From an uncultured Wenzhouxiangella sp. (GTDB lineage: Bacteria; Pseudomonadota; Gammaproteobacteria; Xanthomonadales; Wenzhouxiangellaceae): a stretch of DNA of 64,000 nucleotides. The stretch covers positions 1-64,000 of the forward strand of contig CAJXNL010000012.1 in NCBI GenBank assembly GCA_913057195.1. The letters run 5' to 3'. The position numbers were made by a program, and so were the translations under genes. Every line of letters begins with the position of its first letter. Position 1 is the first letter of the stretch. The notes under the pieces were generated by a model. It ran no database searches and was not told the origin of the DNA. It worked only from the letters and a program-made list of their open reading frames with translations. Positions 1 to 64,000 of the stretch are shown here, in pieces.

Positions 1-349
<349 letters not shown>

Positions 350-451
350 ATATAACACCAAAGCCAATTGATCTTTTATGTTGTCCAATAATCTGGACAC
401 GACACGACTAAAACAAGACGCTCTTGAACAGACTTCGATACGATTTAAGCT

Positions 452-569
452 TGCCTGGTGGCAATAGCGGTATGGAACCACCCGACCCCATGTCGAACTC
501 GGAAGTGAAACGTACCAGCGCCGATGGTAGTGCGGCACCAGCCGTGCGAGAGTAGGTCACTGCCAGGCA
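452..569 (+). rRNA. rrf: 5S ribosomal RNA
   Basis: 'tgcctggtggcaatagcggtatggaaccacccgaccccatgtcgaactcggaagtgaaac...actgccaggca'; terminal stem pairs. Confidence 0.95.
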
Positions 570-578
570 TTTATCCCA

Positions 579-616
579 AAAACCCCAAGACTGTCATTCA
601 GCCTTGGGGTTTTTTT
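579..616 (+). terminator. rrn operon intrinsic terminator
   Basis: aaccccaag...cttggggtt stem followed by T-run. Confidence 0.9.
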
Positions 617-699
617 ATGCGTTGAACTTGTTGCGACAGCGACGCTGACTCGACTTGATTCAGGTGCGGTCGTGGCCTTCAATCAGTCTGAGACGGTCT

Positions 700-1965
700 T
701 TAGCTCGATTGTGCAAAGACCTTGTGATCAAGCTCGCCTTCTGAATTGGCCACAACCGTGGTGACCATGGCGTCTCCAGTGACATTGACAGCCGTTCGCG
801 TCATATCGAGCAGTCGATCCACACCCAGAATGAGCGCAATGCCCTCTGCTGGAAGGCCCACTTGCGCCAAAACGCCGGCCAGCAATACCAACCCGACACC
901 GGGCACGCCCGCAGCACCAATTGAAGCAATGATGACCATCACCACGACCATCAGGTACTGGGCGAGTGTTAAATCAACCCCGTAATATTGTGCGATAAAA
1001 CCGGCGGCAATCCCTTGCATGATCGCGGTGCCATCCATATTGATCGTGGCGCCTAGCGGGATCGTGAATGACGACACTCGGTTATTGACCCCCAACTGTT
1101 GTTGAACGGTTCTCAGCGTGACCGGAATGGTCGCAGCACTTGAGGCCGTTGAGAACGCGAACGCCATGACACCGCGCATTTTGGCAAAGAAGGTGACCGG
1201 GCTTAACCCGGTAAACAGCTTAAAGATCAGTGAATAGCTGATAAAGGCATGAACAATCAACATCACCAGCACCAAGATGACGTACTTTAAGACACCGAGG
1301 AACGTTGACCAGCCGGTGGTGGCGGCCAAGACCGTGATCAGCGCAAAAACCCCGATTGGTGCCATTAACATCACAAACCCCACCAAACGCATCACCACCG
1401 TGTTGAAATCGCTGAAAAACTGCCCGATTCGTTTGCCGGCATCGCCCGCCAGGGCCACCGAGAGGCCGACCAGCACGGCAAAAACGATGATCGGCAGCAT
1501 GTCTCCTTCAGCCATGGCCCGCACTGGGTTTTGGGGGACCATGTCCACCAAGACCTGGAAAAACGAGGGTTGAGCAGCAATGTCTCGTTCGACCAAGACA
1601 TCGGGGCTGGCACCCACACCCGGCTGAATCACGATGGCTGAGACGAGCGCCAAGGTCACGGCCACGCCCGTGGTGAACAAATAAAGGCTCAGCGCTTTGC
1701 CGCCCACCCGTCCGAGCTTTTTCGGGTCACTCAGCGCGCTGACGCCCGTAATCAATGAGACAAACACCAAAGGCACCACCAGCATGCTCAAAAAACGCAC
1801 GAAGATCTCTCCAACGGCGGTTAACAAGCCCTCAAGAACGACCGCGTTGAACCAGTCGTTGCTTGCCAACGTCATGTTTAAGCCAATGCCAACAATCAAA
1901 CCCAGCGCCATGGACGCCAGGATGCGGTTGGAGAGTTTTTGGTGATCAAAGGGCATGTCGCTCAT
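700..1965 (-). CDS. Dicarboxylate/amino acid:cation symporter (DAACS family)
   Basis: ORF; internal start MSDMPFDHQK preferred; motifs SSAATIPVTLR, GATINMDGTAI, GVPGVG, DRLLDMTRTAVNVTGDA. Confidence 0.93.
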   Translation of the reverse strand: MSDMPFDHQKLSNRILASMALGLIVGIGLNMTLASNDWFNAVVLEGLLTAVGEIFVRFLSMLVVPLVFVSLITGVSALSDPKKLGRVGGKALSLYLFTTGVAVTLALVSAIVIQPGVGASPDVLVERDIAAQPSFFQVLVDMVPQNPVRAMAEGDMLPIIVFAVLVGLSVALAGDAGKRIGQFFSDFNTVVMRLVGFVMLMAPIGVFALITVLAATTGWSTFLGVLKYVILVLVMLIVHAFISYSLIFKLFTGLSPVTFFAKMRGVMAFAFSTASSAATIPVTLRTVQQQLGVNNRVSSFTIPLGATINMDGTAIMQGIAAGFIAQYYGVDLTLAQYLMVVVMVIIASIGAAGVPGVGLVLLAGVLAQVGLPAEGIALILGVDRLLDMTRTAVNVTGDAMVTTVVANSEGELDHKVFAQSS

Positions 1966-2100
1966 GGTGTGATCTCTACCTATTTCAAAGAATGTCCGTA
2001 GTGTGCCTGGATGTCCTGACCAGCGCAAATCCATGGGATTTCAGTGGCCAGTCTCGATACAATGAGACCTTGGCAATCGTCGCTGTCCGTTGAGGCCATC

Positions 2101-3822
2101 ATGACACATTCCAACCCGACCGAGCAGGCAACACCTGAGGGCCAAGCCGCTGGCGTTCACTTTATTCACACCCGCCTCAAAAAAGAGATCGAAGCGGGCC
2201 AGGTGGACCGAGTGATCACCCGATTTCCGCCAGAGCCCAATGGATTTTTACATATCGGCCACGCCAAAGCCATTGTGTTGAACTTTTCAATGGCAGACAC
2301 CTTCGGGGGCTATACCAACCTGCGCTTTGACGACACCAACCCTGCCAAAGAAGAGCAGCGCTACATTGAGGCCATCAAAGAGGATGTTCGGTGGCTGGGC
2401 TATACCTGGCAAAACGAATGCTATGCCTCGGATTATTTTGACACGCTCTATGAATATGCCCTGCATTTGATCGATGCCGGCTTGGCTTATGTTGACGGCC
2501 AAGACGCAGAAGTCATCAAGGCCCAGCGCGGCACCCTCACCGAGCCGGGCATCCCAAGCCCTGATCGTGATCGAGCGGTCGATGAAAACCGCGCTTTGTT
2601 TGAGCGGATGCGCGCCGGAGAGTTTGAAGACGGTGCGTATGTGTTGCGGGCCAAAATCGACATGGCCGCGCCGAACATCAATTTGCGTGACCCGGTTTTG
2701 TATCGGATTCGTCGTCAGCACCATTACCGGACCGGTGACCAGTGGTGTATTTACCCCACCTATGACTTCACTCATGGGCAATCTGACGCCATCGAGCACA
2801 TCACCCACTCGCTGTGCTCTTTGGAATTTGAGGATCATCGGCCTTTGTATGATTGGTTCATCAACCATCTCCCCGTGCCTGCCCGACCACAGCAAATAGA
2901 ATTTGCACGGCTCAATATTGACTTCACCGTGCTGTCAAAACGTCGTCTGACCCGATTGGTGGATGAAGGCCATGTCGATGGCTGGGATGATCCTAGAATG
3001 CCCACCATCGCCGGGCTGCGACGGCGCGGGTTTACACCTCAATCCATCCAAAACTTCTGCCATGAGATTGGGGTGACCAAGGCTGAAAGTGTGATTCCGT
3101 TTGGCGTTTTGGAGAGAAATCTCAGAGATGACCTCAATGTGCGTGCCGAACGGCGGATGGCGGTGCTGAAGCCTTTAAAAGTGGTTCTGACCAACTTTGA
3201 TGCTGAGCAGCCCGAATACGCCACCTTGCCCAACCATCCTCAAGATCCCAGCTTGGGTGAGCGCCAAGTGCCCATCACGAAAACGCTCTACATCGAGCAA
3301 GACGATTTTATGGAGGACGCCCCGAAGAAATTTTTCCGACTCAAACCGGGGGGTGAGGTTCGGTTACGGGGCGCTTTTATTGTTCGGTGCGATGAGGTGA
3401 TCCACAACAGCGAAGGTCAAGTGGTCGAACTTCGTTGCTCGTTTGACCCAGAGTCGCGCTCCGGGCTGCCGGGGGCCGAGCGCAAAGTTAAGGGCACCAT
3501 TCACTGGGTGAGTGCTGAACACGCTGTGCCCGCAAACGTGCACTTGTACGATCGCTTATTCAATGTGCCGCACCCGGCCAAAGACAAAGCAGTGGACTTT
3601 GTGACCCACATCAATCCAGATTCTGTTGAGCATTGCGGTGGCGCCATGGTGGAGCCCAGTTTGGCTGATTGGCCGGCACAAACGCCTGTGCAATTTGAGC
3701 GTTTGGGCTATTTTATCCCTGATATCAACAGCTTACCTGGCAAGCCAGTGTTCAACCGAGCGGTGACATTGCGAGATACCTGGGCCAAGCTCGAGAAGGC
3801 GCTCAGGGCGCAGGGCACTTGA
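2101..3822 (+). CDS. glnS: Glutaminyl-tRNA synthetase
   Basis: RFPPEPNGFLHIGHAKA, VLSKRRL (KMSKS-like); start MTHSNPTEQ with GAGG upstream. Confidence 0.96.
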   Translation: MTHSNPTEQATPEGQAAGVHFIHTRLKKEIEAGQVDRVITRFPPEPNGFLHIGHAKAIVLNFSMADTFGGYTNLRFDDTNPAKEEQRYIEAIKEDVRWLGYTWQNECYASDYFDTLYEYALHLIDAGLAYVDGQDAEVIKAQRGTLTEPGIPSPDRDRAVDENRALFERMRAGEFEDGAYVLRAKIDMAAPNINLRDPVLYRIRRQHHYRTGDQWCIYPTYDFTHGQSDAIEHITHSLCSLEFEDHRPLYDWFINHLPVPARPQQIEFARLNIDFTVLSKRRLTRLVDEGHVDGWDDPRMPTIAGLRRRGFTPQSIQNFCHEIGVTKAESVIPFGVLERNLRDDLNVRAERRMAVLKPLKVVLTNFDAEQPEYATLPNHPQDPSLGERQVPITKTLYIEQDDFMEDAPKKFFRLKPGGEVRLRGAFIVRCDEVIHNSEGQVVELRCSFDPESRSGLPGAERKVKGTIHWVSAEHAVPANVHLYDRLFNVPHPAKDKAVDFVTHINPDSVEHCGGAMVEPSLADWPAQTPVQFERLGYFIPDINSLPGKPVFNRAVTLRDTWAKLEKALRAQGT

Positions 3823-3903
3823 CCATCTCGGGGCAACCGGAGTACTTTAGAAAGCCTTTTTCTTGAATTTTGGCGCTGTGCCAAAGAATTTTGAGGATGT
3901 GAG

Positions 3904-4443
3904 ATGTTTAACAAACCCGTTTCAAATCAAGATGACGTCGAGCGCGAGCCGGCATCAGAGCGCCAACGGCAATCTCGTGTGTCGCCAGGCAGCGCTGCCA
4001 CGGTGGGCGCCTCTGTCCATATGGATGGCCGTCTGTCGGGTGAAGAGGACCTTTTGATCGAAGGCAAAGTCACCGGCACCATTGAATTTAAACAAAATAC
4101 CGTCACGGTCGGCTCTAAAGGCCATATTCTGGCCGATTTATATGCCAAGCACTGTGTGCTGGAGGGCAAGGTGGAGGGCAATGTGTTTGCCGCCGAATCG
4201 ATCATGGTTCGCAAAAGCGCTCATGTGACAGGCCGCTTGGTGGCGCCCGCGGTGAGCCTCGAGCAAGGCGGCTATTTCAGCGGCACCGTTGATATGGACG
4301 CAGAGACAGAGGACTTGAAAAAATCATTTGCCAGCAAGGCCGCCAGCAAGCCATCTAAACCCTCAAACGATCAAGCAACACAGAAGCAAGCAACAGACAA
4401 AGATGGCGCAGCGTCACTGCTGCAGGCGCAAAAAACCTCTTGA
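3904..4443 (+). CDS. Bactofilin (polymer-forming cytoskeletal protein)
   Basis: Beta-helix repeats 'DGRLSGEEDLLIEGKVTGTIEFKQNTVTVGSKGHILADLYAKHCVLEGKVEGNV'. Confidence 0.9.
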   Translation: MFNKPVSNQDDVEREPASERQRQSRVSPGSAATVGASVHMDGRLSGEEDLLIEGKVTGTIEFKQNTVTVGSKGHILADLYAKHCVLEGKVEGNVFAAESIMVRKSAHVTGRLVAPAVSLEQGGYFSGTVDMDAETEDLKKSFASKAASKPSKPSNDQATQKQATDKDGAASLLQAQKTS

Positions 4444-4483
4444 TGCTCGCCTCGCTCGGATTGATTGGCGCATGATTGGTTAG

Positions 4484-5107
4484 ATGATGTCGCGTTCCTC
4501 CCCATCAACCCACGGGGGGGTGCAGACGCCCCTGTTGGGGCGTCTTTTAAATGCTATGGACGAGCGTCAGCGCATCGGCGTCGTTGACTTTGGCCTCGGG
4601 TCATCTTCGGTGTTGGAGACATTCGCTCCCTATCGGGTGCGACTGGACACCTTGGATATTTTTCCTCAGCTCGAGCGTTGGGAAGCTGCAGACACCCAAG
4701 ACGAACGTCGGGCGCTGATCCAGGCGCATGTGGACGGATTTGAACTGGAGGGCATTGATTGGATCTTGAGCTGGTCATTGCTCAACTACACCGCCCCGCT
4801 GACGGCGACCTTGTTATTCGACGCCTTGAGGCCCCGTATGCGGCCCACCACGGCCGTACACGCTTTGATTGAATACTCCTCGCCTGAGATGCCGGCCTCA
4901 CCGCCGTCGTGGACCATCCGCGTTGATGAGAACGATGTGAGTCTGACGCCCCTGTCTAGCGAAGCGCGAACCGCCAGCCCGCGCCATACGCCCAAGCGAC
5001 TCGAAGGCATGCTCGGCGGCATGAAAGCCCAAAGCACCGTTTTGCTGTCGAATGGCCTGCAAGAGTATATTTTCAGACCTTCGGGCAGGTCGGACACTGA
5101 CAGCTGA
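4484..5107 (+). CDS. Degenerate class I SAM-methyltransferase-like protein (start uncertain; M25 at 4556 is an alternative)
   Basis: 'RIGVVDFGLGSSSVLETFAPYRVRLDTLDIFPQL' resembles MTase motif I-II spacing; no obvious SD for either start. Confidence 0.55.
   Translation: MMSRSSPSTHGGVQTPLLGRLLNAMDERQRIGVVDFGLGSSSVLETFAPYRVRLDTLDIFPQLERWEAADTQDERRALIQAHVDGFELEGIDWILSWSLLNYTAPLTATLLFDALRPRMRPTTAVHALIEYSSPEMPASPPSWTIRVDENDVSLTPLSSEARTASPRHTPKRLEGMLGGMKAQSTVLLSNGLQEYIFRPSGRSDTDS
4525..4548 (+). terminator. Intrinsic-terminator-like hairpin inside the 5' part of the next ORF
   Basis: gacgcccc-tgtt-ggggcgtc (8-bp perfect stem) followed by tttt. Confidence 0.65.
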
Positions 5108-5237
5108 CCCACCAACCGCTCTCAGCCGGCGAGTGCAAAAACGCCGACCCAGCGGTGGCGTTATCTGATTTCGCAAAACACCGTCGACACCTAATCTGAA
5201 CATCCACTTACCAATGCACAAAAAGGGGTGTTTAGAT

Positions 5238-5918
5238 ATGCAAGAGTTCAATCAACGCCGATATTGGATCAGCGGCTGGGCGGCGGTTATGGGGCTGTGC
5301 GCTTGGCTGGTTTCAGGCTCAGTGCTGGCGACCACGCTTGATCATGCTTTGACCAAGCGAATCTACCAGGCCATCGAGCATGCCCAAACCACCGATCCGG
5401 CCTCCTACATCACCACTGTCGATTACCAAGGCCCCAATGGTGAAACCTTGCGTCAGTTTCAAGAAGGCAAAGACGCGACCAGCCAAGGCCGTCAGGCGAC
5501 GGCAGAAAGCTGCTCGGGTGTGCCCATGCAAGGACGAGTTTATGGGTCTGCCGTACTCGACGGTGAGGTCTTAGAGTATGAGCTTGATTTTCAAAATCAG
5601 CTTTTGCATGCCGACTACCGCGGCGAGGCGCATGTGATCCCAGCCCAAGCCATGAAAGGCCTTCAGAGCAAGGAAGGCTGGCCTTGTGCTGTGCCGGTGG
5701 CCGCAATTGTTTGTGGTATCACAGGCGGGGCGTATTGCGGTTGGCGCGTCTCTCAGTGTTACGACGCGGCTGAGCGCTGCCCGTGTGGCGTTGAGGTTTA
5801 TAACTGCGGCGTCTGTGGTGAAGGTGGTGGCGTGGTCTGCGCCGATTGTTCGCCACCGGAGCCGGACACCTCGTGGCTTCGCCCCGGTTTCGGTGGGGGC
5901 TTTGGCTGGGGATTTTGA
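5238..5918 (+). CDS. Secreted Cys-rich protein of unknown function with Gly/Phe/Trp C-terminus
   Basis: SD aaaagggg; signal-peptide-like N-terminus; Cys-dense C-terminal domain, terminal GFGGGFGWGF. Confidence 0.7.
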   Translation: MQEFNQRRYWISGWAAVMGLCAWLVSGSVLATTLDHALTKRIYQAIEHAQTTDPASYITTVDYQGPNGETLRQFQEGKDATSQGRQATAESCSGVPMQGRVYGSAVLDGEVLEYELDFQNQLLHADYRGEAHVIPAQAMKGLQSKEGWPCAVPVAAIVCGITGGAYCGWRVSQCYDAAERCPCGVEVYNCGVCGEGGGVVCADCSPPEPDTSWLRPGFGGGFGWGF

Positions 5919-5957
5919 GCCTCGCTGGACATGCTCACCCGCCAGCGTGATCTAAGA

Positions 5958-5990
5958 ACAAAGCCAGGCCTGAGCACGGCCTGGCTTTGT
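5958..5990. repeat. Strong inverted repeat, possible (bidirectional) terminator
   Basis: acaaagccaggcc-tgagcac-ggcctggctttgt, 13-bp perfect arms. Confidence 0.8.
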
Positions 5991-6096
5991 GCGTCCAGGG
6001 CTGACTTCATGGCGCTGTGGGGCGGGTTTTAATTCGGTGCATGAATGGACTAACATAGATTGAGCGATTGACAAACCAACCTGGGATAACTTGATC

Positions 6097-8190
6097 ATGA
6101 CACAGCCCCATCCATCGACCATTACGCACACCATCACCCGAGTAAAGCATCCGATCTGGATGGCACTTGTTGCTTTTTTTGTGGCGTTCGGCGCGACCTC
6201 TGTCGCTGCCGATGCGCCGCGCGCGTTGAACTACGACGACGTTTTTATTTTGCAGACCGTCTCTGACCCCCAGCCGTCCAACGAGGGGGAGCACATCGCC
6301 TTTGTCCGCACTTGGATGGATCGACAAAAAGATCAAGCCCGAAACGGCATTTGGGTGATCGAGGTGGATGATGACGGGGATGTCGATGAGCTGGAGCCGT
6401 TGACGCCCCGAACCATGAACGCCACCAGCCCTCGCTGGTCCCCCGACGATGAGCGCATTGCTTTTGTCGCCGATGGTGAGATCCAAATGGCATGGCTGGA
6501 CAGTGGTCGGATGAGCACGTTGACGCAGTTGGCTGGCTCACCGGGTGATCTGAGTTGGTCGCCGGATGGTCAATGGCTGGCGTTTGTAATGCTCACCAAA
6601 GACGAGCAGGCCGCGCCTGTTCAGTTGCCTGGCCGCCCAGAGGGGGCCGAGTGGGCAGCCGCACCCATCTATATCGATCAACCCCAGTACCGTGCCGATG
6701 GCGCAGGGTATTTGCCGCGCGGTCACCGCCAGGTCTACATTGTGCCGGCCACGGGCGGCACGCCCATCCAATTGACCGACGGGCCCTATCACCACAGTCA
6801 GATTCATTGGGCGCCTGACAGCGAGTCAATTTATTTCAGTGCGAATCGATCCGAAGAGGCCTATCGTCAACCATTGCGGTCAGACATTTATCAAGTGGAC
6901 ATCGCGACCAAAGCGCTGACCCAAATCAATGATGCATCAGGCCCGCACAGCCAGCCCCAACCATCGCCAGAAGGCGATTTGGTTGCGTATTTGGGCTTTG
7001 AGGATCGCAAGCTCTCGCACCAAGGCAATCGTTTGCATGTGCTGGACCCGGCAAGCGGTGAGATCCAAAACCTCACCGAGGATTTGGATCGCAGCATTGA
7101 TGCCTATCAATGGTTGGCCGATGGAAGCGGGTTTGTGATTCAGTACGACGACCACGGCTCACCGACGCTGGCGTATCAATCACTGAATGGTGAGCGTGAG
7201 GTCATTGATGCTCAATTGGGAGGGCCTTATTTAAGTCGTCCCTACACCAGCGGTCAGTTCAAAGTCGCAAACAACGGCATGATTGCTTTCACACACCAAA
7301 CCAGCCAGCGCCCATCAGAGCTTGCAGTAATCACGTCTCAGACCGATGTCCCAGGTGGACACGTCGTCACCGACTTTAATCAGGTGTTAAGACGGGACCG
7401 TGAGGTGGGACGTGTCGAAGAGTTTCGTTATGACTCGTCCGTCGATGGTCGTGAACTTCAGGGATGGATCATGTATCCGCCAGGGTTTGATGAGTCGCAG
7501 CAATATCCGATGATTCTCGAAATTCACGGCGGGCCGTTTGCCGCCTATGGGCCAATGTTTGCCATGGAGCTTCAATTGATGGCAGCACAGGGCTATGTCG
7601 TGGTCTACACCAACCCTCGAGGCTCGACCAGTTACGGGGAGGCTTTCGCCAATTTGATTCATCACAACTACCCATCCGAAGACTTTAATGACTTGATGGA
7701 TGGCGTGGATGCGGTGATTGAGCGTGGGTTTATCAATGAAGATGAGCTGTTCATCACTGGTGGCAGCGGGGGCGGGGTACTCACCACTTGGTCGATTGGC
7801 CACACCGATCGATTTGCGGCGGCCGTGGCGGTCAATCCGGTGATCAATTGGTATAGCTTCGTCTTAAACGCTGACTTTTATTACCTGTTCAGCCAATACT
7901 GGTTTCCGGCACTGCCCTGGGAAGATCCAGACCACTATATGAGGCACTCACCGATCTCCTATGTGGGCAATGTCACCACACCAACCATGTTGTTCACCGG
8001 AGAGTCTGATTACCGGACGCCAATTTCAGAGACTGAGCAGTATTATCAAGCCTTGCAACTGAGAGGCATTGAGACGGCCATGGTTCGCGTGCCCGGTGCA
8101 TCACACGCGTTGCATCGTCGACCGAGCAATCTGATGGCCAAGCCTGCGTATGTTGTTCATTGGTTTGATCAGTACCGATCAGGTCAGTAG
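6097..8190 (+). CDS. S9 family peptidase (prolyl oligopeptidase/acylaminoacyl-peptidase type)
   Basis: WD40/TolB-like beta-propeller repeats; EIHGGPFAAYGPMF, TGGSGGGVLTTW nucleophile motif; C-terminal His. Confidence 0.9.
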   Translation: MTQPHPSTITHTITRVKHPIWMALVAFFVAFGATSVAADAPRALNYDDVFILQTVSDPQPSNEGEHIAFVRTWMDRQKDQARNGIWVIEVDDDGDVDELEPLTPRTMNATSPRWSPDDERIAFVADGEIQMAWLDSGRMSTLTQLAGSPGDLSWSPDGQWLAFVMLTKDEQAAPVQLPGRPEGAEWAAAPIYIDQPQYRADGAGYLPRGHRQVYIVPATGGTPIQLTDGPYHHSQIHWAPDSESIYFSANRSEEAYRQPLRSDIYQVDIATKALTQINDASGPHSQPQPSPEGDLVAYLGFEDRKLSHQGNRLHVLDPASGEIQNLTEDLDRSIDAYQWLADGSGFVIQYDDHGSPTLAYQSLNGEREVIDAQLGGPYLSRPYTSGQFKVANNGMIAFTHQTSQRPSELAVITSQTDVPGGHVVTDFNQVLRRDREVGRVEEFRYDSSVDGRELQGWIMYPPGFDESQQYPMILEIHGGPFAAYGPMFAMELQLMAAQGYVVVYTNPRGSTSYGEAFANLIHHNYPSEDFNDLMDGVDAVIERGFINEDELFITGGSGGGVLTTWSIGHTDRFAAAVAVNPVINWYSFVLNADFYYLFSQYWFPALPWEDPDHYMRHSPISYVGNVTTPTMLFTGESDYRTPISETEQYYQALQLRGIETAMVRVPGASHALHRRPSNLMAKPAYVVHWFDQYRSGQ

Positions 8191-9069
8191 TCGGTCCAGG
8201 GTTCGGTCTTTCTCAGCCCAAAGCTGATTGAGCCAGGCTTGAAACGCCGCGCGGTATTCGGGGTCCGTGTGGTAGTTCCCGCCACGAAATTCCTTGGGAA
8301 TGGTCAGGGTGCGGATATGCACCTTGACCGTTTTAATCCGGTTGACGAACAGATCAAACAGTTCGCCGCGCCCATGCGGATAAGCGATGGTGACATCGAT
8401 TAATGTATCGAGCTGATCACCCATGGCATTCAACACAAATGCCGTGCCCCCGGCTCGGGGGTTGAGCAAGTGGCGATGGGGGGAGCGTTGTTGGGCATGT
8501 CTGTCGGGTTTATAGCGTGTGCCTTCCACAAAATTGACAATCGAGACCGGAATCTGGGCAAACTTGGCACACGCTTTTTGGGTGGTGGCCAAGTCTTTAC
8601 CGGCCAGCTTGGGGTTTTTAGCAATTTGCTCGCGGCTGTAGCGTTTCATGAATGGGAAATCCAAAGCCCACCACGCCAACCCAAGCACCGGCACCCAGAT
8701 CAACTGGCTTTTAAGAAAAAACCGAAGCATGGGCATGCGCCGGTTGAAGACTTTTTGCAACACGGGGATGTCCACCCAACTTTGGTGGTTGCTGATCACC
8801 AAAAAATGGCCTTCAGGGGCTGGGTCTGGCAGACCGGTGATCTCGATCTGGGTTTGGGTCAGGTGATCCATCATCCAGCTGTTGACATCCACCCAGCTGG
8901 CAGCCAACCCCATCAACGCTCGATCGCAGACGCGCGTGACGGGCGGGATGCGAATCAAGAACTTGACTAATGCAATGACGAGCAGTGGCCCAATGTGCGC
9001 CACTGAATTGAGGCCCACCAAAGCAGTGGCACCGAGTTGGCGCATAATGTTGAGCATCGATGAGACCAT
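8179..9069 (-). CDS. Lysophospholipid (1-acylglycerol-3-phosphate-type) acyltransferase
   Basis: NHQSWVD (HX4D-like) and VNFVEGTRYKP motifs; start MVSSMLNIMRQ. Confidence 0.85.
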   Translation of the reverse strand: MVSSMLNIMRQLGATALVGLNSVAHIGPLLVIALVKFLIRIPPVTRVCDRALMGLAASWVDVNSWMMDHLTQTQIEITGLPDPAPEGHFLVISNHQSWVDIPVLQKVFNRRMPMLRFFLKSQLIWVPVLGLAWWALDFPFMKRYSREQIAKNPKLAGKDLATTQKACAKFAQIPVSIVNFVEGTRYKPDRHAQQRSPHRHLLNPRAGGTAFVLNAMGDQLDTLIDVTIAYPHGRGELFDLFVNRIKTVKVHIRTLTIPKEFRGGNYHTDPEYRAAFQAWLNQLWAEKDRTLDRLLT

Positions 9070-9102
9070 TCCGTCATTGTCGCATGGGACCCACACAAGC
9101 AA

Positions 9103-10062
9103 ATGAATGACCCACACCCCACCCAGCGCCGCCTTTTGACGTTTATTGTGAACCCAGCCGCAGGCCATCCCTGGTCGCTGCGGCGTTATCGGGCCCACCG
9201 CGCGTTGAGCCAGCTGTCACCGAAAGAGGCCGAAGTCCTTTGGACGCAATACCCAGGTCAAGCCAGTGAGTGGGCCCGAGCACGCGCGAGTGATCATCGG
9301 CGAGTGGTGGTGGCGGTGGGGGGCGATGGGACCGTCCATGATGTCGCCTCGGGGCTCATTGGAGGGCAGGCGCACTTGGGGGTGTTGGCCGTCGGTTCGG
9401 GCAACGACTTTGCCACCATGCTGGATCAACGCCTGGACACGGCCTCACTTTGCCCGGAATCGATGGTGGCGTTTTATCAAACGGCACCCAGCAAGGCGGC
9501 GGACTTAGGGGAAGTGCGTTGGCAGTCTGGGGACGGCGGTCACCACTTGGGCCACTTCATCAACAGCATGGGTCTGGGCTTGGAGGGCGCGGTTGCTCAA
9601 ACCGTCCAAACACTCAAAATGGTTAAAGGATTGAGCCGCTATATGGTGGCGGCTTTGTGGCAAATGGTTCGCTACCAACCCATTGCCATGGCGCTAGGCA
9701 GCGCCTGCGAAACCATCAGTGAGTCCCGGCCCTCACCCAAACTGTTGGTCGCGATTGGCAATGGCCGGCGTGCAGGCGGTGGGTTTGTGTTGCAGCCCGA
9801 TGCCCGCGTTGATGATGGTCGTTTAGACGTGTGTTGGGCGCCCGATTTGCCTGTCTGGCGGCAGGCAATGATTTTGCCGACGGTGTTTTGGGGCAAGCAC
9901 GGCCAGTTTAAGGCGGTGGCACAAGCCCAAGTCGAAGCGCTGAACATTGATTGCGCTCAGGGCACCCCGGTGCATTTGGATGGTGAATGGGTGGCGAGCG
10001 ATGCTCGCCGACTGTCGGTGCGAGTGCGGCCAAACGCCATTCGCGTGGTGGGGTTAGGCTAG
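9103..10062 (+). CDS. Diacylglycerol kinase-family lipid kinase (YegS-like)
   Basis: VNPAAGHPWSLRR, VAVGGDGTVHDVASGL, GVLAVGSGNDFA. Confidence 0.9.
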   Translation: MNDPHPTQRRLLTFIVNPAAGHPWSLRRYRAHRALSQLSPKEAEVLWTQYPGQASEWARARASDHRRVVVAVGGDGTVHDVASGLIGGQAHLGVLAVGSGNDFATMLDQRLDTASLCPESMVAFYQTAPSKAADLGEVRWQSGDGGHHLGHFINSMGLGLEGAVAQTVQTLKMVKGLSRYMVAALWQMVRYQPIAMALGSACETISESRPSPKLLVAIGNGRRAGGGFVLQPDARVDDGRLDVCWAPDLPVWRQAMILPTVFWGKHGQFKAVAQAQVEALNIDCAQGTPVHLDGEWVASDARRLSVRVRPNAIRVVGLG

Positions 10063-11090
10063 GACACAGACCACGCCACCTGTCCACCGGCGCGAAGCGG
10101 CACCCCAGCCACACCTCCGAAATCGACGGTCTCAGGGACATCAACGACTTGGCGGTGGAGTGTGACGCTGTCTTCGTTGCGCGGTAAGCCATAAAAATCA
10201 GCGCCATAAAACGACGCGAAACCCTCGAACTGAGCCAACGCGTCAGCGCGATCAAACACCTCAGCATAAAACGCCAATGCATGTCGGGCGGTATAAATAC
10301 CGGCGCATCCGCATTCGGCCTCTTTGGCGCCTTTGGGATGGGGAGCGCTGTCGGTGCCTAGAAAGAATTTTGGGTTGCCGCTGGTGGCGGCCTTGACCAA
10401 TGCATGGCGGTGACGTTCACGTTTGATGAGGGGCAGACAATAGTGGTGAGGCCGCAAACCCCCCTCAAACATGGCATTTCGATTAAGCAACAAGTGATGC
10501 GCGGTGATTGTGGCAGCGAGATTGTTTGGTTGCTCGGTTACAAATGTCACTGCGTTTTCAGTGGTGATGTGTTCCATCACCATCCGAAGTTTTGGGAAGT
10601 GATGGATTAAAGGGCTAAGATGTCGGTCAATGAACACGGCCTCTCGATCAAAAATGTCGATTTCACTGTCTACCACCTCGCCGTGCATCAGCAACGGGAG
10701 ATCGTATTTTTCCATCGCCTCGATCACCGGATAGACCTTTTTGATGTCACGCACCCCGCTGGCGGCATTGGTGGTGGCGCCGGCCGGATAAAGCTTCACC
10801 GCGTGAACGTGCGGGCACTCGGCTGCTTTTTGGATTTCGTTGGGCGGGGTGTCTTCGGTCAGATACAGCGTCATCAGCGGCTCAAACGTTGCCCCTGGTG
10901 GTACCGCGGCCAGGATCTCATCTCGATAAGCCAAAGCCCGGTCCACGGTGACGACCGGTGGAGTGAGGTTGGGCATGATGATGGCGCGGGCAAACTGCCC
11001 AGCGGTGTCTGGGACAACACTTTTTAAAAGCGCGCCCTCTCTCACATGCAGGTGCCAATCGTCGGGACGAGCAATGGTTAAGGTGTCCAT
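10059..11090 (-). CDS. pyrC: Dihydroorotase (class II)
   Basis: RPDDWHLHVREG, MPNLTPPVVT, LYPAGATTN, LGTDSAPHPKGAKE. Confidence 0.95.
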   Translation of the reverse strand: MDTLTIARPDDWHLHVREGALLKSVVPDTAGQFARAIIMPNLTPPVVTVDRALAYRDEILAAVPPGATFEPLMTLYLTEDTPPNEIQKAAECPHVHAVKLYPAGATTNAASGVRDIKKVYPVIEAMEKYDLPLLMHGEVVDSEIDIFDREAVFIDRHLSPLIHHFPKLRMVMEHITTENAVTFVTEQPNNLAATITAHHLLLNRNAMFEGGLRPHHYCLPLIKRERHRHALVKAATSGNPKFFLGTDSAPHPKGAKEAECGCAGIYTARHALAFYAEVFDRADALAQFEGFASFYGADFYGLPRNEDSVTLHRQVVDVPETVDFGGVAGVPLRAGGQVAWSVS

Positions 11091-11190
11091 GCCATCTATT
11101 ATCCAACCTTTCTCTTGTCAATGCACGAATGGCGTGCCTGGGGTGGTCTGATAAGATGTTCGATGGAATTTGTATTGGGAGTTGTGGTTC

Positions 11191-12417
11191 ATGTCTAAGA
11201 CCTATGATCTGGTCATTATGGGCGCGACAGGCTTCACCGGCCGGCTGGTCGTTGAGTACCTGCTCGAGCGCTATGGCATTGATGGTGAGCTGTCCTGGGC
11301 GATTGCCGGGCGCAGTGAGGACAAGCTCAGAAACCTCCTGACGGCATTGGGCGCTGAGGGCCTGCCCCTGATTCAAGCCGACAGCTGTGAGCGCGCCTCG
11401 CTCGATCAGCTGGTTGAACAAACCCACGTGGTGTGCTCGACGGTGGGGCCGTATGCCCTCTACGGTGATGAGCTGGTGGCCGCTTGTGTGGCGTCAGGCA
11501 CAGATTATTGTGATTTGACCGGTGAGGTGCCCTGGATGCGGCGGATGTTGGATCAGCACGCCGAAAAAGCCAAAGACACTGGCGCGCGCATCGTTCATTG
11601 CTGCGGGTTCGACTCAGTGCCCTCTGATATGGGCGTGAGATTCGCCCAAACTGAAGCCATGGAGCGCCTCGGCGAGCCCTTGACCCAAATTCGTTTGGGC
11701 GTTGAGGCCATGCGCGGCAAGATGAGCGGGGGAACGGCGGCCAGCATGATGAACATCATTCAAGAGAGCCAAAAAGACCCCAATGTGGCGCGCGTGCTGA
11801 AAAATCCCTATGCGCTCTGTCCTGAGGGCATGCGGTCAGGGGTGAAACAACCATATGTTAAAGGGCCTCAGTTTGATTCTATGCTGAAGGCATGGCTGGC
11901 GCCTTTTGTGATGGCCGCAATCAATACCCGGGTGGTGCATAAAAGCCATGCCCTCCGTGACCGCGCTTGGGGTGAGGCGTTCACCTACGATGAGGCGATG
12001 ATGACCGGCCGAGGATTCAAAGGTCGGCGCGCGGCGTGGGTATGGTCGCTGATGTTGGGTGGATTTGCGTTGGGGGCCAGTGTTAAACCGCTCCGTGCAC
12101 TGATGAAAAAAACGGTGCTCCCCGACCCAGGCGAGGGGCCGAGTTCTGAGCAGCAGGCACGCGGGTTTTATAAGCTGCGCCTGACGGGCCAGACCGCGAG
12201 CGGGCGTTCGCTGTCGGTGCGCGTCACCGGTGATCGCGATCCTGGCTATGGATCCACCGCGAAGATGCTTGGCGAGGCCGCGGTGTGTTTGGCCACCCAA
12301 ACCCCACAAAGCGCCGTGGCAGGGGGCTTTTGGACACCTTCCACCGCTCTGGGCCACGCATTTCATGAGCGTTTGGTGGCCAATGCAGGCTTGACGTTCG
12401 AAGTCATCGAGCCTTGA
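11191..12417 (+). CDS. Saccharopine dehydrogenase-family NAD(P)-binding protein (trans-acting enoyl reductase-like)
   Basis: DLVIMGATGFTGRLVVEYL, CCGFDSVPSDMG. Confidence 0.85.
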   Translation: MSKTYDLVIMGATGFTGRLVVEYLLERYGIDGELSWAIAGRSEDKLRNLLTALGAEGLPLIQADSCERASLDQLVEQTHVVCSTVGPYALYGDELVAACVASGTDYCDLTGEVPWMRRMLDQHAEKAKDTGARIVHCCGFDSVPSDMGVRFAQTEAMERLGEPLTQIRLGVEAMRGKMSGGTAASMMNIIQESQKDPNVARVLKNPYALCPEGMRSGVKQPYVKGPQFDSMLKAWLAPFVMAAINTRVVHKSHALRDRAWGEAFTYDEAMMTGRGFKGRRAAWVWSLMLGGFALGASVKPLRALMKKTVLPDPGEGPSSEQQARGFYKLRLTGQTASGRSLSVRVTGDRDPGYGSTAKMLGEAAVCLATQTPQSAVAGGFWTPSTALGHAFHERLVANAGLTFEVIEP

Positions 12418-12572
12418 GCCGACGCCAAGCCCTGGGACGCCGGGCCCGCCTGCCTTAACAAGACATTTACATTTCCAAAACGCTGTGATAACTTTCAAAA
12501 GTTGGGGCCTTCGTTCACACCGGCGGGGGCCTAACAAAGCGCTTTTCAGCCCAGAACATTTGGAGAAGACTG

Positions 12573-15494
12573 ATGGAAATCACGTACCGCCGAACGCTCC
12601 TGTACTCAGCCATTGCCGCATGCCTGAGTTTCAGTCTGGCCGCTGCCCCGCTGTGGGCCCAGGACCAGGTTGAGGAGGAAGAAGACACCACCGAGGTCGA
12701 AGAGGCCGAGCAAACCGAAGACCGAGTCACGGTCACCGGCTCCCTTCTTCGCCGCGATGAGTTCAACTCCGCATCGCCCATTCAGGTGATCAGCGCCGAA
12801 ACCCAGGTTCAATTGGGTCAGGTGGATACCGCAGAATTTTTGCAAAGATCCAGCATTGCCGCTGGTTCGACGCAGATCAACAACCAGTTCGGCGGGTTTG
12901 TGGTTGAGGGCGGTACCGGCGTGAACACCGTCTCTTTGCGTGGATTGGGTGCACAGCGCACGCTGGTGCTGCTCAATGGCCGTCGCCCGGGTGCGGCGGG
13001 CACGCGTGGTCAGGTCGGCGGGTTTGATTTGAACGTCATTCCCTCATCGATCATTCAGCGAGTGGAAATTCTTAAAGACGGCGCGTCTTCGATCTATGGG
13101 TCGGACGCCGTGGCCGGTGTGGCGAACATCATCACCCGCCGCTCCGTTGATCGTCCCGAAATCAACGTGCGCGCTGCTGTGCCCTTTGAGTCAGGGGGCG
13201 AGACATATGACATCTCCGGTGCCTATGGATGGAACTTTGATCAAGGCAGCGTCGTGGTGGCTGGTGAGTATCAGCTCCGTGAGGCTTTGATGACCAACGA
13301 CCGCGACTTCCTCTCATGTCAGCAAGACTTGATTCGGGATCGAAACGGCAACCTTATCGACCGAGAAGATCGGTCGATCACCGCAGGCACGTCCCTAAGC
13401 GGCTGCTCAAACCTGTATGCCAATACGGTGATTGATCCCATTTTTGGCGACCGATATATCCCGGCGCCTGATGGTGTGACCATTGGCGGCATTGAGGGGT
13501 ATCGCCCCAGAGCCAATGGCCGCTACGACGATCCCGGTGGGCAAGCGTTTTATGAGGATGTGTTGAACTTCGACTTCTACAACGAGTCAGCCATCAACCG
13601 CCAAGAGCGCACCAGCGTCTATGCGTCGTCTGATTTTTCGCTGGATTTGTTTGGCGGGACGCAGTGGAGCACCGAGTGGCTGTACACCAAACGCGAAACA
13701 GAGTCTCGCGGATGGCGTCAGTTCTTCCCATTGACAGGTGGCGCGACTTCGCTGTTTGCACCCGTCTACACCTATCCCAACAGCCCAGACTATGTGACAC
13801 CCACGGCCTCTGGGTTGGCGCAGCCTGTTATGCCGTATCCATCCAACAGCGACATTGCGGTGGACTATTACTACGTGGCAACTGCGTTGGAGGGTGATTT
13901 GGGTTTTGGTGACAACTGGACGTGGTCACTGAACAGCTCGTACTCTTACTCAGACGGTGACTACACCCGCAACTCGATTGTGGCATCACAGTCGGGTGAT
14001 GCTCGGTTTGATGATACGGCGCCCCGCATTGATTACTTCAGCCCCGGCATTCTAAGCGGCGCCAACATGGACCAGCTGGTGAACACTGTGGGTGTCAACC
14101 ACACTGGCAACACGATCTATGATCAGTTTGTGATCACCGGCGTGGCGACTGGCAACGTGTTTGATATGCCTGCAGGCCCCGTCGGTTTGGCGGTCGGGGC
14201 AGAGTACCGTTGGTTTAGCATTGACGATCAGCCCAGCGAATTCTCAACCGGCGGCGATCTCTGGGGCGAGTCTTCAGCCCTGGTCACCAAGGGCAGTGAT
14301 GATGTGACTGAGGTCTTTGCTGAGATTGAAATTCCTTTGATTGCGGGCATCCCGTTTGCTGAGTCCATTACTTTTAACGGCTCGGCTCGGGCCTTTGATT
14401 ACAAATCAGCAGGCTCGGATCACGTGTGGAAAGCGGGTTTGAACTGGCAGGTGAATCCGTCTTTCCGCATTCGCGGCGCCAAAGGCACCTCTTACCGAGC
14501 CCCTGCGCTGTATGAGCTGTTCTTGGGTGATCAAACCTCGTTTGTTGGTCAGACGGCCATTGATCCCTGTATCGATTGGGGTCAAAGCTCGAATGAGAAT
14601 ATCCGGGCCAACTGTGCCGCCGATGGCATTCCAGCCGATTTCACTGGGGGCGCATCATCTGCGACCATCGTGTCAGGCGGCGGTGCCGGGGTGCTTGAGC
14701 CTGAGACCTCTGAGGCCACCACGGCTGGGTTTGTGTTCACGCCCACCTTCGTCAACGCCAGCTTGGCCATTGATTACTTCGAGATTGAAGTTGAAGACCA
14801 AATCGCACAGCTTTCAGGCGGCGCGATCTTGGGTGGCTGCTACGGCGCGCCCGTGTTCCCCAACGCGTTTTGTGATCTGTTCACCCGGTCTCCGGCGGAT
14901 GCAGCATCGAATGCCTTGGCCGTGGACACTGTGCAAGCGTCTTATTTGAACGTTGATCTCCAGACCACGCAGGGCATTGACGCAACCGTGCGTTACGATC
15001 GCGACTTCAGCTTCGGTAGCTTGGTGTTTGAGTCCAACGCCACTTGGGTGTTTGAAGACATCCAGCGGCTGTTCGATCCCTCACTGGCTTCTGGATTTGA
15101 GTCCAATGATCTAAACACCACCATCGGACGGCCCAAAATGGTGGCCAATGGCCGGTTGGCGTTCACTTCAGGCGATTTGACCTACACCTGGGGCACAAAC
15201 TACGTGCGCCGTTCGTCAAACTTGCCCAATGCCAATGATGTGATCACCTACTTCGGCTTCCCGAACGCCCAGCGCGATGTGGTGGCGGAGCGTCGCTTCT
15301 TCCACTCGTTCTCGGTGTTCTATGACCAGGCCGATTGGTCCGTGTTGGTGGGCATCGACAATGTCTTCGATGCGGAACCACCCACGGTGTCAAGCGGTGC
15401 CGGCACCAGCCGTCGAGGCAACATCTCGGTGTCCGCCACGCAATACCCACTGCGTGGTCGCACCGGCTTTGCGCGGTTCAACTATCGTTTCTAA
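12573..15494 (+). CDS. TonB-dependent receptor
   Basis: Signal peptide; plug domain 'TVSLRGLGAQRTLVLLNGRRPG...IIQRVEILKDGASSIYGSDAVAGVANIITRR'; C-terminal aromatic beta-strand. Confidence 0.95.
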   Translation: MEITYRRTLLYSAIAACLSFSLAAAPLWAQDQVEEEEDTTEVEEAEQTEDRVTVTGSLLRRDEFNSASPIQVISAETQVQLGQVDTAEFLQRSSIAAGSTQINNQFGGFVVEGGTGVNTVSLRGLGAQRTLVLLNGRRPGAAGTRGQVGGFDLNVIPSSIIQRVEILKDGASSIYGSDAVAGVANIITRRSVDRPEINVRAAVPFESGGETYDISGAYGWNFDQGSVVVAGEYQLREALMTNDRDFLSCQQDLIRDRNGNLIDREDRSITAGTSLSGCSNLYANTVIDPIFGDRYIPAPDGVTIGGIEGYRPRANGRYDDPGGQAFYEDVLNFDFYNESAINRQERTSVYASSDFSLDLFGGTQWSTEWLYTKRETESRGWRQFFPLTGGATSLFAPVYTYPNSPDYVTPTASGLAQPVMPYPSNSDIAVDYYYVATALEGDLGFGDNWTWSLNSSYSYSDGDYTRNSIVASQSGDARFDDTAPRIDYFSPGILSGANMDQLVNTVGVNHTGNTIYDQFVITGVATGNVFDMPAGPVGLAVGAEYRWFSIDDQPSEFSTGGDLWGESSALVTKGSDDVTEVFAEIEIPLIAGIPFAESITFNGSARAFDYKSAGSDHVWKAGLNWQVNPSFRIRGAKGTSYRAPALYELFLGDQTSFVGQTAIDPCIDWGQSSNENIRANCAADGIPADFTGGASSATIVSGGGAGVLEPETSEATTAGFVFTPTFVNASLAIDYFEIEVEDQIAQLSGGAILGGCYGAPVFPNAFCDLFTRSPADAASNALAVDTVQASYLNVDLQTTQGIDATVRYDRDFSFGSLVFESNATWVFEDIQRLFDPSLASGFESNDLNTTIGRPKMVANGRLAFTSGDLTYTWGTNYVRRSSNLPNANDVITYFGFPNAQRDVVAERRFFHSFSVFYDQADWSVLVGIDNVFDAEPPTVSSGAGTSRRGNISVSATQYPLRGRTGFARFNYRF

Positions 15495-15524
15495 ACGGTC
15501 AGCGAACCAAGCAGCTTGTATAGA

Positions 15525-15556
15525 CAGCGGCGCCTTTGGCGCCGCTGTTTTTTTAT
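15525..15556 (+). terminator. Intrinsic terminator after TonB-dependent receptor
   Basis: cagcggcgcctttggcgccgctgttttttta. Confidence 0.92.
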
Positions 15557-15764
15557 AGGCCAGGCTTAATCTGCCTTTGAGTTTGTTTCGGGTTTAAACG
15601 CGCCAGTGTCCCCCATCTCAACCCTGCACGCCTGTCGCAAAGTGAGCCTGTGAGGCTTGGGTGTGCTTGAGTGACGCTGTCGGCGTTGTCGGGAAGAAAC
15701 CGGAGTGGCGTGGTGTCCATGACGATGGCGTTGCCTGCGGTTCAGCGGAGGCTGTCTGGGCCAT

Positions 15765-15799
15765 AAAAAAACCGGCTCAGGATCCCCTGAGCCGGCCCA
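15765..15799 (-). terminator. Intrinsic terminator for the minus-strand S9 peptidase
   Basis: Minus strand: gccggctcaggggatcctgagccggttttttt. Confidence 0.88.
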
Positions 15800-15833
15800 A
15801 TGAATGGATGAACAATCGTGTGCTTGTGCTCGA

Positions 15834-17906
15834 CTACTGCGCCGATGTGCCCTGTGCGTCATTGTTGGCGCGGGATTGGGCCAGGCCACAGGTCTGTCCC
15901 AGATAACGATCAATTAAGCCCAGCGTGGTTCTATGATGACGCGGGTACCATGGCAGGCTGTGGGGCATGTCTTCGACAATCACCAATTCAGAGCGAACTT
16001 CATTTTGGATGGCTTTGTGGAAATTGCTTGCATGCCATGACGGCGTTCTGACATCGCGATCACCGACGTAGAGCATGATCGGAATATTGGCCTTGTCAGT
16101 GGCGGTCATTGGGTCAAGGCCGGTGACTGTTTGACCTTGCAGGATCCGCTGCAGGCGATTTTCACTCCAAGTGTTGCCCAAACGGCCAAGGTCGGCCACC
16201 GGGGCGCCCGCAATCGCGCACTGATAAGGGCTGTCCTCGCGAACGGTGGCTGCCACAGCCGCGAATCCACCGTATGAGTACCCAAAGATGGCCAAGCGTT
16301 CGGGGTCTGCAATGCCTTGGTCAACAAGCCAAGCTGCGCCGTCGTCTTTGTCATCTTGCATGGCCTGGCCCCATTCTCTGTCGCCTGCCAGCCAAAGTTC
16401 GCGGCCCAAGCCCGCTGAGCCCCGGTATTGTGGTCGCAGCACCGCGTAGCCTCGAGAAGTCAAAAATGGCACCCACCCTGAAGCATCCCAGCCTTGGGTG
16501 TCACGCGCCCAAGGGCCTCCATGGGGATGAATGATGGCCGGCAGGGGCCCGTCGTCCTTGCTCCAGCCTGCAGGCAGGTCCAAAATGGCGGGAATCTCGA
16601 GACCATCACGCGCCTCGTAGGTGATCCAACGCTGCTCGCCAATATTGTTTGGATCGATCCATGGTCGCTGCTTGCCCAGCGTCATCACGCGCGATTGGTC
16701 AATCAACAGGTGATAGCTCGGTGGATGGCGATGACTGCTGGTGGTGAACAGCACGCGTGACATGTCGTCGTTGTAATCATTGATGGCCACCCCTTGATTG
16801 GGGAACGCCTGTTTGAGGCCCTCATGGATGCTTTTCATTTGAGGGTCGACATAGGTGGTCTCGGTCCGGCCGCCTGAGACCGTAAAGCCCAAGACTTTGT
16901 TGAAGTTGCTGGGCTGCCGGCCCAGGATGATGCGCCCGATGGAGTACTGTGGGTGGGCCACCAGAGGCTGGTCATCAAACTGGCGGGTTGCGGGGTCGTA
17001 CATCCAAGCCTGCACCTGGTCTGAGAATAGATCGGTCAAGACATAGAACTTGCCTGTCTCCTCATCCCGCCCCGAGACGGTGAAGCTGTAGCGCTCGCTT
17101 AAGGGGCGACTTAAGTTCTCATGGACCTCAAACTCGCCGGTGTCGGTGTTTTTGAAAAGAATGCGCTGCTCATACTCATTGGCGCCGCTGGCCTCAATCT
17201 CGGTCCGAATCAACAGCTCGCCGGTGCGTGAGTCAAATAGGCTGGGCGTGGTGCGACCACCTGCTCTGAGCAAAAGCTCGGTCTCACCCGTTTTCAGGTT
17301 ATAAAGAAAGAAGTTGGATTGAAACGTGAGCTCGTTGAGCTGGCTGATAATGACGCGCTCGGGGTCCAAAGGCAGCGTATTGACCAGTGAAGCTGAGCCG
17401 GCAATTTCCAGACACCGTTGCGTGGCCTCACTCACACCCAAGCGGCGTGTGTTATCGGCAAAGGCCTCCTCAAACCCCTCATGCTTAGAGTCGGTCAAGT
17501 AGAGTTTATTGACAAAGGTCTTCGTCGCCCCTGTGCTTTTGCCTTCACCGCAACCGCCCAAGCGGCCGGTCCACTCTTGGCGGGCAAACACCAGCAGCCG
17601 ATCGGCCTTGAGGGCTGAGGCGGCAATGAACTTCATTCGATCGCCCGAGGGGGTGATCACGGGGCCACTGTCGAGGTCATTGAGATCCCATGTGGCCAGT
17701 GCCGTGTCCTCATTGCCCGAGCCCGGGGCTGCGATCAGCGCCACCAGCATCTTGCCATCGGCGCTCATGGACACCGATTGGATATTGGGGACTTTGGCAA
17801 AGCTCTCGGCGGGGATGGGTTCGGGCTGAGCCAGCGTTGGGCTGGAGAGCATCAAAAGCCCCGCTTGAGCGGCGATAAGAACAGACCGGGTGAATGAAAA
17901 AGTCAT
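15834..17906 (-). CDS. S9 family peptidase (prolyl oligopeptidase family)
   Basis: Signal peptide; HPHGGPWARDTQG, FGYSYGGFAA nucleophile; C-terminal His. Confidence 0.9.
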   Translation of the reverse strand: MTFSFTRSVLIAAQAGLLMLSSPTLAQPEPIPAESFAKVPNIQSVSMSADGKMLVALIAAPGSGNEDTALATWDLNDLDSGPVITPSGDRMKFIAASALKADRLLVFARQEWTGRLGGCGEGKSTGATKTFVNKLYLTDSKHEGFEEAFADNTRRLGVSEATQRCLEIAGSASLVNTLPLDPERVIISQLNELTFQSNFFLYNLKTGETELLLRAGGRTTPSLFDSRTGELLIRTEIEASGANEYEQRILFKNTDTGEFEVHENLSRPLSERYSFTVSGRDEETGKFYVLTDLFSDQVQAWMYDPATRQFDDQPLVAHPQYSIGRIILGRQPSNFNKVLGFTVSGGRTETTYVDPQMKSIHEGLKQAFPNQGVAINDYNDDMSRVLFTTSSHRHPPSYHLLIDQSRVMTLGKQRPWIDPNNIGEQRWITYEARDGLEIPAILDLPAGWSKDDGPLPAIIHPHGGPWARDTQGWDASGWVPFLTSRGYAVLRPQYRGSAGLGRELWLAGDREWGQAMQDDKDDGAAWLVDQGIADPERLAIFGYSYGGFAAVAATVREDSPYQCAIAGAPVADLGRLGNTWSENRLQRILQGQTVTGLDPMTATDKANIPIMLYVGDRDVRTPSWHASNFHKAIQNEVRSELVIVEDMPHSLPWYPRHHRTTLGLIDRYLGQTCGLAQSRANNDAQGTSAQ

Positions 17907-18139
17907 AAGGCATCCTGAGTTTAGGGGTTAACAATGGTGAACATCACGAGTATACGAGGCCAGTCACGGGCAGATCAATATGACTTCTAGGGGGGGCGAG
18001 GCAGCTGACTGTGCCCGCCCGTCGATTGCCGGCCGCATTCGCCTTCGCTTTTGTGACAAAATGATGACTGCCCTGGATGGCGTTGATAAACGCAAGGCCA
18101 CCTCGGGGCAGTCTTGACTGATAGAGGGGATAACACCAA

Positions 18140-20359
18140 ATGGGGGATGCCAACACACCCGTTTCGACAGGTCGGCTCGGCGGACACCTGATTTTATATG
18201 CGTTGATCGCTTGGGCGGGCTTGTCGCTTCCTGCTGTGTTGGCCTTGAATCTGGTGGCTGCGCCTTGGCCGGTGTTGACACAGGCCGTGTTGGCCAGCGG
18301 TGGGCTGTTGTTGCTCGCCATCGGACTTTTCGGGCTGGTTGGGCGCCGTCACGCCCTTTGGGGACTTTGGCTGCTGCTGGGTCTGTTGATGGCGGTTCGC
18401 CTGACCCACTACGGGGTGGTGGACTTTAGCGGCTTCGGGTTCACCGATGAGTTTTTCTTGCATTGGGGGATGGCTTCGGCGCGCGTTGCGATCATGGAAT
18501 ATGATCGCGAGCTGATCGTCGCCGGCTTTTTATTGGGCGTCATTGGGGCGGCGTTGCGCCCCATTGCCCGCCTTGGCCTGAAACAGCCACCCAGGGCTTT
18601 GGCCGGATTATGTGTGCTGGGCGTGGCCTTGGCGGGGATGGGCCGTGATGCGTTGCCCGAGTGGCGGCTGTGGCAGGCCTACAGCGACTGGCGCAATCCG
18701 TTGGCGGTTTTGGAAGGCACCGACCGCGTGACACGGAATCAACTGATTGAGCTTGGGCTGCTGGAGGTTGAGCTGCCTTACAAGCATCAGGTGACGGCCA
18801 CGCCACCAAGCCAGCCGAAAAATTTGATTGTTTTGTATTTGGAATCGGTCGGGGTGAATCTGGCTGATCATCCCAGGTGGCCAGATTTAATGCCGAACCT
18901 TCAACAGCTCCTCGAAGAACATGCCTGGGTCGATCACCTGTGGGCCAGTGGCTATATCACCATTGAGGGCTTGACCAACACCCAGTGCGGCACGTTGGTC
19001 CCCTTCAATCGTGGCAGTGAATCGATCGCCGATGGCGAGGGCTTGGTTGATTCTCTGCCTTGCTTGGGCGATGTGCTTCATAAGGCGGGATATCGCCAGA
19101 CTTTCTTAGGTGGTGCGGAGACCACGTTTGCCGGCAAAGGCGAGTTCTTGTCCCGCCACGGTTTCGATGACGTGGTGGGCTTAGAGCATTGGCGCGAGCG
19201 TGGCTTGAACTCACGGCCCAACACCTGGGGGCTTTCAGACCCTGATTTGTTTGATGAATCATTGAGCGTCATCGAGCAGCTGTCTGATCAAGACGCGCCT
19301 TGGCATTTGGCGATGTTGACGATCGGCACGCATCTGCCAGGTTACTTATACGAGGAGTGCCAGCCGTATTCAGGCGGGGACGAGCGGTTCTTGGACGCGC
19401 TCCACTGTACTGATCAGCTCATGGGGCAGTGGATCCAGACCCTTGAGGACAATGGCACTTTAGACGACACGGTGCTTGTGATCACGTCCGACCATCAGGT
19501 GTTTCCCAACGCCGAAATGCGGGGGTTGTTCGGTGATGGCGTCTCTGACCGGCGACTGCCAATGATTGTTCTTGGACCAGCCGATGCTGAGGCGTCTTTG
19601 GATGAAGGGGCTGGCTATGACTTTGCCCCTTCTGTGTTGGATATTTTAGGCATTGATCACAATGCTCGCTTTGTCTTGGGGCGTTCGCTGTCGAGACCAA
19701 TCACTCGGCCCGATTACTTCTTGACGCGTTATGGCGATATTTTTCAGGGTGCGCGTGTCACCAATGCCTCAGAATGTGACGATCAAAAGGCTTCGTCACT
19801 GCCCCTGAATGCGTGTCAAAAAGGCGAATTTCTGTCGATCTTGGGCCTGATCTCGGAGCGCTTTTCCAACCCCATATCGCGACTGGCCTGCGGGCTGGAC
19901 CACATTCGAATACAGCCGACAGACATCACCGCGCTGGAGATCATTGTGGGTGGTGAGGATCAAACTGATCGTTTTATTCGCTCAGGGCGCCCCATCGATA
20001 TTGCGCAAGGGGGCTGGGCCATGCTGTTTTTAGATCAGCGCGGCGAGGTGATCAATCGAGCGTTTATTGCCCACGATGAGGTGGCCATGGAGTCATCGGC
20101 CATTTTGGATGAGCATTTCAACCAGTCTCACAGCCAAGTGTTGATTTGGACAGGCGAGGATCAAGCGCCCTCGTTGCCTGGGCTGTCTATGCTGGCAACA
20201 AAGGGCCCCCATGCTTGGTGGTTGGCTGGCAAGCAGCGAGTCCTCGCCGAGTCGAGGGCATCGAGCCCGACCCAAAGTGCCCACAAGACCTTGGCGTTTG
20301 ATCAGAGCGCGTGTCGACGGGCAATTGAAGTCTCGGCATTGCAGGGGAATTTGCTCTAA
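18140..20359 (+). CDS. LtaS/MdoB-type sulfatase-superfamily phosphotransferase, membrane-anchored
   Basis: N-terminal TM helices; NLIVLYLESVG, GLTNTQCGTL nucleophile region, TSDHQVF. Confidence 0.83.
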   Translation: MGDANTPVSTGRLGGHLILYALIAWAGLSLPAVLALNLVAAPWPVLTQAVLASGGLLLLAIGLFGLVGRRHALWGLWLLLGLLMAVRLTHYGVVDFSGFGFTDEFFLHWGMASARVAIMEYDRELIVAGFLLGVIGAALRPIARLGLKQPPRALAGLCVLGVALAGMGRDALPEWRLWQAYSDWRNPLAVLEGTDRVTRNQLIELGLLEVELPYKHQVTATPPSQPKNLIVLYLESVGVNLADHPRWPDLMPNLQQLLEEHAWVDHLWASGYITIEGLTNTQCGTLVPFNRGSESIADGEGLVDSLPCLGDVLHKAGYRQTFLGGAETTFAGKGEFLSRHGFDDVVGLEHWRERGLNSRPNTWGLSDPDLFDESLSVIEQLSDQDAPWHLAMLTIGTHLPGYLYEECQPYSGGDERFLDALHCTDQLMGQWIQTLEDNGTLDDTVLVITSDHQVFPNAEMRGLFGDGVSDRRLPMIVLGPADAEASLDEGAGYDFAPSVLDILGIDHNARFVLGRSLSRPITRPDYFLTRYGDIFQGARVTNASECDDQKASSLPLNACQKGEFLSILGLISERFSNPISRLACGLDHIRIQPTDITALEIIVGGEDQTDRFIRSGRPIDIAQGGWAMLFLDQRGEVINRAFIAHDEVAMESSAILDEHFNQSHSQVLIWTGEDQAPSLPGLSMLATKGPHAWWLAGKQRVLAESRASSPTQSAHKTLAFDQSACRRAIEVSALQGNLL

Positions 20360-20446
20360 GACTCAAACCCATCGGTCATTCGCTCAGCGCCATCCCCATG
20401 AGCCAATCGCTTACCATGATGGCTTTCATGTGGATGAACTTTTGGC

Positions 20447-23400
20447 ATGCACTCAAAGCAATGGCAGTTTTGGATCGACCGCGGTGGCACGTTCACAGAC
20501 GTGGTGGGTCGCGATCCCACTGGCCAGTTGCACCGTCACAAATTACTGTCTGAAGACCCTGCTCGCTACGACGATGCCGCTTTGGCCGGGATACGCCGCT
20601 GTTTGGGCGTGGCCAACCACGGTGCCATTCCCAGTGACCGCATTGCCGATGTGCGAATGGGCACCACGGTCGCCACCAATGCACTGCTCGAGCGGGCGGG
20701 CGAGCCTGTTGGGCTGTTGATCACACAGGGCCATGCCGATACGCTGCGCATCGGCTACCAAACGCGCCCTAAATTGTTTGAGCTCAATATCCAGCGACCC
20801 GCGATGTTGGCGCAGACCGTGATTGAGGTCGATGAGCGGCGGGGCGCCCACGGTGAAGTGGTTCGGCCTTTGGACCTTGATCAACTGCGTGCGCGTTTAA
20901 AGGCCTTACGGGCGCAAGGCATTCATGCCTTAGCGGTGGCGCTCATTCATGCCGATCGGTATCCCGATCACGAGCTAAAGATTGGGGAACTGGCCAAAGC
21001 ATTGGGCTTCAGCCAAGTGAGCTTATCGCATCAAGTCAGCCCCGTGGCAGGTCTCATTGGTCGTGCCGACACCACCGTGGTCGATGCCTATTTGTCGCCT
21101 TTGATTCGTCGTCATGTCGAAAAACTCGCTCAAGCCTTGGGGCCTGTGCCCTTGTGGTTTATGAAATCCGATGGCGGCCTCACCCCGGCCGATGCCTTCA
21201 CAGGCAAAGACGCCATTTTGTCTGGACCTGCTGGGGGCGTTGTGGGCGCGGTCGCCACCGCTCAAGCCATCGACATCAATGCCTTGATTGGGTTTGACAT
21301 GGGGGGCACTTCGACCGATGTGTTTCATTATCGTGGTGAACTCGAGCGACGCTTTGAGACCGAAGTTGACGGCGTTCGTCTGCGCGCGCCGATGTTGGAT
21401 ATCCACACCGTTGCCGCAGGCGGTGGCTCTACGTTGCGCATTGAAGGTGGGCGCTACCAAGTGGGGCCCAGCTCGGCGGGGGCCGATCCGGGACCTTGCT
21501 GCTATGGGCGAGGCGGCCCCCTGACCGTGACCGATTGTCAGGTGATGTTGGGGCGCATTCAAAAGCGATGGTTCCCGGCGGTGTTGGGTCATGACGGTGA
21601 CCAGCCCTTGGACGTCACTGCGGTTCAAGCGGCGTTTAAACATCTGCATGCTGCCACCCATCGCTCATCCACGCCCGCGACGATGGATGATTTGGCGGCC
21701 ATGGCCGAAGGGTTCATGGCGGTGGCGGTTCACAACATGGCCAATGCCATCAAACAAATATCTGTTCGGCGGGGTCGGGACATCCGTGATTATGCCCTGC
21801 AGTGTTTTGGAGGCGCAGGAGCTCAACATGCCTGTGAAGTGGCCGACACCTTGGGCATGTCGACCATTATCTTGCACCCCTTGGGCGGCCTGCTGTCGGC
21901 GTATGGCATGGGATTGGCCGAGGTGACCCAACGGCATGAGCTCAGCTTGGAATGTCCCCTGGATGAGGCCGCACTGTCGAAAGTCGCCATGCATCCAGCC
22001 GCTCAGTGTCCTGCCAGTGCGCGCATGACCTTGCGCATCCGTTATGCCGGCACGTCCACAGCATTGCCCATCGCCTGGGCCCCGACAGAGACTCTGGATG
22101 ATGTGATCAGCCGTTTTTCTTGCGTGCATAAACGCCAGTTCGGGTTTGTTTTTTCAGGTCGCAAACTGGAGCTTGCGACGGCCATGATTGAGACCATCAA
22201 GGCTCCGGCGCATCGGCCCGAGGCCATTGCCCCTGAGGGTGATTGGGTGGGAGCGCCCTGTGATCAAGTTGATGTGTGGCTGGACGGGTGCTGGCAGCGC
22301 GTGCCGGTCTGGGCGCGCCCCAACTTGGTCGCCGGGCAGGTGATCGAGGGGCCAGCGCTGATCATTGACCCGCACGCCACCATTGTGGTCAGCCCGGGCT
22401 GGAAAGCAACCCAGTCGCCTTGTGGATCGCTACAGCTGACGCGTGATGTGGCCACAACGCCGCTGCTGCCGCAGCGATTCTGTGCCCCGCATTCTCGGGC
22501 TGAACCGGATCCTGTACATCTGGAAATTTTCAACAACCTTTTCATGGCGATTGCCGAGCAGATGGGTGAGGTTTTACGACAGACCGCATGGTCTGCCAAC
22601 ATTAAAGAGCGTTTAGATTATTCATGCGCGCTGTTCGACGCCCGTGGCGCTTTGGTGGCCAATGCCCCACATGTGCCGGTTCATTTGGGGTCCATGGGCG
22701 AAAGCGTTCGCGCGGTCATCGATGCCTTTGCCGATGATGTCGAGCCGGGCCAAGCGTTTGTACTCAATAATCCGTATCAAGGCGGAACCCATTTGCCCGA
22801 TCTCACGGTGGTCAGTCCCTTTTTTGATGGCGATCATGCGCCTTTGTTTTGGGTGGCCAGCCGAGCACATCACGCCGACATCGGTGGTTTGACGCCAGGC
22901 TCGATGCCACCGGACAGCCAGCACATTGACCAAGAGGGCGTATTGATTGATCCGCTTCGCATCATGGCGTCCAATCAGTTGGATCAAGCGGCGGTGGTTG
23001 GGGTGTTGACTGCGGGGCCGGCCCCTGCTCGACAGGTGACACAGAACTTGGCCGATTTGTCTGCTCAATTGGCGGCCAACCAGCGAGGGCTCAACGAGAT
23101 TGCCCGCGCGCTGGAGCAGTTTGGACGCGAGCGCGTGCTGGCAGCCACCGATGAGGTCCAAGCCAACGCCGCCGAGCATGTCCGACAGGTGATCGATCAT
23201 TTAAAAGATGGCTGCGGTCAAAAAACCCTAGACAATGGCGCGTGCATCCAAGTCACCGTTAAAGTGGATCACCATCGACGGCGCGCTTGCATTGATTTTA
23301 GTGGCAGCAGCGCGCAGTTGGCCGATAACTTCAACGCGCCTGCCGCCATCACACGCGCTTGCGTGCTTTACGTATTGCGATGTTTGGTCCAAGCAGACAT

Positions 23401-24040
23401 TCCCCTCAACGAGGGGTGTCTGGCGCCGATTGATTTGGTGATTCCTGATGGAAGTCTGCTCAATCCCCGTCCCCCCGCGGCCGTGGTCGCGGGCAATGTT
23501 GAAACCAGCCAAGCGTTGACCGACGCTTTGTTGGCCGCCATGGGCGCACAAGCCAACAGTCAGGGGACGATGAACAACCTGACTTTTGGCAACGATGAAC
23601 ATCAGCACTATGAAACCATTTGTGGGGGCAGCGGCGCGGGGCCGGGCTTTGACGGTTGCGACGCGGTGCAGGTGCATATGACCAACAGCCGGCTGACCGA
23701 TCCTGAGGTGCTGGAGATGCGATTCCCAGTGCGTTTGGAAACCTTCGGTGTGCGCTCAGGCTCGGGGGGGCAGGGCAAGTGGCAAGGCGGCAGCGGCGTT
23801 CTGCGTCGGCTGCGTTTTTTGGAGCCGATGACCGTGGCAGTATTGGCCACATCCCGGGTGGTCGCCCCAGCCGGGATGTGTGGCGGGGGCGATGGCATGA
23901 CCGGCCGCGCTTGGATTGAGCGAGCAGACGGAGGTCACAAGCTGCTGTCTGGTTGTGATCAAGTGGGCGTGAATGCGGGCGATGCGGTGGTCATTGAGAC
24001 GCCCGGGGGCGGCGGTTGGGGTCATGCTGATAAGGCTTAG
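20447..24040 (+). CDS. Fused hydantoinase A/B-type 5-oxoprolinase
   Basis: WIDRGGTFTDVVG, GFDMGGTSTDV (HyuA); EIFNNLFMAIAEQMGEVLRQTAWSANIKERLDYSCALFD (HyuB). Confidence 0.93.
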   Translation: MHSKQWQFWIDRGGTFTDVVGRDPTGQLHRHKLLSEDPARYDDAALAGIRRCLGVANHGAIPSDRIADVRMGTTVATNALLERAGEPVGLLITQGHADTLRIGYQTRPKLFELNIQRPAMLAQTVIEVDERRGAHGEVVRPLDLDQLRARLKALRAQGIHALAVALIHADRYPDHELKIGELAKALGFSQVSLSHQVSPVAGLIGRADTTVVDAYLSPLIRRHVEKLAQALGPVPLWFMKSDGGLTPADAFTGKDAILSGPAGGVVGAVATAQAIDINALIGFDMGGTSTDVFHYRGELERRFETEVDGVRLRAPMLDIHTVAAGGGSTLRIEGGRYQVGPSSAGADPGPCCYGRGGPLTVTDCQVMLGRIQKRWFPAVLGHDGDQPLDVTAVQAAFKHLHAATHRSSTPATMDDLAAMAEGFMAVAVHNMANAIKQISVRRGRDIRDYALQCFGGAGAQHACEVADTLGMSTIILHPLGGLLSAYGMGLAEVTQRHELSLECPLDEAALSKVAMHPAAQCPASARMTLRIRYAGTSTALPIAWAPTETLDDVISRFSCVHKRQFGFVFSGRKLELATAMIETIKAPAHRPEAIAPEGDWVGAPCDQVDVWLDGCWQRVPVWARPNLVAGQVIEGPALIIDPHATIVVSPGWKATQSPCGSLQLTRDVATTPLLPQRFCAPHSRAEPDPVHLEIFNNLFMAIAEQMGEVLRQTAWSANIKERLDYSCALFDARGALVANAPHVPVHLGSMGESVRAVIDAFADDVEPGQAFVLNNPYQGGTHLPDLTVVSPFFDGDHAPLFWVASRAHHADIGGLTPGSMPPDSQHIDQEGVLIDPLRIMASNQLDQAAVVGVLTAGPAPARQVTQNLADLSAQLAANQRGLNEIARALEQFGRERVLAATDEVQANAAEHVRQVIDHLKDGCGQKTLDNGACIQVTVKVDHHRRRACIDFSGSSAQLADNFNAPAAITRACVLYVLRCLVQADIPLNEGCLAPIDLVIPDGSLLNPRPPAAVVAGNVETSQALTDALLAAMGAQANSQGTMNNLTFGNDEHQHYETICGGSGAGPGFDGCDAVQVHMTNSRLTDPEVLEMRFPVRLETFGVRSGSGGQGKWQGGSGVLRRLRFLEPMTVAVLATSRVVAPAGMCGGGDGMTGRAWIERADGGHKLLSGCDQVGVNAGDAVVIETPGGGGWGHADKA

Positions 24041-25440
24041 TCTCGCTTGTGTGGCACTCGCCGTAAGCGCTTGGCGCCGGTCCAAGCCAGGACGAGCGCG
24101 ACAGCAAACGGCAGCAACCGCTCGATCGCATTGCCAGGCGCTTGTGGGAAGAAGCTGATGGCAATGGTCAGCATTGCGCCGGTCACCATGGCCGCCAAAC
24201 GGTGGCCTGGGTGGACAGGTCCAACAAACAGCAGAACAATCAACAGTGGGCCAAACGCATTGCCCAAGACCTGCCAGGCAAACAGCACGCGATCAAATAT
24301 TGACGCTGGGAAATAGACCGCCAACAAAACAGCGGCCAGCCCCAAGATGATGATGGCCGCGCGATCGGCATATAACGATTTTTTTTGTGGCACCAGATCG
24401 TGGCTGACCGCGCCACCGGCCACCAGCAGTTGGCTGTCAGCCGTTGACATGATGGCGGCCAAGACACCGCCTGTGATCACGCCCCCAATCACCGCTGGCA
24501 GCAGGTCGACGGCCAGCTCAAGCAACACGGACTCGCCATTGGCCAGCTCGGGCATCAGCACGCGTCCAGACCAGCCCAGCACCACCATTCCACAGTAGAT
24601 GCATGCGGCCCAGCTTAAACTGATCAGGCGTGCTCGCGGGACTTCATCGGCCGAAGAGAGGGCCATGAAACGGTTGACCACGTGGGGTTGTCCGGGATAG
24701 CCCAGCCCGATGCCGAACAAGCCCACCACAAAGACAATGGCCAATGCCAAACTGGGTTGGTCAACCACTCGCATGAGCGCGGGCTGCTCCAAGGCCAGCA
24801 ACCCAGACCATAAGCCCGTGGGGCCGCCCACATGCACCAAAGCGACCACGGGCAAAACGATGGCCACCGTCAGCATCATCAAACCTTGTAAGGCATCCGT
24901 CACGCTGGCGGCCCAAAATCCCCCCATGAAGACATAGAAGATCACAATCGCCGCCCCAATCAGCATGGCGAGGGTGGCTTGGATTGGCAGCGCGGTCGAT
25001 ATGGCTGTGCCGGCTGCTTGAAACTGCGCAGCAACGTAGAAAGTAAAACAAAACAGAATAATCACGGCGCCGAAGCGTCGAAGTTGACGGTTGGTACGGG
25101 CAGGGGTGCCTTGGGCAAGAAACTCCACCAATGTCAGTGCCTGCGAGGTTTGGCTTGCCTGTTGAAGGCGGGGGGCGATGAACACCCAGTTGATGACAAA
25201 GCCAGAGACCACTGCGGGAATCAGCCACATGGCTTGTAGACCCCATGCATACGCGGCCCCACTGGTGCCTAACAAAGTCCACGCCGATGAGGAACTTGCA
25301 GACGCAGACAGTGCGGCCACCACCGGGCCCATGCGTCGCCCGGCCAAGTGGAAATCAGCGGTATCTCCGACGCGGTTCTGTGCCCAAAAGCCGATTGCGA
25401 GAAGGACAAGTAGATAAACAATCAGCGTTACCGCCACCAT
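24037..25440 (-). CDS. Sodium:solute symporter (SSF, PutP-like)
   Basis: Many TM segments; 'DFHLAGRRMGPVVAALSASASSSSAWTLLGTSGAAYAWG'. Confidence 0.9.
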   Translation of the reverse strand: MVAVTLIVYLLVLLAIGFWAQNRVGDTADFHLAGRRMGPVVAALSASASSSSAWTLLGTSGAAYAWGLQAMWLIPAVVSGFVINWVFIAPRLQQASQTSQALTLVEFLAQGTPARTNRQLRRFGAVIILFCFTFYVAAQFQAAGTAISTALPIQATLAMLIGAAIVIFYVFMGGFWAASVTDALQGLMMLTVAIVLPVVALVHVGGPTGLWSGLLALEQPALMRVVDQPSLALAIVFVVGLFGIGLGYPGQPHVVNRFMALSSADEVPRARLISLSWAACIYCGMVVLGWSGRVLMPELANGESVLLELAVDLLPAVIGGVITGGVLAAIMSTADSQLLVAGGAVSHDLVPQKKSLYADRAAIIILGLAAVLLAVYFPASIFDRVLFAWQVLGNAFGPLLIVLLFVGPVHPGHRLAAMVTGAMLTIAISFFPQAPGNAIERLLPFAVALVLAWTGAKRLRRVPHKRD

Positions 25441-25790
25441 GGTGTCTCTCCTGATTGAGGATGCGGACGTTCTGGCCCCAAGCTTACCTGATATGTCCAG
25501 TCCACCGTTTGCATGGTTTGAAGGGAAGATCGCTGAGTGTTTTAAAGCGTTCAGTGTGGCACCGATGTATCGGCGTCAACAGCCCGGATCCGCTGTAACG
25601 CTGAATCTGCCGTTGTGACCAGACAGAGCTAACGTGGGGCATGCCTTATTTTGAGCTATCGCTGATGCTTTTTGATTTGTGTTGGGAATGGGCGTGTTGA
25701 ATTTTTCTAATGCCCTTAAAAGAAACGGACATATGCAAGGCCCGACCATCAATATAGTGCGCGGTGCAGAATTCGCCGATTTCAATTAAA

Positions 25791-25817
25791 GCTGGGGCAG
25801 CCCTAGGCTGCCCCAGC
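25791..25817 (-). terminator. Very stable hairpin downstream of the MerT-like gene
   Basis: gctggggcagcc-cta-ggctgccccagc, 12-bp perfect stem; weak T-rich tail on minus strand. Confidence 0.75.
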
Positions 25818-25821
25818 AACG

Positions 25822-26217
25822 CTAGGCCATCAGGGCGGGCAGCACAAACGCAAACAGTGCGCTTAGGGTGGTCACCCCGACGGCGGTCCAATACAACCTG
25901 GCCGACCAACGTCTCAGCCTTTGACAGGTGTTGGCCAGCTGGGGATCTGCCGGGCATGGCGCAAACCGCGCTCGGTGCAACAGCACCCCCGAGATTACGA
26001 GCATCACCACTGCGATGCCGAAGACCCAGCCTTTGTGTTGTGACAGCCAGATCAGCTGGGGGAAAACCCCAAGCAGTGACACCAAGCTGGCGCCTGCCCC
26101 CAGACTGACCATGGCCGCTGGAAGCACGCAGCAGACCAGAGTGCCCGAGCTGACCACGAGTGCACCCATAGCCCCCCAATAGCCCTGCTTGTCTGGGCCG
26201 AGGGACATATTACTCAT
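25822..26217 (-). CDS. MerT-like integral membrane metal transport protein
   Basis: TM protein with vicinal CC in TM1 (SSGTLVCCVLPAA) and CX8C cytoplasmic pair (CPADPQLANTC), MerT layout. Confidence 0.7.
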   Translation of the reverse strand: MSNMSLGPDKQGYWGAMGALVVSSGTLVCCVLPAAMVSLGAGASLVSLLGVFPQLIWLSQHKGWVFGIAVVMLVISGVLLHRARFAPCPADPQLANTCQRLRRWSARLYWTAVGVTTLSALFAFVLPALMA

Positions 26218-26590
26218 GATGTGGTTCGTGGGCGTGGTTCATCATGGCGTCAGATTCTCCGTCCATGCCTTGTCGAATCATTGCCAACGAACGCTGGGTC
26301 CGCTCAATGCCCACCACATCATAACCAGCGTCCACCAATACTTGATTGACTCGGTCATTGGCCATGTCTGTGCCGGGCTTGAGTTCGATGGCCACCAGCC
26401 TGTGTTCCAGGCTAACCAATACATCGTGTGTTTGCGGTTCTTTCGAAAAAGCACTGGTGATGCCTTGTGCACAAAAGGCACAGACCAGACCATTGACTTC
26501 CACTTCAATGCTGTTGATGTCTTCTGCTTTTGCGCAGACGGCAAAGAGCAAAGCCAGCGTCATAACAAAAATTTTGATTTGATGGTTCAT
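26210..26590 (-). CDS. Secreted heavy-metal-associated (HMA/MerP-like) protein with His-rich tail
   Basis: Signal peptide; IEVEVNGLVCAFCAQGI (CXXC); tail NHAHEPHHE; SD ggagaa. Confidence 0.75.
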   Translation of the reverse strand: MNHQIKIFVMTLALLFAVCAKAEDINSIEVEVNGLVCAFCAQGITSAFSKEPQTHDVLVSLEHRLVAIELKPGTDMANDRVNQVLVDAGYDVVGIERTQRSLAMIRQGMDGESDAMMNHAHEPHHE

Positions 26591-26627
26591 GTTCTTCTCC
26601 ATTAATTGATTGTGTTGATTGATGCAG

Positions 26628-27296
26628 CTAAAAATTAAACATCACGTTTCCAAGTAAATCGCCGTTGTCCTGGACACCCACTTCAAGCCACCACTTGGGA
26701 TTGAAAAAACGAAGCATTACAGCTGATTTGGGTTCATCGTCCCGGGTGTGGGTCGAACGCATGCCTTTCAGCACCACCCATAGGGCCGTTTTCTCAAAGT
26801 CATGCTCGTAAGGTGCCAACCCTAAAGCCACCGTATCGGTGCGATAACGCCAATTTGGGCCTTCGTGGTGTTCACTGACCAAAGAGGTGTAAATGCGTCG
26901 CGTCTCAAAATCAGCCTGGAAGCCGGCATGGGCTGACACATCCGATTGGGAGGCGACTCTGGCATGGCCGGCGCCGCCCCAGACGAAGACATTCGCCTGA
27001 GCGGTGGGCCAGTTCCAGCGTTTTAAAAGCCGGGCACCCCTGACATAGTGAATGTCCAGTGTCTTTTGGCCCTCAAAACCATCAACATATAACCCGCCCA
27101 CAGATGCCGACCACCGAAAGCTGCCCGAGTAGCCATAACGCCACGCCAGTGAGTCAGGGTACGCTTCTGCCACCAGCACTCGGCCTCCGGTGTAAGTCAC
27201 TGGCCGGGCGTCGGCGGTTACAGCGATGGACGACAATGCCAATGCCAATGCACACGCGGCACCACTTGCTCGTCCAAGCAAACTTAATCGATTCAT
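26628..27296 (-). CDS. Secreted/outer-membrane protein of unknown function, putative beta-barrel
   Basis: Signal peptide, SD ggagaa; C-terminus ends in aromatic 'GNVMFNF'; linked to HMA and MerT-like genes. Confidence 0.6.
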   Translation of the reverse strand: MNRLSLLGRASGAACALALALSSIAVTADARPVTYTGGRVLVAEAYPDSLAWRYGYSGSFRWSASVGGLYVDGFEGQKTLDIHYVRGARLLKRWNWPTAQANVFVWGGAGHARVASQSDVSAHAGFQADFETRRIYTSLVSEHHEGPNWRYRTDTVALGLAPYEHDFEKTALWVVLKGMRSTHTRDDEPKSAVMLRFFNPKWWLEVGVQDNGDLLGNVMFNF

Positions 27297-27364
27297 TGTG
27301 TTCTCCACGGTTGATGCGAGCCTTGTTCAAGGACAAGGCCAAAACTCGATCAGTTGGTGTGGAG

Positions 27365-27718
27365 TCAGACGATCGGAGGTGGGTTGGGGACTTTAAAAAA
27401 TGACGGGGTTAGAAATGTGGATTGAGCATCCACAGCCGTTGAGCTCGCGGTCAAAATGGTGATGGCAGGGAGCACAGGCGCCCACATCACCAATCCGCAC
27501 GCGCGTTCACAGGTGTCTGAAAAAGCATCCGCACCCGGAGAGGGTTCGGGGTGATCGCCGTGATGGCCTGATTCTTGGGAAGGGCAATGCGACTGGGTGA
27601 GCGCATTGCCGGCATCGGCGTCTACCATGCCCAAATGCAAGGCCTGCCACGGTGTCATGAGCTGTACGATCAGTGCAAGCACTCCAAAATGAGACAGCAT
27701 GACTTTGAACGCCTTCAT
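27365..27718 (-). CDS. Small secreted Cys/His-containing protein (DUF2946-like)
   Basis: Signal-like N-terminus; HCPSQESGHHGDHPEP, CERACGL. Confidence 0.55.
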   Translation of the reverse strand: MKAFKVMLSHFGVLALIVQLMTPWQALHLGMVDADAGNALTQSHCPSQESGHHGDHPEPSPGADAFSDTCERACGLVMWAPVLPAITILTASSTAVDAQSTFLTPSFFKVPNPPPIV

Positions 27719-27725
27719 GAATGTC

Positions 27726-27753
27726 AGTATAGCAGTTTTTTTTAAAGTGACAT
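27726..27753 (-). promoter_or_regulatory. Candidate promoter of the metal-handling operon
   Basis: Minus strand ATGTCA -16 bp- TATACT, -10 ends 7 nt before the ATG. Confidence 0.5.
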
Positions 27754-28172
27754 ACGGCCACGTGTCGCCGGAAGCACTCGCTGGCATAAAAACGTGGCAA
27801 TGGCTGCACTGAATTCAGTGCTGTGCTGTGGCCTGATGTCACCATCGAACGTGCCGGTGTCTTCGCTCAGTGGTCACACAGATTACCCCACGATGCATCT
27901 TTCATCACAGGATGGCGCGTGGATCAAACCCGATCCGAGGCCGATGATGTTGATCAAATGCCGCCTGGCATGGCTTTAAGCCCCAACCAGCTGTATCAAC
28001 GCTACAACAGGCTTGTGGCCGATAAGAGACAGACACTCACTTGAGTTTTCTGGCGCGAGGGGAGTTGGGCATTGAGCTGGCCGGTGTTCCCAACATAAGG
28101 CTTTACGGGGCGTTCTCACAAACTTCGCGCGCTGCCGATGCCACAGAGCGGTTTCTTGCGTCCAATGGCATG

Positions 28173-28320
28173 ATGCCGAGCCGCCGATGGGTCGGCAAGC
28201 CAGGGTTGCGTGCTGAGCGAGGCCGTCACTGAATACCGGGTGTGTCAGCAGCTTGACCTGTCATTGGGGTCAGAGCAATCCTTGGTTAAGACCCGTGGAT
28301 GATGGGAGCACGGGGACCCC
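28173..28320 (+). pseudogene. Decayed copy of the RHH antitoxin gene at 28366-28635
   Basis: 'ctgagcgaggccgtcactgaataccgggtgtgtcagcag...gagcaatccttgg' vs 'gtgagcgaagccgtcgccgaatatcgggtgcgccaacaa...gagcaatgcttgg'; 1-nt deletion and in-frame stop. Confidence 0.8.
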
Positions 28321-28327
28321 CGATCTA

Positions 28328-28357
28328 TTGATATCAAAATAACAAAAATGTGATATC
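28328..28357 (+). promoter_or_regulatory. Candidate RHH operator: two GATATC palindromes 22 bp apart over the TA promoter
   Basis: TTGATATCAA (28328-28337) and GATATC (28352-28357); TTGATA could serve as -35. Confidence 0.5.
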
Positions 28358-28365
28358 GTACTTAC

Positions 28366-28635
28366 ATGCCTAGAACGATCATAAGCTTGTTGGATGCGGA
28401 AAAAGCCTGGTTGGATGCTGAAGCCAAGCGTCGAGGCCAGTCTATGACCAGCCTGGTGAGCGAAGCCGTCGCCGAATATCGGGTGCGCCAACAACGCAAG
28501 CTGGCAATGGGGCTCGAGCAATGCTTGGCCGAGACCAGCGGATTGTGGCAGCGAGGGGATGGCCTTTTTTGGCAGGAGGGATTGAGGCGCGAATGGGCAA
28601 GTACGGTCGACGCAGACGCTGATGAGCGAAGCTGA
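28366..28635 (+). CDS. Ribbon-helix-helix (CopG/VapB-type) antitoxin
   Basis: Short RHH N-terminus (MPRTIISLLDAEKAWLDAEAKRRGQSMTSLVSEAVAEYR), C-terminal GLWQRGDGLFWQEGLRREW; overlaps PIN gene. Confidence 0.82.
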   Translation: MPRTIISLLDAEKAWLDAEAKRRGQSMTSLVSEAVAEYRVRQQRKLAMGLEQCLAETSGLWQRGDGLFWQEGLRREWASTVDADADERS

Positions 28636-29014
28636 CTTACCCCAACTTCAGTACCTGATCGATTCCGTTATTGTCATCGACCATTTGAATGGGCAGCAAT
28701 GGGCAACCGAGTTTATTCTGTCTTACGGCCACGTGAGCGCGTTGTCAGTCATCACGCGTGCAGAAGTATTGGCGGGGACGGCATTAGACGCTGAACAACA
28801 AGTGCTGCAGCTACTCAATCAATTTTCAACTTTGCCCATCACGCTCTCAGTGGCGGACGCTGCGGCCAGACTCCGTCGAACAGAGCGTTGGAAACTCCCT
28901 GATGCGATTCAGGCCGCCATTGCCATTGATCAAAACTTGGTTCTGGTCACTCGCAACACAAAAGATTTTAAGGACGGGCAACCAGTCAAAGTGCTTATTC
29001 CCTATCGAGCTTAG
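28622..29014 (+). CDS. PIN-domain (VapC-type) toxin
   Basis: Acidic positions in LIDSVIVIDHL, RAEVL, LPDAIQAAIA, TRNTKDF. Confidence 0.85.
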   Translation: MSEADLPQLQYLIDSVIVIDHLNGQQWATEFILSYGHVSALSVITRAEVLAGTALDAEQQVLQLLNQFSTLPITLSVADAAARLRRTERWKLPDAIQAAIAIDQNLVLVTRNTKDFKDGQPVKVLIPYRA

Positions 29015-29147
29015 CTTCATGCTGTCATTGGGAAATGCACCCGATCTGCGGGGATCGCAACGCGGCGAACATCCGAGCGCAAGGTTTATTAAAAAGGCGA
29101 CAATTGCCGTGAAAATTTTTACGCAGGAGCGTGCAGAGTTTTAAGTT

Positions 29148-29223
29148 GGTGGGCCCTGCAGGACTTGAACCTGCGACCTACCGATTATGAGTCGGCTGCT
29201 CTAACCAACTGAGCTAAGGGCCC
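29148..29223 (-). tRNA. tRNA with CAU anticodon, probably tRNA-Ile2 (alternatively Met)
   Basis: gggcccttagctcagttggttagagcagccgactCATaatcggtaggtcgcaggttcaagtcctgcagggcccacca cloverleaf with encoded CCA. Confidence 0.93.
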
Positions 29224-29240
29224 TCTGTTTGATAGCAAGC

Positions 29241-29600
29241 TTAAGATTGCTCAGCCACGGGTTTGACTTCAATCCCTTTGGCCTCAAGTTCCTCTTTCTT
29301 TCGCTTTTGAATGTAGGCCAGGTTATTTTTATATGTCTCTGCAACGGTATTGACCCCATTGGGCGCCAAAAACCCTTCGTTGCCGGCAGCCACAAAAGTG
29401 GCATAGACCCCAGATGCAGCCATCAAGGCAGCTGAGACCAGGTTGTGATCGTAGCCTTTTTCATTGACCATCTCATTGGCCAACACAATGAACTGTTCGG
29501 TGGCTTGGTTGTGCGCATCGATTTGTGTTTGCCGATCCGGGCCTGAGCCGTTGCTGGCGCCATTGCCTTGAGGGCTGTTGGATTGATCTTCGTTGGACAT
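29241..29600 (-). CDS. Small conserved protein (DUF3144-like)
   Basis: FIVLANEMVNEKGYDHNLVSAALMAASGVYATFVAA. Confidence 0.6.
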   Translation of the reverse strand: MSNEDQSNSPQGNGASNGSGPDRQTQIDAHNQATEQFIVLANEMVNEKGYDHNLVSAALMAASGVYATFVAAGNEGFLAPNGVNTVAETYKNNLAYIQKRKKEELEAKGIEVKPVAEQS

Positions 29601-29750
29601 GACTTAAGCGCTTTAGACCTGATGTTGAGTGAAGTCCGATTATAGCATCGCCATTGATCTGCCCCAGAAATCAAGCAAAGACCTGACGGTCGTTGATCGC
29701 GCTTGTTCAATGTTAAGGTGTTTGGGGATGATCAGTTAAGGAGAGTCTCA

Positions 29751-30287
29751 ATGACCCGATTTCAATGTCTACTCCCAGCCGTGACGCTATGCATTGCGCT
29801 GGTGTATCCCACCACCAGCACAGCTGTCGATGCTCAAGCGGCCATGAGCGATACAAACGGCCAGCCTTTGGGCACCATCGATTTGATTGCCGCGCCCACA
29901 GGAACCTTGCTTCGTATCGAACTGAACGGTTTGGCACCTGGGCCGAAGGCGATTCATATCCACTCGGTGGGTGATTGCACCGATCCGAGCGAAGGATTTG
30001 TGGCTTCGGGTGGCCACGTCAATCCCAATGACCGGGCGCATGGCTTGCTCAATCCCGATGGACCAGACGCGGGCGACCTGACCAACTTCTACGTTCACGA
30101 CAATGGCTATGCTTGGGCCGAAATCTTCACCCCCCTCGCGAGCGTAAATGGCCGTGTGGGGGCGACCATTTTGGACGAAGATGGCGCCGCGTTGGTCGTG
30201 CACACGCGCTCAGACGATCACAGCAGCCAGCCGATTGGCGGCGCCGGCGCGCGTGTCGCCTGCGGGCTCATTGAGTCCGTTCGGTAA
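29751..30287 (+). CDS. sodC: Cu/Zn superoxide dismutase family protein
   Basis: IHIHSVGDCTDPSEGFVASGGHVNPNDRAHG, GDLTNFYV, VVHTRSDDH, GGAGARVACGLI; SD aaggag. Confidence 0.88.
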   Translation: MTRFQCLLPAVTLCIALVYPTTSTAVDAQAAMSDTNGQPLGTIDLIAAPTGTLLRIELNGLAPGPKAIHIHSVGDCTDPSEGFVASGGHVNPNDRAHGLLNPDGPDAGDLTNFYVHDNGYAWAEIFTPLASVNGRVGATILDEDGAALVVHTRSDDHSSQPIGGAGARVACGLIESVR

Positions 30288-30314
30288 AGAGGTTGGATTC
30301 GCCGCCACACATGC

Positions 30315-31169
30315 TCAGCGGCGTTTTCGAATCCCGATCTGATCCAGGGGGACACTCGCGATCGCACCGCCTTCGTCGGTGAGGGTTTGACCCGCGTCGG
30401 GCGCGAAGGCAGACGCATAAACGCCCTCAAAGGTGACCGCTCCAAGGGCGGGTTCATCTGACGGGGCTGCCGGGACATCAGCCTTCGGATCCAACCCTGC
30501 AACGCCGCCAACGCGCCAGCCCATCTCATCGAGGTCTTGGTGCAAGCGCTCGAGCGTGTCGTAGTGGACCGTCAGCCAGTCGGTGTCCAACACCGGCTCA
30601 TTGAATCCTGCCTGGGTCAAGGTGGATCCCAGCTGCTGGACATCCATCAACGACGATGGGCCCGCACCAAGGAAGTCGCGCTGTTGGCGCAATGTGTCTG
30701 GCCCGAACGTGGATAAGAGAAGGAATCCCCCGGGTTTGAGGAGCGCGCGCATCGTTCGCATCCAATCTCCAGGGTCATCGGCATAGACCATACACGCGTT
30801 GGCAAACAACAAATCGATGCTGCCGGCTTGAATGGGTGGTGCTGTCATGTCACCGCGGATCACCTCAAAGCGCCGCCGCCACCATCCTCGCCGCTTTTTG
30901 GCATGGGCGAGCATCTTCTGGGACCAATCGAGTGCCATGACCTGGGCCTCAGGGAACGCTTCGTGCAGTGCCAAGGCATGGACCCCAAAACCAGCCCCGA
31001 CATCTAGGATGGTCTCCGGGGCCAAACGGAGCCCCTCAAGGCGATCGAGGAGACGCTCCCCCATCAAGGCATGGATGGGCGGAGGCTGGGTGGTGCGGGT
31101 GGCCACACGCTCAAAGTGCTCGCGCAAGGGCCGCGCTGAAACGGCGTGTCTGTCAACAAGTTTGGACAT
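30315..31169 (-). CDS. bioC: Malonyl-ACP O-methyltransferase-like SAM methyltransferase
   Basis: ILDVGAGFGVHALAL, LLFANACMVYADDP, LLKPGGFLLLSTFGPDTLRQ. Confidence 0.82.
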   Translation of the reverse strand: MSKLVDRHAVSARPLREHFERVATRTTQPPPIHALMGERLLDRLEGLRLAPETILDVGAGFGVHALALHEAFPEAQVMALDWSQKMLAHAKKRRGWWRRRFEVIRGDMTAPPIQAGSIDLLFANACMVYADDPGDWMRTMRALLKPGGFLLLSTFGPDTLRQQRDFLGAGPSSLMDVQQLGSTLTQAGFNEPVLDTDWLTVHYDTLERLHQDLDEMGWRVGGVAGLDPKADVPAAPSDEPALGAVTFEGVYASAFAPDAGQTLTDEGGAIASVPLDQIGIRKRR

Positions 31170-31231
31170 GAGAAGAACGGCCTGTATGGGTCTTTATTGT
31201 AAACGCTGTCTCATTGTAAGGAGCGTGAGCG

Positions 31232-31927
31232 ATGCCCAGGATTGGTTGGTTGTCTTGGCCCAGAGTGTGCGTGGTGTGCGGTCGCTACACCCGTGCGTCT
31301 GTCGATTGTTGCCCCGATTGCGAGGCGAGTTTGCCCACCATTGATCAGGCTTGCCAGCGCTGTGCTCGCCCGTTGTCCCAACCACAGCGATTGTGTGATC
31401 GCTGCATCATGGCGCTGCCTGCCTTTGATGCGGCTTGGGCGGCATTTCGATGGGAAGGGGTGATCGCCAAGCTGTTGGATCGGTTTAAAAATCGCGCTGA
31501 TCTGTCGGCGGGTCGCGTTTTGGCGGCGTTGATGGCGCGACAATGGCTGGCTCAAGAACGCCGGGCGCCCGATATCTTGGTGCCGATACCCATGCACTGG
31601 ACACGTTTTTGGGTGCGGGGGTTTCAGCCCACCCACCGACTGACTCAAGACTTGAGTCGTGACATCGGGGGCATGTCTTGGCGATCGGCCCTTAGGCTGC
31701 GCCACCGCGTGCCGCCTCAGTCCTCCTCCAATCCAGATGCCCGCTGGGTCGACACGCACAATGCCTTCGCTTTGCGTTCGACGCCTCATGACCTCGATGG
31801 GGTTTCCGTGGCACTGATTGACGATGTCATGGTCAGCGGCGCCACCGCCCATGCCGCCGCCCGAGTGCTGAAAGATCATGGGGCAAAGACCGTCACCGTC
31901 TGGTTGGTGGCGCGGGGCGGCGGCTGA
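31232..31927 (+). CDS. comF: ComF/GntX family phosphoribosyltransferase-like protein
   Basis: N-terminal CxxC zinc motifs, C-terminal PRTase motif VALIDDVMVSGATAHA. Confidence 0.9.
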   Translation: MPRIGWLSWPRVCVVCGRYTRASVDCCPDCEASLPTIDQACQRCARPLSQPQRLCDRCIMALPAFDAAWAAFRWEGVIAKLLDRFKNRADLSAGRVLAALMARQWLAQERRAPDILVPIPMHWTRFWVRGFQPTHRLTQDLSRDIGGMSWRSALRLRHRVPPQSSSNPDARWVDTHNAFALRSTPHDLDGVSVALIDDVMVSGATAHAAARVLKDHGAKTVTVWLVARGGG

Positions 31928-31945
31928 CTCTTAGGGCGATCCACC

Positions 31946-32833
31946 CTAAAAAGAGACCAGCTGTGACGCCACGCCCAAAAAAATCACCAGCCCCACCCAA
32001 TGGTTGAATAAAAAGGCTTGAAAGCACGCCTGGGGATCGCGCGATCGGATCATACCGATCTGGCGAGCAAACAGCCCCCCCACCGTGGCCAAGCTCAGCC
32101 ACCACAGCCCGTCGGCGCCTCCCATCATCCCGGCCACAGCCAATAAAAGCAGCATGGTGACCATCAGCGCGATGATGGCTGCAATGTCCCAGCGGCCCAA
32201 CCACAGTGCGGTGGACTTGACCCCGACGCGCTGATCGTCGTGGCGATCGGCCATGGCGTATTCGGTGTCATAGATCAGCACCCAAACCACGTTGATCGTC
32301 ATCCACAACACCACATCAAGATGCAATGGCTCATTGAGGGCGGTGAACGCCATGGGAATCGCCCAGCTGAACGCCAGTCCCAATACCGCTTGTGGGCCAT
32401 GCGTTAGGCGCTTAAACAGTGGATAGGTCGTTGCCAGCGCCGCACCAATGACCGCCAGAGCGATTGTGGTGGGGTTGGTCATGGCCACCAGCCCCAGCGC
32501 CACCGCCATGAGTCCGGCAAACAAGCCCAAGGCTTGATTCGGTGAGAGCTCGCCGCTGGCCAACGGCCGCGACCGCGTGCGCGCAACATGTGGGTCAATG
32601 TCACGGTCAAAGTAGTCGTTGATGACGCAACCGGCTGATCGCATCACCCCCACGCCTAAGACAAAGATGATCAAAACTCTAAGATCCGGCCAGCCGCCCG
32701 CGGCAATAAATAAGCCCCAAAGTGTCGGCCACAGCAACAACACCAAACCGATGGGCCGATCGAGCCGCATGAGACGAAGCCACGGGCCAAGGGGCGATGA
32801 AAAAAGGCGATGTTTGATCGAAAACTCTTGCAT
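31946..32833 (-). CDS. ubiA: 4-hydroxybenzoate octaprenyltransferase
   Basis: RLDRPIGLVLLLWPTLWGLF, NDYFDRDIDPHVARTRSRPLASG, YDTEYAMADRHDD. Confidence 0.93.
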   Translation of the reverse strand: MQEFSIKHRLFSSPLGPWLRLMRLDRPIGLVLLLWPTLWGLFIAAGGWPDLRVLIIFVLGVGVMRSAGCVINDYFDRDIDPHVARTRSRPLASGELSPNQALGLFAGLMAVALGLVAMTNPTTIALAVIGAALATTYPLFKRLTHGPQAVLGLAFSWAIPMAFTALNEPLHLDVVLWMTINVVWVLIYDTEYAMADRHDDQRVGVKSTALWLGRWDIAAIIALMVTMLLLLAVAGMMGGADGLWWLSLATVGGLFARQIGMIRSRDPQACFQAFLFNHWVGLVIFLGVASQLVSF

Positions 32834-32861
32834 CAGCCCATTGTACCGACCCGCTGGCGCA

Positions 32862-33653
32862 TCACGGTCGAGGCCGAATGGAGATGTCCCCGTGGCTGAG
32901 CCATGTCGTGTCGCCATCGCACGCCACCCCCAGCTGGCCTTGGTTATTGATACCGACAGCCATGCCCTCAATTGAGGGTTGGTCTTGTTCATGGACAACG
33001 ATGGGGTGGCCTTTGAGGGCATCGAGCGCGTCCCAGCGAGCGAGGAAGGGGGTCAACCCCGTGGCTTCAAAAGCGCTCAGGTCATCATCAATCTGATCTA
33101 TGAGGGCCAGCGCCAGCGTGTTGCGGTCAGTGACATCGACCAAGTCGGCCCAGGGTTGGTCGGGCGGGGTGTGCCGTGTTGAGCTTAATTGCGCTTGTAA
33201 AGCCAGATTCAGGCCCACACCGAGAATCAACCCAGTCGCAGCGCCGGGCTTGATGTTGACATCAATTAAACACCCACCCACTTTGGCCAAGCCTGAATCT
33301 TGTCGAATCACAATGTCATTGGGCCACTTCACCCAGACCGGATCGGGCACGGCTTGGGCGACTGCCAGCGCCAACACCAGGCTGAACGCGGGCAGCGTTT
33401 CTGGCGGATGGTGGGTCCAAAAGGGCATCGACAGATAAAGCCCCCCGCCGGGCGGCGACAGCCAAGACCGCCCGCGTCGACCCCGACCTTGAGTTTGTTC
33501 ATTGGCCAACCAGATGTTGCCAGGCTCATTGTTCGCCCATTGGGCTTTGATCGCATCGTTGGTTGAGGGCAGTGATGGCGAGACCACCACGGGCGGCAGG
33601 TGGCCTCGGCGGCGTTGGTTCAGCCAGTCGGCATCCAACGCTGACGGATTCAT
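32862..33653 (-). CDS. birA: Biotin--[acetyl-CoA-carboxylase] ligase
   Basis: STNDAIK, TQGRGRRGRSWLSPPGGGLYLSM, VKWPNDI. Confidence 0.9.
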   Translation of the reverse strand: MNPSALDADWLNQRRRGHLPPVVVSPSLPSTNDAIKAQWANNEPGNIWLANEQTQGRGRRGRSWLSPPGGGLYLSMPFWTHHPPETLPAFSLVLALAVAQAVPDPVWVKWPNDIVIRQDSGLAKVGGCLIDVNIKPGAATGLILGVGLNLALQAQLSSTRHTPPDQPWADLVDVTDRNTLALALIDQIDDDLSAFEATGLTPFLARWDALDALKGHPIVVHEQDQPSIEGMAVGINNQGQLGVACDGDTTWLSHGDISIRPRP

Positions 33654-34324
33654 GACGATCGGTCGCGACGGCGCCACAGTTTATGCGTGTCGAAGCGGTT
33701 TTCGTTTCCTTTAATAAGGCGCTGAATGTTGCCTCGGTGCGTGAGGACAATGATGGTGGCCACCGCAATTGCAAAGCTCATCAAGGCCGGCGGCACAGGG
33801 TCTGGCCCCAGCCACCAGACCGCCGGAATCAGCACCAACCCGGCCAAAATGGTCGCCAAGCCGACATAGCCGGTGATCAGCAGTGTGACCAGCCACACCA
33901 GAAACATCGGTCCAATGGAGGCCGGTGCCAACACCGCCACCGCGCCCACCGCGGTCCCGGCGCCTTTGCCGCCGCGAAAGCCGAAATACACCGGCCAGAT
34001 GTGACCCACAATGGCCGCCAAGCCCCCGACGGCGCCTAAGGCCAGCCACGTGGCACGGGTGGCCGTGACGGCCTCAAGGGCGGCAGGGACCGCACCGGCG
34101 GCGAGTGCGCCTTTGCCAATGTCAATCACGACCACGGCCAATGCAAAGCGCCAGCCTCGAGTCCGAAGCGCATTGGTGCCGCCGGCATTGCCCGAGCCCA
34201 CAGCGCGGATGTCGATCGATTGCAACCGGCCCAGGACCAACGACCCCGACACTGAGCCCAACAGGTAGCCCAGCACGGCCACCGTCAGCCCATGCGGCCA
34301 CAGGTTGACCCACACACCGGTCAA
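33650..34324 (-). CDS. plsY: Glycerol-3-phosphate acyltransferase (acyl-phosphate dependent)
   Basis: YLLGSVSGSLVLGR, GSGNAGGTNALR, GHIWPVYFGFRGGKGAGTAVG, LTHRGNIQRL. Confidence 0.95.
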   Translation of the reverse strand: MTGVWVNLWPHGLTVAVLGYLLGSVSGSLVLGRLQSIDIRAVGSGNAGGTNALRTRGWRFALAVVVIDIGKGALAAGAVPAALEAVTATRATWLALGAVGGLAAIVGHIWPVYFGFRGGKGAGTAVGAVAVLAPASIGPMFLVWLVTLLITGYVGLATILAGLVLIPAVWWLGPDPVPPALMSFAIAVATIIVLTHRGNIQRLIKGNENRFDTHKLWRRRDRSS

Positions 34325-36138
34325 TGGCGGTCCTCAGGGGGTTGCCAGCGCTGCAGCCCGACCACCAGGCACCCTGGCCCGGCGTGCGCGCCCACGGCGG
34401 GGCTGGCCTCTTCGATCCAGCAGGCATCGACGTTCGGGTGGCCCCGCAGCAATAAATCCCGAAGGGCCTTTGCATCGGCTTTGGCGTTGTTGTGGCTGAT
34501 GATGACGCGGTAGGTGTGGTCTTGGACCATCTTTTTAAGCAAGAACGCCGCATAGCGTTTGACGGCCCGCTCGCCTGAGCGCACCACGGAACTGGGCTTG
34601 AGCACCCCGTCTTTGGTGGTGAGGATCAGATGCAGGTTCAATCGTTTGGAGAGCGTATCCATCCAAGGCTTGACCCGTCCCCCGCGCACGCCCCAGCTGA
34701 GATCGCGCACCAAAGCAAAGGTTTGGATGCTTTGTCTGAGTTCTTTGAGCTTCGAGACGATGGCCATCACCTCCCAGCCTTTGGCCGCGGCTTCGGCTGC
34801 GTATAGAACCATCAAAGCCTGTCCGCAGGCCGCTGAGGCGGTGTCAAAGATTTCGATGTGTTCGGGATCGTGGCGCGCTGCGGTTTGGGCCGCTTGCAAG
34901 GTGCCGCTGAGTTGACCCGACACCGGCATCGCCAGAACGTGGAGCCCATGCGAGGTCAGCAGCTCGAACTGTCGGGTGAAGGCACTGGGGGGCGGTTGAG
35001 ATGTTTGCGGTTGAAGTGTGGAGTGAGCCACCTGGTCATAGAACTCTGCTGGGGTGATGGTGAGTTTGTCTAAAAACTCCTCATCGCCGAAATTTAGACG
35101 CAGCGCCACGACATGGATGCCCAACCGATCAATCTCGTCAGTGGGCAGGTCCGCGGCCGAGTCGGTGACCACGGCGACCTGACCTTGCTGGTTCATCAAG
35201 GCATGCTGTTTGGTCATGTCGTCGGCTTTTTGTTGGCGAAGCTCGCCAAAGTTTGCGCAGATCCGAAACACCTCCCCAGGCGAGTCCGTGTGGATGTGCA
35301 CCCGAGCCCGTTCAACGCTGCCGGCCACCACCAGCGAGCTGGCATCCAAGGCTTCGAGCTCTCCTCTGAGGGCAGGGATGTCCATGCCCTCGCCATCAAT
35401 TAAGCACTCGGTGCAAAACCGGTGAATGTCGGGGGCTGTGCCATGTGCCCCAGTTGCGGCGGGCGAAGGCTCAGAGGACGCGAACTTAGGCAGGTGGGGC
35501 ACTTTGCCCGAGCGGGTGAATTGCCACACCCCCTCCAAAAAGTCCACAAAGCCCTGGCCACCAGCATCCACCACGCCGGCGTCTTTGAGCGCGGCCAATT
35601 TCTTGGGCGTGTCTGCCAGCGATTTCTTGGCCCGCTTTAAACCACGCTCCATGAGTGTTCGGATGTCCTCGATGCCCTCATCTGCGGCCTGGCTTAATGC
35701 TTTGGCAAAGTCCTCCAACACCGTCGGTAGGGTGCCGGGCACCGGTTCGGTCATCGCCCCCCACGCAGATTCGGCCGCTGCGGTCGAGACGTGCGCCAGG
35801 CGCTTGGCATCAAGGACTTGATACTCCCGGCTGGACTCGCTCAGCCCTTGAAAATACTGGGCCATGATGGCGCCGGAATTGCCGCGCGCGCCATCCAGTG
35901 CGGCGTTGGCCATCTGATCGAGCAAGGCAGGCAGGCTCTTGGGCACATCGGTTAACGCGGCGCGGATCTCGGACAGCGTAAACGCCAAATTGGTGCCGGT
36001 GTCGCCATCGGGAACCGGGAAGACGTTGATTTTGTTGATGTGATCGCGGTGCTTAAGCACGTTGGCAATGCCCGCCAGCACGGCGTTTCTCAGCCGCGGG
36101 GCGTCAATGTGAGTGATGGGATTATGTTGGGGCATCAA
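34321..36138 (-). CDS. DhaL/FakA-like kinase fused to DegV (FakB-like) domain
   Basis: NVFPVPDGDTGTNL, GARGNSGAIMAQYFQG, VVDAGGQGFVDFLEG; FakA-middle-like FCTECLIDGEG...VHIHTDSPGEV; DegV: AVVTDSAADLP, SGQLSGTLQAAQ. Confidence 0.9.
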   Translation of the reverse strand: MMPQHNPITHIDAPRLRNAVLAGIANVLKHRDHINKINVFPVPDGDTGTNLAFTLSEIRAALTDVPKSLPALLDQMANAALDGARGNSGAIMAQYFQGLSESSREYQVLDAKRLAHVSTAAAESAWGAMTEPVPGTLPTVLEDFAKALSQAADEGIEDIRTLMERGLKRAKKSLADTPKKLAALKDAGVVDAGGQGFVDFLEGVWQFTRSGKVPHLPKFASSEPSPAATGAHGTAPDIHRFCTECLIDGEGMDIPALRGELEALDASSLVVAGSVERARVHIHTDSPGEVFRICANFGELRQQKADDMTKQHALMNQQGQVAVVTDSAADLPTDEIDRLGIHVVALRLNFGDEEFLDKLTITPAEFYDQVAHSTLQPQTSQPPPSAFTRQFELLTSHGLHVLAMPVSGQLSGTLQAAQTAARHDPEHIEIFDTASAACGQALMVLYAAEAAAKGWEVMAIVSKLKELRQSIQTFALVRDLSWGVRGGRVKPWMDTLSKRLNLHLILTTKDGVLKPSSVVRSGERAVKRYAAFLLKKMVQDHTYRVIISHNNAKADAKALRDLLLRGHPNVDACWIEEASPAVGAHAGPGCLVVGLQRWQPPEDRH

Positions 36139-36153
36139 ATTCGGCTTTTTGTG

Positions 36154-36393
36154 TCAGTGATGCTCGCGCCCGGACTGGTCGGCCGCTTGCAGTGTCTGCT
36201 CGTTGAACGGCCAGTCCCAAACGCGTCCAGTGGTGGTCTCGACAAGCACAGGAATGCGCGTGCCAAAGCGCTGAATGAGGTCCAAGTCTGTATCAATGTT
36301 GACGGTATCATAGCGCCAGCCGCCCGCCTTGAGAAGGTTTTGGGCCACATCGCACAGGGGGCAGTCGTGGCGGGTGTAGAGAATCAAAGCCAT
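36154..36393 (-). CDS. Glutaredoxin-like (DUF836) protein
   Basis: LILYTRHDCPLCDVAQNLL (CXXC). Confidence 0.85.
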   Translation of the reverse strand: MALILYTRHDCPLCDVAQNLLKAGGWRYDTVNIDTDLDLIQRFGTRIPVLVETTTGRVWDWPFNEQTLQAADQSGREHH

Positions 36394-36656
36394 CGGCAGT
36401 CGTCTCAGCGCAGTCTAAAGAAGGCCAAATTGTGCCAACTTAAGGGGTGGGGCGCAAATTATTCAGTCCTAATATCAAAAAAATCCCCCAACCAATTGAG
36501 CCTGAAGACAAAACAATTTTATTCAGTGAAAAATCGTCGTTGAGGGGTTAAATTTCTGTAATAAAAGGCTGATAATATGCTCAAGCTTTCGGTGTGAATG
36601 GACCACGTTCAATGGTGCATTCACGTTTTGTTGTGTTCCATTTTCTGGAGTCTGAA

Positions 36657-39600
36657 ATGTTAAAACTACGCAGTTTCCTGGTGATGCTCGCGCTTTCTGC
36701 GGTCCTCGCCAGTCAGGCCATGGCGCAAACCACGTCCTCAAACCTTCGCGGTCAGGTCGTGGGTGCAGACGGGTCGCCCGTTGCAGATGCGTCCGTTGAG
36801 ATTCTTCACGTCCCCTCCAGCACCGTGGCTCGGACTTCATCGGGTGCCTCGGGTCGCTTTTTCCAAAGCGGTTTGCGCGTGGGTGGACCTTATCAGTTGA
36901 CTGTCTCAGGCAACGGGTTTGAGACCACCGTGTTTGAAGGCTTGTTCCTTGAGCCTGGCAGCCAGGATCCGGTTCGGATTGAACTGGCTGAGATGGGTGC
37001 GGTCACAGACCGGCTCATGGTCACCGGCACACGGATGGTTGAAGCCTCTGAGCTCAACAGCGGCGTGGGCTCGGTCTACAGCGAGCAAGACATCAGAAAC
37101 TCCACCGGTGGCGATCGCGACCTGATCAACACCATTTTGCAAGATCCCCTGGCCACCTCAGATGGCGTGGGCAATTTGTCGGTGGCGGGCGTGAACCCCC
37201 GCTTCAACGGCCTGTCGATCGATGGCTCGCTGCAGCAAGACGACTTTGGCTTGGGCTCCAACACCTACGCCACAGAACGCTCACCCATTAACATCGACGC
37301 GGTGGAATCGGTCTCGTTGGTCGCTTCTGACTACTCTGTGCAAGCCTCAGGCTTCACCGGCGGCTTGGTGAACGTGGTGACCCGCTCGGGCACGAACGAC
37401 TTTGAAGGCAACTTCTACTACGCTTTCAAAAATGACTCCATGTTTGGCGATGAGTATGCCGATCGCACTTTTGATCCTGGTGAAGTCGACGAGAAAGAAT
37501 ACGGCTTCGTTGCATCAGGTCCCGTGATCAAAGACAAGCTCTTTTTCTTGCTGTCTTATGACGAATTTGAGAGTGGTCGTCCCTATGACTACTCCAACGC
37601 TGACCGATTCGACGGTCGTCAAGCTGGCATCTTTGATGCGCTGAGAACGGTGGTCCAAGACACCTACGGCTACGATCCGTTGAGCCGTCCGCTGTCGGGC
37701 AACATCCCGATCACCTCGGAGCGTGTCTTGGCCAAGGTGGATTGGAACATTAACGACAGCCACCGGTTGTCAGCGACCTATCAGACCACTGAAGAGACCG
37801 ACACCAGTGACGACTCTGATGAGTTTGAGTCGGCGTGGTACGACACACCGGTCGATCTTGAGTCTTACACGTTGCAGCTGTTTTCAGATTGGACGCCCAA
37901 TCTGTCGACCACTTTCCGCTACAACTACAAAGAGTTTGTCCGTGGCCAAATCTGCCGCGGCGGTCCAGAAGTGGGCCAGCTGGCGTTTGAACTGACAGCC
38001 GACAGCGTGGCGGGCAGCCCGCTGGACGGTTTGATCGGTGATGAGCCGCTTGATGTCATCGCAGGCTGTGACGTGTTCCGTCATGCCAACGAGTTCAACG
38101 ATGACCGTTCGCAGTTTTTCGCATCCGCCGACTACTTTGCTGGCGATCATGTGATCACTGTTGGTGCCGAGTACGAAGAGTACAACCTGTTTAACTTGTT
38201 TGTTCCGTTCTCACGAGGTGCATTCACCTTTGAGAGCTACGATCAGATTGTTAACCGCGCACCGGCTGACGTGTTCTATGTCAACGTGCCCTCAAACAAC
38301 GCTCGCGACGGCGCGGCCGCTTGGGGCTATGACAAAACCACGTTCTTTGTGTCGGATGAGTGGTCTGTCAACGCTGACCTCCAGCTGAACCTTGGCGTCC
38401 GATATGAGCGCTTCGGGCAAGACGATCGGCCGACCTTCAGCCAAGAGCGTTTTGACACCTATGGCGTGAACACCGCCAACAACTTAGACGGCAAAGACTT
38501 GATCATGCCGCGTTTGGGCTTCTTGTTCACCGGGTGGGATCGCACCACCGTCAGCGGTGGCGTGGGTCTGTTCGCCGGCGGCAGCCCGCAGGTGTGGGTC
38601 TCTAATGCCTTTCAGGCGCCGACCAATTCGGCGTTCGTGCCGGGCGTGACCGACGCAGACATCTTCAATGTGCCACAAGCCAACCGCGACATTGTGGCGG
38701 CCGGGGGTGCAGGTCTGCCGATCGACTACATCGATAAGGACTTCAACATCCCATCGGATTGGAAAGCCTCTTTGCGCTACGAGCGGGCGTTTGATCTGCC
38801 GGGCATTGGTGAGAACTTCCGTTTCACGGCTCAGTATCTCTACACCCGGACCAACGATGGCTTCTTGTGGCGCAACTTGGCGCAGCTCCAGCGCGCAGAA
38901 AGCCTGCCCGTTGGGGAAGCCCCCGATGGTCGTCCCATTTATGCTGACTTGGAGGCGCTGGGCCTTCGTAACCTGACGCAGTTGACCAACTTCGGCAACG
39001 GCGACAGCCACGTGTTCACGTTGGGCTTGGGCAAAGTCTTTGAAAACGGCTTTGACTTTAACCTGGCCTACGCCTATCAAGACACCACCATCGTCTCTGA
39101 GGGCACCTCGTCGCGCGGGATTTCAAGCTGGCGCAGTCAGTATGACCAAGACCGCAACTTCCCAAGCCCACGCATCTCACCTTTCCAGGTCGACCATGCG
39201 TTCAAGATCAACTTGGGCTACGAGCGGCGCTTCTTTGGTGACCTGTTGACGCGTGTCGATGCCTTTGGCCAAATCACCACGGGCGATACCTATGGCTTGA
39301 CGTTCAACATCGACGATGACAACCACTTGTTTGGTCGTGCCGGCGATGGCGAAGACCCCTATGACAACAACCCGCTCTACATCCCGGATCCAGCAGGTGA
39401 TGCAGCGGTGGTGTATGCCTCTGGCTTCGACCAGGCTGGGTTCTTTGCTTTCGTCGACGACAAGAACTTGCCCACCGGCGAGATCATGGATCCGTACTCA
39501 CGGACGTCATCGAAGTGGAACAACATCTGGGATCTTCGGATTCAGCAAGAATTGCCGGGCATCCCTGGGTTGGATCGGTTTGCCAAAGACAACAAGTTCA

Positions 39601-39902
39601 GCGTGGTGTTGGACATCGACAACTTCCTGAACATGTTGAACAAAGACTGGGGCAACTATTACAACGGCCCTCGGTTTGGTCAAGCGGCATTCGTTCGCGC
39701 GGATCTGGTCTCAGCGGCCGATGTTGATGCCAATGGTGTTGACGGGGCAACAGCGCTGACCGACGATGCCGCACGGACCACGTGTCAAGCGGCCAGCGAT
39801 TGCGTTTACCGTTTCAACAGCTTCCGGGATCGTGGCACCAACTTCTTGAGTGCCTCACGGTCAATCTGGCAAGCACGTGTGACGCTTCGCTACGACTTCT
39901 AA
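36657..39902 (+). CDS. TonB-dependent receptor with N-terminal carboxypeptidase-regulatory-like domain (Oar type)
   Basis: Signal peptide; NLRGQVVGADGSPVADASVEI; plug region; GFTGGLVNVVTRSGTNDFEGNFYY; C-terminal VTLRYDF. Confidence 0.93.
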   Translation: MLKLRSFLVMLALSAVLASQAMAQTTSSNLRGQVVGADGSPVADASVEILHVPSSTVARTSSGASGRFFQSGLRVGGPYQLTVSGNGFETTVFEGLFLEPGSQDPVRIELAEMGAVTDRLMVTGTRMVEASELNSGVGSVYSEQDIRNSTGGDRDLINTILQDPLATSDGVGNLSVAGVNPRFNGLSIDGSLQQDDFGLGSNTYATERSPINIDAVESVSLVASDYSVQASGFTGGLVNVVTRSGTNDFEGNFYYAFKNDSMFGDEYADRTFDPGEVDEKEYGFVASGPVIKDKLFFLLSYDEFESGRPYDYSNADRFDGRQAGIFDALRTVVQDTYGYDPLSRPLSGNIPITSERVLAKVDWNINDSHRLSATYQTTEETDTSDDSDEFESAWYDTPVDLESYTLQLFSDWTPNLSTTFRYNYKEFVRGQICRGGPEVGQLAFELTADSVAGSPLDGLIGDEPLDVIAGCDVFRHANEFNDDRSQFFASADYFAGDHVITVGAEYEEYNLFNLFVPFSRGAFTFESYDQIVNRAPADVFYVNVPSNNARDGAAAWGYDKTTFFVSDEWSVNADLQLNLGVRYERFGQDDRPTFSQERFDTYGVNTANNLDGKDLIMPRLGFLFTGWDRTTVSGGVGLFAGGSPQVWVSNAFQAPTNSAFVPGVTDADIFNVPQANRDIVAAGGAGLPIDYIDKDFNIPSDWKASLRYERAFDLPGIGENFRFTAQYLYTRTNDGFLWRNLAQLQRAESLPVGEAPDGRPIYADLEALGLRNLTQLTNFGNGDSHVFTLGLGKVFENGFDFNLAYAYQDTTIVSEGTSSRGISSWRSQYDQDRNFPSPRISPFQVDHAFKINLGYERRFFGDLLTRVDAFGQITTGDTYGLTFNIDDDNHLFGRAGDGEDPYDNNPLYIPDPAGDAAVVYASGFDQAGFFAFVDDKNLPTGEIMDPYSRTSSKWNNIWDLRIQQELPGIPGLDRFAKDNKFSVVLDIDNFLNMLNKDWGNYYNGPRFGQAAFVRADLVSAADVDANGVDGATALTDDAARTTCQAASDCVYRFNSFRDRGTNFLSASRSIWQARVTLRYDF

Positions 39903-39949
39903 GTCGAGCACGCTAAAAGACTCAGTTTGACTGGGTCACTTGCACGCCC

Positions 39950-39985
39950 AAAAGGCCAGCCTCAGCGCTGGCCTTTTGGTTTTTG
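39950..39985 (+). terminator. Intrinsic terminator after TonB-dependent receptor
   Basis: aaaaggccagcctcagcgctggccttttggttttt. Confidence 0.9.
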
Positions 39986-40020
39986 GGCGAAAATAAAAAA
40001 GACACGTTAAACTACGCCCC

Positions 40021-41391
40021 ATGGCAGTGAGTCTCTTTGATTTATTTAAGATTGGGGTGGGGCCATCGAGCTCACACACCGTGGGGCCGATGCGCGCGGC
40101 CAGCATTTTTGCGCTTCGCGTGGAACAAGCCGGCGTTTTGGAACACATCAAGCGCATCCAGGTTGAGCTGTTTGGCTCTTTGGGGCACACCGGCCGCGGC
40201 CACGGCACCGATCGAGCCGTGCTGTTGGGATTGGAAGGTGAGGTGCCCGATCAAGTCGACCCGGACCACATTGGCCGCCGGATGGCGGCGCTGGAGGCGG
40301 GTGATGCGCTGAACGTCGGGGGCCAACACCCCATCGCGGTGGACCTCAAAAAAGATTTGATTTTTCATAAGCGCCAAACCTTGCCGTATCACCCCAACGG
40401 CATGCGCTTTCAGGCGTTGGATTCAGCCGGCGAGTGTTTGCTGAAAAAAGAGTACTACTCGGTTGGGGGTGGCTTTGTCATTAACCAAGACGAGGCCGCA
40501 TCGGATCGGATTGTGGCCGACACCAGTCAGGTGAAGTACCCATTCGCAAGCTGTGATGAGCTGGTCGGCATTTGTCAGCGAGAGCAGCTGACCATCGCCG
40601 AATTGATGCTGGCCAATGAGCAGACATGGCGAAGTGAGGCCAGTATTCGCTCAGGGGTTTTGGCACTTTGGGCAGCGATGCAGTCGTGCATCGAGCGAGG
40701 CATTGCCACCGAAGGGGTGCTGCCGGGCACTCTGAAGGTGACGCGGCGCGCGCCCAAGCTCTACGCCAAACTCAAAGCGCAGGCCAAGCGCGATGACTTA
40801 GACCCGCTCGATTGGCTGAATCTCTATGCGCTGGCCGTGAATGAGGAAAACGCCGCCGGTGGGCGGGTGGTCACCGCACCGACCAACGGCGCGGCAGGGA
40901 TCATTCCTTCGGTGCTCCACTACTACCGACGGTTTATTCCCGGCGCAGACGAGCAAGGGGTGATCAACTTTTTGCTCACCGCCGGCGCCATCGGGATTTT
41001 GTATAAAGAAAATGCCTCAATTTCAGGGGCTGAGGTGGGCTGCCAAGGCGAGGTGGGGGTGGCCTGCTCCATGGCAGCCGGCGGGCTCACCGCGGCTTTG
41101 GGGGGCAGCTTGGCTCAAATTGAAAACGCCGCCGAAATTGGCATGGAGCATAACCTGGGCCTCACTTGCGACCCGGTCGCCGGGTTGGTGCAAATCCCTT
41201 GCATCGAGCGAAACGCGATGGGATCGGTCAAAGCCGTCAACGCCATGCGCATGGCGATGTCAGGCGATGGCAAATACCATGTCAGTCTCGATAAGGTCAT
41301 CAAAACCATGCGCGATACTGGCCGAGACATGAAAAGCCAGTACAAAGAGACTTCGCGCGGGGGATTGGCGGTGAATGTCATTGAGTGTTGA
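40021..41391 (+). CDS. sdaA: L-serine ammonia-lyase (iron-sulfur type)
   Basis: [50 protein letters not shown]. Confidence 0.95.
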
Positions 41392-41529
41392 GTGGGCGCC
41401 GATGACTCGCTGACAGCGACCTTGCAACCCCTGGCTTATGAGGCCGCTTACAAAGCGTCAGATCAAACCGTTTTCTTATCCCATTAGACGATCTGTTCGA
41501 AAGATCAGGCACATCAGGAATTTGAACGC

Positions 41530-43128
41530 ATGGCAAACGCCGATTTTCTCAATGAAGTGAACAAGCGAAGAACATTCGCCATCATCTCGCACCCCGATGC
41601 GGGTAAGACGACGCTGACCGAGAAGTTTTTGCTTTTCGGCGGCGCCATTCAGCTGGCGGGGTCGGTCAAGTCCAGGAAAGCAGCGCGCCATGCCACGTCC
41701 GATTGGATGGAGATGGAAAAAGAGCGCGGCATCTCCATCACCTCATCGGTGATGCAGTTTCCCTATAAAGATCGCATCGTCAACCTTTTAGATACCCCCG
41801 GCCACGCCGACTTTTCAGAAGACACCTACCGCGTCCTGACCGCTGTCGACTCGGCTTTGATGGTCATTGACTGTGCCAAAGGCGTCGAGGAAAGAACCAT
41901 CAAGCTGATGGAGGTCTGCCGATTGCGCGACACCCCCATTTTTACGTTTATCAACAAACTGGATCGTGAGGGCCGGGAGCCCATCGAGCTGTTGGACGAG
42001 GTTGAAGAAGTGCTGGGCATTGCGTGCGCCCCCATCACCTGGCCGATTGGGATGGGTCGCCGCCTTAGAGGGATTTATCACATGCTCGATGATGCCATTC
42101 ACCTCTATGAGGCGGGCCAAAATTACACCCGCCAATCGCCCACGATCATTCAAGGCATCGACAGCGTTGAGGCCGATGAGGCCTTGGGCAACATGGCCCA
42201 AGAGCTTAGAGACGAGATTGAGTTGGTCAAAGGCGCCAGTCATGCGTTTGACCCTGATGCCTACCTCAAAGGCCAGCAAACTCCGGTGTTTTTTGGCTCG
42301 GCCTTGAATAACTTCGGCGTCACGCCGCTTCTGGATGCGTTTACCGAACACGCGCCCAAGCCCGAAGCGCGGCCCACTTTGGGGCGGATGGTTGAGCCCA
42401 CCGAGACCAAGGTGACAGGGTTTGTGTTTAAAGTCCAAGCCAATATGGACCCCGCCCACCGTGATCGAATGGCCTTTATGCGGGTGTGTTCTGGGGTCTT
42501 TGAAAAAGGCATGAAGCTCCACCACGTGCGCATCAATAAAGAGCAGCGCACCCATGGGGCCTTGACGTTCATGGCCGATGAGCGCGCCGCCGCCGAGCGC
42601 GCTTACCCTGGAGACATTGTTGGTCTCCACAACCACGGCACCATTTCGATTGGAGACACCTTTACAGAAGGTGAAGCGCTTCAATTTTCGGGGATCCCAA
42701 GCTTCGCCCCTGAGCTGTTTCGTCGGGTCCAACTCCGCGATCCGTTGAAGTTGAAAGCCCTAACCAAGGGATTGACCCAGCTCTCCGAGGAGGGCGCGAC
42801 CCAATTTTTTAAGCCGTTGGTCGGCAACGACTTGGTGCTCGGGGCGGTGGGGCTTTTGCAGTTTGATGTTGTCGCGTATCGGTTGATGGCCGAATACGGT
42901 GTCGAAGCGCGGTTTGAGGCCGTCAATGTGGTCACCTGTCGCTGGGTGGACGCCGACGATGACAAGGCGTTGCAAGCGTTTCGAGACAAAAATGAAAGCC
43001 ATTTGGCTGAAGATGGTGGCGGGCGTTTGGTGTATCTGGCCCCCACCCGGGTCAATCTTCAACTCGCTCAAGAACGCCATCCTGAGATCACTTTTCGCGC
43101 GACCAGAGAGGTCACGGTCTACGTCTAG
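41530..43128 (+). CDS. prfC: Peptide chain release factor 3
   Basis: [53 protein letters not shown]. Confidence 0.96.
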
Positions 43129-43226
43129 GCAACGCCTGGTAAGAGCGATCCGCATGCCCTGTGCTTGAAGCCGCCAAATCAGGTACGCTGAGCACTCAAA
43201 AGTCAACGGCTGGAGGAGCACCGCCC

Positions 43227-44489
43227 TTGTTTGCACAATTACATGGTCTTTTGGGGGTGGTCTTTATCTTGGGCCTGGCCTGGGGCTTGTCTGAACGGCG
43301 TGATCTGATCACCTGGCGCACCGCCACAGTCGGCATTGGGTTGCAGCTGGCCTTGGCCATTTTGGTGCTGTGGGTGCCGGCAGGCCAAGCCATTTTTGAT
43401 GCGCTTGCCCAGGGGTTTGTGACGTTGATTGGCTTTACCAGCGCAGGTTCAGAGTTTGTCTTTGGTGCCATGGTCGATACCGACCGGTTTGGGTTTATCT
43501 TTGCCTTCCAGGTGCTGCCCACCATCATCTTTTTTTCGGCGTTGATGTCATGCCTTTATCACCTGGGCATCATGCAGCGCATCGTTGAGGGCATGGCCTT
43601 TGTCATGGCGCGCCTGATGCGGCTTTCGGGCAGCGAGTCATTGGCCACCGCAGCAAACGTGTTTGTTGGACAAACCGAGGCGCCGCTGGTGGTCAAGCCA
43701 TTCATCATGGGGATGACCCGATCGGAGCTGTTTGCCTTGATGACCGGCGGCATGGCCACCATCGCCGGGGGCGTGTTGGCCGCATACGTCCTGTTGCTCG
43801 GCGGCAGTGAGCCCGCTCAGCAGGCTTTTTATGCCAAACACCTCATTTCGGCATCGATCATGGCCGCGCCTGCGGCGTTGGTGATGGCCAAACTGCTCAT
43901 CCCAGAAAGCGAAGACTCAGAAACCTTGGGTCGAGTGAAAACACCCGTTGAAAAAACACACGTCAACGTGATCGAGGCGGCCGCGGCGGGGGCGAGCGAT
44001 GGCTTAAAGCTCGCACTCAATGTCGGTGCGATGCTGCTGGCATTTTTGGCATTGATTGCGTTGTTGAACTGGCCGCTGGAATGGCTGGGTTCGGTCACTG
44101 GCCTCGAGGCGGTGCTGGGTGAGCCTTTATCCCTGTCGCTGATTTTGGGATGGCTGATGGCGCCGCTGGCCTTTTTGATTGGGGTGCCTTGGGATGAGGT
44201 GGTCGCGGTGGGCGGCTTAATTGGCACCAAAATTGTCGCCAACGAATTTGTGGCCTACGTGGCGCTGACTGATTTGCAAAGCCAACTCAGCGAGCGGTCT
44301 GTCCTGATTGCAACCTACGCGCTGTGCGGGTTTGCCAATTTTGCCTCCATTGCCATTCAGCTGGGCGGCATTGGCGGGATTGCGCCTGTGCGCCGACCTG
44401 ATCTGGCCAAACTGGGTCTCAAGGCGGTGATGGCCGGGGCGCTGGTCTCACTTTTGAACGCTGCCTGGGCGGGGATCTTGGTCGGCTAG
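43227..44489 (+). CDS. Concentrative nucleoside transporter (NupC family)
   Basis: [36 protein letters not shown] start with strong SD ggagga. Confidence 0.9.
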
Positions 44490-44490
44490 C

Positions 44491-44874
44491 TCAGCGTGGT
44501 TTGAACACCAGCGCGGCAGAGTTGATGCAGTAGCGTAGCCCCGTGGGTGGGGGACCATCATCAAAAATGTGGCCCAGGTGGGCATCACATTGACTGCACA
44601 ACAGCTCGGTTCGGCGCATGCCTAAACTGTCATCAAAGCGTTGGGTGATGTTGGCCTCATCGAGCTCATCGAAATAGCTTGGCCAACCGCAGCCTGAGTG
44701 GAACTTAGACGCCGAGTCAAACAGCGGTTGATCACAACACACGCAGTGATAAATCCCGGCATCGTCGTGGTCATTGTATTGGCCTGAAAATGGGGCCTCG
44801 GTCCCGGCTTGGCGGGTGATGCGGTATTGCTCAGGCGTGAGCATTTGACGCCACTCATCGTCTGATTTTTTCAT
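44491..44874 (-). CDS. msrB: Peptide-methionine (R)-S-oxide reductase
   Basis: HSGCGWPSYFDEL, CDAHLGHIFDDGP, RYCINSAAL. Confidence 0.96.
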   Translation of the reverse strand: MKKSDDEWRQMLTPEQYRITRQAGTEAPFSGQYNDHDDAGIYHCVCCDQPLFDSASKFHSGCGWPSYFDELDEANITQRFDDSLGMRRTELLCSQCDAHLGHIFDDGPPPTGLRYCINSAALVFKPR

Positions 44875-45638
44875 GCCAAGTCCTCGCGTTCGGCGACAGC
44901 GACCATCCGCTGCGACGACATATCGTAAGGCGTGCCCGTGTAGTCACCGTAAACACCGACCACCCGAAACCCGTGCTGAGCCAGCAAGCGGGTCAGCTCA
45001 CCGCCTGACCACACTCGATGTGAGAACGTTGCTCGGGCAACGGATTCGCCCTCAATCAGCAGCCATTCGTTGTCCAAGCGGGTCATGTCATCGACCAGCA
45101 CCGGGCGCTCAACCAGCAATCGGCCGTCCTCAAACTCAGTCAGATGCACCGGCTCTAAGGTTCGACACAGATACTCCAAGCCCACCAAGTCCAGCACCAA
45201 AGTGCCGTTTGCTCGAAGGCTTTGGTAGAGATTGTCCAACACCCGCCCATGGTCGGCTTCATCTTCAAAATAGCCAAACGTTGACCACATCACCAGGGCC
45301 CAATCAAAGGACTCAGGCCGGGCAAACTCACGCATGTCCGCCCGGACCGGTTCAATGCGCTTGCGGCTGTTGACATCCAAATCGGCTCGACGGTTTTCGA
45401 GCTGATCTAAAAGCGTTGGGCTGGTGTCCACGGCGCATACCGAAAAACCTGCCTCGGCCAACGGCAGGGCGAAGCGGCCGGGCCCGCAGCCCAGATCCAA
45501 CACATCGCCCGAAAAACGGCCGGTGAGCGCCATCAGCTCGGCAAGGTGGTCTTTGGCCGCCGCAAACTGCGGCTCGTCAAACATCACCTCGCCAAACGTC
45601 TTCCAAAAGGGCTCATCGAGATACCAGTTGCGACTCAA
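44871..45638 (-). CDS. Class I SAM-dependent methyltransferase
   Basis: VLDLGCGPGRFALPLAEAG; TTG start with GAGGA SD; 4-nt overlap with msrB. Confidence 0.85.
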   Translation of the reverse strand: MSRNWYLDEPFWKTFGEVMFDEPQFAAAKDHLAELMALTGRFSGDVLDLGCGPGRFALPLAEAGFSVCAVDTSPTLLDQLENRRADLDVNSRKRIEPVRADMREFARPESFDWALVMWSTFGYFEDEADHGRVLDNLYQSLRANGTLVLDLVGLEYLCRTLEPVHLTEFEDGRLLVERPVLVDDMTRLDNEWLLIEGESVARATFSHRVWSGGELTRLLAQHGFRVVGVYGDYTGTPYDMSSQRMVAVAEREDLA

Positions 45639-45688
45639 AGCAGTTCCTCTATCATGTAGGGCTCGAATGTGGGCCATACTGGCACAGT

Positions 45689-47890
45689 TTGTGGCCCTGT
45701 GGTGATCCAGTGGAGTTGGGATTGACTAAATCGTACCTGATTGTCGTGGCAGGGATGGCGTGGGCGGCAATGGTGGGGCTGACCCCTGCCCATGCGCAAT
45801 GGCTGGGCCAAAGCGAGCGATCGCTCACCCAGTGTGTGCCCGCCGATGACTTGATGCGCCGCGGCCAGATCAACCGTGATCCCAGTCTGCCGCTGTCCAT
45901 TCGTGCGGCGGATCTCAACGCCACCCCCGATCAGCCCATCGAAGCCCACACCGACGTTGTGGTGGTGCGTGGTGATCAGCAATTGAATACCGAATCGATG
46001 GTCTATGACCCCACCACCGGGTTGCTCACTTTGCCCGGCGTGTTGGTCTACACCGATGCCTTCATCGCCATCGAAGCCCAGCGCGCCGAGGTCAACCTCG
46101 ACCAATCCACCGGCTCTTTTGAGACCGTTGACTATCGCATCAACGGCGCCCAAGGCTCGGGGCATGCACGCACCGTTGAGTTGATCAATGAGCGCCAAGC
46201 CGAGCTGTCGGTGTTTGATTTCACGACCTGTGACCCCACCCAACCTGACTGGCAGCTGTTGGCCGATGACGTGGTCCTGGATCTGGACAAATCGGTGGGC
46301 ACGGCCAAAGGCGCCCGCTTAAAGTTCAAGGGCATTCCGCTTTTTTATTTGCCGTATTTCACGTTTCCTTTGAGCGATGAGCGAAAGTCAGGTTTCCTCT
46401 ACCCACGCTTTGGGCTGTCGAGCTCGGATGGTTTGGATCTGAGCATTCCTTGGTATTGGAACATCGCACCAAATATGGATGCCACCCTCACCCCACGTTG
46501 GATCCAAGACCGCGGCGTGATGCTTGGCAACGAATTTCGGTTCCTCAAACGCAATCAATCTGGGGAGGTGTCGCTGGATGCCTTAATCGGTGACGACAAA
46601 ACCAAAGACGATCGGTATTTTGCCCAGGTCGACTACCGACTGAGACCGGCACGCAACTGGGCGTTCAACGCCCGACTTCGGCGGGTGAGTGATGCCCAGT
46701 ATTTTTTGGATCTGGGGGGTGGATTGGATGCGACCGCGATTCAATATATGCGCTCAAGCGCGGCGCTTCGCGGGCGAGGGCAGTATTGGTCGATGCGGGT
46801 GGGCACCGACTTTTTTCAAGTGTTGGATGACCGCATCGCCCCCAGAAATGAGCCCTATCGACGCCTGCCGCGGGTGTTGTTGGACATCGATCGACCCTTG
46901 AGTGAGCGCGTTCGGTTTGAAATGGACAATGAGCTGGTGTATTTCCATCGCGATCAAGGCACCCGCGGCGCGCGCGTTGATCTTTGGCCGCGTCTGACGG
47001 CCAGTCACAGCGCCCCTGCGGGATTTGTTCGGGCCCAAGCCGGCGTGCGCACCACCCGCTATGCGCTGGACAACGCCTCAGTCGAGTCGGCCTCGCGAAC
47101 CACGCCGATTGTCGCTTTGGACGGCGGTTTGGTTTTTGAGCGTCTGGCCGGTCAGGGCCAGGTCCAGACTTTGGAGCCGCGGCTGTATTACCTCTATGTC
47201 CCGACCAAAAACCAAGATGCGTTGCCCATCTTTGACACCTCAGCACTGACCTTTGGGTTCACGCAGCTGTTCCACACCAACCGCTTTTCTGGGGCGGATC
47301 GTCAGTCGGGGGCCAACCAGGTGACCTGGGCGCTGACATCGAGGTGGCTCGATGCGGCCTCCGGGCGAAGTCGCGCCGACATCAATGTCGGTCAGGTGAT
47401 TTATTTTCAAGATCGGACCGTGCGACTGCCGGGCCAGCCCATCGATGCCACGAACCGCTCGGATCTCATTGCCGAGGCGAACTGGTCGCTGGCCCGATCG
47501 ATCGCTTTGAAAGCGGGCTTGCAGTGGGACCCCGAGGCACGCGCGCTGTCGGTGGCCTACACCCGTCTGGCCTACCGCGGCGATGGCGGTCTGCAGGGTG
47601 CGCTATCCTATCGGTATAGAGACGATGTGCTCGATCAGGTTGATGCGCGGGTGCGCATTCCGTTGACCGGTCAGCTGAATTTGATTGGCCGCAGCGTGTA
47701 CTCCTTAAAAGACAACGATTCCCTGGAACTATTGGCTGGAATTGAGTACGAAAGTTGTTGTTGGGCGGTGAGACTGACCGCGCGCGAGTACATCCGCGAC
47801 CGCGAGATCACCAAGCAAACCGCCGTGTTTTTTGAGTTGCACCTCAAAGGACTGGGGAGCCTGGGTCGACAACCCTATCCATTATTTTAA
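45689..47890 (+). CDS. lptD: LPS-assembly protein LptD (5' end approximate)
   Basis: GIPLFYLPYFTFPLSDERKSGFLYP, C-terminal CCWAVRLTAREY; followed by surA. Confidence 0.95.
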   Translation: MWPCGDPVELGLTKSYLIVVAGMAWAAMVGLTPAHAQWLGQSERSLTQCVPADDLMRRGQINRDPSLPLSIRAADLNATPDQPIEAHTDVVVVRGDQQLNTESMVYDPTTGLLTLPGVLVYTDAFIAIEAQRAEVNLDQSTGSFETVDYRINGAQGSGHARTVELINERQAELSVFDFTTCDPTQPDWQLLADDVVLDLDKSVGTAKGARLKFKGIPLFYLPYFTFPLSDERKSGFLYPRFGLSSSDGLDLSIPWYWNIAPNMDATLTPRWIQDRGVMLGNEFRFLKRNQSGEVSLDALIGDDKTKDDRYFAQVDYRLRPARNWAFNARLRRVSDAQYFLDLGGGLDATAIQYMRSSAALRGRGQYWSMRVGTDFFQVLDDRIAPRNEPYRRLPRVLLDIDRPLSERVRFEMDNELVYFHRDQGTRGARVDLWPRLTASHSAPAGFVRAQAGVRTTRYALDNASVESASRTTPIVALDGGLVFERLAGQGQVQTLEPRLYYLYVPTKNQDALPIFDTSALTFGFTQLFHTNRFSGADRQSGANQVTWALTSRWLDAASGRSRADINVGQVIYFQDRTVRLPGQPIDATNRSDLIAEANWSLARSIALKAGLQWDPEARALSVAYTRLAYRGDGGLQGALSYRYRDDVLDQVDARVRIPLTGQLNLIGRSVYSLKDNDSLELLAGIEYESCCWAVRLTAREYIRDREITKQTAVFFELHLKGLGSLGRQPYPLF

Positions 47891-47910
47891 ATTGAGCTTA
47901 GTGAGAACCT

Positions 47911-49209
47911 ATGTATTCGATGAAACGATTGATTCTGTCTGGCGTGTGGCTGATGTTGTTTGGCGGGTTAAGTGCCGCACCGCTTTCAGCGCAGCAACCC
48001 TTAGATGGCATTGTGGCGCTGGTTGAAGAAGATGTGATTTTGCAAAGCGAGTTGGATCAGGCCATCGACATGATTCTGGTGGAGCTTGAGACACGTGGCC
48101 AAGCCACGCCCCCGCGCAATGTGCTCGAAGAGCAGGTCTTGGAGCGTTTGATTCGCACGCGTCTACAGGTGCTGCGCGCTGAGGCCACCGGCATCCGCGC
48201 GTCCGATGCCGACGTTGATCGGGCGTTGGAGCGCATGGCTTCCCAAAATCAAATGAGCCTGACCCAGCTTCGCCGTGCGATGGAGGCCGACGGTTTGGAC
48301 TTTGATGAATTTCGAAACCAGATTCGAGATGAGATCGTCGCCGATGAGCTCAGGCGTCGCGTGGGCAGCAGCATTGACGATGTCTCGGATACCGACATTG
48401 AGATTTTGTTGGCCTCCGATCAATTCGGTGGACAAGAATATCGTCTCTCGCAGATTGCCCTGGCCATTTCAGAAACCGCCACGCCACAAGAGGTTCAAGA
48501 AGTGGAGGCCGAGGCCGAACAGGTGCTGGCTCAGTTGGAAGAGGGCATGGATTTTTCATCTGCCGCAATCACCTATTCGCAGGCGGCCGACGCGTTGGAA
48601 GGGGGCGATGTGGGCTGGCGAAGCTTGAGTCAGATGCCGCCGGTGTTCGCCGATGCGGTGGCCGATTTGTCGCCGGGCGAGATCAGTGACTTGATCCGCA
48701 CCCCCAACGGTTACATCATCTTAAAAGTCACCGATGTTCGAGATCCGCCACCGGTGATCGTCAAGGAATACCGCACCCGCCACATCATGGTCGAGCCCAA
48801 TGAGTTGACCAGTTTGTCTGAGGCCAGACAGCGGGTGGCGTCGCTGCGCGAGCGGATTATCAACGGCGAGGACTTTGCAGACTTGGCGAGACGGTTTTCC
48901 ACCGATGAGTCCAGCGCGAACATCGGGGGCGATCTGGGCTGGGCGCCGGCCGATGGCTTGGGACCGGCGTTTGAGCAGCAGGTCAACCAGCTGGTGGTCG
49001 GCGATGTGGAGGTGGCCCTGAGCCAGCCGTTCCGAACCCAGATGGGGTGGCATTTGTTGCTGCTTGAGGATGTTCGCGAAGTTGACCGCACCGAAGAGGC
49101 GACCCGTGAGCAAGCCCGCAACATCTTGTTCAACCGTCGGGCTGAAGAAGAAGTTGAGTCCTTTCTTCGTCAAATGCGCTCTGAGGCGTTTGTCGAAATT
49201 CGGCTTTAG
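47911..49209 (+). CDS. surA: Peptidylprolyl isomerase/chaperone SurA
   Basis: LDGIVALVEEDVILQSELD; two parvulin domains (RTRHIMVEPNE...FADLARRFSTDESSANIGGDLGW). Confidence 0.95.
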   Translation: MYSMKRLILSGVWLMLFGGLSAAPLSAQQPLDGIVALVEEDVILQSELDQAIDMILVELETRGQATPPRNVLEEQVLERLIRTRLQVLRAEATGIRASDADVDRALERMASQNQMSLTQLRRAMEADGLDFDEFRNQIRDEIVADELRRRVGSSIDDVSDTDIEILLASDQFGGQEYRLSQIALAISETATPQEVQEVEAEAEQVLAQLEEGMDFSSAAITYSQAADALEGGDVGWRSLSQMPPVFADAVADLSPGEISDLIRTPNGYIILKVTDVRDPPPVIVKEYRTRHIMVEPNELTSLSEARQRVASLRERIINGEDFADLARRFSTDESSANIGGDLGWAPADGLGPAFEQQVNQLVVGDVEVALSQPFRTQMGWHLLLLEDVREVDRTEEATREQARNILFNRRAEEEVESFLRQMRSEAFVEIRL

Positions 49210-49212
49210 GCG

Positions 49213-50223
49213 GTGGGGACACACGCCCGTCAGTCCACGGCCGTTCTCACCCCAGGTGAGCCTGCCGGCATTGGTCCTGACATGGTCTGCCAGTGGGCCG
49301 CCGAGGCCCCGTTGGATGTTGTGGTGGTGGCCGATCCAGGGTTGTTGCGGGACCGCGCGCAAGCCTTGAGGCTCCCCGTCGATGTGGTCGAGGTCGATGT
49401 CCTCCAAGCCACCGATTCGTTTCAGCGAGGCGAAATCCACTGCTGGCCGGTGTCGATGGCGGTGCCCAGCCAGCCGGGGACATTGGCGGTGGAGAACGCC
49501 CCTTACGTGCTCGCCTGCTTAGAGCGCGCCGGGCGTGCGTGCCTGGACGGCGAGGCGGGCGCGCTGATCACCGGTCCCATTCACAAAGGCATCATCAACG
49601 ATGCGGGCGTCCCGTTCAGCGGCCACACTGAGTTTTTACAAGCATTGAGCGGTGTGCCTTCGGTGGTGATGATGCTCGCCTGTGAGCGGCCTGGTCAGGC
49701 CGATCTGAGGGTGGCGTTGGTCACCACCCACATGCCGTTGGCCTCAGTGGCCGCCCGAATCACCTCCGATGCACTCACTGAGACGCTGGAAATCGTTGAG
49801 CATGACCTTCGCACGCGGTTTGGCATTGACCGTCCTCGCCTGCACGTGTTGGGGCTCAATCCGCATGCCGGCGAAGGCGGTCACCTGGGCGCTGAAGAGC
49901 AAGAGATCATCGAGCCGGTGATCGATGCCATGTGCGCGCGGGGGATGGCTGTCAGTGGCCCGTGGCCGGCGGACACCGCGTTTGTTCCCGCCCGCCTGAA
50001 CCAAGCCGACTGCGTGGTGGCGATGTATCACGATCAAGGTCTGCCGGTGCTCAAGCACATCGGATTTGGGCATGCGGTCAACATCACCTTGGGTCTGCCG
50101 TTTATTCGGACATCGGTCGATCACGGCACCGCGCTGGATCGGGCCGGTGAGGGCCGGGCGGACTTGGGCAGTTTGCGCGCCGCGGTGGCAGAAGCCAAGC
50201 GGCTGATGCACCGCGCACCATGA
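49213..50223 (+). CDS. pdxA: 4-hydroxythreonine-4-phosphate dehydrogenase
   Basis: TPGEPAGIGPDM, TGPIHKGIINDAG, GHTEFL, GLNPHAGEGG, YHDQGLPVLK. Confidence 0.96.
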   Translation: MGTHARQSTAVLTPGEPAGIGPDMVCQWAAEAPLDVVVVADPGLLRDRAQALRLPVDVVEVDVLQATDSFQRGEIHCWPVSMAVPSQPGTLAVENAPYVLACLERAGRACLDGEAGALITGPIHKGIINDAGVPFSGHTEFLQALSGVPSVVMMLACERPGQADLRVALVTTHMPLASVAARITSDALTETLEIVEHDLRTRFGIDRPRLHVLGLNPHAGEGGHLGAEEQEIIEPVIDAMCARGMAVSGPWPADTAFVPARLNQADCVVAMYHDQGLPVLKHIGFGHAVNITLGLPFIRTSVDHGTALDRAGEGRADLGSLRAAVAEAKRLMHRAP

Positions 50224-51014
50224 GCGCATCGAGCACGCCACACCGCACCAAAAAACGGTTTGGGCAGCACTTTTTAATCGACGATGGGGTGGTGGATGCG
50301 ATGGTGCGCGCGATTGCGCCGGGGCGCGATGACCGATTGGTTGAAATTGGTCCCGGGCTGGGGGTGTTAACGCAGCCCTTGCTCGAGCGCGTGGACACAA
50401 TGCGCGTCATCGAGATTGACCGCGATCTGGCCGCCACCTTGAAATCGCGTTTGCCCGTATCGGGTGAGCGCATTGAGATCATCAATGAGGATGTGCTCCG
50501 GTACGACTTCCCAGACCCGGGTCAACGCGTGGTCGGCAACTTGCCTTACAACATCTCCACCCCGCTGCTGTTTCATTTGTTTGCCTGTGCCGATCGTGTG
50601 GTGGATATGCACTTTATGTTGCAAAAAGAGGTTGTGGATCGGCTCGTGGCCACGCCGGGCAGCAAGACCTATGGTCGGCTGTCGGTGATGGCTCAGTACC
50701 ACGCCAAGATGTGGCCGCTGTTTGATGTGCCGCCGGCGGCCTTTGATCCCCCGCCAAAGGTGGACTCATCGGTGATCCGATTGGTGCCGCGTGCCTTACC
50801 GCCGACGGCCCAAGCGTTGGCCGGCGCGCTGGAGCGGGTGGTTCGCGCGGCATTTGCGCAGCGACGAAAAACGCTTCGAAATAACCTCGCCGGGATCATC
50901 GAGCCCCACAGGATCGAAGCGGCGGGCATTGACCCTGGGTCACGCGCCGAGACGCTGTCGGGGGAGGCCTTTTTGCGACTGGCTGAGGTTTACCAGTCGA
51001 ACAATCGCCAGTAA
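50220..51014 (+). CDS. rsmA: 16S rRNA dimethyladenosine transferase
   Basis: KKRFGQHFLIDDGVV, LVEIGPGLGVLT, VVGNLPYNIST. Confidence 0.96.
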   Translation: MSASSTPHRTKKRFGQHFLIDDGVVDAMVRAIAPGRDDRLVEIGPGLGVLTQPLLERVDTMRVIEIDRDLAATLKSRLPVSGERIEIINEDVLRYDFPDPGQRVVGNLPYNISTPLLFHLFACADRVVDMHFMLQKEVVDRLVATPGSKTYGRLSVMAQYHAKMWPLFDVPPAAFDPPPKVDSSVIRLVPRALPPTAQALAGALERVVRAAFAQRRKTLRNNLAGIIEPHRIEAAGIDPGSRAETLSGEAFLRLAEVYQSNNRQ

Positions 51015-51415
51015 GCCGGTTTGACCGGTGCCATGTGATCGTGGCGCTCATTGAGCTCACCATCGCCGGTGGTGTCGATCAGATAATACGCCGGGCCCAC
51101 GGCAGGAATGATCTTAACCATGTAGACCTGCCCACCCGCGCTGTATTCGTGCACCATCCGATCGTCTTCTTGGCGGATGTTGACTTGGGGCTGGATTTGC
51201 TCGTCGGGATCTTGGACCTTGGGCGGCAGGGGCGCATCCGCACTGGGCGGGGCATCCGCCGTTTGCGCGGCCAGCGGGGCGCTGGCGATCAAGAAAGCCG
51301 CCATGAACGCACTGCGCCCCCAGCCTCGGCGTGTCAGTGGCATTGGCCGGCGTCGGTGATGGCCTGGTGCCGGGGTGGCATCGGGTTGTTTGAGGATGTC
51401 TTTAAGTGACCGCAT
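50990..51415 (-). CDS. DUF2782-like periplasmic protein
   Basis: EQIQPQVNIRQEDDRMVHEYSAGGQVYMVKIIPAVGPAYYLID; adjacent to polA. Confidence 0.75.
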   Translation of the reverse strand: MRSLKDILKQPDATPAPGHHRRRPMPLTRRGWGRSAFMAAFLIASAPLAAQTADAPPSADAPLPPKVQDPDEQIQPQVNIRQEDDRMVHEYSAGGQVYMVKIIPAVGPAYYLIDTTGDGELNERHDHMAPVKPAYWRLFDW

Positions 51416-51497
51416 CATGCCTTCAGTTTACCAGAGCCCAAGCGCGCTTGAATTGGGTTTATGATGATCCAAGACCGAAGCGATAGACCCCAAGGCC

Positions 51498-54200
51498 ATG
51501 ACCCAACACCCCAAGCTGTGCCTCATCGATGGCTCGTCATATTTGTATCGGGCGTTCCATGCGCTGCCGAGCTTAAGCAACGCCGAAGGCCAACACACCG
51601 GCGCGATTTTTGGCGTGGCCAATATGCTCAAGCGCCTGCTGGAGCAACACCAGCCCGAGCGGGTGGCGGTGGTGTTCGATGCCCCCGGCAAAAACTTTCG
51701 TCACGAACTGTTTGCAGACTACAAGGCCAACCGTCCACCCATGCCCGATGAGCTCCGCTCGCAGATTGAGCCGCTGTATGCCTTAATCGACGCGATGGGG
51801 CTCAAGCGCGTGATCGTTGACGATGTGGAAGCCGATGATGTCATTGCGACATTGGTCACGCTTGCACGCGCAAGCGATGTCAGCGTGTTGGTCTCGTCGG
51901 GGGATAAAGACCTCGCCCAGCTGGTCGAAGATGGGGTGGTCGTCGAAGATTCGATGCAAAACAAAGCCTTCACGCCTGAGCGCGTGGAGGAGAAGTTTGG
52001 TGTCCCGCCTCACCTGGTCGGTGATCTTTTGGCGTTGACCGGCGACAGTTCAGACAACATCCCAGGCGTCGACAAAGTCGGCCCAAAGACCGCCGCCAAA
52101 TGGCTGAACCAATACGGCGGATTGTCCGAGGTCATCGCCCACGCCAACGACATTGGGGGCAAGGTGGGTGAACGGCTGCGGGACGCCTTGGACACCTTGC
52201 CACTGTCCCGGTCGCTGGTGGCTTTAAAAACCGACGTGGCCCTCCCGGTCGGCTTGGACGACCTCACACCGAAAGACCCGGATGAGGCGGACTTGGTGGC
52301 ATTGCTCAAAAAATTTGGGTTTGCGACCTGGTTAAAGCAGCATCAGTCCAGTGACTCGCCGGCCAATGACGCTGGGCCATCGCCCACCGACGCCGCTGCC
52401 GTTGAGGTCACCACCGTCACCCAAGCCAGCCAGCTCAAAGCGTTGGTCGATGCCATTGAAGCCGCAGCACTGGTGGCTTTGGATACCGAGACCACCAGCC
52501 TTGAGGCGCTGCAGGCTGATTTGGTGGGCATGTCCTTTGCCACTGAACCGGGCCGGGCGTGGTATGTGCCCATTCGGCATCAGGACCAAACCACCGAACT
52601 CAGCCCAGATGAAATCTTGGCTGCACTGCAACCGCTGCTCGAAAACCCCGACATCCGCAAAGTGGGCCAAAACCTGAAATACGATCTGAACGTGCTCCAC
52701 CGCGCGGGCATCGCGCTGGCGGGCATCGCGCACGACACCATGCTCGCCTCGTATGTCTACAACTCCACCGGCACCCGCCACGACATGGACACTTTGGCCG
52801 GACACTACTTGGGCCGATCCACCACGTCGTTCGAAGCCATCGCGGGCAAGGGCAAAAACCAGCTGACCTTTGATCAGGTCAGTGTCGACGTGGCGGCGGC
52901 GTACGCCGGCGAAGACGCCGAGGTCACGCTGGCCTTACAGGCCCACCTGTGGCCGATGCTGGAGGCCTTGCCCAAACCGGCCGAGGTGTATCAGAGCATT
53001 GAGCTTCCGCTGATTGACGTGTTGGCGCGCATGGAGCGGGTGGGGGTGGCGCTGGACTGTGACAAGCTCCGCGCACAAAGCGATGAGCTGGCCCGTGAGC
53101 TGACCGCGCTTGAGGCCCAAGCCCACGAGGTGGCCGGTCGGGCGTTTAACTTGGGCTCGCCCAAGCAGCTCCAGGCCATCTTGTTCGAAGAGCAGGGCCT
53201 GCCGGTGGTTCGAAAAACGCCCAAGGGCCAGCCGTCGACCGCTGAAGACGTGCTCCAAGAGTTGGCCGGTGAGTATGAGCTGCCGGATCTGATCTTGAAA
53301 CACCGAAGCGTGTCCAAGCTTAAAAGCACCTACACCGACCGATTGCCTGAAAAAATCAATCCCGACACCGGGCGCGTGCACACCCACTATCACCAGGCCG
53401 TCACGGCCACCGGTCGGTTGTCATCGCAAGACCCCAACCTCCAAAACATCCCCATCCGAAGCCCGGCGGGGCGACGGGTGCGGCAGGCCTTTATCGCACC
53501 CCCAGGGCGGGTGATGGTGGCGTGCGATTACTCCCAAATTGAGCTTCGCATCATGGCGCACCTGTCAGAAGACGAGCGGCTGCTGGCGGCGTTTGCGGCC
53601 GGTGAAGACGTTCACCGTGCCACCGCCGCGGAAGTGTTTGACTGTGCGCTCGATGAGGTCAGCGCCGATCAGCGCCGAGCAGCCAAGGCGATCAACTTTG
53701 GCTTGATGTATGGGATGAGCGGCTTTGGCTTGGCCAAGCAGCTGGACCTCACCCGCACGGAGGCCAGCGAGTACATCGACAAATACTTTGAGCGCTATCC
53801 CGGGGTGGCCAAGCTGATGGAGGCGGTGCGCACCCAAGCCCGCGAGCAGGGCTATGTCGAGACCTTGATGGGGCGGCGGCTGTGGACACCCGACATTAAA
53901 GCGCGCAACCCGCAGCGACGGCAAGCCGCCGAGCGCGCGGCGATCAATGCGCCGATGCAAGGCTCAGCCGCGGACATCATCAAGCGAGCAATGATTGAGG
54001 TGGATCGGTGGATCGAGCACGCTCAGGTGCCGGCGATGCTGGTGATGCAGGTCCACGATGAGCTGGTGTTGGAGGTGGAAGCCAACGCCGTCGACGAGGT
54101 GGCGGCGGGCGTGGTTGAGCGGATGGCGGGGGCCGCGGAGCTCAAAGTGCCGCTGGTGGTGGACACCGGGCAAGGCCCCGACTGGGACAGTGCCCACTGA
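51498..54200 (+). CDS. polA: DNA polymerase I
   Basis: LCLIDGSSYLYRAFHALP, 3'-5' exo LDTETTSLEA, pol motif ACDYSQIELRIMAHLSEDE, QVHDELVLEV. Confidence 0.97.
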   Translation: MTQHPKLCLIDGSSYLYRAFHALPSLSNAEGQHTGAIFGVANMLKRLLEQHQPERVAVVFDAPGKNFRHELFADYKANRPPMPDELRSQIEPLYALIDAMGLKRVIVDDVEADDVIATLVTLARASDVSVLVSSGDKDLAQLVEDGVVVEDSMQNKAFTPERVEEKFGVPPHLVGDLLALTGDSSDNIPGVDKVGPKTAAKWLNQYGGLSEVIAHANDIGGKVGERLRDALDTLPLSRSLVALKTDVALPVGLDDLTPKDPDEADLVALLKKFGFATWLKQHQSSDSPANDAGPSPTDAAAVEVTTVTQASQLKALVDAIEAAALVALDTETTSLEALQADLVGMSFATEPGRAWYVPIRHQDQTTELSPDEILAALQPLLENPDIRKVGQNLKYDLNVLHRAGIALAGIAHDTMLASYVYNSTGTRHDMDTLAGHYLGRSTTSFEAIAGKGKNQLTFDQVSVDVAAAYAGEDAEVTLALQAHLWPMLEALPKPAEVYQSIELPLIDVLARMERVGVALDCDKLRAQSDELARELTALEAQAHEVAGRAFNLGSPKQLQAILFEEQGLPVVRKTPKGQPSTAEDVLQELAGEYELPDLILKHRSVSKLKSTYTDRLPEKINPDTGRVHTHYHQAVTATGRLSSQDPNLQNIPIRSPAGRRVRQAFIAPPGRVMVACDYSQIELRIMAHLSEDERLLAAFAAGEDVHRATAAEVFDCALDEVSADQRRAAKAINFGLMYGMSGFGLAKQLDLTRTEASEYIDKYFERYPGVAKLMEAVRTQAREQGYVETLMGRRLWTPDIKARNPQRRQAAERAAINAPMQGSAADIIKRAMIEVDRWIEHAQVPAMLVMQVHDELVLEVEANAVDEVAAGVVERMAGAAELKVPLVVDTGQGPDWDSAH

Positions 54201-54299
54201 GCGTGACGCGCGGTGGTGGCCATTGACAGCCGTTAACAGCGATCATGGTCAATCGTTGTGAACTTCAAAGCCGGTCATCAGTCTTAAGTTTTACCATGT

Positions 54300-54416
54300 G
54301 CATGGCGTGATCGCATCCTCCTCCCTAGGGTGCATCACAACAGGCTTGATGTTTCGTCCCCGAACCTTAAGCCTGCCTTGAAGGCCCCAGGTCCTCCCTC
54401 ACCTGGGGCCTTTTTT
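54300..54416 (+). ncRNA. Candidate small RNA downstream of polA: three hairpins with C-rich loops, intrinsic terminator at 3' end (5' end approximate)
   Basis: Stem-loops 54307-54338 (loop CCTCCCT), 54341-54375 (loop TCCC), 54381-54412 (loop CCTCCCTC) plus T6. Confidence 0.72.
54381..54416 (+). terminator. Intrinsic terminator
   Basis: aaggccccaggt-cctccctc-acctggggcctttttt, 12-bp stem. Confidence 0.95.
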
Positions 54417-54471
54417 ATGGGCATGACCGCTATACTGTCGATCAAAGCCATCGAGACAATAGGGGCAAAAG

Positions 54472-55830
54472 ATGATGTTGCATGTCGTAGTTTTGGCCGC
54501 TGGCGAGGGCAAGCGCATGCGCTCGCGCCACCCGAAGGTCCTTCAGCCGGTGGGCGGGCAGGCCATGCTTGGGCATTTGCTCGACACCGCTCAAGCATTG
54601 GCGCCCGATCAGATCCACGTGGTCGTTGGGCAAGGCGCGGCGGCGGTTCAAGACCAGTTTCCGGCGTTTTCGGGGGTGTGGGTCCATCAACGCGAGCGCT
54701 TGGGCACCGGGCACGCCACGCTGCAGGCGCTGCCGGGGATCCCAGACGAGGCCCGCGTGCTGGTGCTGCCGGGCGATATGCCCCTGGTGCGCGCTGAGAC
54801 CTTAACCCGTTTGGTCCAATCGAGCGCGGATCTGTCGGTGCTGAGCTTTGTGGCGGATGACCCCACTGGCTATGGTCGGGTGCTGCGAGATGCCGATGAT
54901 CAGGTCAGCGCGATTGTCGAGCAGGCCGATGCCTCACCAGAGCAAGCCCAGGTGCGTGAGGTCAATGCCGGTGTGATGGTGGCCAAAGGCCAGGCGCTGA
55001 AAGACTGGTTGGCGCGGCTTGAGCCGAAAAACGCACAAGGCGAGTACTACCTGACCGACGCGGTGGCCCTGGCGGTGGGGCGGTGTCAGCGGGTGGAGGC
55101 GGTGATCGCCGCCGATGGACAAGAGTGCATGGGCGCCAATGATCGGGCGGGGTTGGCCGAGTTGGAACGCGTCTGGCAGTGGCGACAGCGCCATGCGCTG
55201 ATGGCGGCTGGGGCAATGTTGGAAGACCCCGCCACGGTGTGGGTCAAAGGCTCGGTGGAGGTGGGTCAAGATGTGCGCATTGGCCCCAACGTGACCTTCC
55301 AAGGTCAGGTGGCTTTGGGCGATGGCGTGGTGGTCGAGACCGGCTGTGTGATCGATGACTGCCGGCTGGCGGCGGACACCCATTTGGCGCCGTATTCGGT
55401 GTTGGCGGGGGTGGAAACCACCGGGGCGTGTCAGGTCGGGCCCTTTGCCCGCTTGCGGCAGGGCACGGTCTTGGCCGATCAGGTCAAAATCGGCAACTTC
55501 GTTGAGGTCAAACAGGCGAGCTTGGCCGCGGGGGCGAAAGCCAGTCACCTGAGCTACATCGGGGATGCCGCGATTGGTGAAGGCGTCAATATCGGCGCGG
55601 GCACCATCACGTGCAACTATGACGGGGTGGCCAAGCACACCACCACCATTGAGCCCGGTGCCTTTATCGGCTCCAACACCGCGCTTGTTGCCCCGGTCAC
55701 CATTGGCTCGGACGCGGTGATTGGCGCGGGGAGTGTGATCTCCAAAGACGCCCCCCGCGATCAGTTGAGCCTCACCCGCGCACCCCAGCGGTCCATCGAA
55801 GGTTGGGTGCGCCCGAAAAAAACACGGTGA
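54472..55830 (+). CDS. glmU: Bifunctional UDP-GlcNAc pyrophosphorylase/glucosamine-1-P acetyltransferase
   Basis: VVLAAGEGKRMRS; left-handed beta-helix; HLSYIGDAAIGEGVNIGAGTITCNYDG. Confidence 0.97.
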   Translation: MMLHVVVLAAGEGKRMRSRHPKVLQPVGGQAMLGHLLDTAQALAPDQIHVVVGQGAAAVQDQFPAFSGVWVHQRERLGTGHATLQALPGIPDEARVLVLPGDMPLVRAETLTRLVQSSADLSVLSFVADDPTGYGRVLRDADDQVSAIVEQADASPEQAQVREVNAGVMVAKGQALKDWLARLEPKNAQGEYYLTDAVALAVGRCQRVEAVIAADGQECMGANDRAGLAELERVWQWRQRHALMAAGAMLEDPATVWVKGSVEVGQDVRIGPNVTFQGQVALGDGVVVETGCVIDDCRLAADTHLAPYSVLAGVETTGACQVGPFARLRQGTVLADQVKIGNFVEVKQASLAAGAKASHLSYIGDAAIGEGVNIGAGTITCNYDGVAKHTTTIEPGAFIGSNTALVAPVTIGSDAVIGAGSVISKDAPRDQLSLTRAPQRSIEGWVRPKKTR

Positions 55831-56095
55831 GCGGGCAGTGGTGCGTCGCACGGGGCGTCATGTGGCAGGCGATTCATCGATGCGGTATGCTTAAAAAGCC
55901 CGTTGAACGTGGGCCGATTGGCCTCGGCCAGCCAGACGCCCAGGCCGGCACCACGACCGCCACCACGACCGCCACGGACGGTCGGTGACGGTTTTATTAA
56001 GGCGATGAGGGCTTTTTGAATTGCCATTGTTGTTAGCATTGTGGCAGCGGCTTTTATCACCATTTAAGACGCACTGACCCAGATGAGACCACCTC

Positions 56096-56497
56096 ATGAA
56101 TGAATCGCCACCACTGCACGCCGCGCCCACTGAACAGCAAAAGCAGACCCAAAACTGGGCGCTGGCCATGCACCTGTCGCTGTTGGCGGGGTTTGTGGTG
56201 CCGCTGGCGGGCTTGATTGCCCCGATTGTGATCTACCTGCTCAAAAAAGATTCTCTGCCGGGGCTGGTCGATCACGGTCACGTGGTGTTTAACTGGCTTG
56301 TCAGCGTGATCGTGTATGGTTTGATCGGTGCCCTGTTGACGGTGGTGGTGATTGGGATTCCGATTTTGCTGGCGCTGGGGTTGGTCAGCTTGATTTTTCC
56401 GATCATCGGCGCGATCAAGGCTTCCGATGGGGTGGTGTGGCGCTATCCGCTATCAATACAGGTGTTTCGACCCACACCCCAGTCAAGTGCCCCATGA
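56096..56497 (+). CDS. DUF4870-type small membrane protein
   Basis: NWALAMHLSLLAGFVVPLAGLIAPIVIYLLKKDSLPGLVDHGHVVFNWLVS. Confidence 0.85.
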   Translation: MNESPPLHAAPTEQQKQTQNWALAMHLSLLAGFVVPLAGLIAPIVIYLLKKDSLPGLVDHGHVVFNWLVSVIVYGLIGALLTVVVIGIPILLALGLVSLIFPIIGAIKASDGVVWRYPLSIQVFRPTPQSSAP

Positions 56498-56606
56498 AAG
56501 TCCGTCATCAGCCGGCATCAACAGGGCAGTGCATCGCCCATCGACGCACCATGGTGGCCGTCATCAAGCCATGGCCGTTTCATCTCAACCAAAGGTATAT
56601 GTGTTT

Positions 56607-57743
56607 ATGAGTCAAGACCAAAAGCCACCTCTGGTGGTGTCCAATGTCGTCTTTTTTATCGTCATCAACCTGCTGGGTTTGGTTGTCGCCCCCCTGTATG
56701 GTCTGTATGTCGGCTTCAGCGGCTGGACTTGGGCGTTTGCCGCCACCGTATGGATCTTAAGCGGACTGTCCATCACCATGGGCTACCACCGACTGTGGTC
56801 GCATCGGACCTATCAGGCGAGGTGGCCGCTTCGCCTGGCGTTGGCCATCTTTGGGACGTTTTCTTTGCAAAACTCCATTTATGTGTGGGCCGCGCGCCAC
56901 CGGATTCATCACCGTCACACGGATGATGTCGATCATGACCCGCACTCAATCAAGTCGGGGTTTTGGCATGCGCACATCGGCTGGATGCTGCGGCATTGGA
57001 AAACCTCAGAGGTGGACTTCAACCAGGTCAAAGACTTAGAAAAAGACCCCATCGTGATGTGGCAACACCGCCACTACTGGACTTTGGTGTGGGCCTTTAA
57101 TTTGGGTCTTCCAATCGCTTTGGGTCTCATGGTGGGGGATGTGTTGGGCATGCTTCTTTTGGCCAGCGCCTTTCGTTTGGCGTTTTCTCAGCACTGCACG
57201 TTCTTTATCAACTCTTTGGCCCACACCTGGGGCAAGCGCACCTACAGCGATGAGGACTCGTCAAGAGACAACGGGGTGATTGCGCTGCTGACCTGGGGCG
57301 AGGGTTATCACAACTATCACCACAGCTTTCAAGCCGACTATCGAAACGGTCTTCGCTGGTGGCAGTTTGATCCAGGCAAGTGGCTGATTGCCGCCGCGGC
57401 GTGGTGCGGGTTGGCCCACGGTTTGAAGCGAACGCCGAAGTTCAAAGTCTTGCGCGCCCGACTGCAGATGCAGTTTAAGGAGTTGGAGGCTCGACTGAAT
57501 GAGCACGCCGACGATGAAACCTGGCGCGCGACCTTAGAGCATGAGTACCAGCAGTTCAAAGACACGGTCGCGCAGTGGCAGGCGGTGCAGGCCGAGCGCG
57601 TCCAAGCGGGTGCTGACGCCTTGAAAGATCGCTGGGCCAAGACTCATTTTCGGACGCGGTATAAAGAGCTGGAGTATCGAATGAAGATGCAGGCGGCACG
57701 GTTGGCGAGCCTGCAGCGCATCACCCAATCGGCGACCGCGTAA
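56607..57743 (+). CDS. Acyl-CoA/fatty acid desaturase with C-terminal coiled-coil-like extension
   Basis: His boxes HRLWSH, HRIHHRHTDD, GEGYHNYHHSF. Confidence 0.92.
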   Translation: MSQDQKPPLVVSNVVFFIVINLLGLVVAPLYGLYVGFSGWTWAFAATVWILSGLSITMGYHRLWSHRTYQARWPLRLALAIFGTFSLQNSIYVWAARHRIHHRHTDDVDHDPHSIKSGFWHAHIGWMLRHWKTSEVDFNQVKDLEKDPIVMWQHRHYWTLVWAFNLGLPIALGLMVGDVLGMLLLASAFRLAFSQHCTFFINSLAHTWGKRTYSDEDSSRDNGVIALLTWGEGYHNYHHSFQADYRNGLRWWQFDPGKWLIAAAAWCGLAHGLKRTPKFKVLRARLQMQFKELEARLNEHADDETWRATLEHEYQQFKDTVAQWQAVQAERVQAGADALKDRWAKTHFRTRYKELEYRMKMQAARLASLQRITQSATA

Positions 57744-57752
57744 GCTCAGTCG

Positions 57753-58514
57753 ATGCGCGGGGCATGGTTTTGGGTGGGGTTTGTTGCCCTGCTGCCCCAG
57801 GCCCTGTGGGTCCGAAAAACCACACCGCGATTCTCCAAAGCCTCGGGTGAGCCTCGAGGCTTGGTTGTGGGTTCGCCAGATGATCCCCACAAAGCCCCCA
57901 TCCAACTTGTGGGTCTGGGTGACTCAATTATTGCGGGGGTGGGGGCGCCCACCCACGCACAGGCGCTAATCGCTCAGGTGGCCCATGCGTTGAGTCAGCG
58001 GCTGTCGCGCTCGGTGGCGTGGCAGGCGGATGGCAAGATTGGGGCCGATGCGGTGGCCATTGCCGATCGTGCAAGCGGTGTGTTGGCAAAGCGCTGTCCT
58101 GATGTGGTGATCATCTCAACGGGGGTGAACGATCTGTTGGGCTTGGTCAAAATCCGCGACTGGCGGTCCAGGCTTGAGGCCTTGATTGCGGTGGTTCAGG
58201 ATGCAGCGCCCGAGGCGATGATTGTGCTGTCTGGATTGCCCCCGATGGGGTGTTTTCCGAGTCTGCCTCGTCCGCTTCGTTGGCTGCTCGGGGCGCGGGC
58301 CCGCCACCTTAATGAGGTGCTGATGGCGACCGCGGCGAGTGTGGAGCGAGTTGAGGTGGTCTCGATTGACGCTGATGTCGCACCTGAGGCATTTTCTGGC
58401 GACGGGTTCCACCCAGGTGTGGTGGGCTATCGCCAGTTTGGCGAAAAAATGGCCCTGCAAGTGGCCGCGGGCTTAGAAGCTCAGCGCAATGCGGATGGGG
58501 TTAGCGCAGATTGA
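57753..58514 (+). CDS. SGNH/GDSL hydrolase family protein
   Basis: VGLGDSIIAGVGA, VVIISTGVNDLLG, GDGFHPGVVGY. Confidence 0.88.
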   Translation: MRGAWFWVGFVALLPQALWVRKTTPRFSKASGEPRGLVVGSPDDPHKAPIQLVGLGDSIIAGVGAPTHAQALIAQVAHALSQRLSRSVAWQADGKIGADAVAIADRASGVLAKRCPDVVIISTGVNDLLGLVKIRDWRSRLEALIAVVQDAAPEAMIVLSGLPPMGCFPSLPRPLRWLLGARARHLNEVLMATAASVERVEVVSIDADVAPEAFSGDGFHPGVVGYRQFGEKMALQVAAGLEAQRNADGVSAD

Positions 58515-59298
58515 AAAAGGCACGGGCGGTGCGGGTGGTCTCTTCAATCAGTTGCGGGGTCGGGACGCCACGGGCTGAGGCCACCGTTTGGGCAATCCAG
58601 GGCAGCCATTGGGGCTCGTTGCGGTGGGTTTTCACTTTGGGGCGCAAATCCCGGGGCTTGAGATAGGGTGCATCGGTTTCGATCATCAGTCGATCGCTGG
58701 GGATCTCATGGACAAATTCTTTGAGATGGACACCCCGGCGCTCATCACAAATCCAGCCGGTGATGCCAATGTGGCAGTCCAGTTCAAGGTAATCGAGCAG
58801 GGCTTGATGGCCATCGGTGAAGCAGTGGACGACCGCGCCCACGAGCTCGCTTCGGTGGGCTTTGAGGATGGCGAGAAAGTCTTCGTGCGCCTCCCGCTGA
58901 TGTAAAAAAACGGGTTTTTGGCACGCAATGGCCAGTTCGAGCTGACGCTCGAAGGCTTTGTATTGGGCCGGCCGCGGCGAAATGTCGCGGAAATAATCAA
59001 GCCCACACTCGCCCACGGCGACGACGTTTGGGTCGTGATGGAGTTCTTCAAGCACGCTTTCGGTGTCGTGGGTGAAGTCGACCGCGTGGTGGGGGTGAAC
59101 CCCGGCTGTGGCGGTGAGGGTGCCGGGCCAGTCGTGAGCCAATTGAGCGGCCGCCAGGCTGCCGGCTTCGGTGGCGCCGGTGACCACCATGTGGCCCACG
59201 CCCGCGGCTTTCGCCGCCTCGATAACGTCGGGGCGGTCGGCATCGAAGCTGTCGTGGGTGAGGTTGCACCCAATGTCAATCAGTTCGCGGGTATTCAT
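58501..59298 (-). CDS. tatD: TatD family hydrolase/DNase
   Basis: IDIGCNLTHDSFD, AVGECGLDYFRD, LMIETDAPYLKPRDLR. Confidence 0.94.
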   Translation of the reverse strand: MNTRELIDIGCNLTHDSFDADRPDVIEAAKAAGVGHMVVTGATEAGSLAAAQLAHDWPGTLTATAGVHPHHAVDFTHDTESVLEELHHDPNVVAVGECGLDYFRDISPRPAQYKAFERQLELAIACQKPVFLHQREAHEDFLAILKAHRSELVGAVVHCFTDGHQALLDYLELDCHIGITGWICDERRGVHLKEFVHEIPSDRLMIETDAPYLKPRDLRPKVKTHRNEPQWLPWIAQTVASARGVPTPQLIEETTRTARAFFNLR

Positions 59299-59346
59299 GG
59301 TGTCATTGCCAAAAAGATGGGGTAGAATATCAGATCTTATTGACAT

Positions 59347-59422
59347 GCCGGCTTAGCTCAGTTGGTAGAGCAACTGATTTGTAATCAGTGGGTCGGGAGT
59401 TCGAATCTCTCAGCCGGCACCA
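59347..59422 (+). tRNA. tRNA-Thr (UGU anticodon)
   Basis: gccggcttagctcagttggtagagcaactgattTGTaatcagtgggtcgggagttcgaatctctcagccggcacca. Confidence 0.97.
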
Positions 59423-59600
59423 TCTCCCCGCGGGGGTGCATTCCGGACACATGGTTAACACTTTGTCCGAGGCGAACGGATTGGGGCTAGGTTTTACTCA
59501 GCCCTTTCATGATCAATGTAAACCCATACGGCGGCTTTCATACGGCAATTTGTCGCTATGACGGCGGTTTGCTGTCGAAAAATGAAGCATTTTCATTGAA

Positions 59601-59657
59601 ATAATGTCCACCAAATCATACACTAAATATCCTAGTGTATTTTATAGTGGACATTAT
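59601..59657 (+). promoter_or_regulatory. Nested centred palindrome, candidate HipB operator/promoter
   Basis: ATAATGTCCAC-6-ATACACTA-7-TAGTGTAT-6-GTGGACATTAT; right arm enters the hipB ATG. Confidence 0.8.
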
Positions 59658-60000
59658 GAGTGATAGAGTTAAAGTCAATCTTCCGATCCCGGTGCGCCGT
59701 GCACTAATAAAGCTGGGTACTGACATCCGCGATGCGCGCCGCCGTCGCCGTATCCCGACGACCGTTATGGCCCAGCGGGCGATGATCAGCCGCATGACGC
59801 TCAACAAGATTGAAAAGGGTGAGCCCAGTGTTGGCCTGGGCATGTATGCCACGGTCCTTTTTGTTCTCGGGATGACCGATCGTCTGGCTGATTTGGCTGA
59901 CCCAAAACATGACGCCATTGGCTTGAGCCTAGAAGACGAGCTTCTGCCACAGCGCATTCGTAAGCCCAAAAAACCAACGACGACCAGAGAAGACAGCTGA
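59656..60000 (+). CDS. hipB: XRE/HipB-type antitoxin
   Basis: HTH region MAQRAMISRMTLNKIEKGEPSVGLGMYATVLFVLGM; 1-nt overlap with hipA-like gene. Confidence 0.85.
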   Translation: MSDRVKVNLPIPVRRALIKLGTDIRDARRRRRIPTTVMAQRAMISRMTLNKIEKGEPSVGLGMYATVLFVLGMTDRLADLADPKHDAIGLSLEDELLPQRIRKPKKPTTTREDS

Positions 60001-61250
60001 TGGACCGTGAGATTTTTGTCTATATTGATCTACACGGAACACCGCATTCGGTCGGTCGGCTTTGGTCACGTATTCGCAAGGGTCGCGAGAGTGCGTCCTT
60101 CGAGTATGATCCCTCCTGGTTGGAACATCCCGAACGTTTTGCGCTTGAGCCTGCTTTGGCGCTTGCGCCAGGGCCGTTCCACACGCCACCGGCAAAGGCA
60201 CTGTTTGGGGCCATAGGGGATTCCGCACCGGACCGTTGGGGTCGCGTGCTGATGCGCCGAGCAGAGCGCCGCCGCGCAGAAAGTGAAAACAAGACTCCGC
60301 GCACGCTTTTTGAAACCGACTTTCTGCTTTCTGTTGATGATGAGGCGCGGCAAGGCGCCTTGCGTTTTAAAACTGCGCTGGACGGTCCTTTTTTGGCACC
60401 TGCCAATTCTATGCGTATTCCGCCGTTGGTTGAGTTGCCTCGCCTGTTGACAGCTGCTGAACGGATGGCCAATCAACAAGAGGACGATGAGGACTTGAAA
60501 CTGCTTATTGTTCCGGGTTCATCACTGGGTGGGGCGCGGCCCAAGGCATCAATTCGCGATCATGACGGCCAGCTCGCCTTGGCCAAGTTCCCCCACAAGG
60601 AAGACGATATTAATGTGGTCCTGTGGGAGGGTGTTGCGCTGACACTTGCCGAGAAAGCGGGGGTCGCTGTGCCTGTTTGGCGTATTGAGCAGATCAGCGG
60701 CAAGCCCGTCATTATTATCCGCCGCTTTGACCGTTTCGGCGGTGAACGCATCCCGTTTTTATCGGCCATGAGTATGCTTGGCGCGAATGACAATGAAGTG
60801 CATTCCTACCTTGAGATTGCCGATGCGCTTCGACAATATGGCGCTTCTACCAAAGAAGACTTGAGCCAGCTTTGGCGGCGGATTGTGTTCAGCATTCTAA
60901 TTTCCAACACGGATGATCATCTCAGAAACCATGGGTTCCTGTACGGCAGTCATGAAGGGTGGCGTTTGTCACCCGCCTATGACCTGAACCCGGTGCCGGT
61001 GGACATCCATCCGCGCGTGCTGTCTACGGCCATTGATCTGGATGACCCGACCGCTTCGATTGATCTGGCGTTTCAGACGGCTGAATATTACGGCCTGAAA
61101 AAAGAAGATGCCCGAACCATTATCAGTGAAGTTGGTCGTGCGGTGGCCACATGGCGCGAAGAGGCCGCAAGGCTTGGCTTATTGCCCAAGGACATCGCCC
61201 GTATGCGGTCTGCTTTTGAGCATGCCGACGCTGATCCAGCGAAGTTTTAA
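60000..61250 (+). CDS. hipA: HipA-type serine/threonine kinase toxin
   Basis: PGSSLGGARPKASI, LAKFPHKEDD, SNTDDHLRNHGFLY, LSPAYDLNPVP. Confidence 0.93.
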   Translation: MDREIFVYIDLHGTPHSVGRLWSRIRKGRESASFEYDPSWLEHPERFALEPALALAPGPFHTPPAKALFGAIGDSAPDRWGRVLMRRAERRRAESENKTPRTLFETDFLLSVDDEARQGALRFKTALDGPFLAPANSMRIPPLVELPRLLTAAERMANQQEDDEDLKLLIVPGSSLGGARPKASIRDHDGQLALAKFPHKEDDINVVLWEGVALTLAEKAGVAVPVWRIEQISGKPVIIIRRFDRFGGERIPFLSAMSMLGANDNEVHSYLEIADALRQYGASTKEDLSQLWRRIVFSILISNTDDHLRNHGFLYGSHEGWRLSPAYDLNPVPVDIHPRVLSTAIDLDDPTASIDLAFQTAEYYGLKKEDARTIISEVGRAVATWREEAARLGLLPKDIARMRSAFEHADADPAKF

Positions 61251-61450
61251 AAAGCAATGTCCCTGAGATGAGCCGCTCACTCAAAGAAGGCCGTTTGGAC
61301 ATTTAAGGGGTGCGCTGTTGCCAGCCGACTGGACAGTGTCATGCTTTATGATGGGCGGGGCGTCAGGCATGGTTAAAGTTGCTTTTTTGCATCAGCTGAG
61401 CCAAGCTTTTCCAAGTCGGCAGAAAATCACAATCAACCAAGGGTGGTCGT

Positions 61451-62332
61451 GTGGAAAGTACACTTGTCTCGGCAGTCATCCTGCCCCTTTCACTTTTCAT
61501 TGTTATGGCCGGGATTGGCTTAAGCCTCACCCTGGACGATTTTGCCAACGTCATCAAATACCCAAGAACCGTGATTGTTGGTCTATGTGGTCAGCTGATC
61601 TTGCTTCCCCTGATCGCCATGGCCATGATCTGGCTCATTCCATTCGCCACACCGTTGGTGGCCGCCGGATTTTTGATCATTGCATTGGCCCCGGGTGGAG
61701 CCACGTCCAACTTGTTCACCTTTTTGGCCAAGGGTGAGGTGGCCGCCAGCATCGCTTTGACCGCGGTGATCAGTCTCATCACCCCCTTTACCATTCCCAC
61801 TCTTGCTTCTTGGTTTCTAAATGTCATTGAACCCGGGCAGATTCAGATCCCCATCGGTCAGACCATTGTTCAACTGTTCGCCATTACCTTTGTGCCTGTC
61901 ACTCTGGGCATGGTTGTTCGCCGCTTCGCCGAACGCGTGGCGCATCAGATGCAAACGCCTGTCCAGATCTTTAGTCTCGTGACCTTGTTTTTGATCATCA
62001 TCGCACTCATGGTCGAGAACTGGACGGTGTTTATCAGCAACTTCGCCATGATGGCCCCCTGGGTGACCCTGCTGGTGATCATGGCCTTTGCCGGTGGCTA
62101 TGCACTCGCCCGTATTGCCGGTGTTACCGAGGCAGGACAACGGACTTTAAGCTTCGAGATTGGTCTGCAAAACGGCACCGCTGCGCTGTTGGTGACCGCG
62201 ACCATTTTGAAAATTCCAGAGACCACCATCGCGCCGATGTTCTATTCCATCTTGATGTTTGTCTTTGCCGGACTGGCGTTGCTGATATTCAAGCGGATGG
62301 GCACACCAGCAGCCCGTGAGGCCACCGAATAA
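61451..62332 (+). CDS. Bile acid:sodium symporter (BASS) family transporter
   Basis: GTG start; GIGLSLTLDDF, LAPGGATSNLFTFLAKG, FEIGLQNGTAALLV. Confidence 0.87.
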   Translation: MESTLVSAVILPLSLFIVMAGIGLSLTLDDFANVIKYPRTVIVGLCGQLILLPLIAMAMIWLIPFATPLVAAGFLIIALAPGGATSNLFTFLAKGEVAASIALTAVISLITPFTIPTLASWFLNVIEPGQIQIPIGQTIVQLFAITFVPVTLGMVVRRFAERVAHQMQTPVQIFSLVTLFLIIIALMVENWTVFISNFAMMAPWVTLLVIMAFAGGYALARIAGVTEAGQRTLSFEIGLQNGTAALLVTATILKIPETTIAPMFYSILMFVFAGLALLIFKRMGTPAAREATE

Positions 62333-62479
62333 TTGGTGAGGTAGGGTGAGGCTTAGCCTTCACTCAGAGGGTTGCACAATACCCCACACGCGTTGGTATC
62401 ACTTTTTATTGCCAGCCATTGAGCCCAAACGAACAGACACTGCTCGAATGTGAGTGGTTGCGATGAGGTGTTTTGTCAC

Positions 62480-63301
62480 ATGCCAGAAGGACCCGAGATT
62501 CGACGCGCCGCCGATCAGATTGAGCGGGTACTTAAAGGACATGTTGCCCAGGACGTTCAATTTGGGTTGCCTCCACTGAAGCAATACGAAAAATCACTCA
62601 CGGGTCAAAGCGTGCTGGGCATCGAAACCCGGGGCAAGGCCATGCTGACCCATTTCGATCATGGTGTGAGCATTTATTCTCACAACCAGCTCTATGGCGT
62701 GTGGCGCGTCGTCAAACGAGGCCATTTGCCCAACACCCGTCGCCAGCTGAGGCTCGCCATCCACACCGAAGAACACAGTGCCTTGCTCTACAGCGCCTCA
62801 GACATCAGCGTGTGGCAGACCACCGAAATTGATCAGCACCCGTTTTTGGCCAGAATCGGCCCCGACATTTTAAGTCTCGACCTCACTTGGCGGGAAGTGG
62901 CCAGCAGGCTTCAGAGCAAGAGATTTTGTAATCGAGCTTTAAGTTCGGTGTATCTCGACCAAGCCTTCTTGGCGGGCCTAGGCAACTATCTGCGAAGTGA
63001 GATTCTTTTTATCGCGGGCACACATCCAGCCAAAAAAGCGCGCGAGTTGACACGTGGCGAGCTTGGGAAGCTGGCCCGAACCACCCTCGATGTCGCGCAT
63101 CGCAGCTATCAATTGGGGGGCGTTACTTTGCCTGAGCGTCAATATAAGGCGTTGAGACAAACCGGACTGACTCATGGCAAAGCCCGCTTTTTTGTCTTTG
63201 CCAGGGCCAGCCAGCGTTGTCGAGTGTGCAAGGCCAAAATCCAAAGAGAATCGGCCAATTCACGACGGATTTATATCTGTCCTCGTTGCCAGCCGGTTTA
63301 G
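62480..63301 (+). CDS. nei: Endonuclease VIII (Fpg/Nei family)
   Basis: MPEGPEIRRAADQIE, GLGNYLRSEILF, C-terminal zinc finger CRVCKAKIQ...YICPRCQ. Confidence 0.94.
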   Translation: MPEGPEIRRAADQIERVLKGHVAQDVQFGLPPLKQYEKSLTGQSVLGIETRGKAMLTHFDHGVSIYSHNQLYGVWRVVKRGHLPNTRRQLRLAIHTEEHSALLYSASDISVWQTTEIDQHPFLARIGPDILSLDLTWREVASRLQSKRFCNRALSSVYLDQAFLAGLGNYLRSEILFIAGTHPAKKARELTRGELGKLARTTLDVAHRSYQLGGVTLPERQYKALRQTGLTHGKARFFVFARASQRCRVCKAKIQRESANSRRIYICPRCQPV

Positions 63302-63431
63302 CAGATGGCCGCGGTATTAAAAACGAGATGGTTGATGCCAAAACGCGCGCCGAGGCGGATTTAAGAAATATACTAAGCGCTGGTCTCCCAGTATGACGGT
63401 CATCTGGGCCAGCAACACGAACGGATAAACG

Positions 63432-63908
63432 ATGCAGATTGGTCAACCAGAATGGATTGCCGTGATCACCACAATGATCGTTGTGTTGGCGGCGGTATTT
63501 TTTCATTTCGAAGCCATGGCGGCATTGAACCGCTGGACCAAACGTCAGCCCGTTGTTCAACGTCTCGATTACCATCACCGACCCACCTTGCTCAAAGTGG
63601 TGTTTGTTCTGTTGATGGTTCACATCATCGAAATTTGGTGGTTTGGCGCTGCTTTTTGGTGGTTGGATGGCCAGCCTGGCTTGGGCGAGATCACTGGCTA
63701 TGATGAGATGAACTTTATGGAGTATGTCTATCTCTCAGCCACCACGTATACCACCGTCGGCTTTGGCGATCTCTTTGTCACCGGGCCCATGCGCTTTTTG
63801 GCGGGCACTGAAGCGCTGGTGGGATTTTTATTGATCACTTGGTCGGCGTCGTTTACTTATTTGGTGATGGTGCGGACTTGGGGCGAGGGCACAGACTCGC
63901 CGCTCTAG
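63432..63908 (+). CDS. Two-TM ion channel (K+ channel pore domain)
   Basis: Selectivity filter TYTTVGFGDL between two TM helices. Confidence 0.88.
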   Translation: MQIGQPEWIAVITTMIVVLAAVFFHFEAMAALNRWTKRQPVVQRLDYHHRPTLLKVVFVLLMVHIIEIWWFGAAFWWLDGQPGLGEITGYDEMNFMEYVYLSATTYTTVGFGDLFVTGPMRFLAGTEALVGFLLITWSASFTYLVMVRTWGEGTDSPL

Positions 63909-63929
63909 ATGTGGCTAGGATGTAGATGA

Positions 63930-64000
63930 CTAGATCGCTGGATTCATCAGCAGGAAGGCGATGCCAATGGCGCCGATCAGTAGCAAGATGCCCAAGCACC
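63930..64000 (-). CDS. C-terminal fragment of a membrane protein (truncated by window end)
   Basis: Minus-strand open frame ...CLGILLLIGAIGIAFLLMNPAI*. Confidence 0.4.
   Translation of the reverse strand, partial: CLGILLLIGAIGIAFLLMNPAI

Follow-up and report, generated by a model that had tools for sequence, protein, structure and literature searches.

The closest described relative of the RNA considered here is sX13, a small RNA (sRNA) of Xanthomonadaceae. It is 115 nt long, is always encoded downstream of polA, folds into three stems with C-rich loops and has been reported from that family only (PMC3771888). sX13 is a highly expressed sRNA whose level is higher in high salt and at 37 °C, and it represses mRNAs bearing G-rich motifs near the start codon without needing Hfq (PMC3771888). 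Both the C-rich loops and the G-rich target motifs are needed for this regulation. Since a compensatory loop/target mutation failed to restore it, direct pairing is not fully proven even for sX13 (PMC3771888).

Other sRNAs are encoded at the same chromosomal position. For instance, ErsA, encoded in the gap between polA and engB, is depicted as two stem-loops plus a U-rich linker through which it pairs (PMC8575079), its expression being strictly sigma22/AlgU-dependent (PMC7565897). Spot 42 (spf), which is present in enterics and vibrios, occupies the slot between polA and yihA/engB; this sRNA is Hfq-dependent (as stated in PMC3771888). In the sX13 study it was remarked that sX13, Spot 42 and alpha-r7 share a locus, a point that its authors left open (PMC3771888).

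The window, that is, the whole stretch of 64,000 nucleotides that was analysed, comes from an uncultured Wenzhouxiangella sp. As read directly from the sequence, its polA gene (stop codon ending at 54200) is separated from glmU (ATG at 54472) by a gap of 271 nt. A predicted sRNA begins 93 nt past the polA stop codon on the same strand; sX13, too, is found downstream of polA. The features of this locus are the following:

51498–54200, plus strand: polA, DNA polymerase I, the upstream neighbour (ORF of 900 aa whose C-terminal 200 aa match PolA loci order-wide)
54259–54265, plus strand: RpoE/AlgU-type −35 box TGAACTT (a GGAACTT/GAAACTT box at the equivalent place in 25/25 family loci)
54281–54286, plus strand: −10 box GTCTTA, 15 nt past the −35 box (a GTC-type box after 15–16 nt in 25/25 family loci)
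54293–54418, plus strand: predicted sRNA of about 125 nt (the promoter sets its presumed start and the T run its presumed end)
54293–54306, plus strand: small 5′ hairpin ACCATGTGCATGGC (weak here, with stronger counterparts in relatives)
54307–54338, plus strand: hairpin 1, loop CCTCCCT at 54320–54326 (fold; all 10 helix pairs compensatory in the family)
54341–54375, plus strand: hairpin 2, loop TCCC at 54357–54360 (fold; covariation of 4 of 8 pairs within the family and of 8 of 8 class-wide)
54381–54416, plus strand: hairpin 3 and T run, intrinsic terminator, loop CCTCCCTC at 54393–54400 (fold; CTCCCTC loop in 25/25 family loci)
54472–55830, plus strand: glmU, the downstream neighbour (ORF of 452 aa; glmU is also 3′ of the sRNA in many family loci)

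A preliminary description of this DNA had proposed three back-to-back hairpins between polA and glmU, with C-rich loops and with the third hairpin as a terminator; sequence and fold place them exactly where it had put them and agree on both attributes. The stem of hairpin 1 consists of 12 bp with one 1-nt bulge and one G-U pair, hairpin 2 combines an outer CAGGCTT/AAGCCTG helix with an inner TTCG/CGAA helix, and hairpin 3 (54381–54412) has the stem AAGGCCCCAGGT/ACCTGGGGCCTT, followed by the T run to 54416. The loops of the predicted RNA read CCUCCCU, UCCC(C) and CCUCCCUC, a run of four C being present in loop 2 only. The minimum free energy of positions 54300–54420 is −56.8 kcal/mol versus −33.6 ± 3.3 kcal/mol in shuffled sequences (z = −6.9), and none of 200 shuffles of this segment was as low as the native value. 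A pattern scan for sigma-70 promoters and terminators returned nothing; RpoE promoters are outside its scope, and it missed the visible terminator with its 12-bp stem.

Two covariance models were built: R1, trained on the window's own bacterial family only, with no sX13 sequence included, and R2, a wider derived model. The predicted sRNA is matched by R1 at 54292–54418 with 91.2 bits and by R2 with 72.7 bits. The host assembly (1.78 Mb, 99% complete) carries a single copy and no paralogue, the second-best R1 match having only 13.4 bits.

Two features go beyond the preliminary description, namely the small 5′ hairpin (54293–54306) and the RpoE-type promoter (54259–54286). The inverted repeat of the 5′ hairpin is retained with altered letters in most relatives, such as GCCCT/AGGGC in L018. 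The promoter, TGAACTT-N15-GTCTTA, agrees as a motif with the AlgU/RpoE type known for ErsA, and the −35 box of RpoE promoters is GGAACTT (PMC8103513). Among the 25 family loci this box is mostly GGAACTT, with GAAACTT in four and TGAACTT in the window. The position of the two boxes sets the transcription start near 54293 and the length of the RNA at about 125 nt. RpoE is encoded by the host genome (322 bits), and its gene is preceded by GAAACTA-N15-GTCTAG, which would fit the expected autoregulation. The conservation of the promoter motif suggests that the predicted sRNA depends on RpoE and is probably switched on by envelope stress.

Conservation within the family was examined in 25 loci aligned with plain MAFFT, an alignment not fitted to structure. 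At least one compensatory double change is present in 16 of the 29 stem pairs, including all ten of hairpin 1, and 95.1% of the cells are paired versus 54–59% if the 3′ partner is shifted by a single column; the observed pairing values were reached by none of 500 shuffles. On these variable stems the loops are near-constant, with CTCCCTC as loop 3 in 25/25 loci and UCCCCA as loop 2 in 22/25. Covariation of the stems, a check that the preliminary description had called for, is strong. Because of this conservation and covariation, the structure in the window is not due to chance. Exactly one R2 match of at least 55 bits occurs in 32 of 43 family genomes, with a clear gap down to the next match at 43 bits, and the family genomes without the sRNA are mostly incomplete assemblies. 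The terminator pattern matches 19 named contigs, all of them assigned to Wenzhouxiangella or Wenzhouxiangellaceae where genus or family is given. The gene that follows the sRNA is glmU in many family loci and a different one in others. In other genera of the family (loci L145, L160, L011 and L018) the sRNA and its promoter no longer adjoin polA, the distance by contig coordinates being about 11 kb in L145 and about 26 kb in L160.

The same description had likened the element to sX13 and placed the latter next to polA, and the published account of sX13 (115 nt, always downstream of polA, three stems, C-rich loops; PMC3771888) bears this out. Like sX13 (RF02232), the window RNA is encoded downstream of polA on the same strand, measures about 115–125 nt and has three stems with C-rich loops, the third stem being the terminator in both; the stability of the three stems is seen in fold and covariation. 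The loop motifs differ, since sX13 carries 4C motifs in loops 1 and 2 and 5C in loop 3, whereas the window RNA has loops of the CCUCCC type, with no 4C motif in loop 1 or 3. In a 351-nt segment of the window RF02232 gave no match up to E = 10 (cut-off 50 bits). R1 finds the sX13 gene in 20/20 sampled genomes of the sX13-bearing family f2, at 27–52 bits and with the same place and strand as RF02232. The idea of an sX13-like sRNA is supported, with the different loop motifs as a qualification. The Rfam sX13 model also matches polA-downstream RNAs of family f12 at 40–54 bits and, at 34–48 bits, several further polA loci of the class. That the window RNA is a relative of sX13 by homology is well supported by these comparisons, although it is not a member of RF02232 by the strict Rfam test, and the order of the host would also hold the sX13-bearing family. 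Many sX13 promoters are of a related type, for instance CGAACCA-N15-GTCATA and CGAACTT-N15-GTCTAC.

At the sX13 loci L062–L081, the first position of the Rfam sX13 model falls within a hairpin, GACAGGCGCAACGCCTGTC, whose 5′ part precedes the model, and a promoter-like motif lies about 45 nt 5′ of the model start. The published 5′ end of sX13 may be a processed one.

R1 was also searched against 369 gammaproteobacterial genomes spread across the class, 80 of which had a match, and the neighbourhoods of 83 matches (the window's own excluded) were checked with PolA, GlmU and EngB. Fifty-eight of the 83 lie beside polA and/or engB, where chance would place a fraction of one match in total, as estimated from genome size; this share is a lower bound, as contig ends hide the neighbours at some loci. 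Thirty-nine matches follow polA in its own orientation, 4 are oriented opposite to polA, a further 15 have engB alone as a neighbour, and at 25 neither gene is nearby. In the rest of the class, engB in opposite orientation is often the next gene. GAACTT is found 5′ of 41 of the 58 syntenic matches and of 9 of the 25 others, the frequency in shuffles being 2.4%. In 92 class-wide members, 28 of 29 pairs covary and 93% of the cells are paired versus 54–55% after sliding by one column, in an alignment that was fitted to the model and so leans towards structure.

R2 has matches in 197 of the 369 genomes. The E-values of the models built here are rough, the shortened calibration making them too optimistic, and outside synteny only matches of at least about 50 bits were trusted. 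As R2 matches in another class of the phylum reach about 43 bits, scores close to this value or lower carry little weight without synteny. We decided against including the rest of the phylum in the family, since matches in the other class do not exceed about 43 bits and those checked lie away from polA and engB. Taxonomic statements beyond the ranks of kinship are our own deductions.

Some loci of the class show rearranged units. Tandem arrays of at least four sRNA copies are present between polA and engB in L176 (G376, 1501–2246, minus strand) and L194 (G483, 2501–3433, minus strand); in the L176 array one copy matches the ErsA model at 37 bits and another the sX13 model at 48 bits. In L102 (144–264) and L103 (60–178), both of family f8, and in L164, L165 and L172 the sRNA is convergent with polA, on the opposite strand. 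These units have been flipped or re-inserted while keeping their place.

An Rfam comparison with sX13, Spot 42 and ErsA had been recommended at the outset. In the scan of the window no family reaches its cut-off, and RF02232 itself, the model of the presumed relative, was silent. Direct assignment to ErsA, Spot 42, ar14, anti-hemB or sX13 was therefore rejected, all of them being below cut-off on the window. The polA locus had rightly been named as common to ErsA and Spot 42, as the positions of both given above indicate. ErsA (RF01719, Pseudomon-1; Pseudomonas) shares with the window RNA the polA side, an AlgU-type promoter and a C-rich terminator loop, while the far neighbour is engB for ErsA and glmU in the window. 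RF01719 scores 13.6 bits on the window (cut-off 50 bits). Across the class this model gives eleven sub-threshold matches, 10 of which are at polA and/or engB, and six of those ten score 46–74 bits with R2. Support for kinship of the window RNA with ErsA is moderate, because true ErsA scores only 30.9 bits with R2.

Anti-hemB (RF02837, Burkholderia) has C-rich loops like those of the window RNA. Its model scores 21.1 bits on the window, below the cut-off of 49.5, and matches many class-wide polA-locus RNAs at 30–56 bits. In a phylum-wide search, 5 of 6 above-cut-off anti-hemB loci are beside engB, with R2 scores of 43–51 bits. Support for kinship with the window RNA is good. The anti-hemB genes that adjoin engB are those of L283, L285, L286, L290 and L293. 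Given this position next to engB, the name may describe the local neighbourhood rather than an antisense function. The alphaproteobacterial ar14 (RF02344) also has three hairpins, with CCUCCUCCC loops, and its model reaches 46.4 bits on the window over the whole model, below the cut-off of 58.8; in the other class of that phylum, the top-scoring R2 matches are neither called ar14 nor located at polA/engB. With respect to Spot 42, RF00021 has no match on the window among E up to 10 and R2 scores 15.9 bits inside spf, so that the link is positional only, with no sequence support.

The sRNA of the window appears to be part of one old RNA family at the polA spot across much of Gammaproteobacteria. 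A broader reading, somewhat more likely than not, is that one ancient RpoE-controlled sRNA with C-rich loops fills the polA-engB slot across Gammaproteobacteria (in the GTDB sense), sX13, anti-hemB, ErsA and the window RNA being branches of it and Spot 42 maybe a strongly diverged occupant. Rfam keeps sX13, anti-hemB and ErsA as separate families with no clan shown for them, and our literature search found no paper uniting these three and Spot 42 into one family.

The same slot, hairpin order, promoter type and usually strand recur through intermediate families, of which f12, f3 and f4 are a first set. Together with the recovery of all 20 sX13 genes by R1 and the reach of the Rfam sX13 model into f12 and other polA loci of the class, this makes it unlikely that convergence accounts for the resemblance to sX13 and to further RNAs of the polA locus, with C-rich triple-hairpin sRNAs having arisen repeatedly and the window RNA being unrelated by descent. 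Such a convergence would agree with the silence of the sX13 model on the window, with the score that ar14 attains on architecture and CCUCCUCCC loops, and with the R2 noise in another class. It is very improbable that the element is a cis-acting leader or attenuator of glmU: this gene begins 54 nt past the T run, and in many family loci it likewise comes next after the sRNA, but other family loci and the rest of the class have a different next gene, often engB reversed, the terminator is without an evident antiterminator partner, and sX13 acts in trans. Least probable of all is a polA terminator region with accidental extra hairpins and no independent RNA, since, although an intrinsic terminator does end the element directly behind polA, the hairpins are separated from polA by a conserved promoter, all three hairpins covary with their loops kept, the unit persists away from polA (L011, L018, L145, L160) and is on the opposite strand in some relatives, and high expression is known for the related sRNA sX13 (PMC3771888).

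Structure, covariation, conserved loops and promoter, synteny and homology to sX13 are shown by computation. We consider it likely on this basis that 54293–54418 encodes a trans-acting sRNA of about 125 nt, homologous to sX13, which has its own RpoE-type promoter and terminator, is raised by stress and represses G-rich mRNAs through its loops. We infer the following course for its transcription, its dependence on RpoE, the repression through loop pairing and the targets. Under envelope or general stress, RpoE would raise the level of the sRNA, the transcript of which would run from a dedicated RpoE (sigma-E/AlgU)-type promoter to an intrinsic terminator of its own. The transcript would open with the small 5′ hairpin, the stem of which varies on both sides between loci, and rigid stems would hold the C-rich loops CCUCCCU, UCCCC and CCUCCCUC open. 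The predicted partners of these loops are G-rich sequences of the AGGGAGG or GGGG type, in Shine-Dalgarno or early coding regions, and this pairing would mostly repress translation. Most likely the RNA is an RpoE-induced repressor, and its loop chemistry and position follow sX13. Elsewhere, the RpoE-dependent sRNAs MicA, RybB and MicL make up that arm of the envelope stress response which acts by repression (PMC8103513).

In the host genome, AGGGAGG followed by ATG after 3–10 nt occurs at 9 sites versus 0 for the reversed control, one of the nine being the antisense of the sRNA itself. Four of these sites precede long ORFs, which by eye resemble malate synthase, GspC, a methyltransferase and the E1 beta subunit of a dehydrogenase. 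These four may serve as leads rather than as targets, because the motif contains the general Shine-Dalgarno core. Hfq is encoded in the host genome; hfq is a target of sX13, and in the host AAGGAG is its sole G-rich motif.

In its original publication sX13 was confined to Xanthomonadaceae, and the authors raised the question of sRNAs at the polA loci of other bacteria. The answer from these data is yes for a large part of Gammaproteobacteria. The common promoter type points to a shared role in envelope stress, and several species-specific sRNAs become one comparable family. Both the control of sX13-type RNAs by RpoE outside Pseudomonas and pairing with G-rich ribosome-binding sites as the ancestral function can now be tested.
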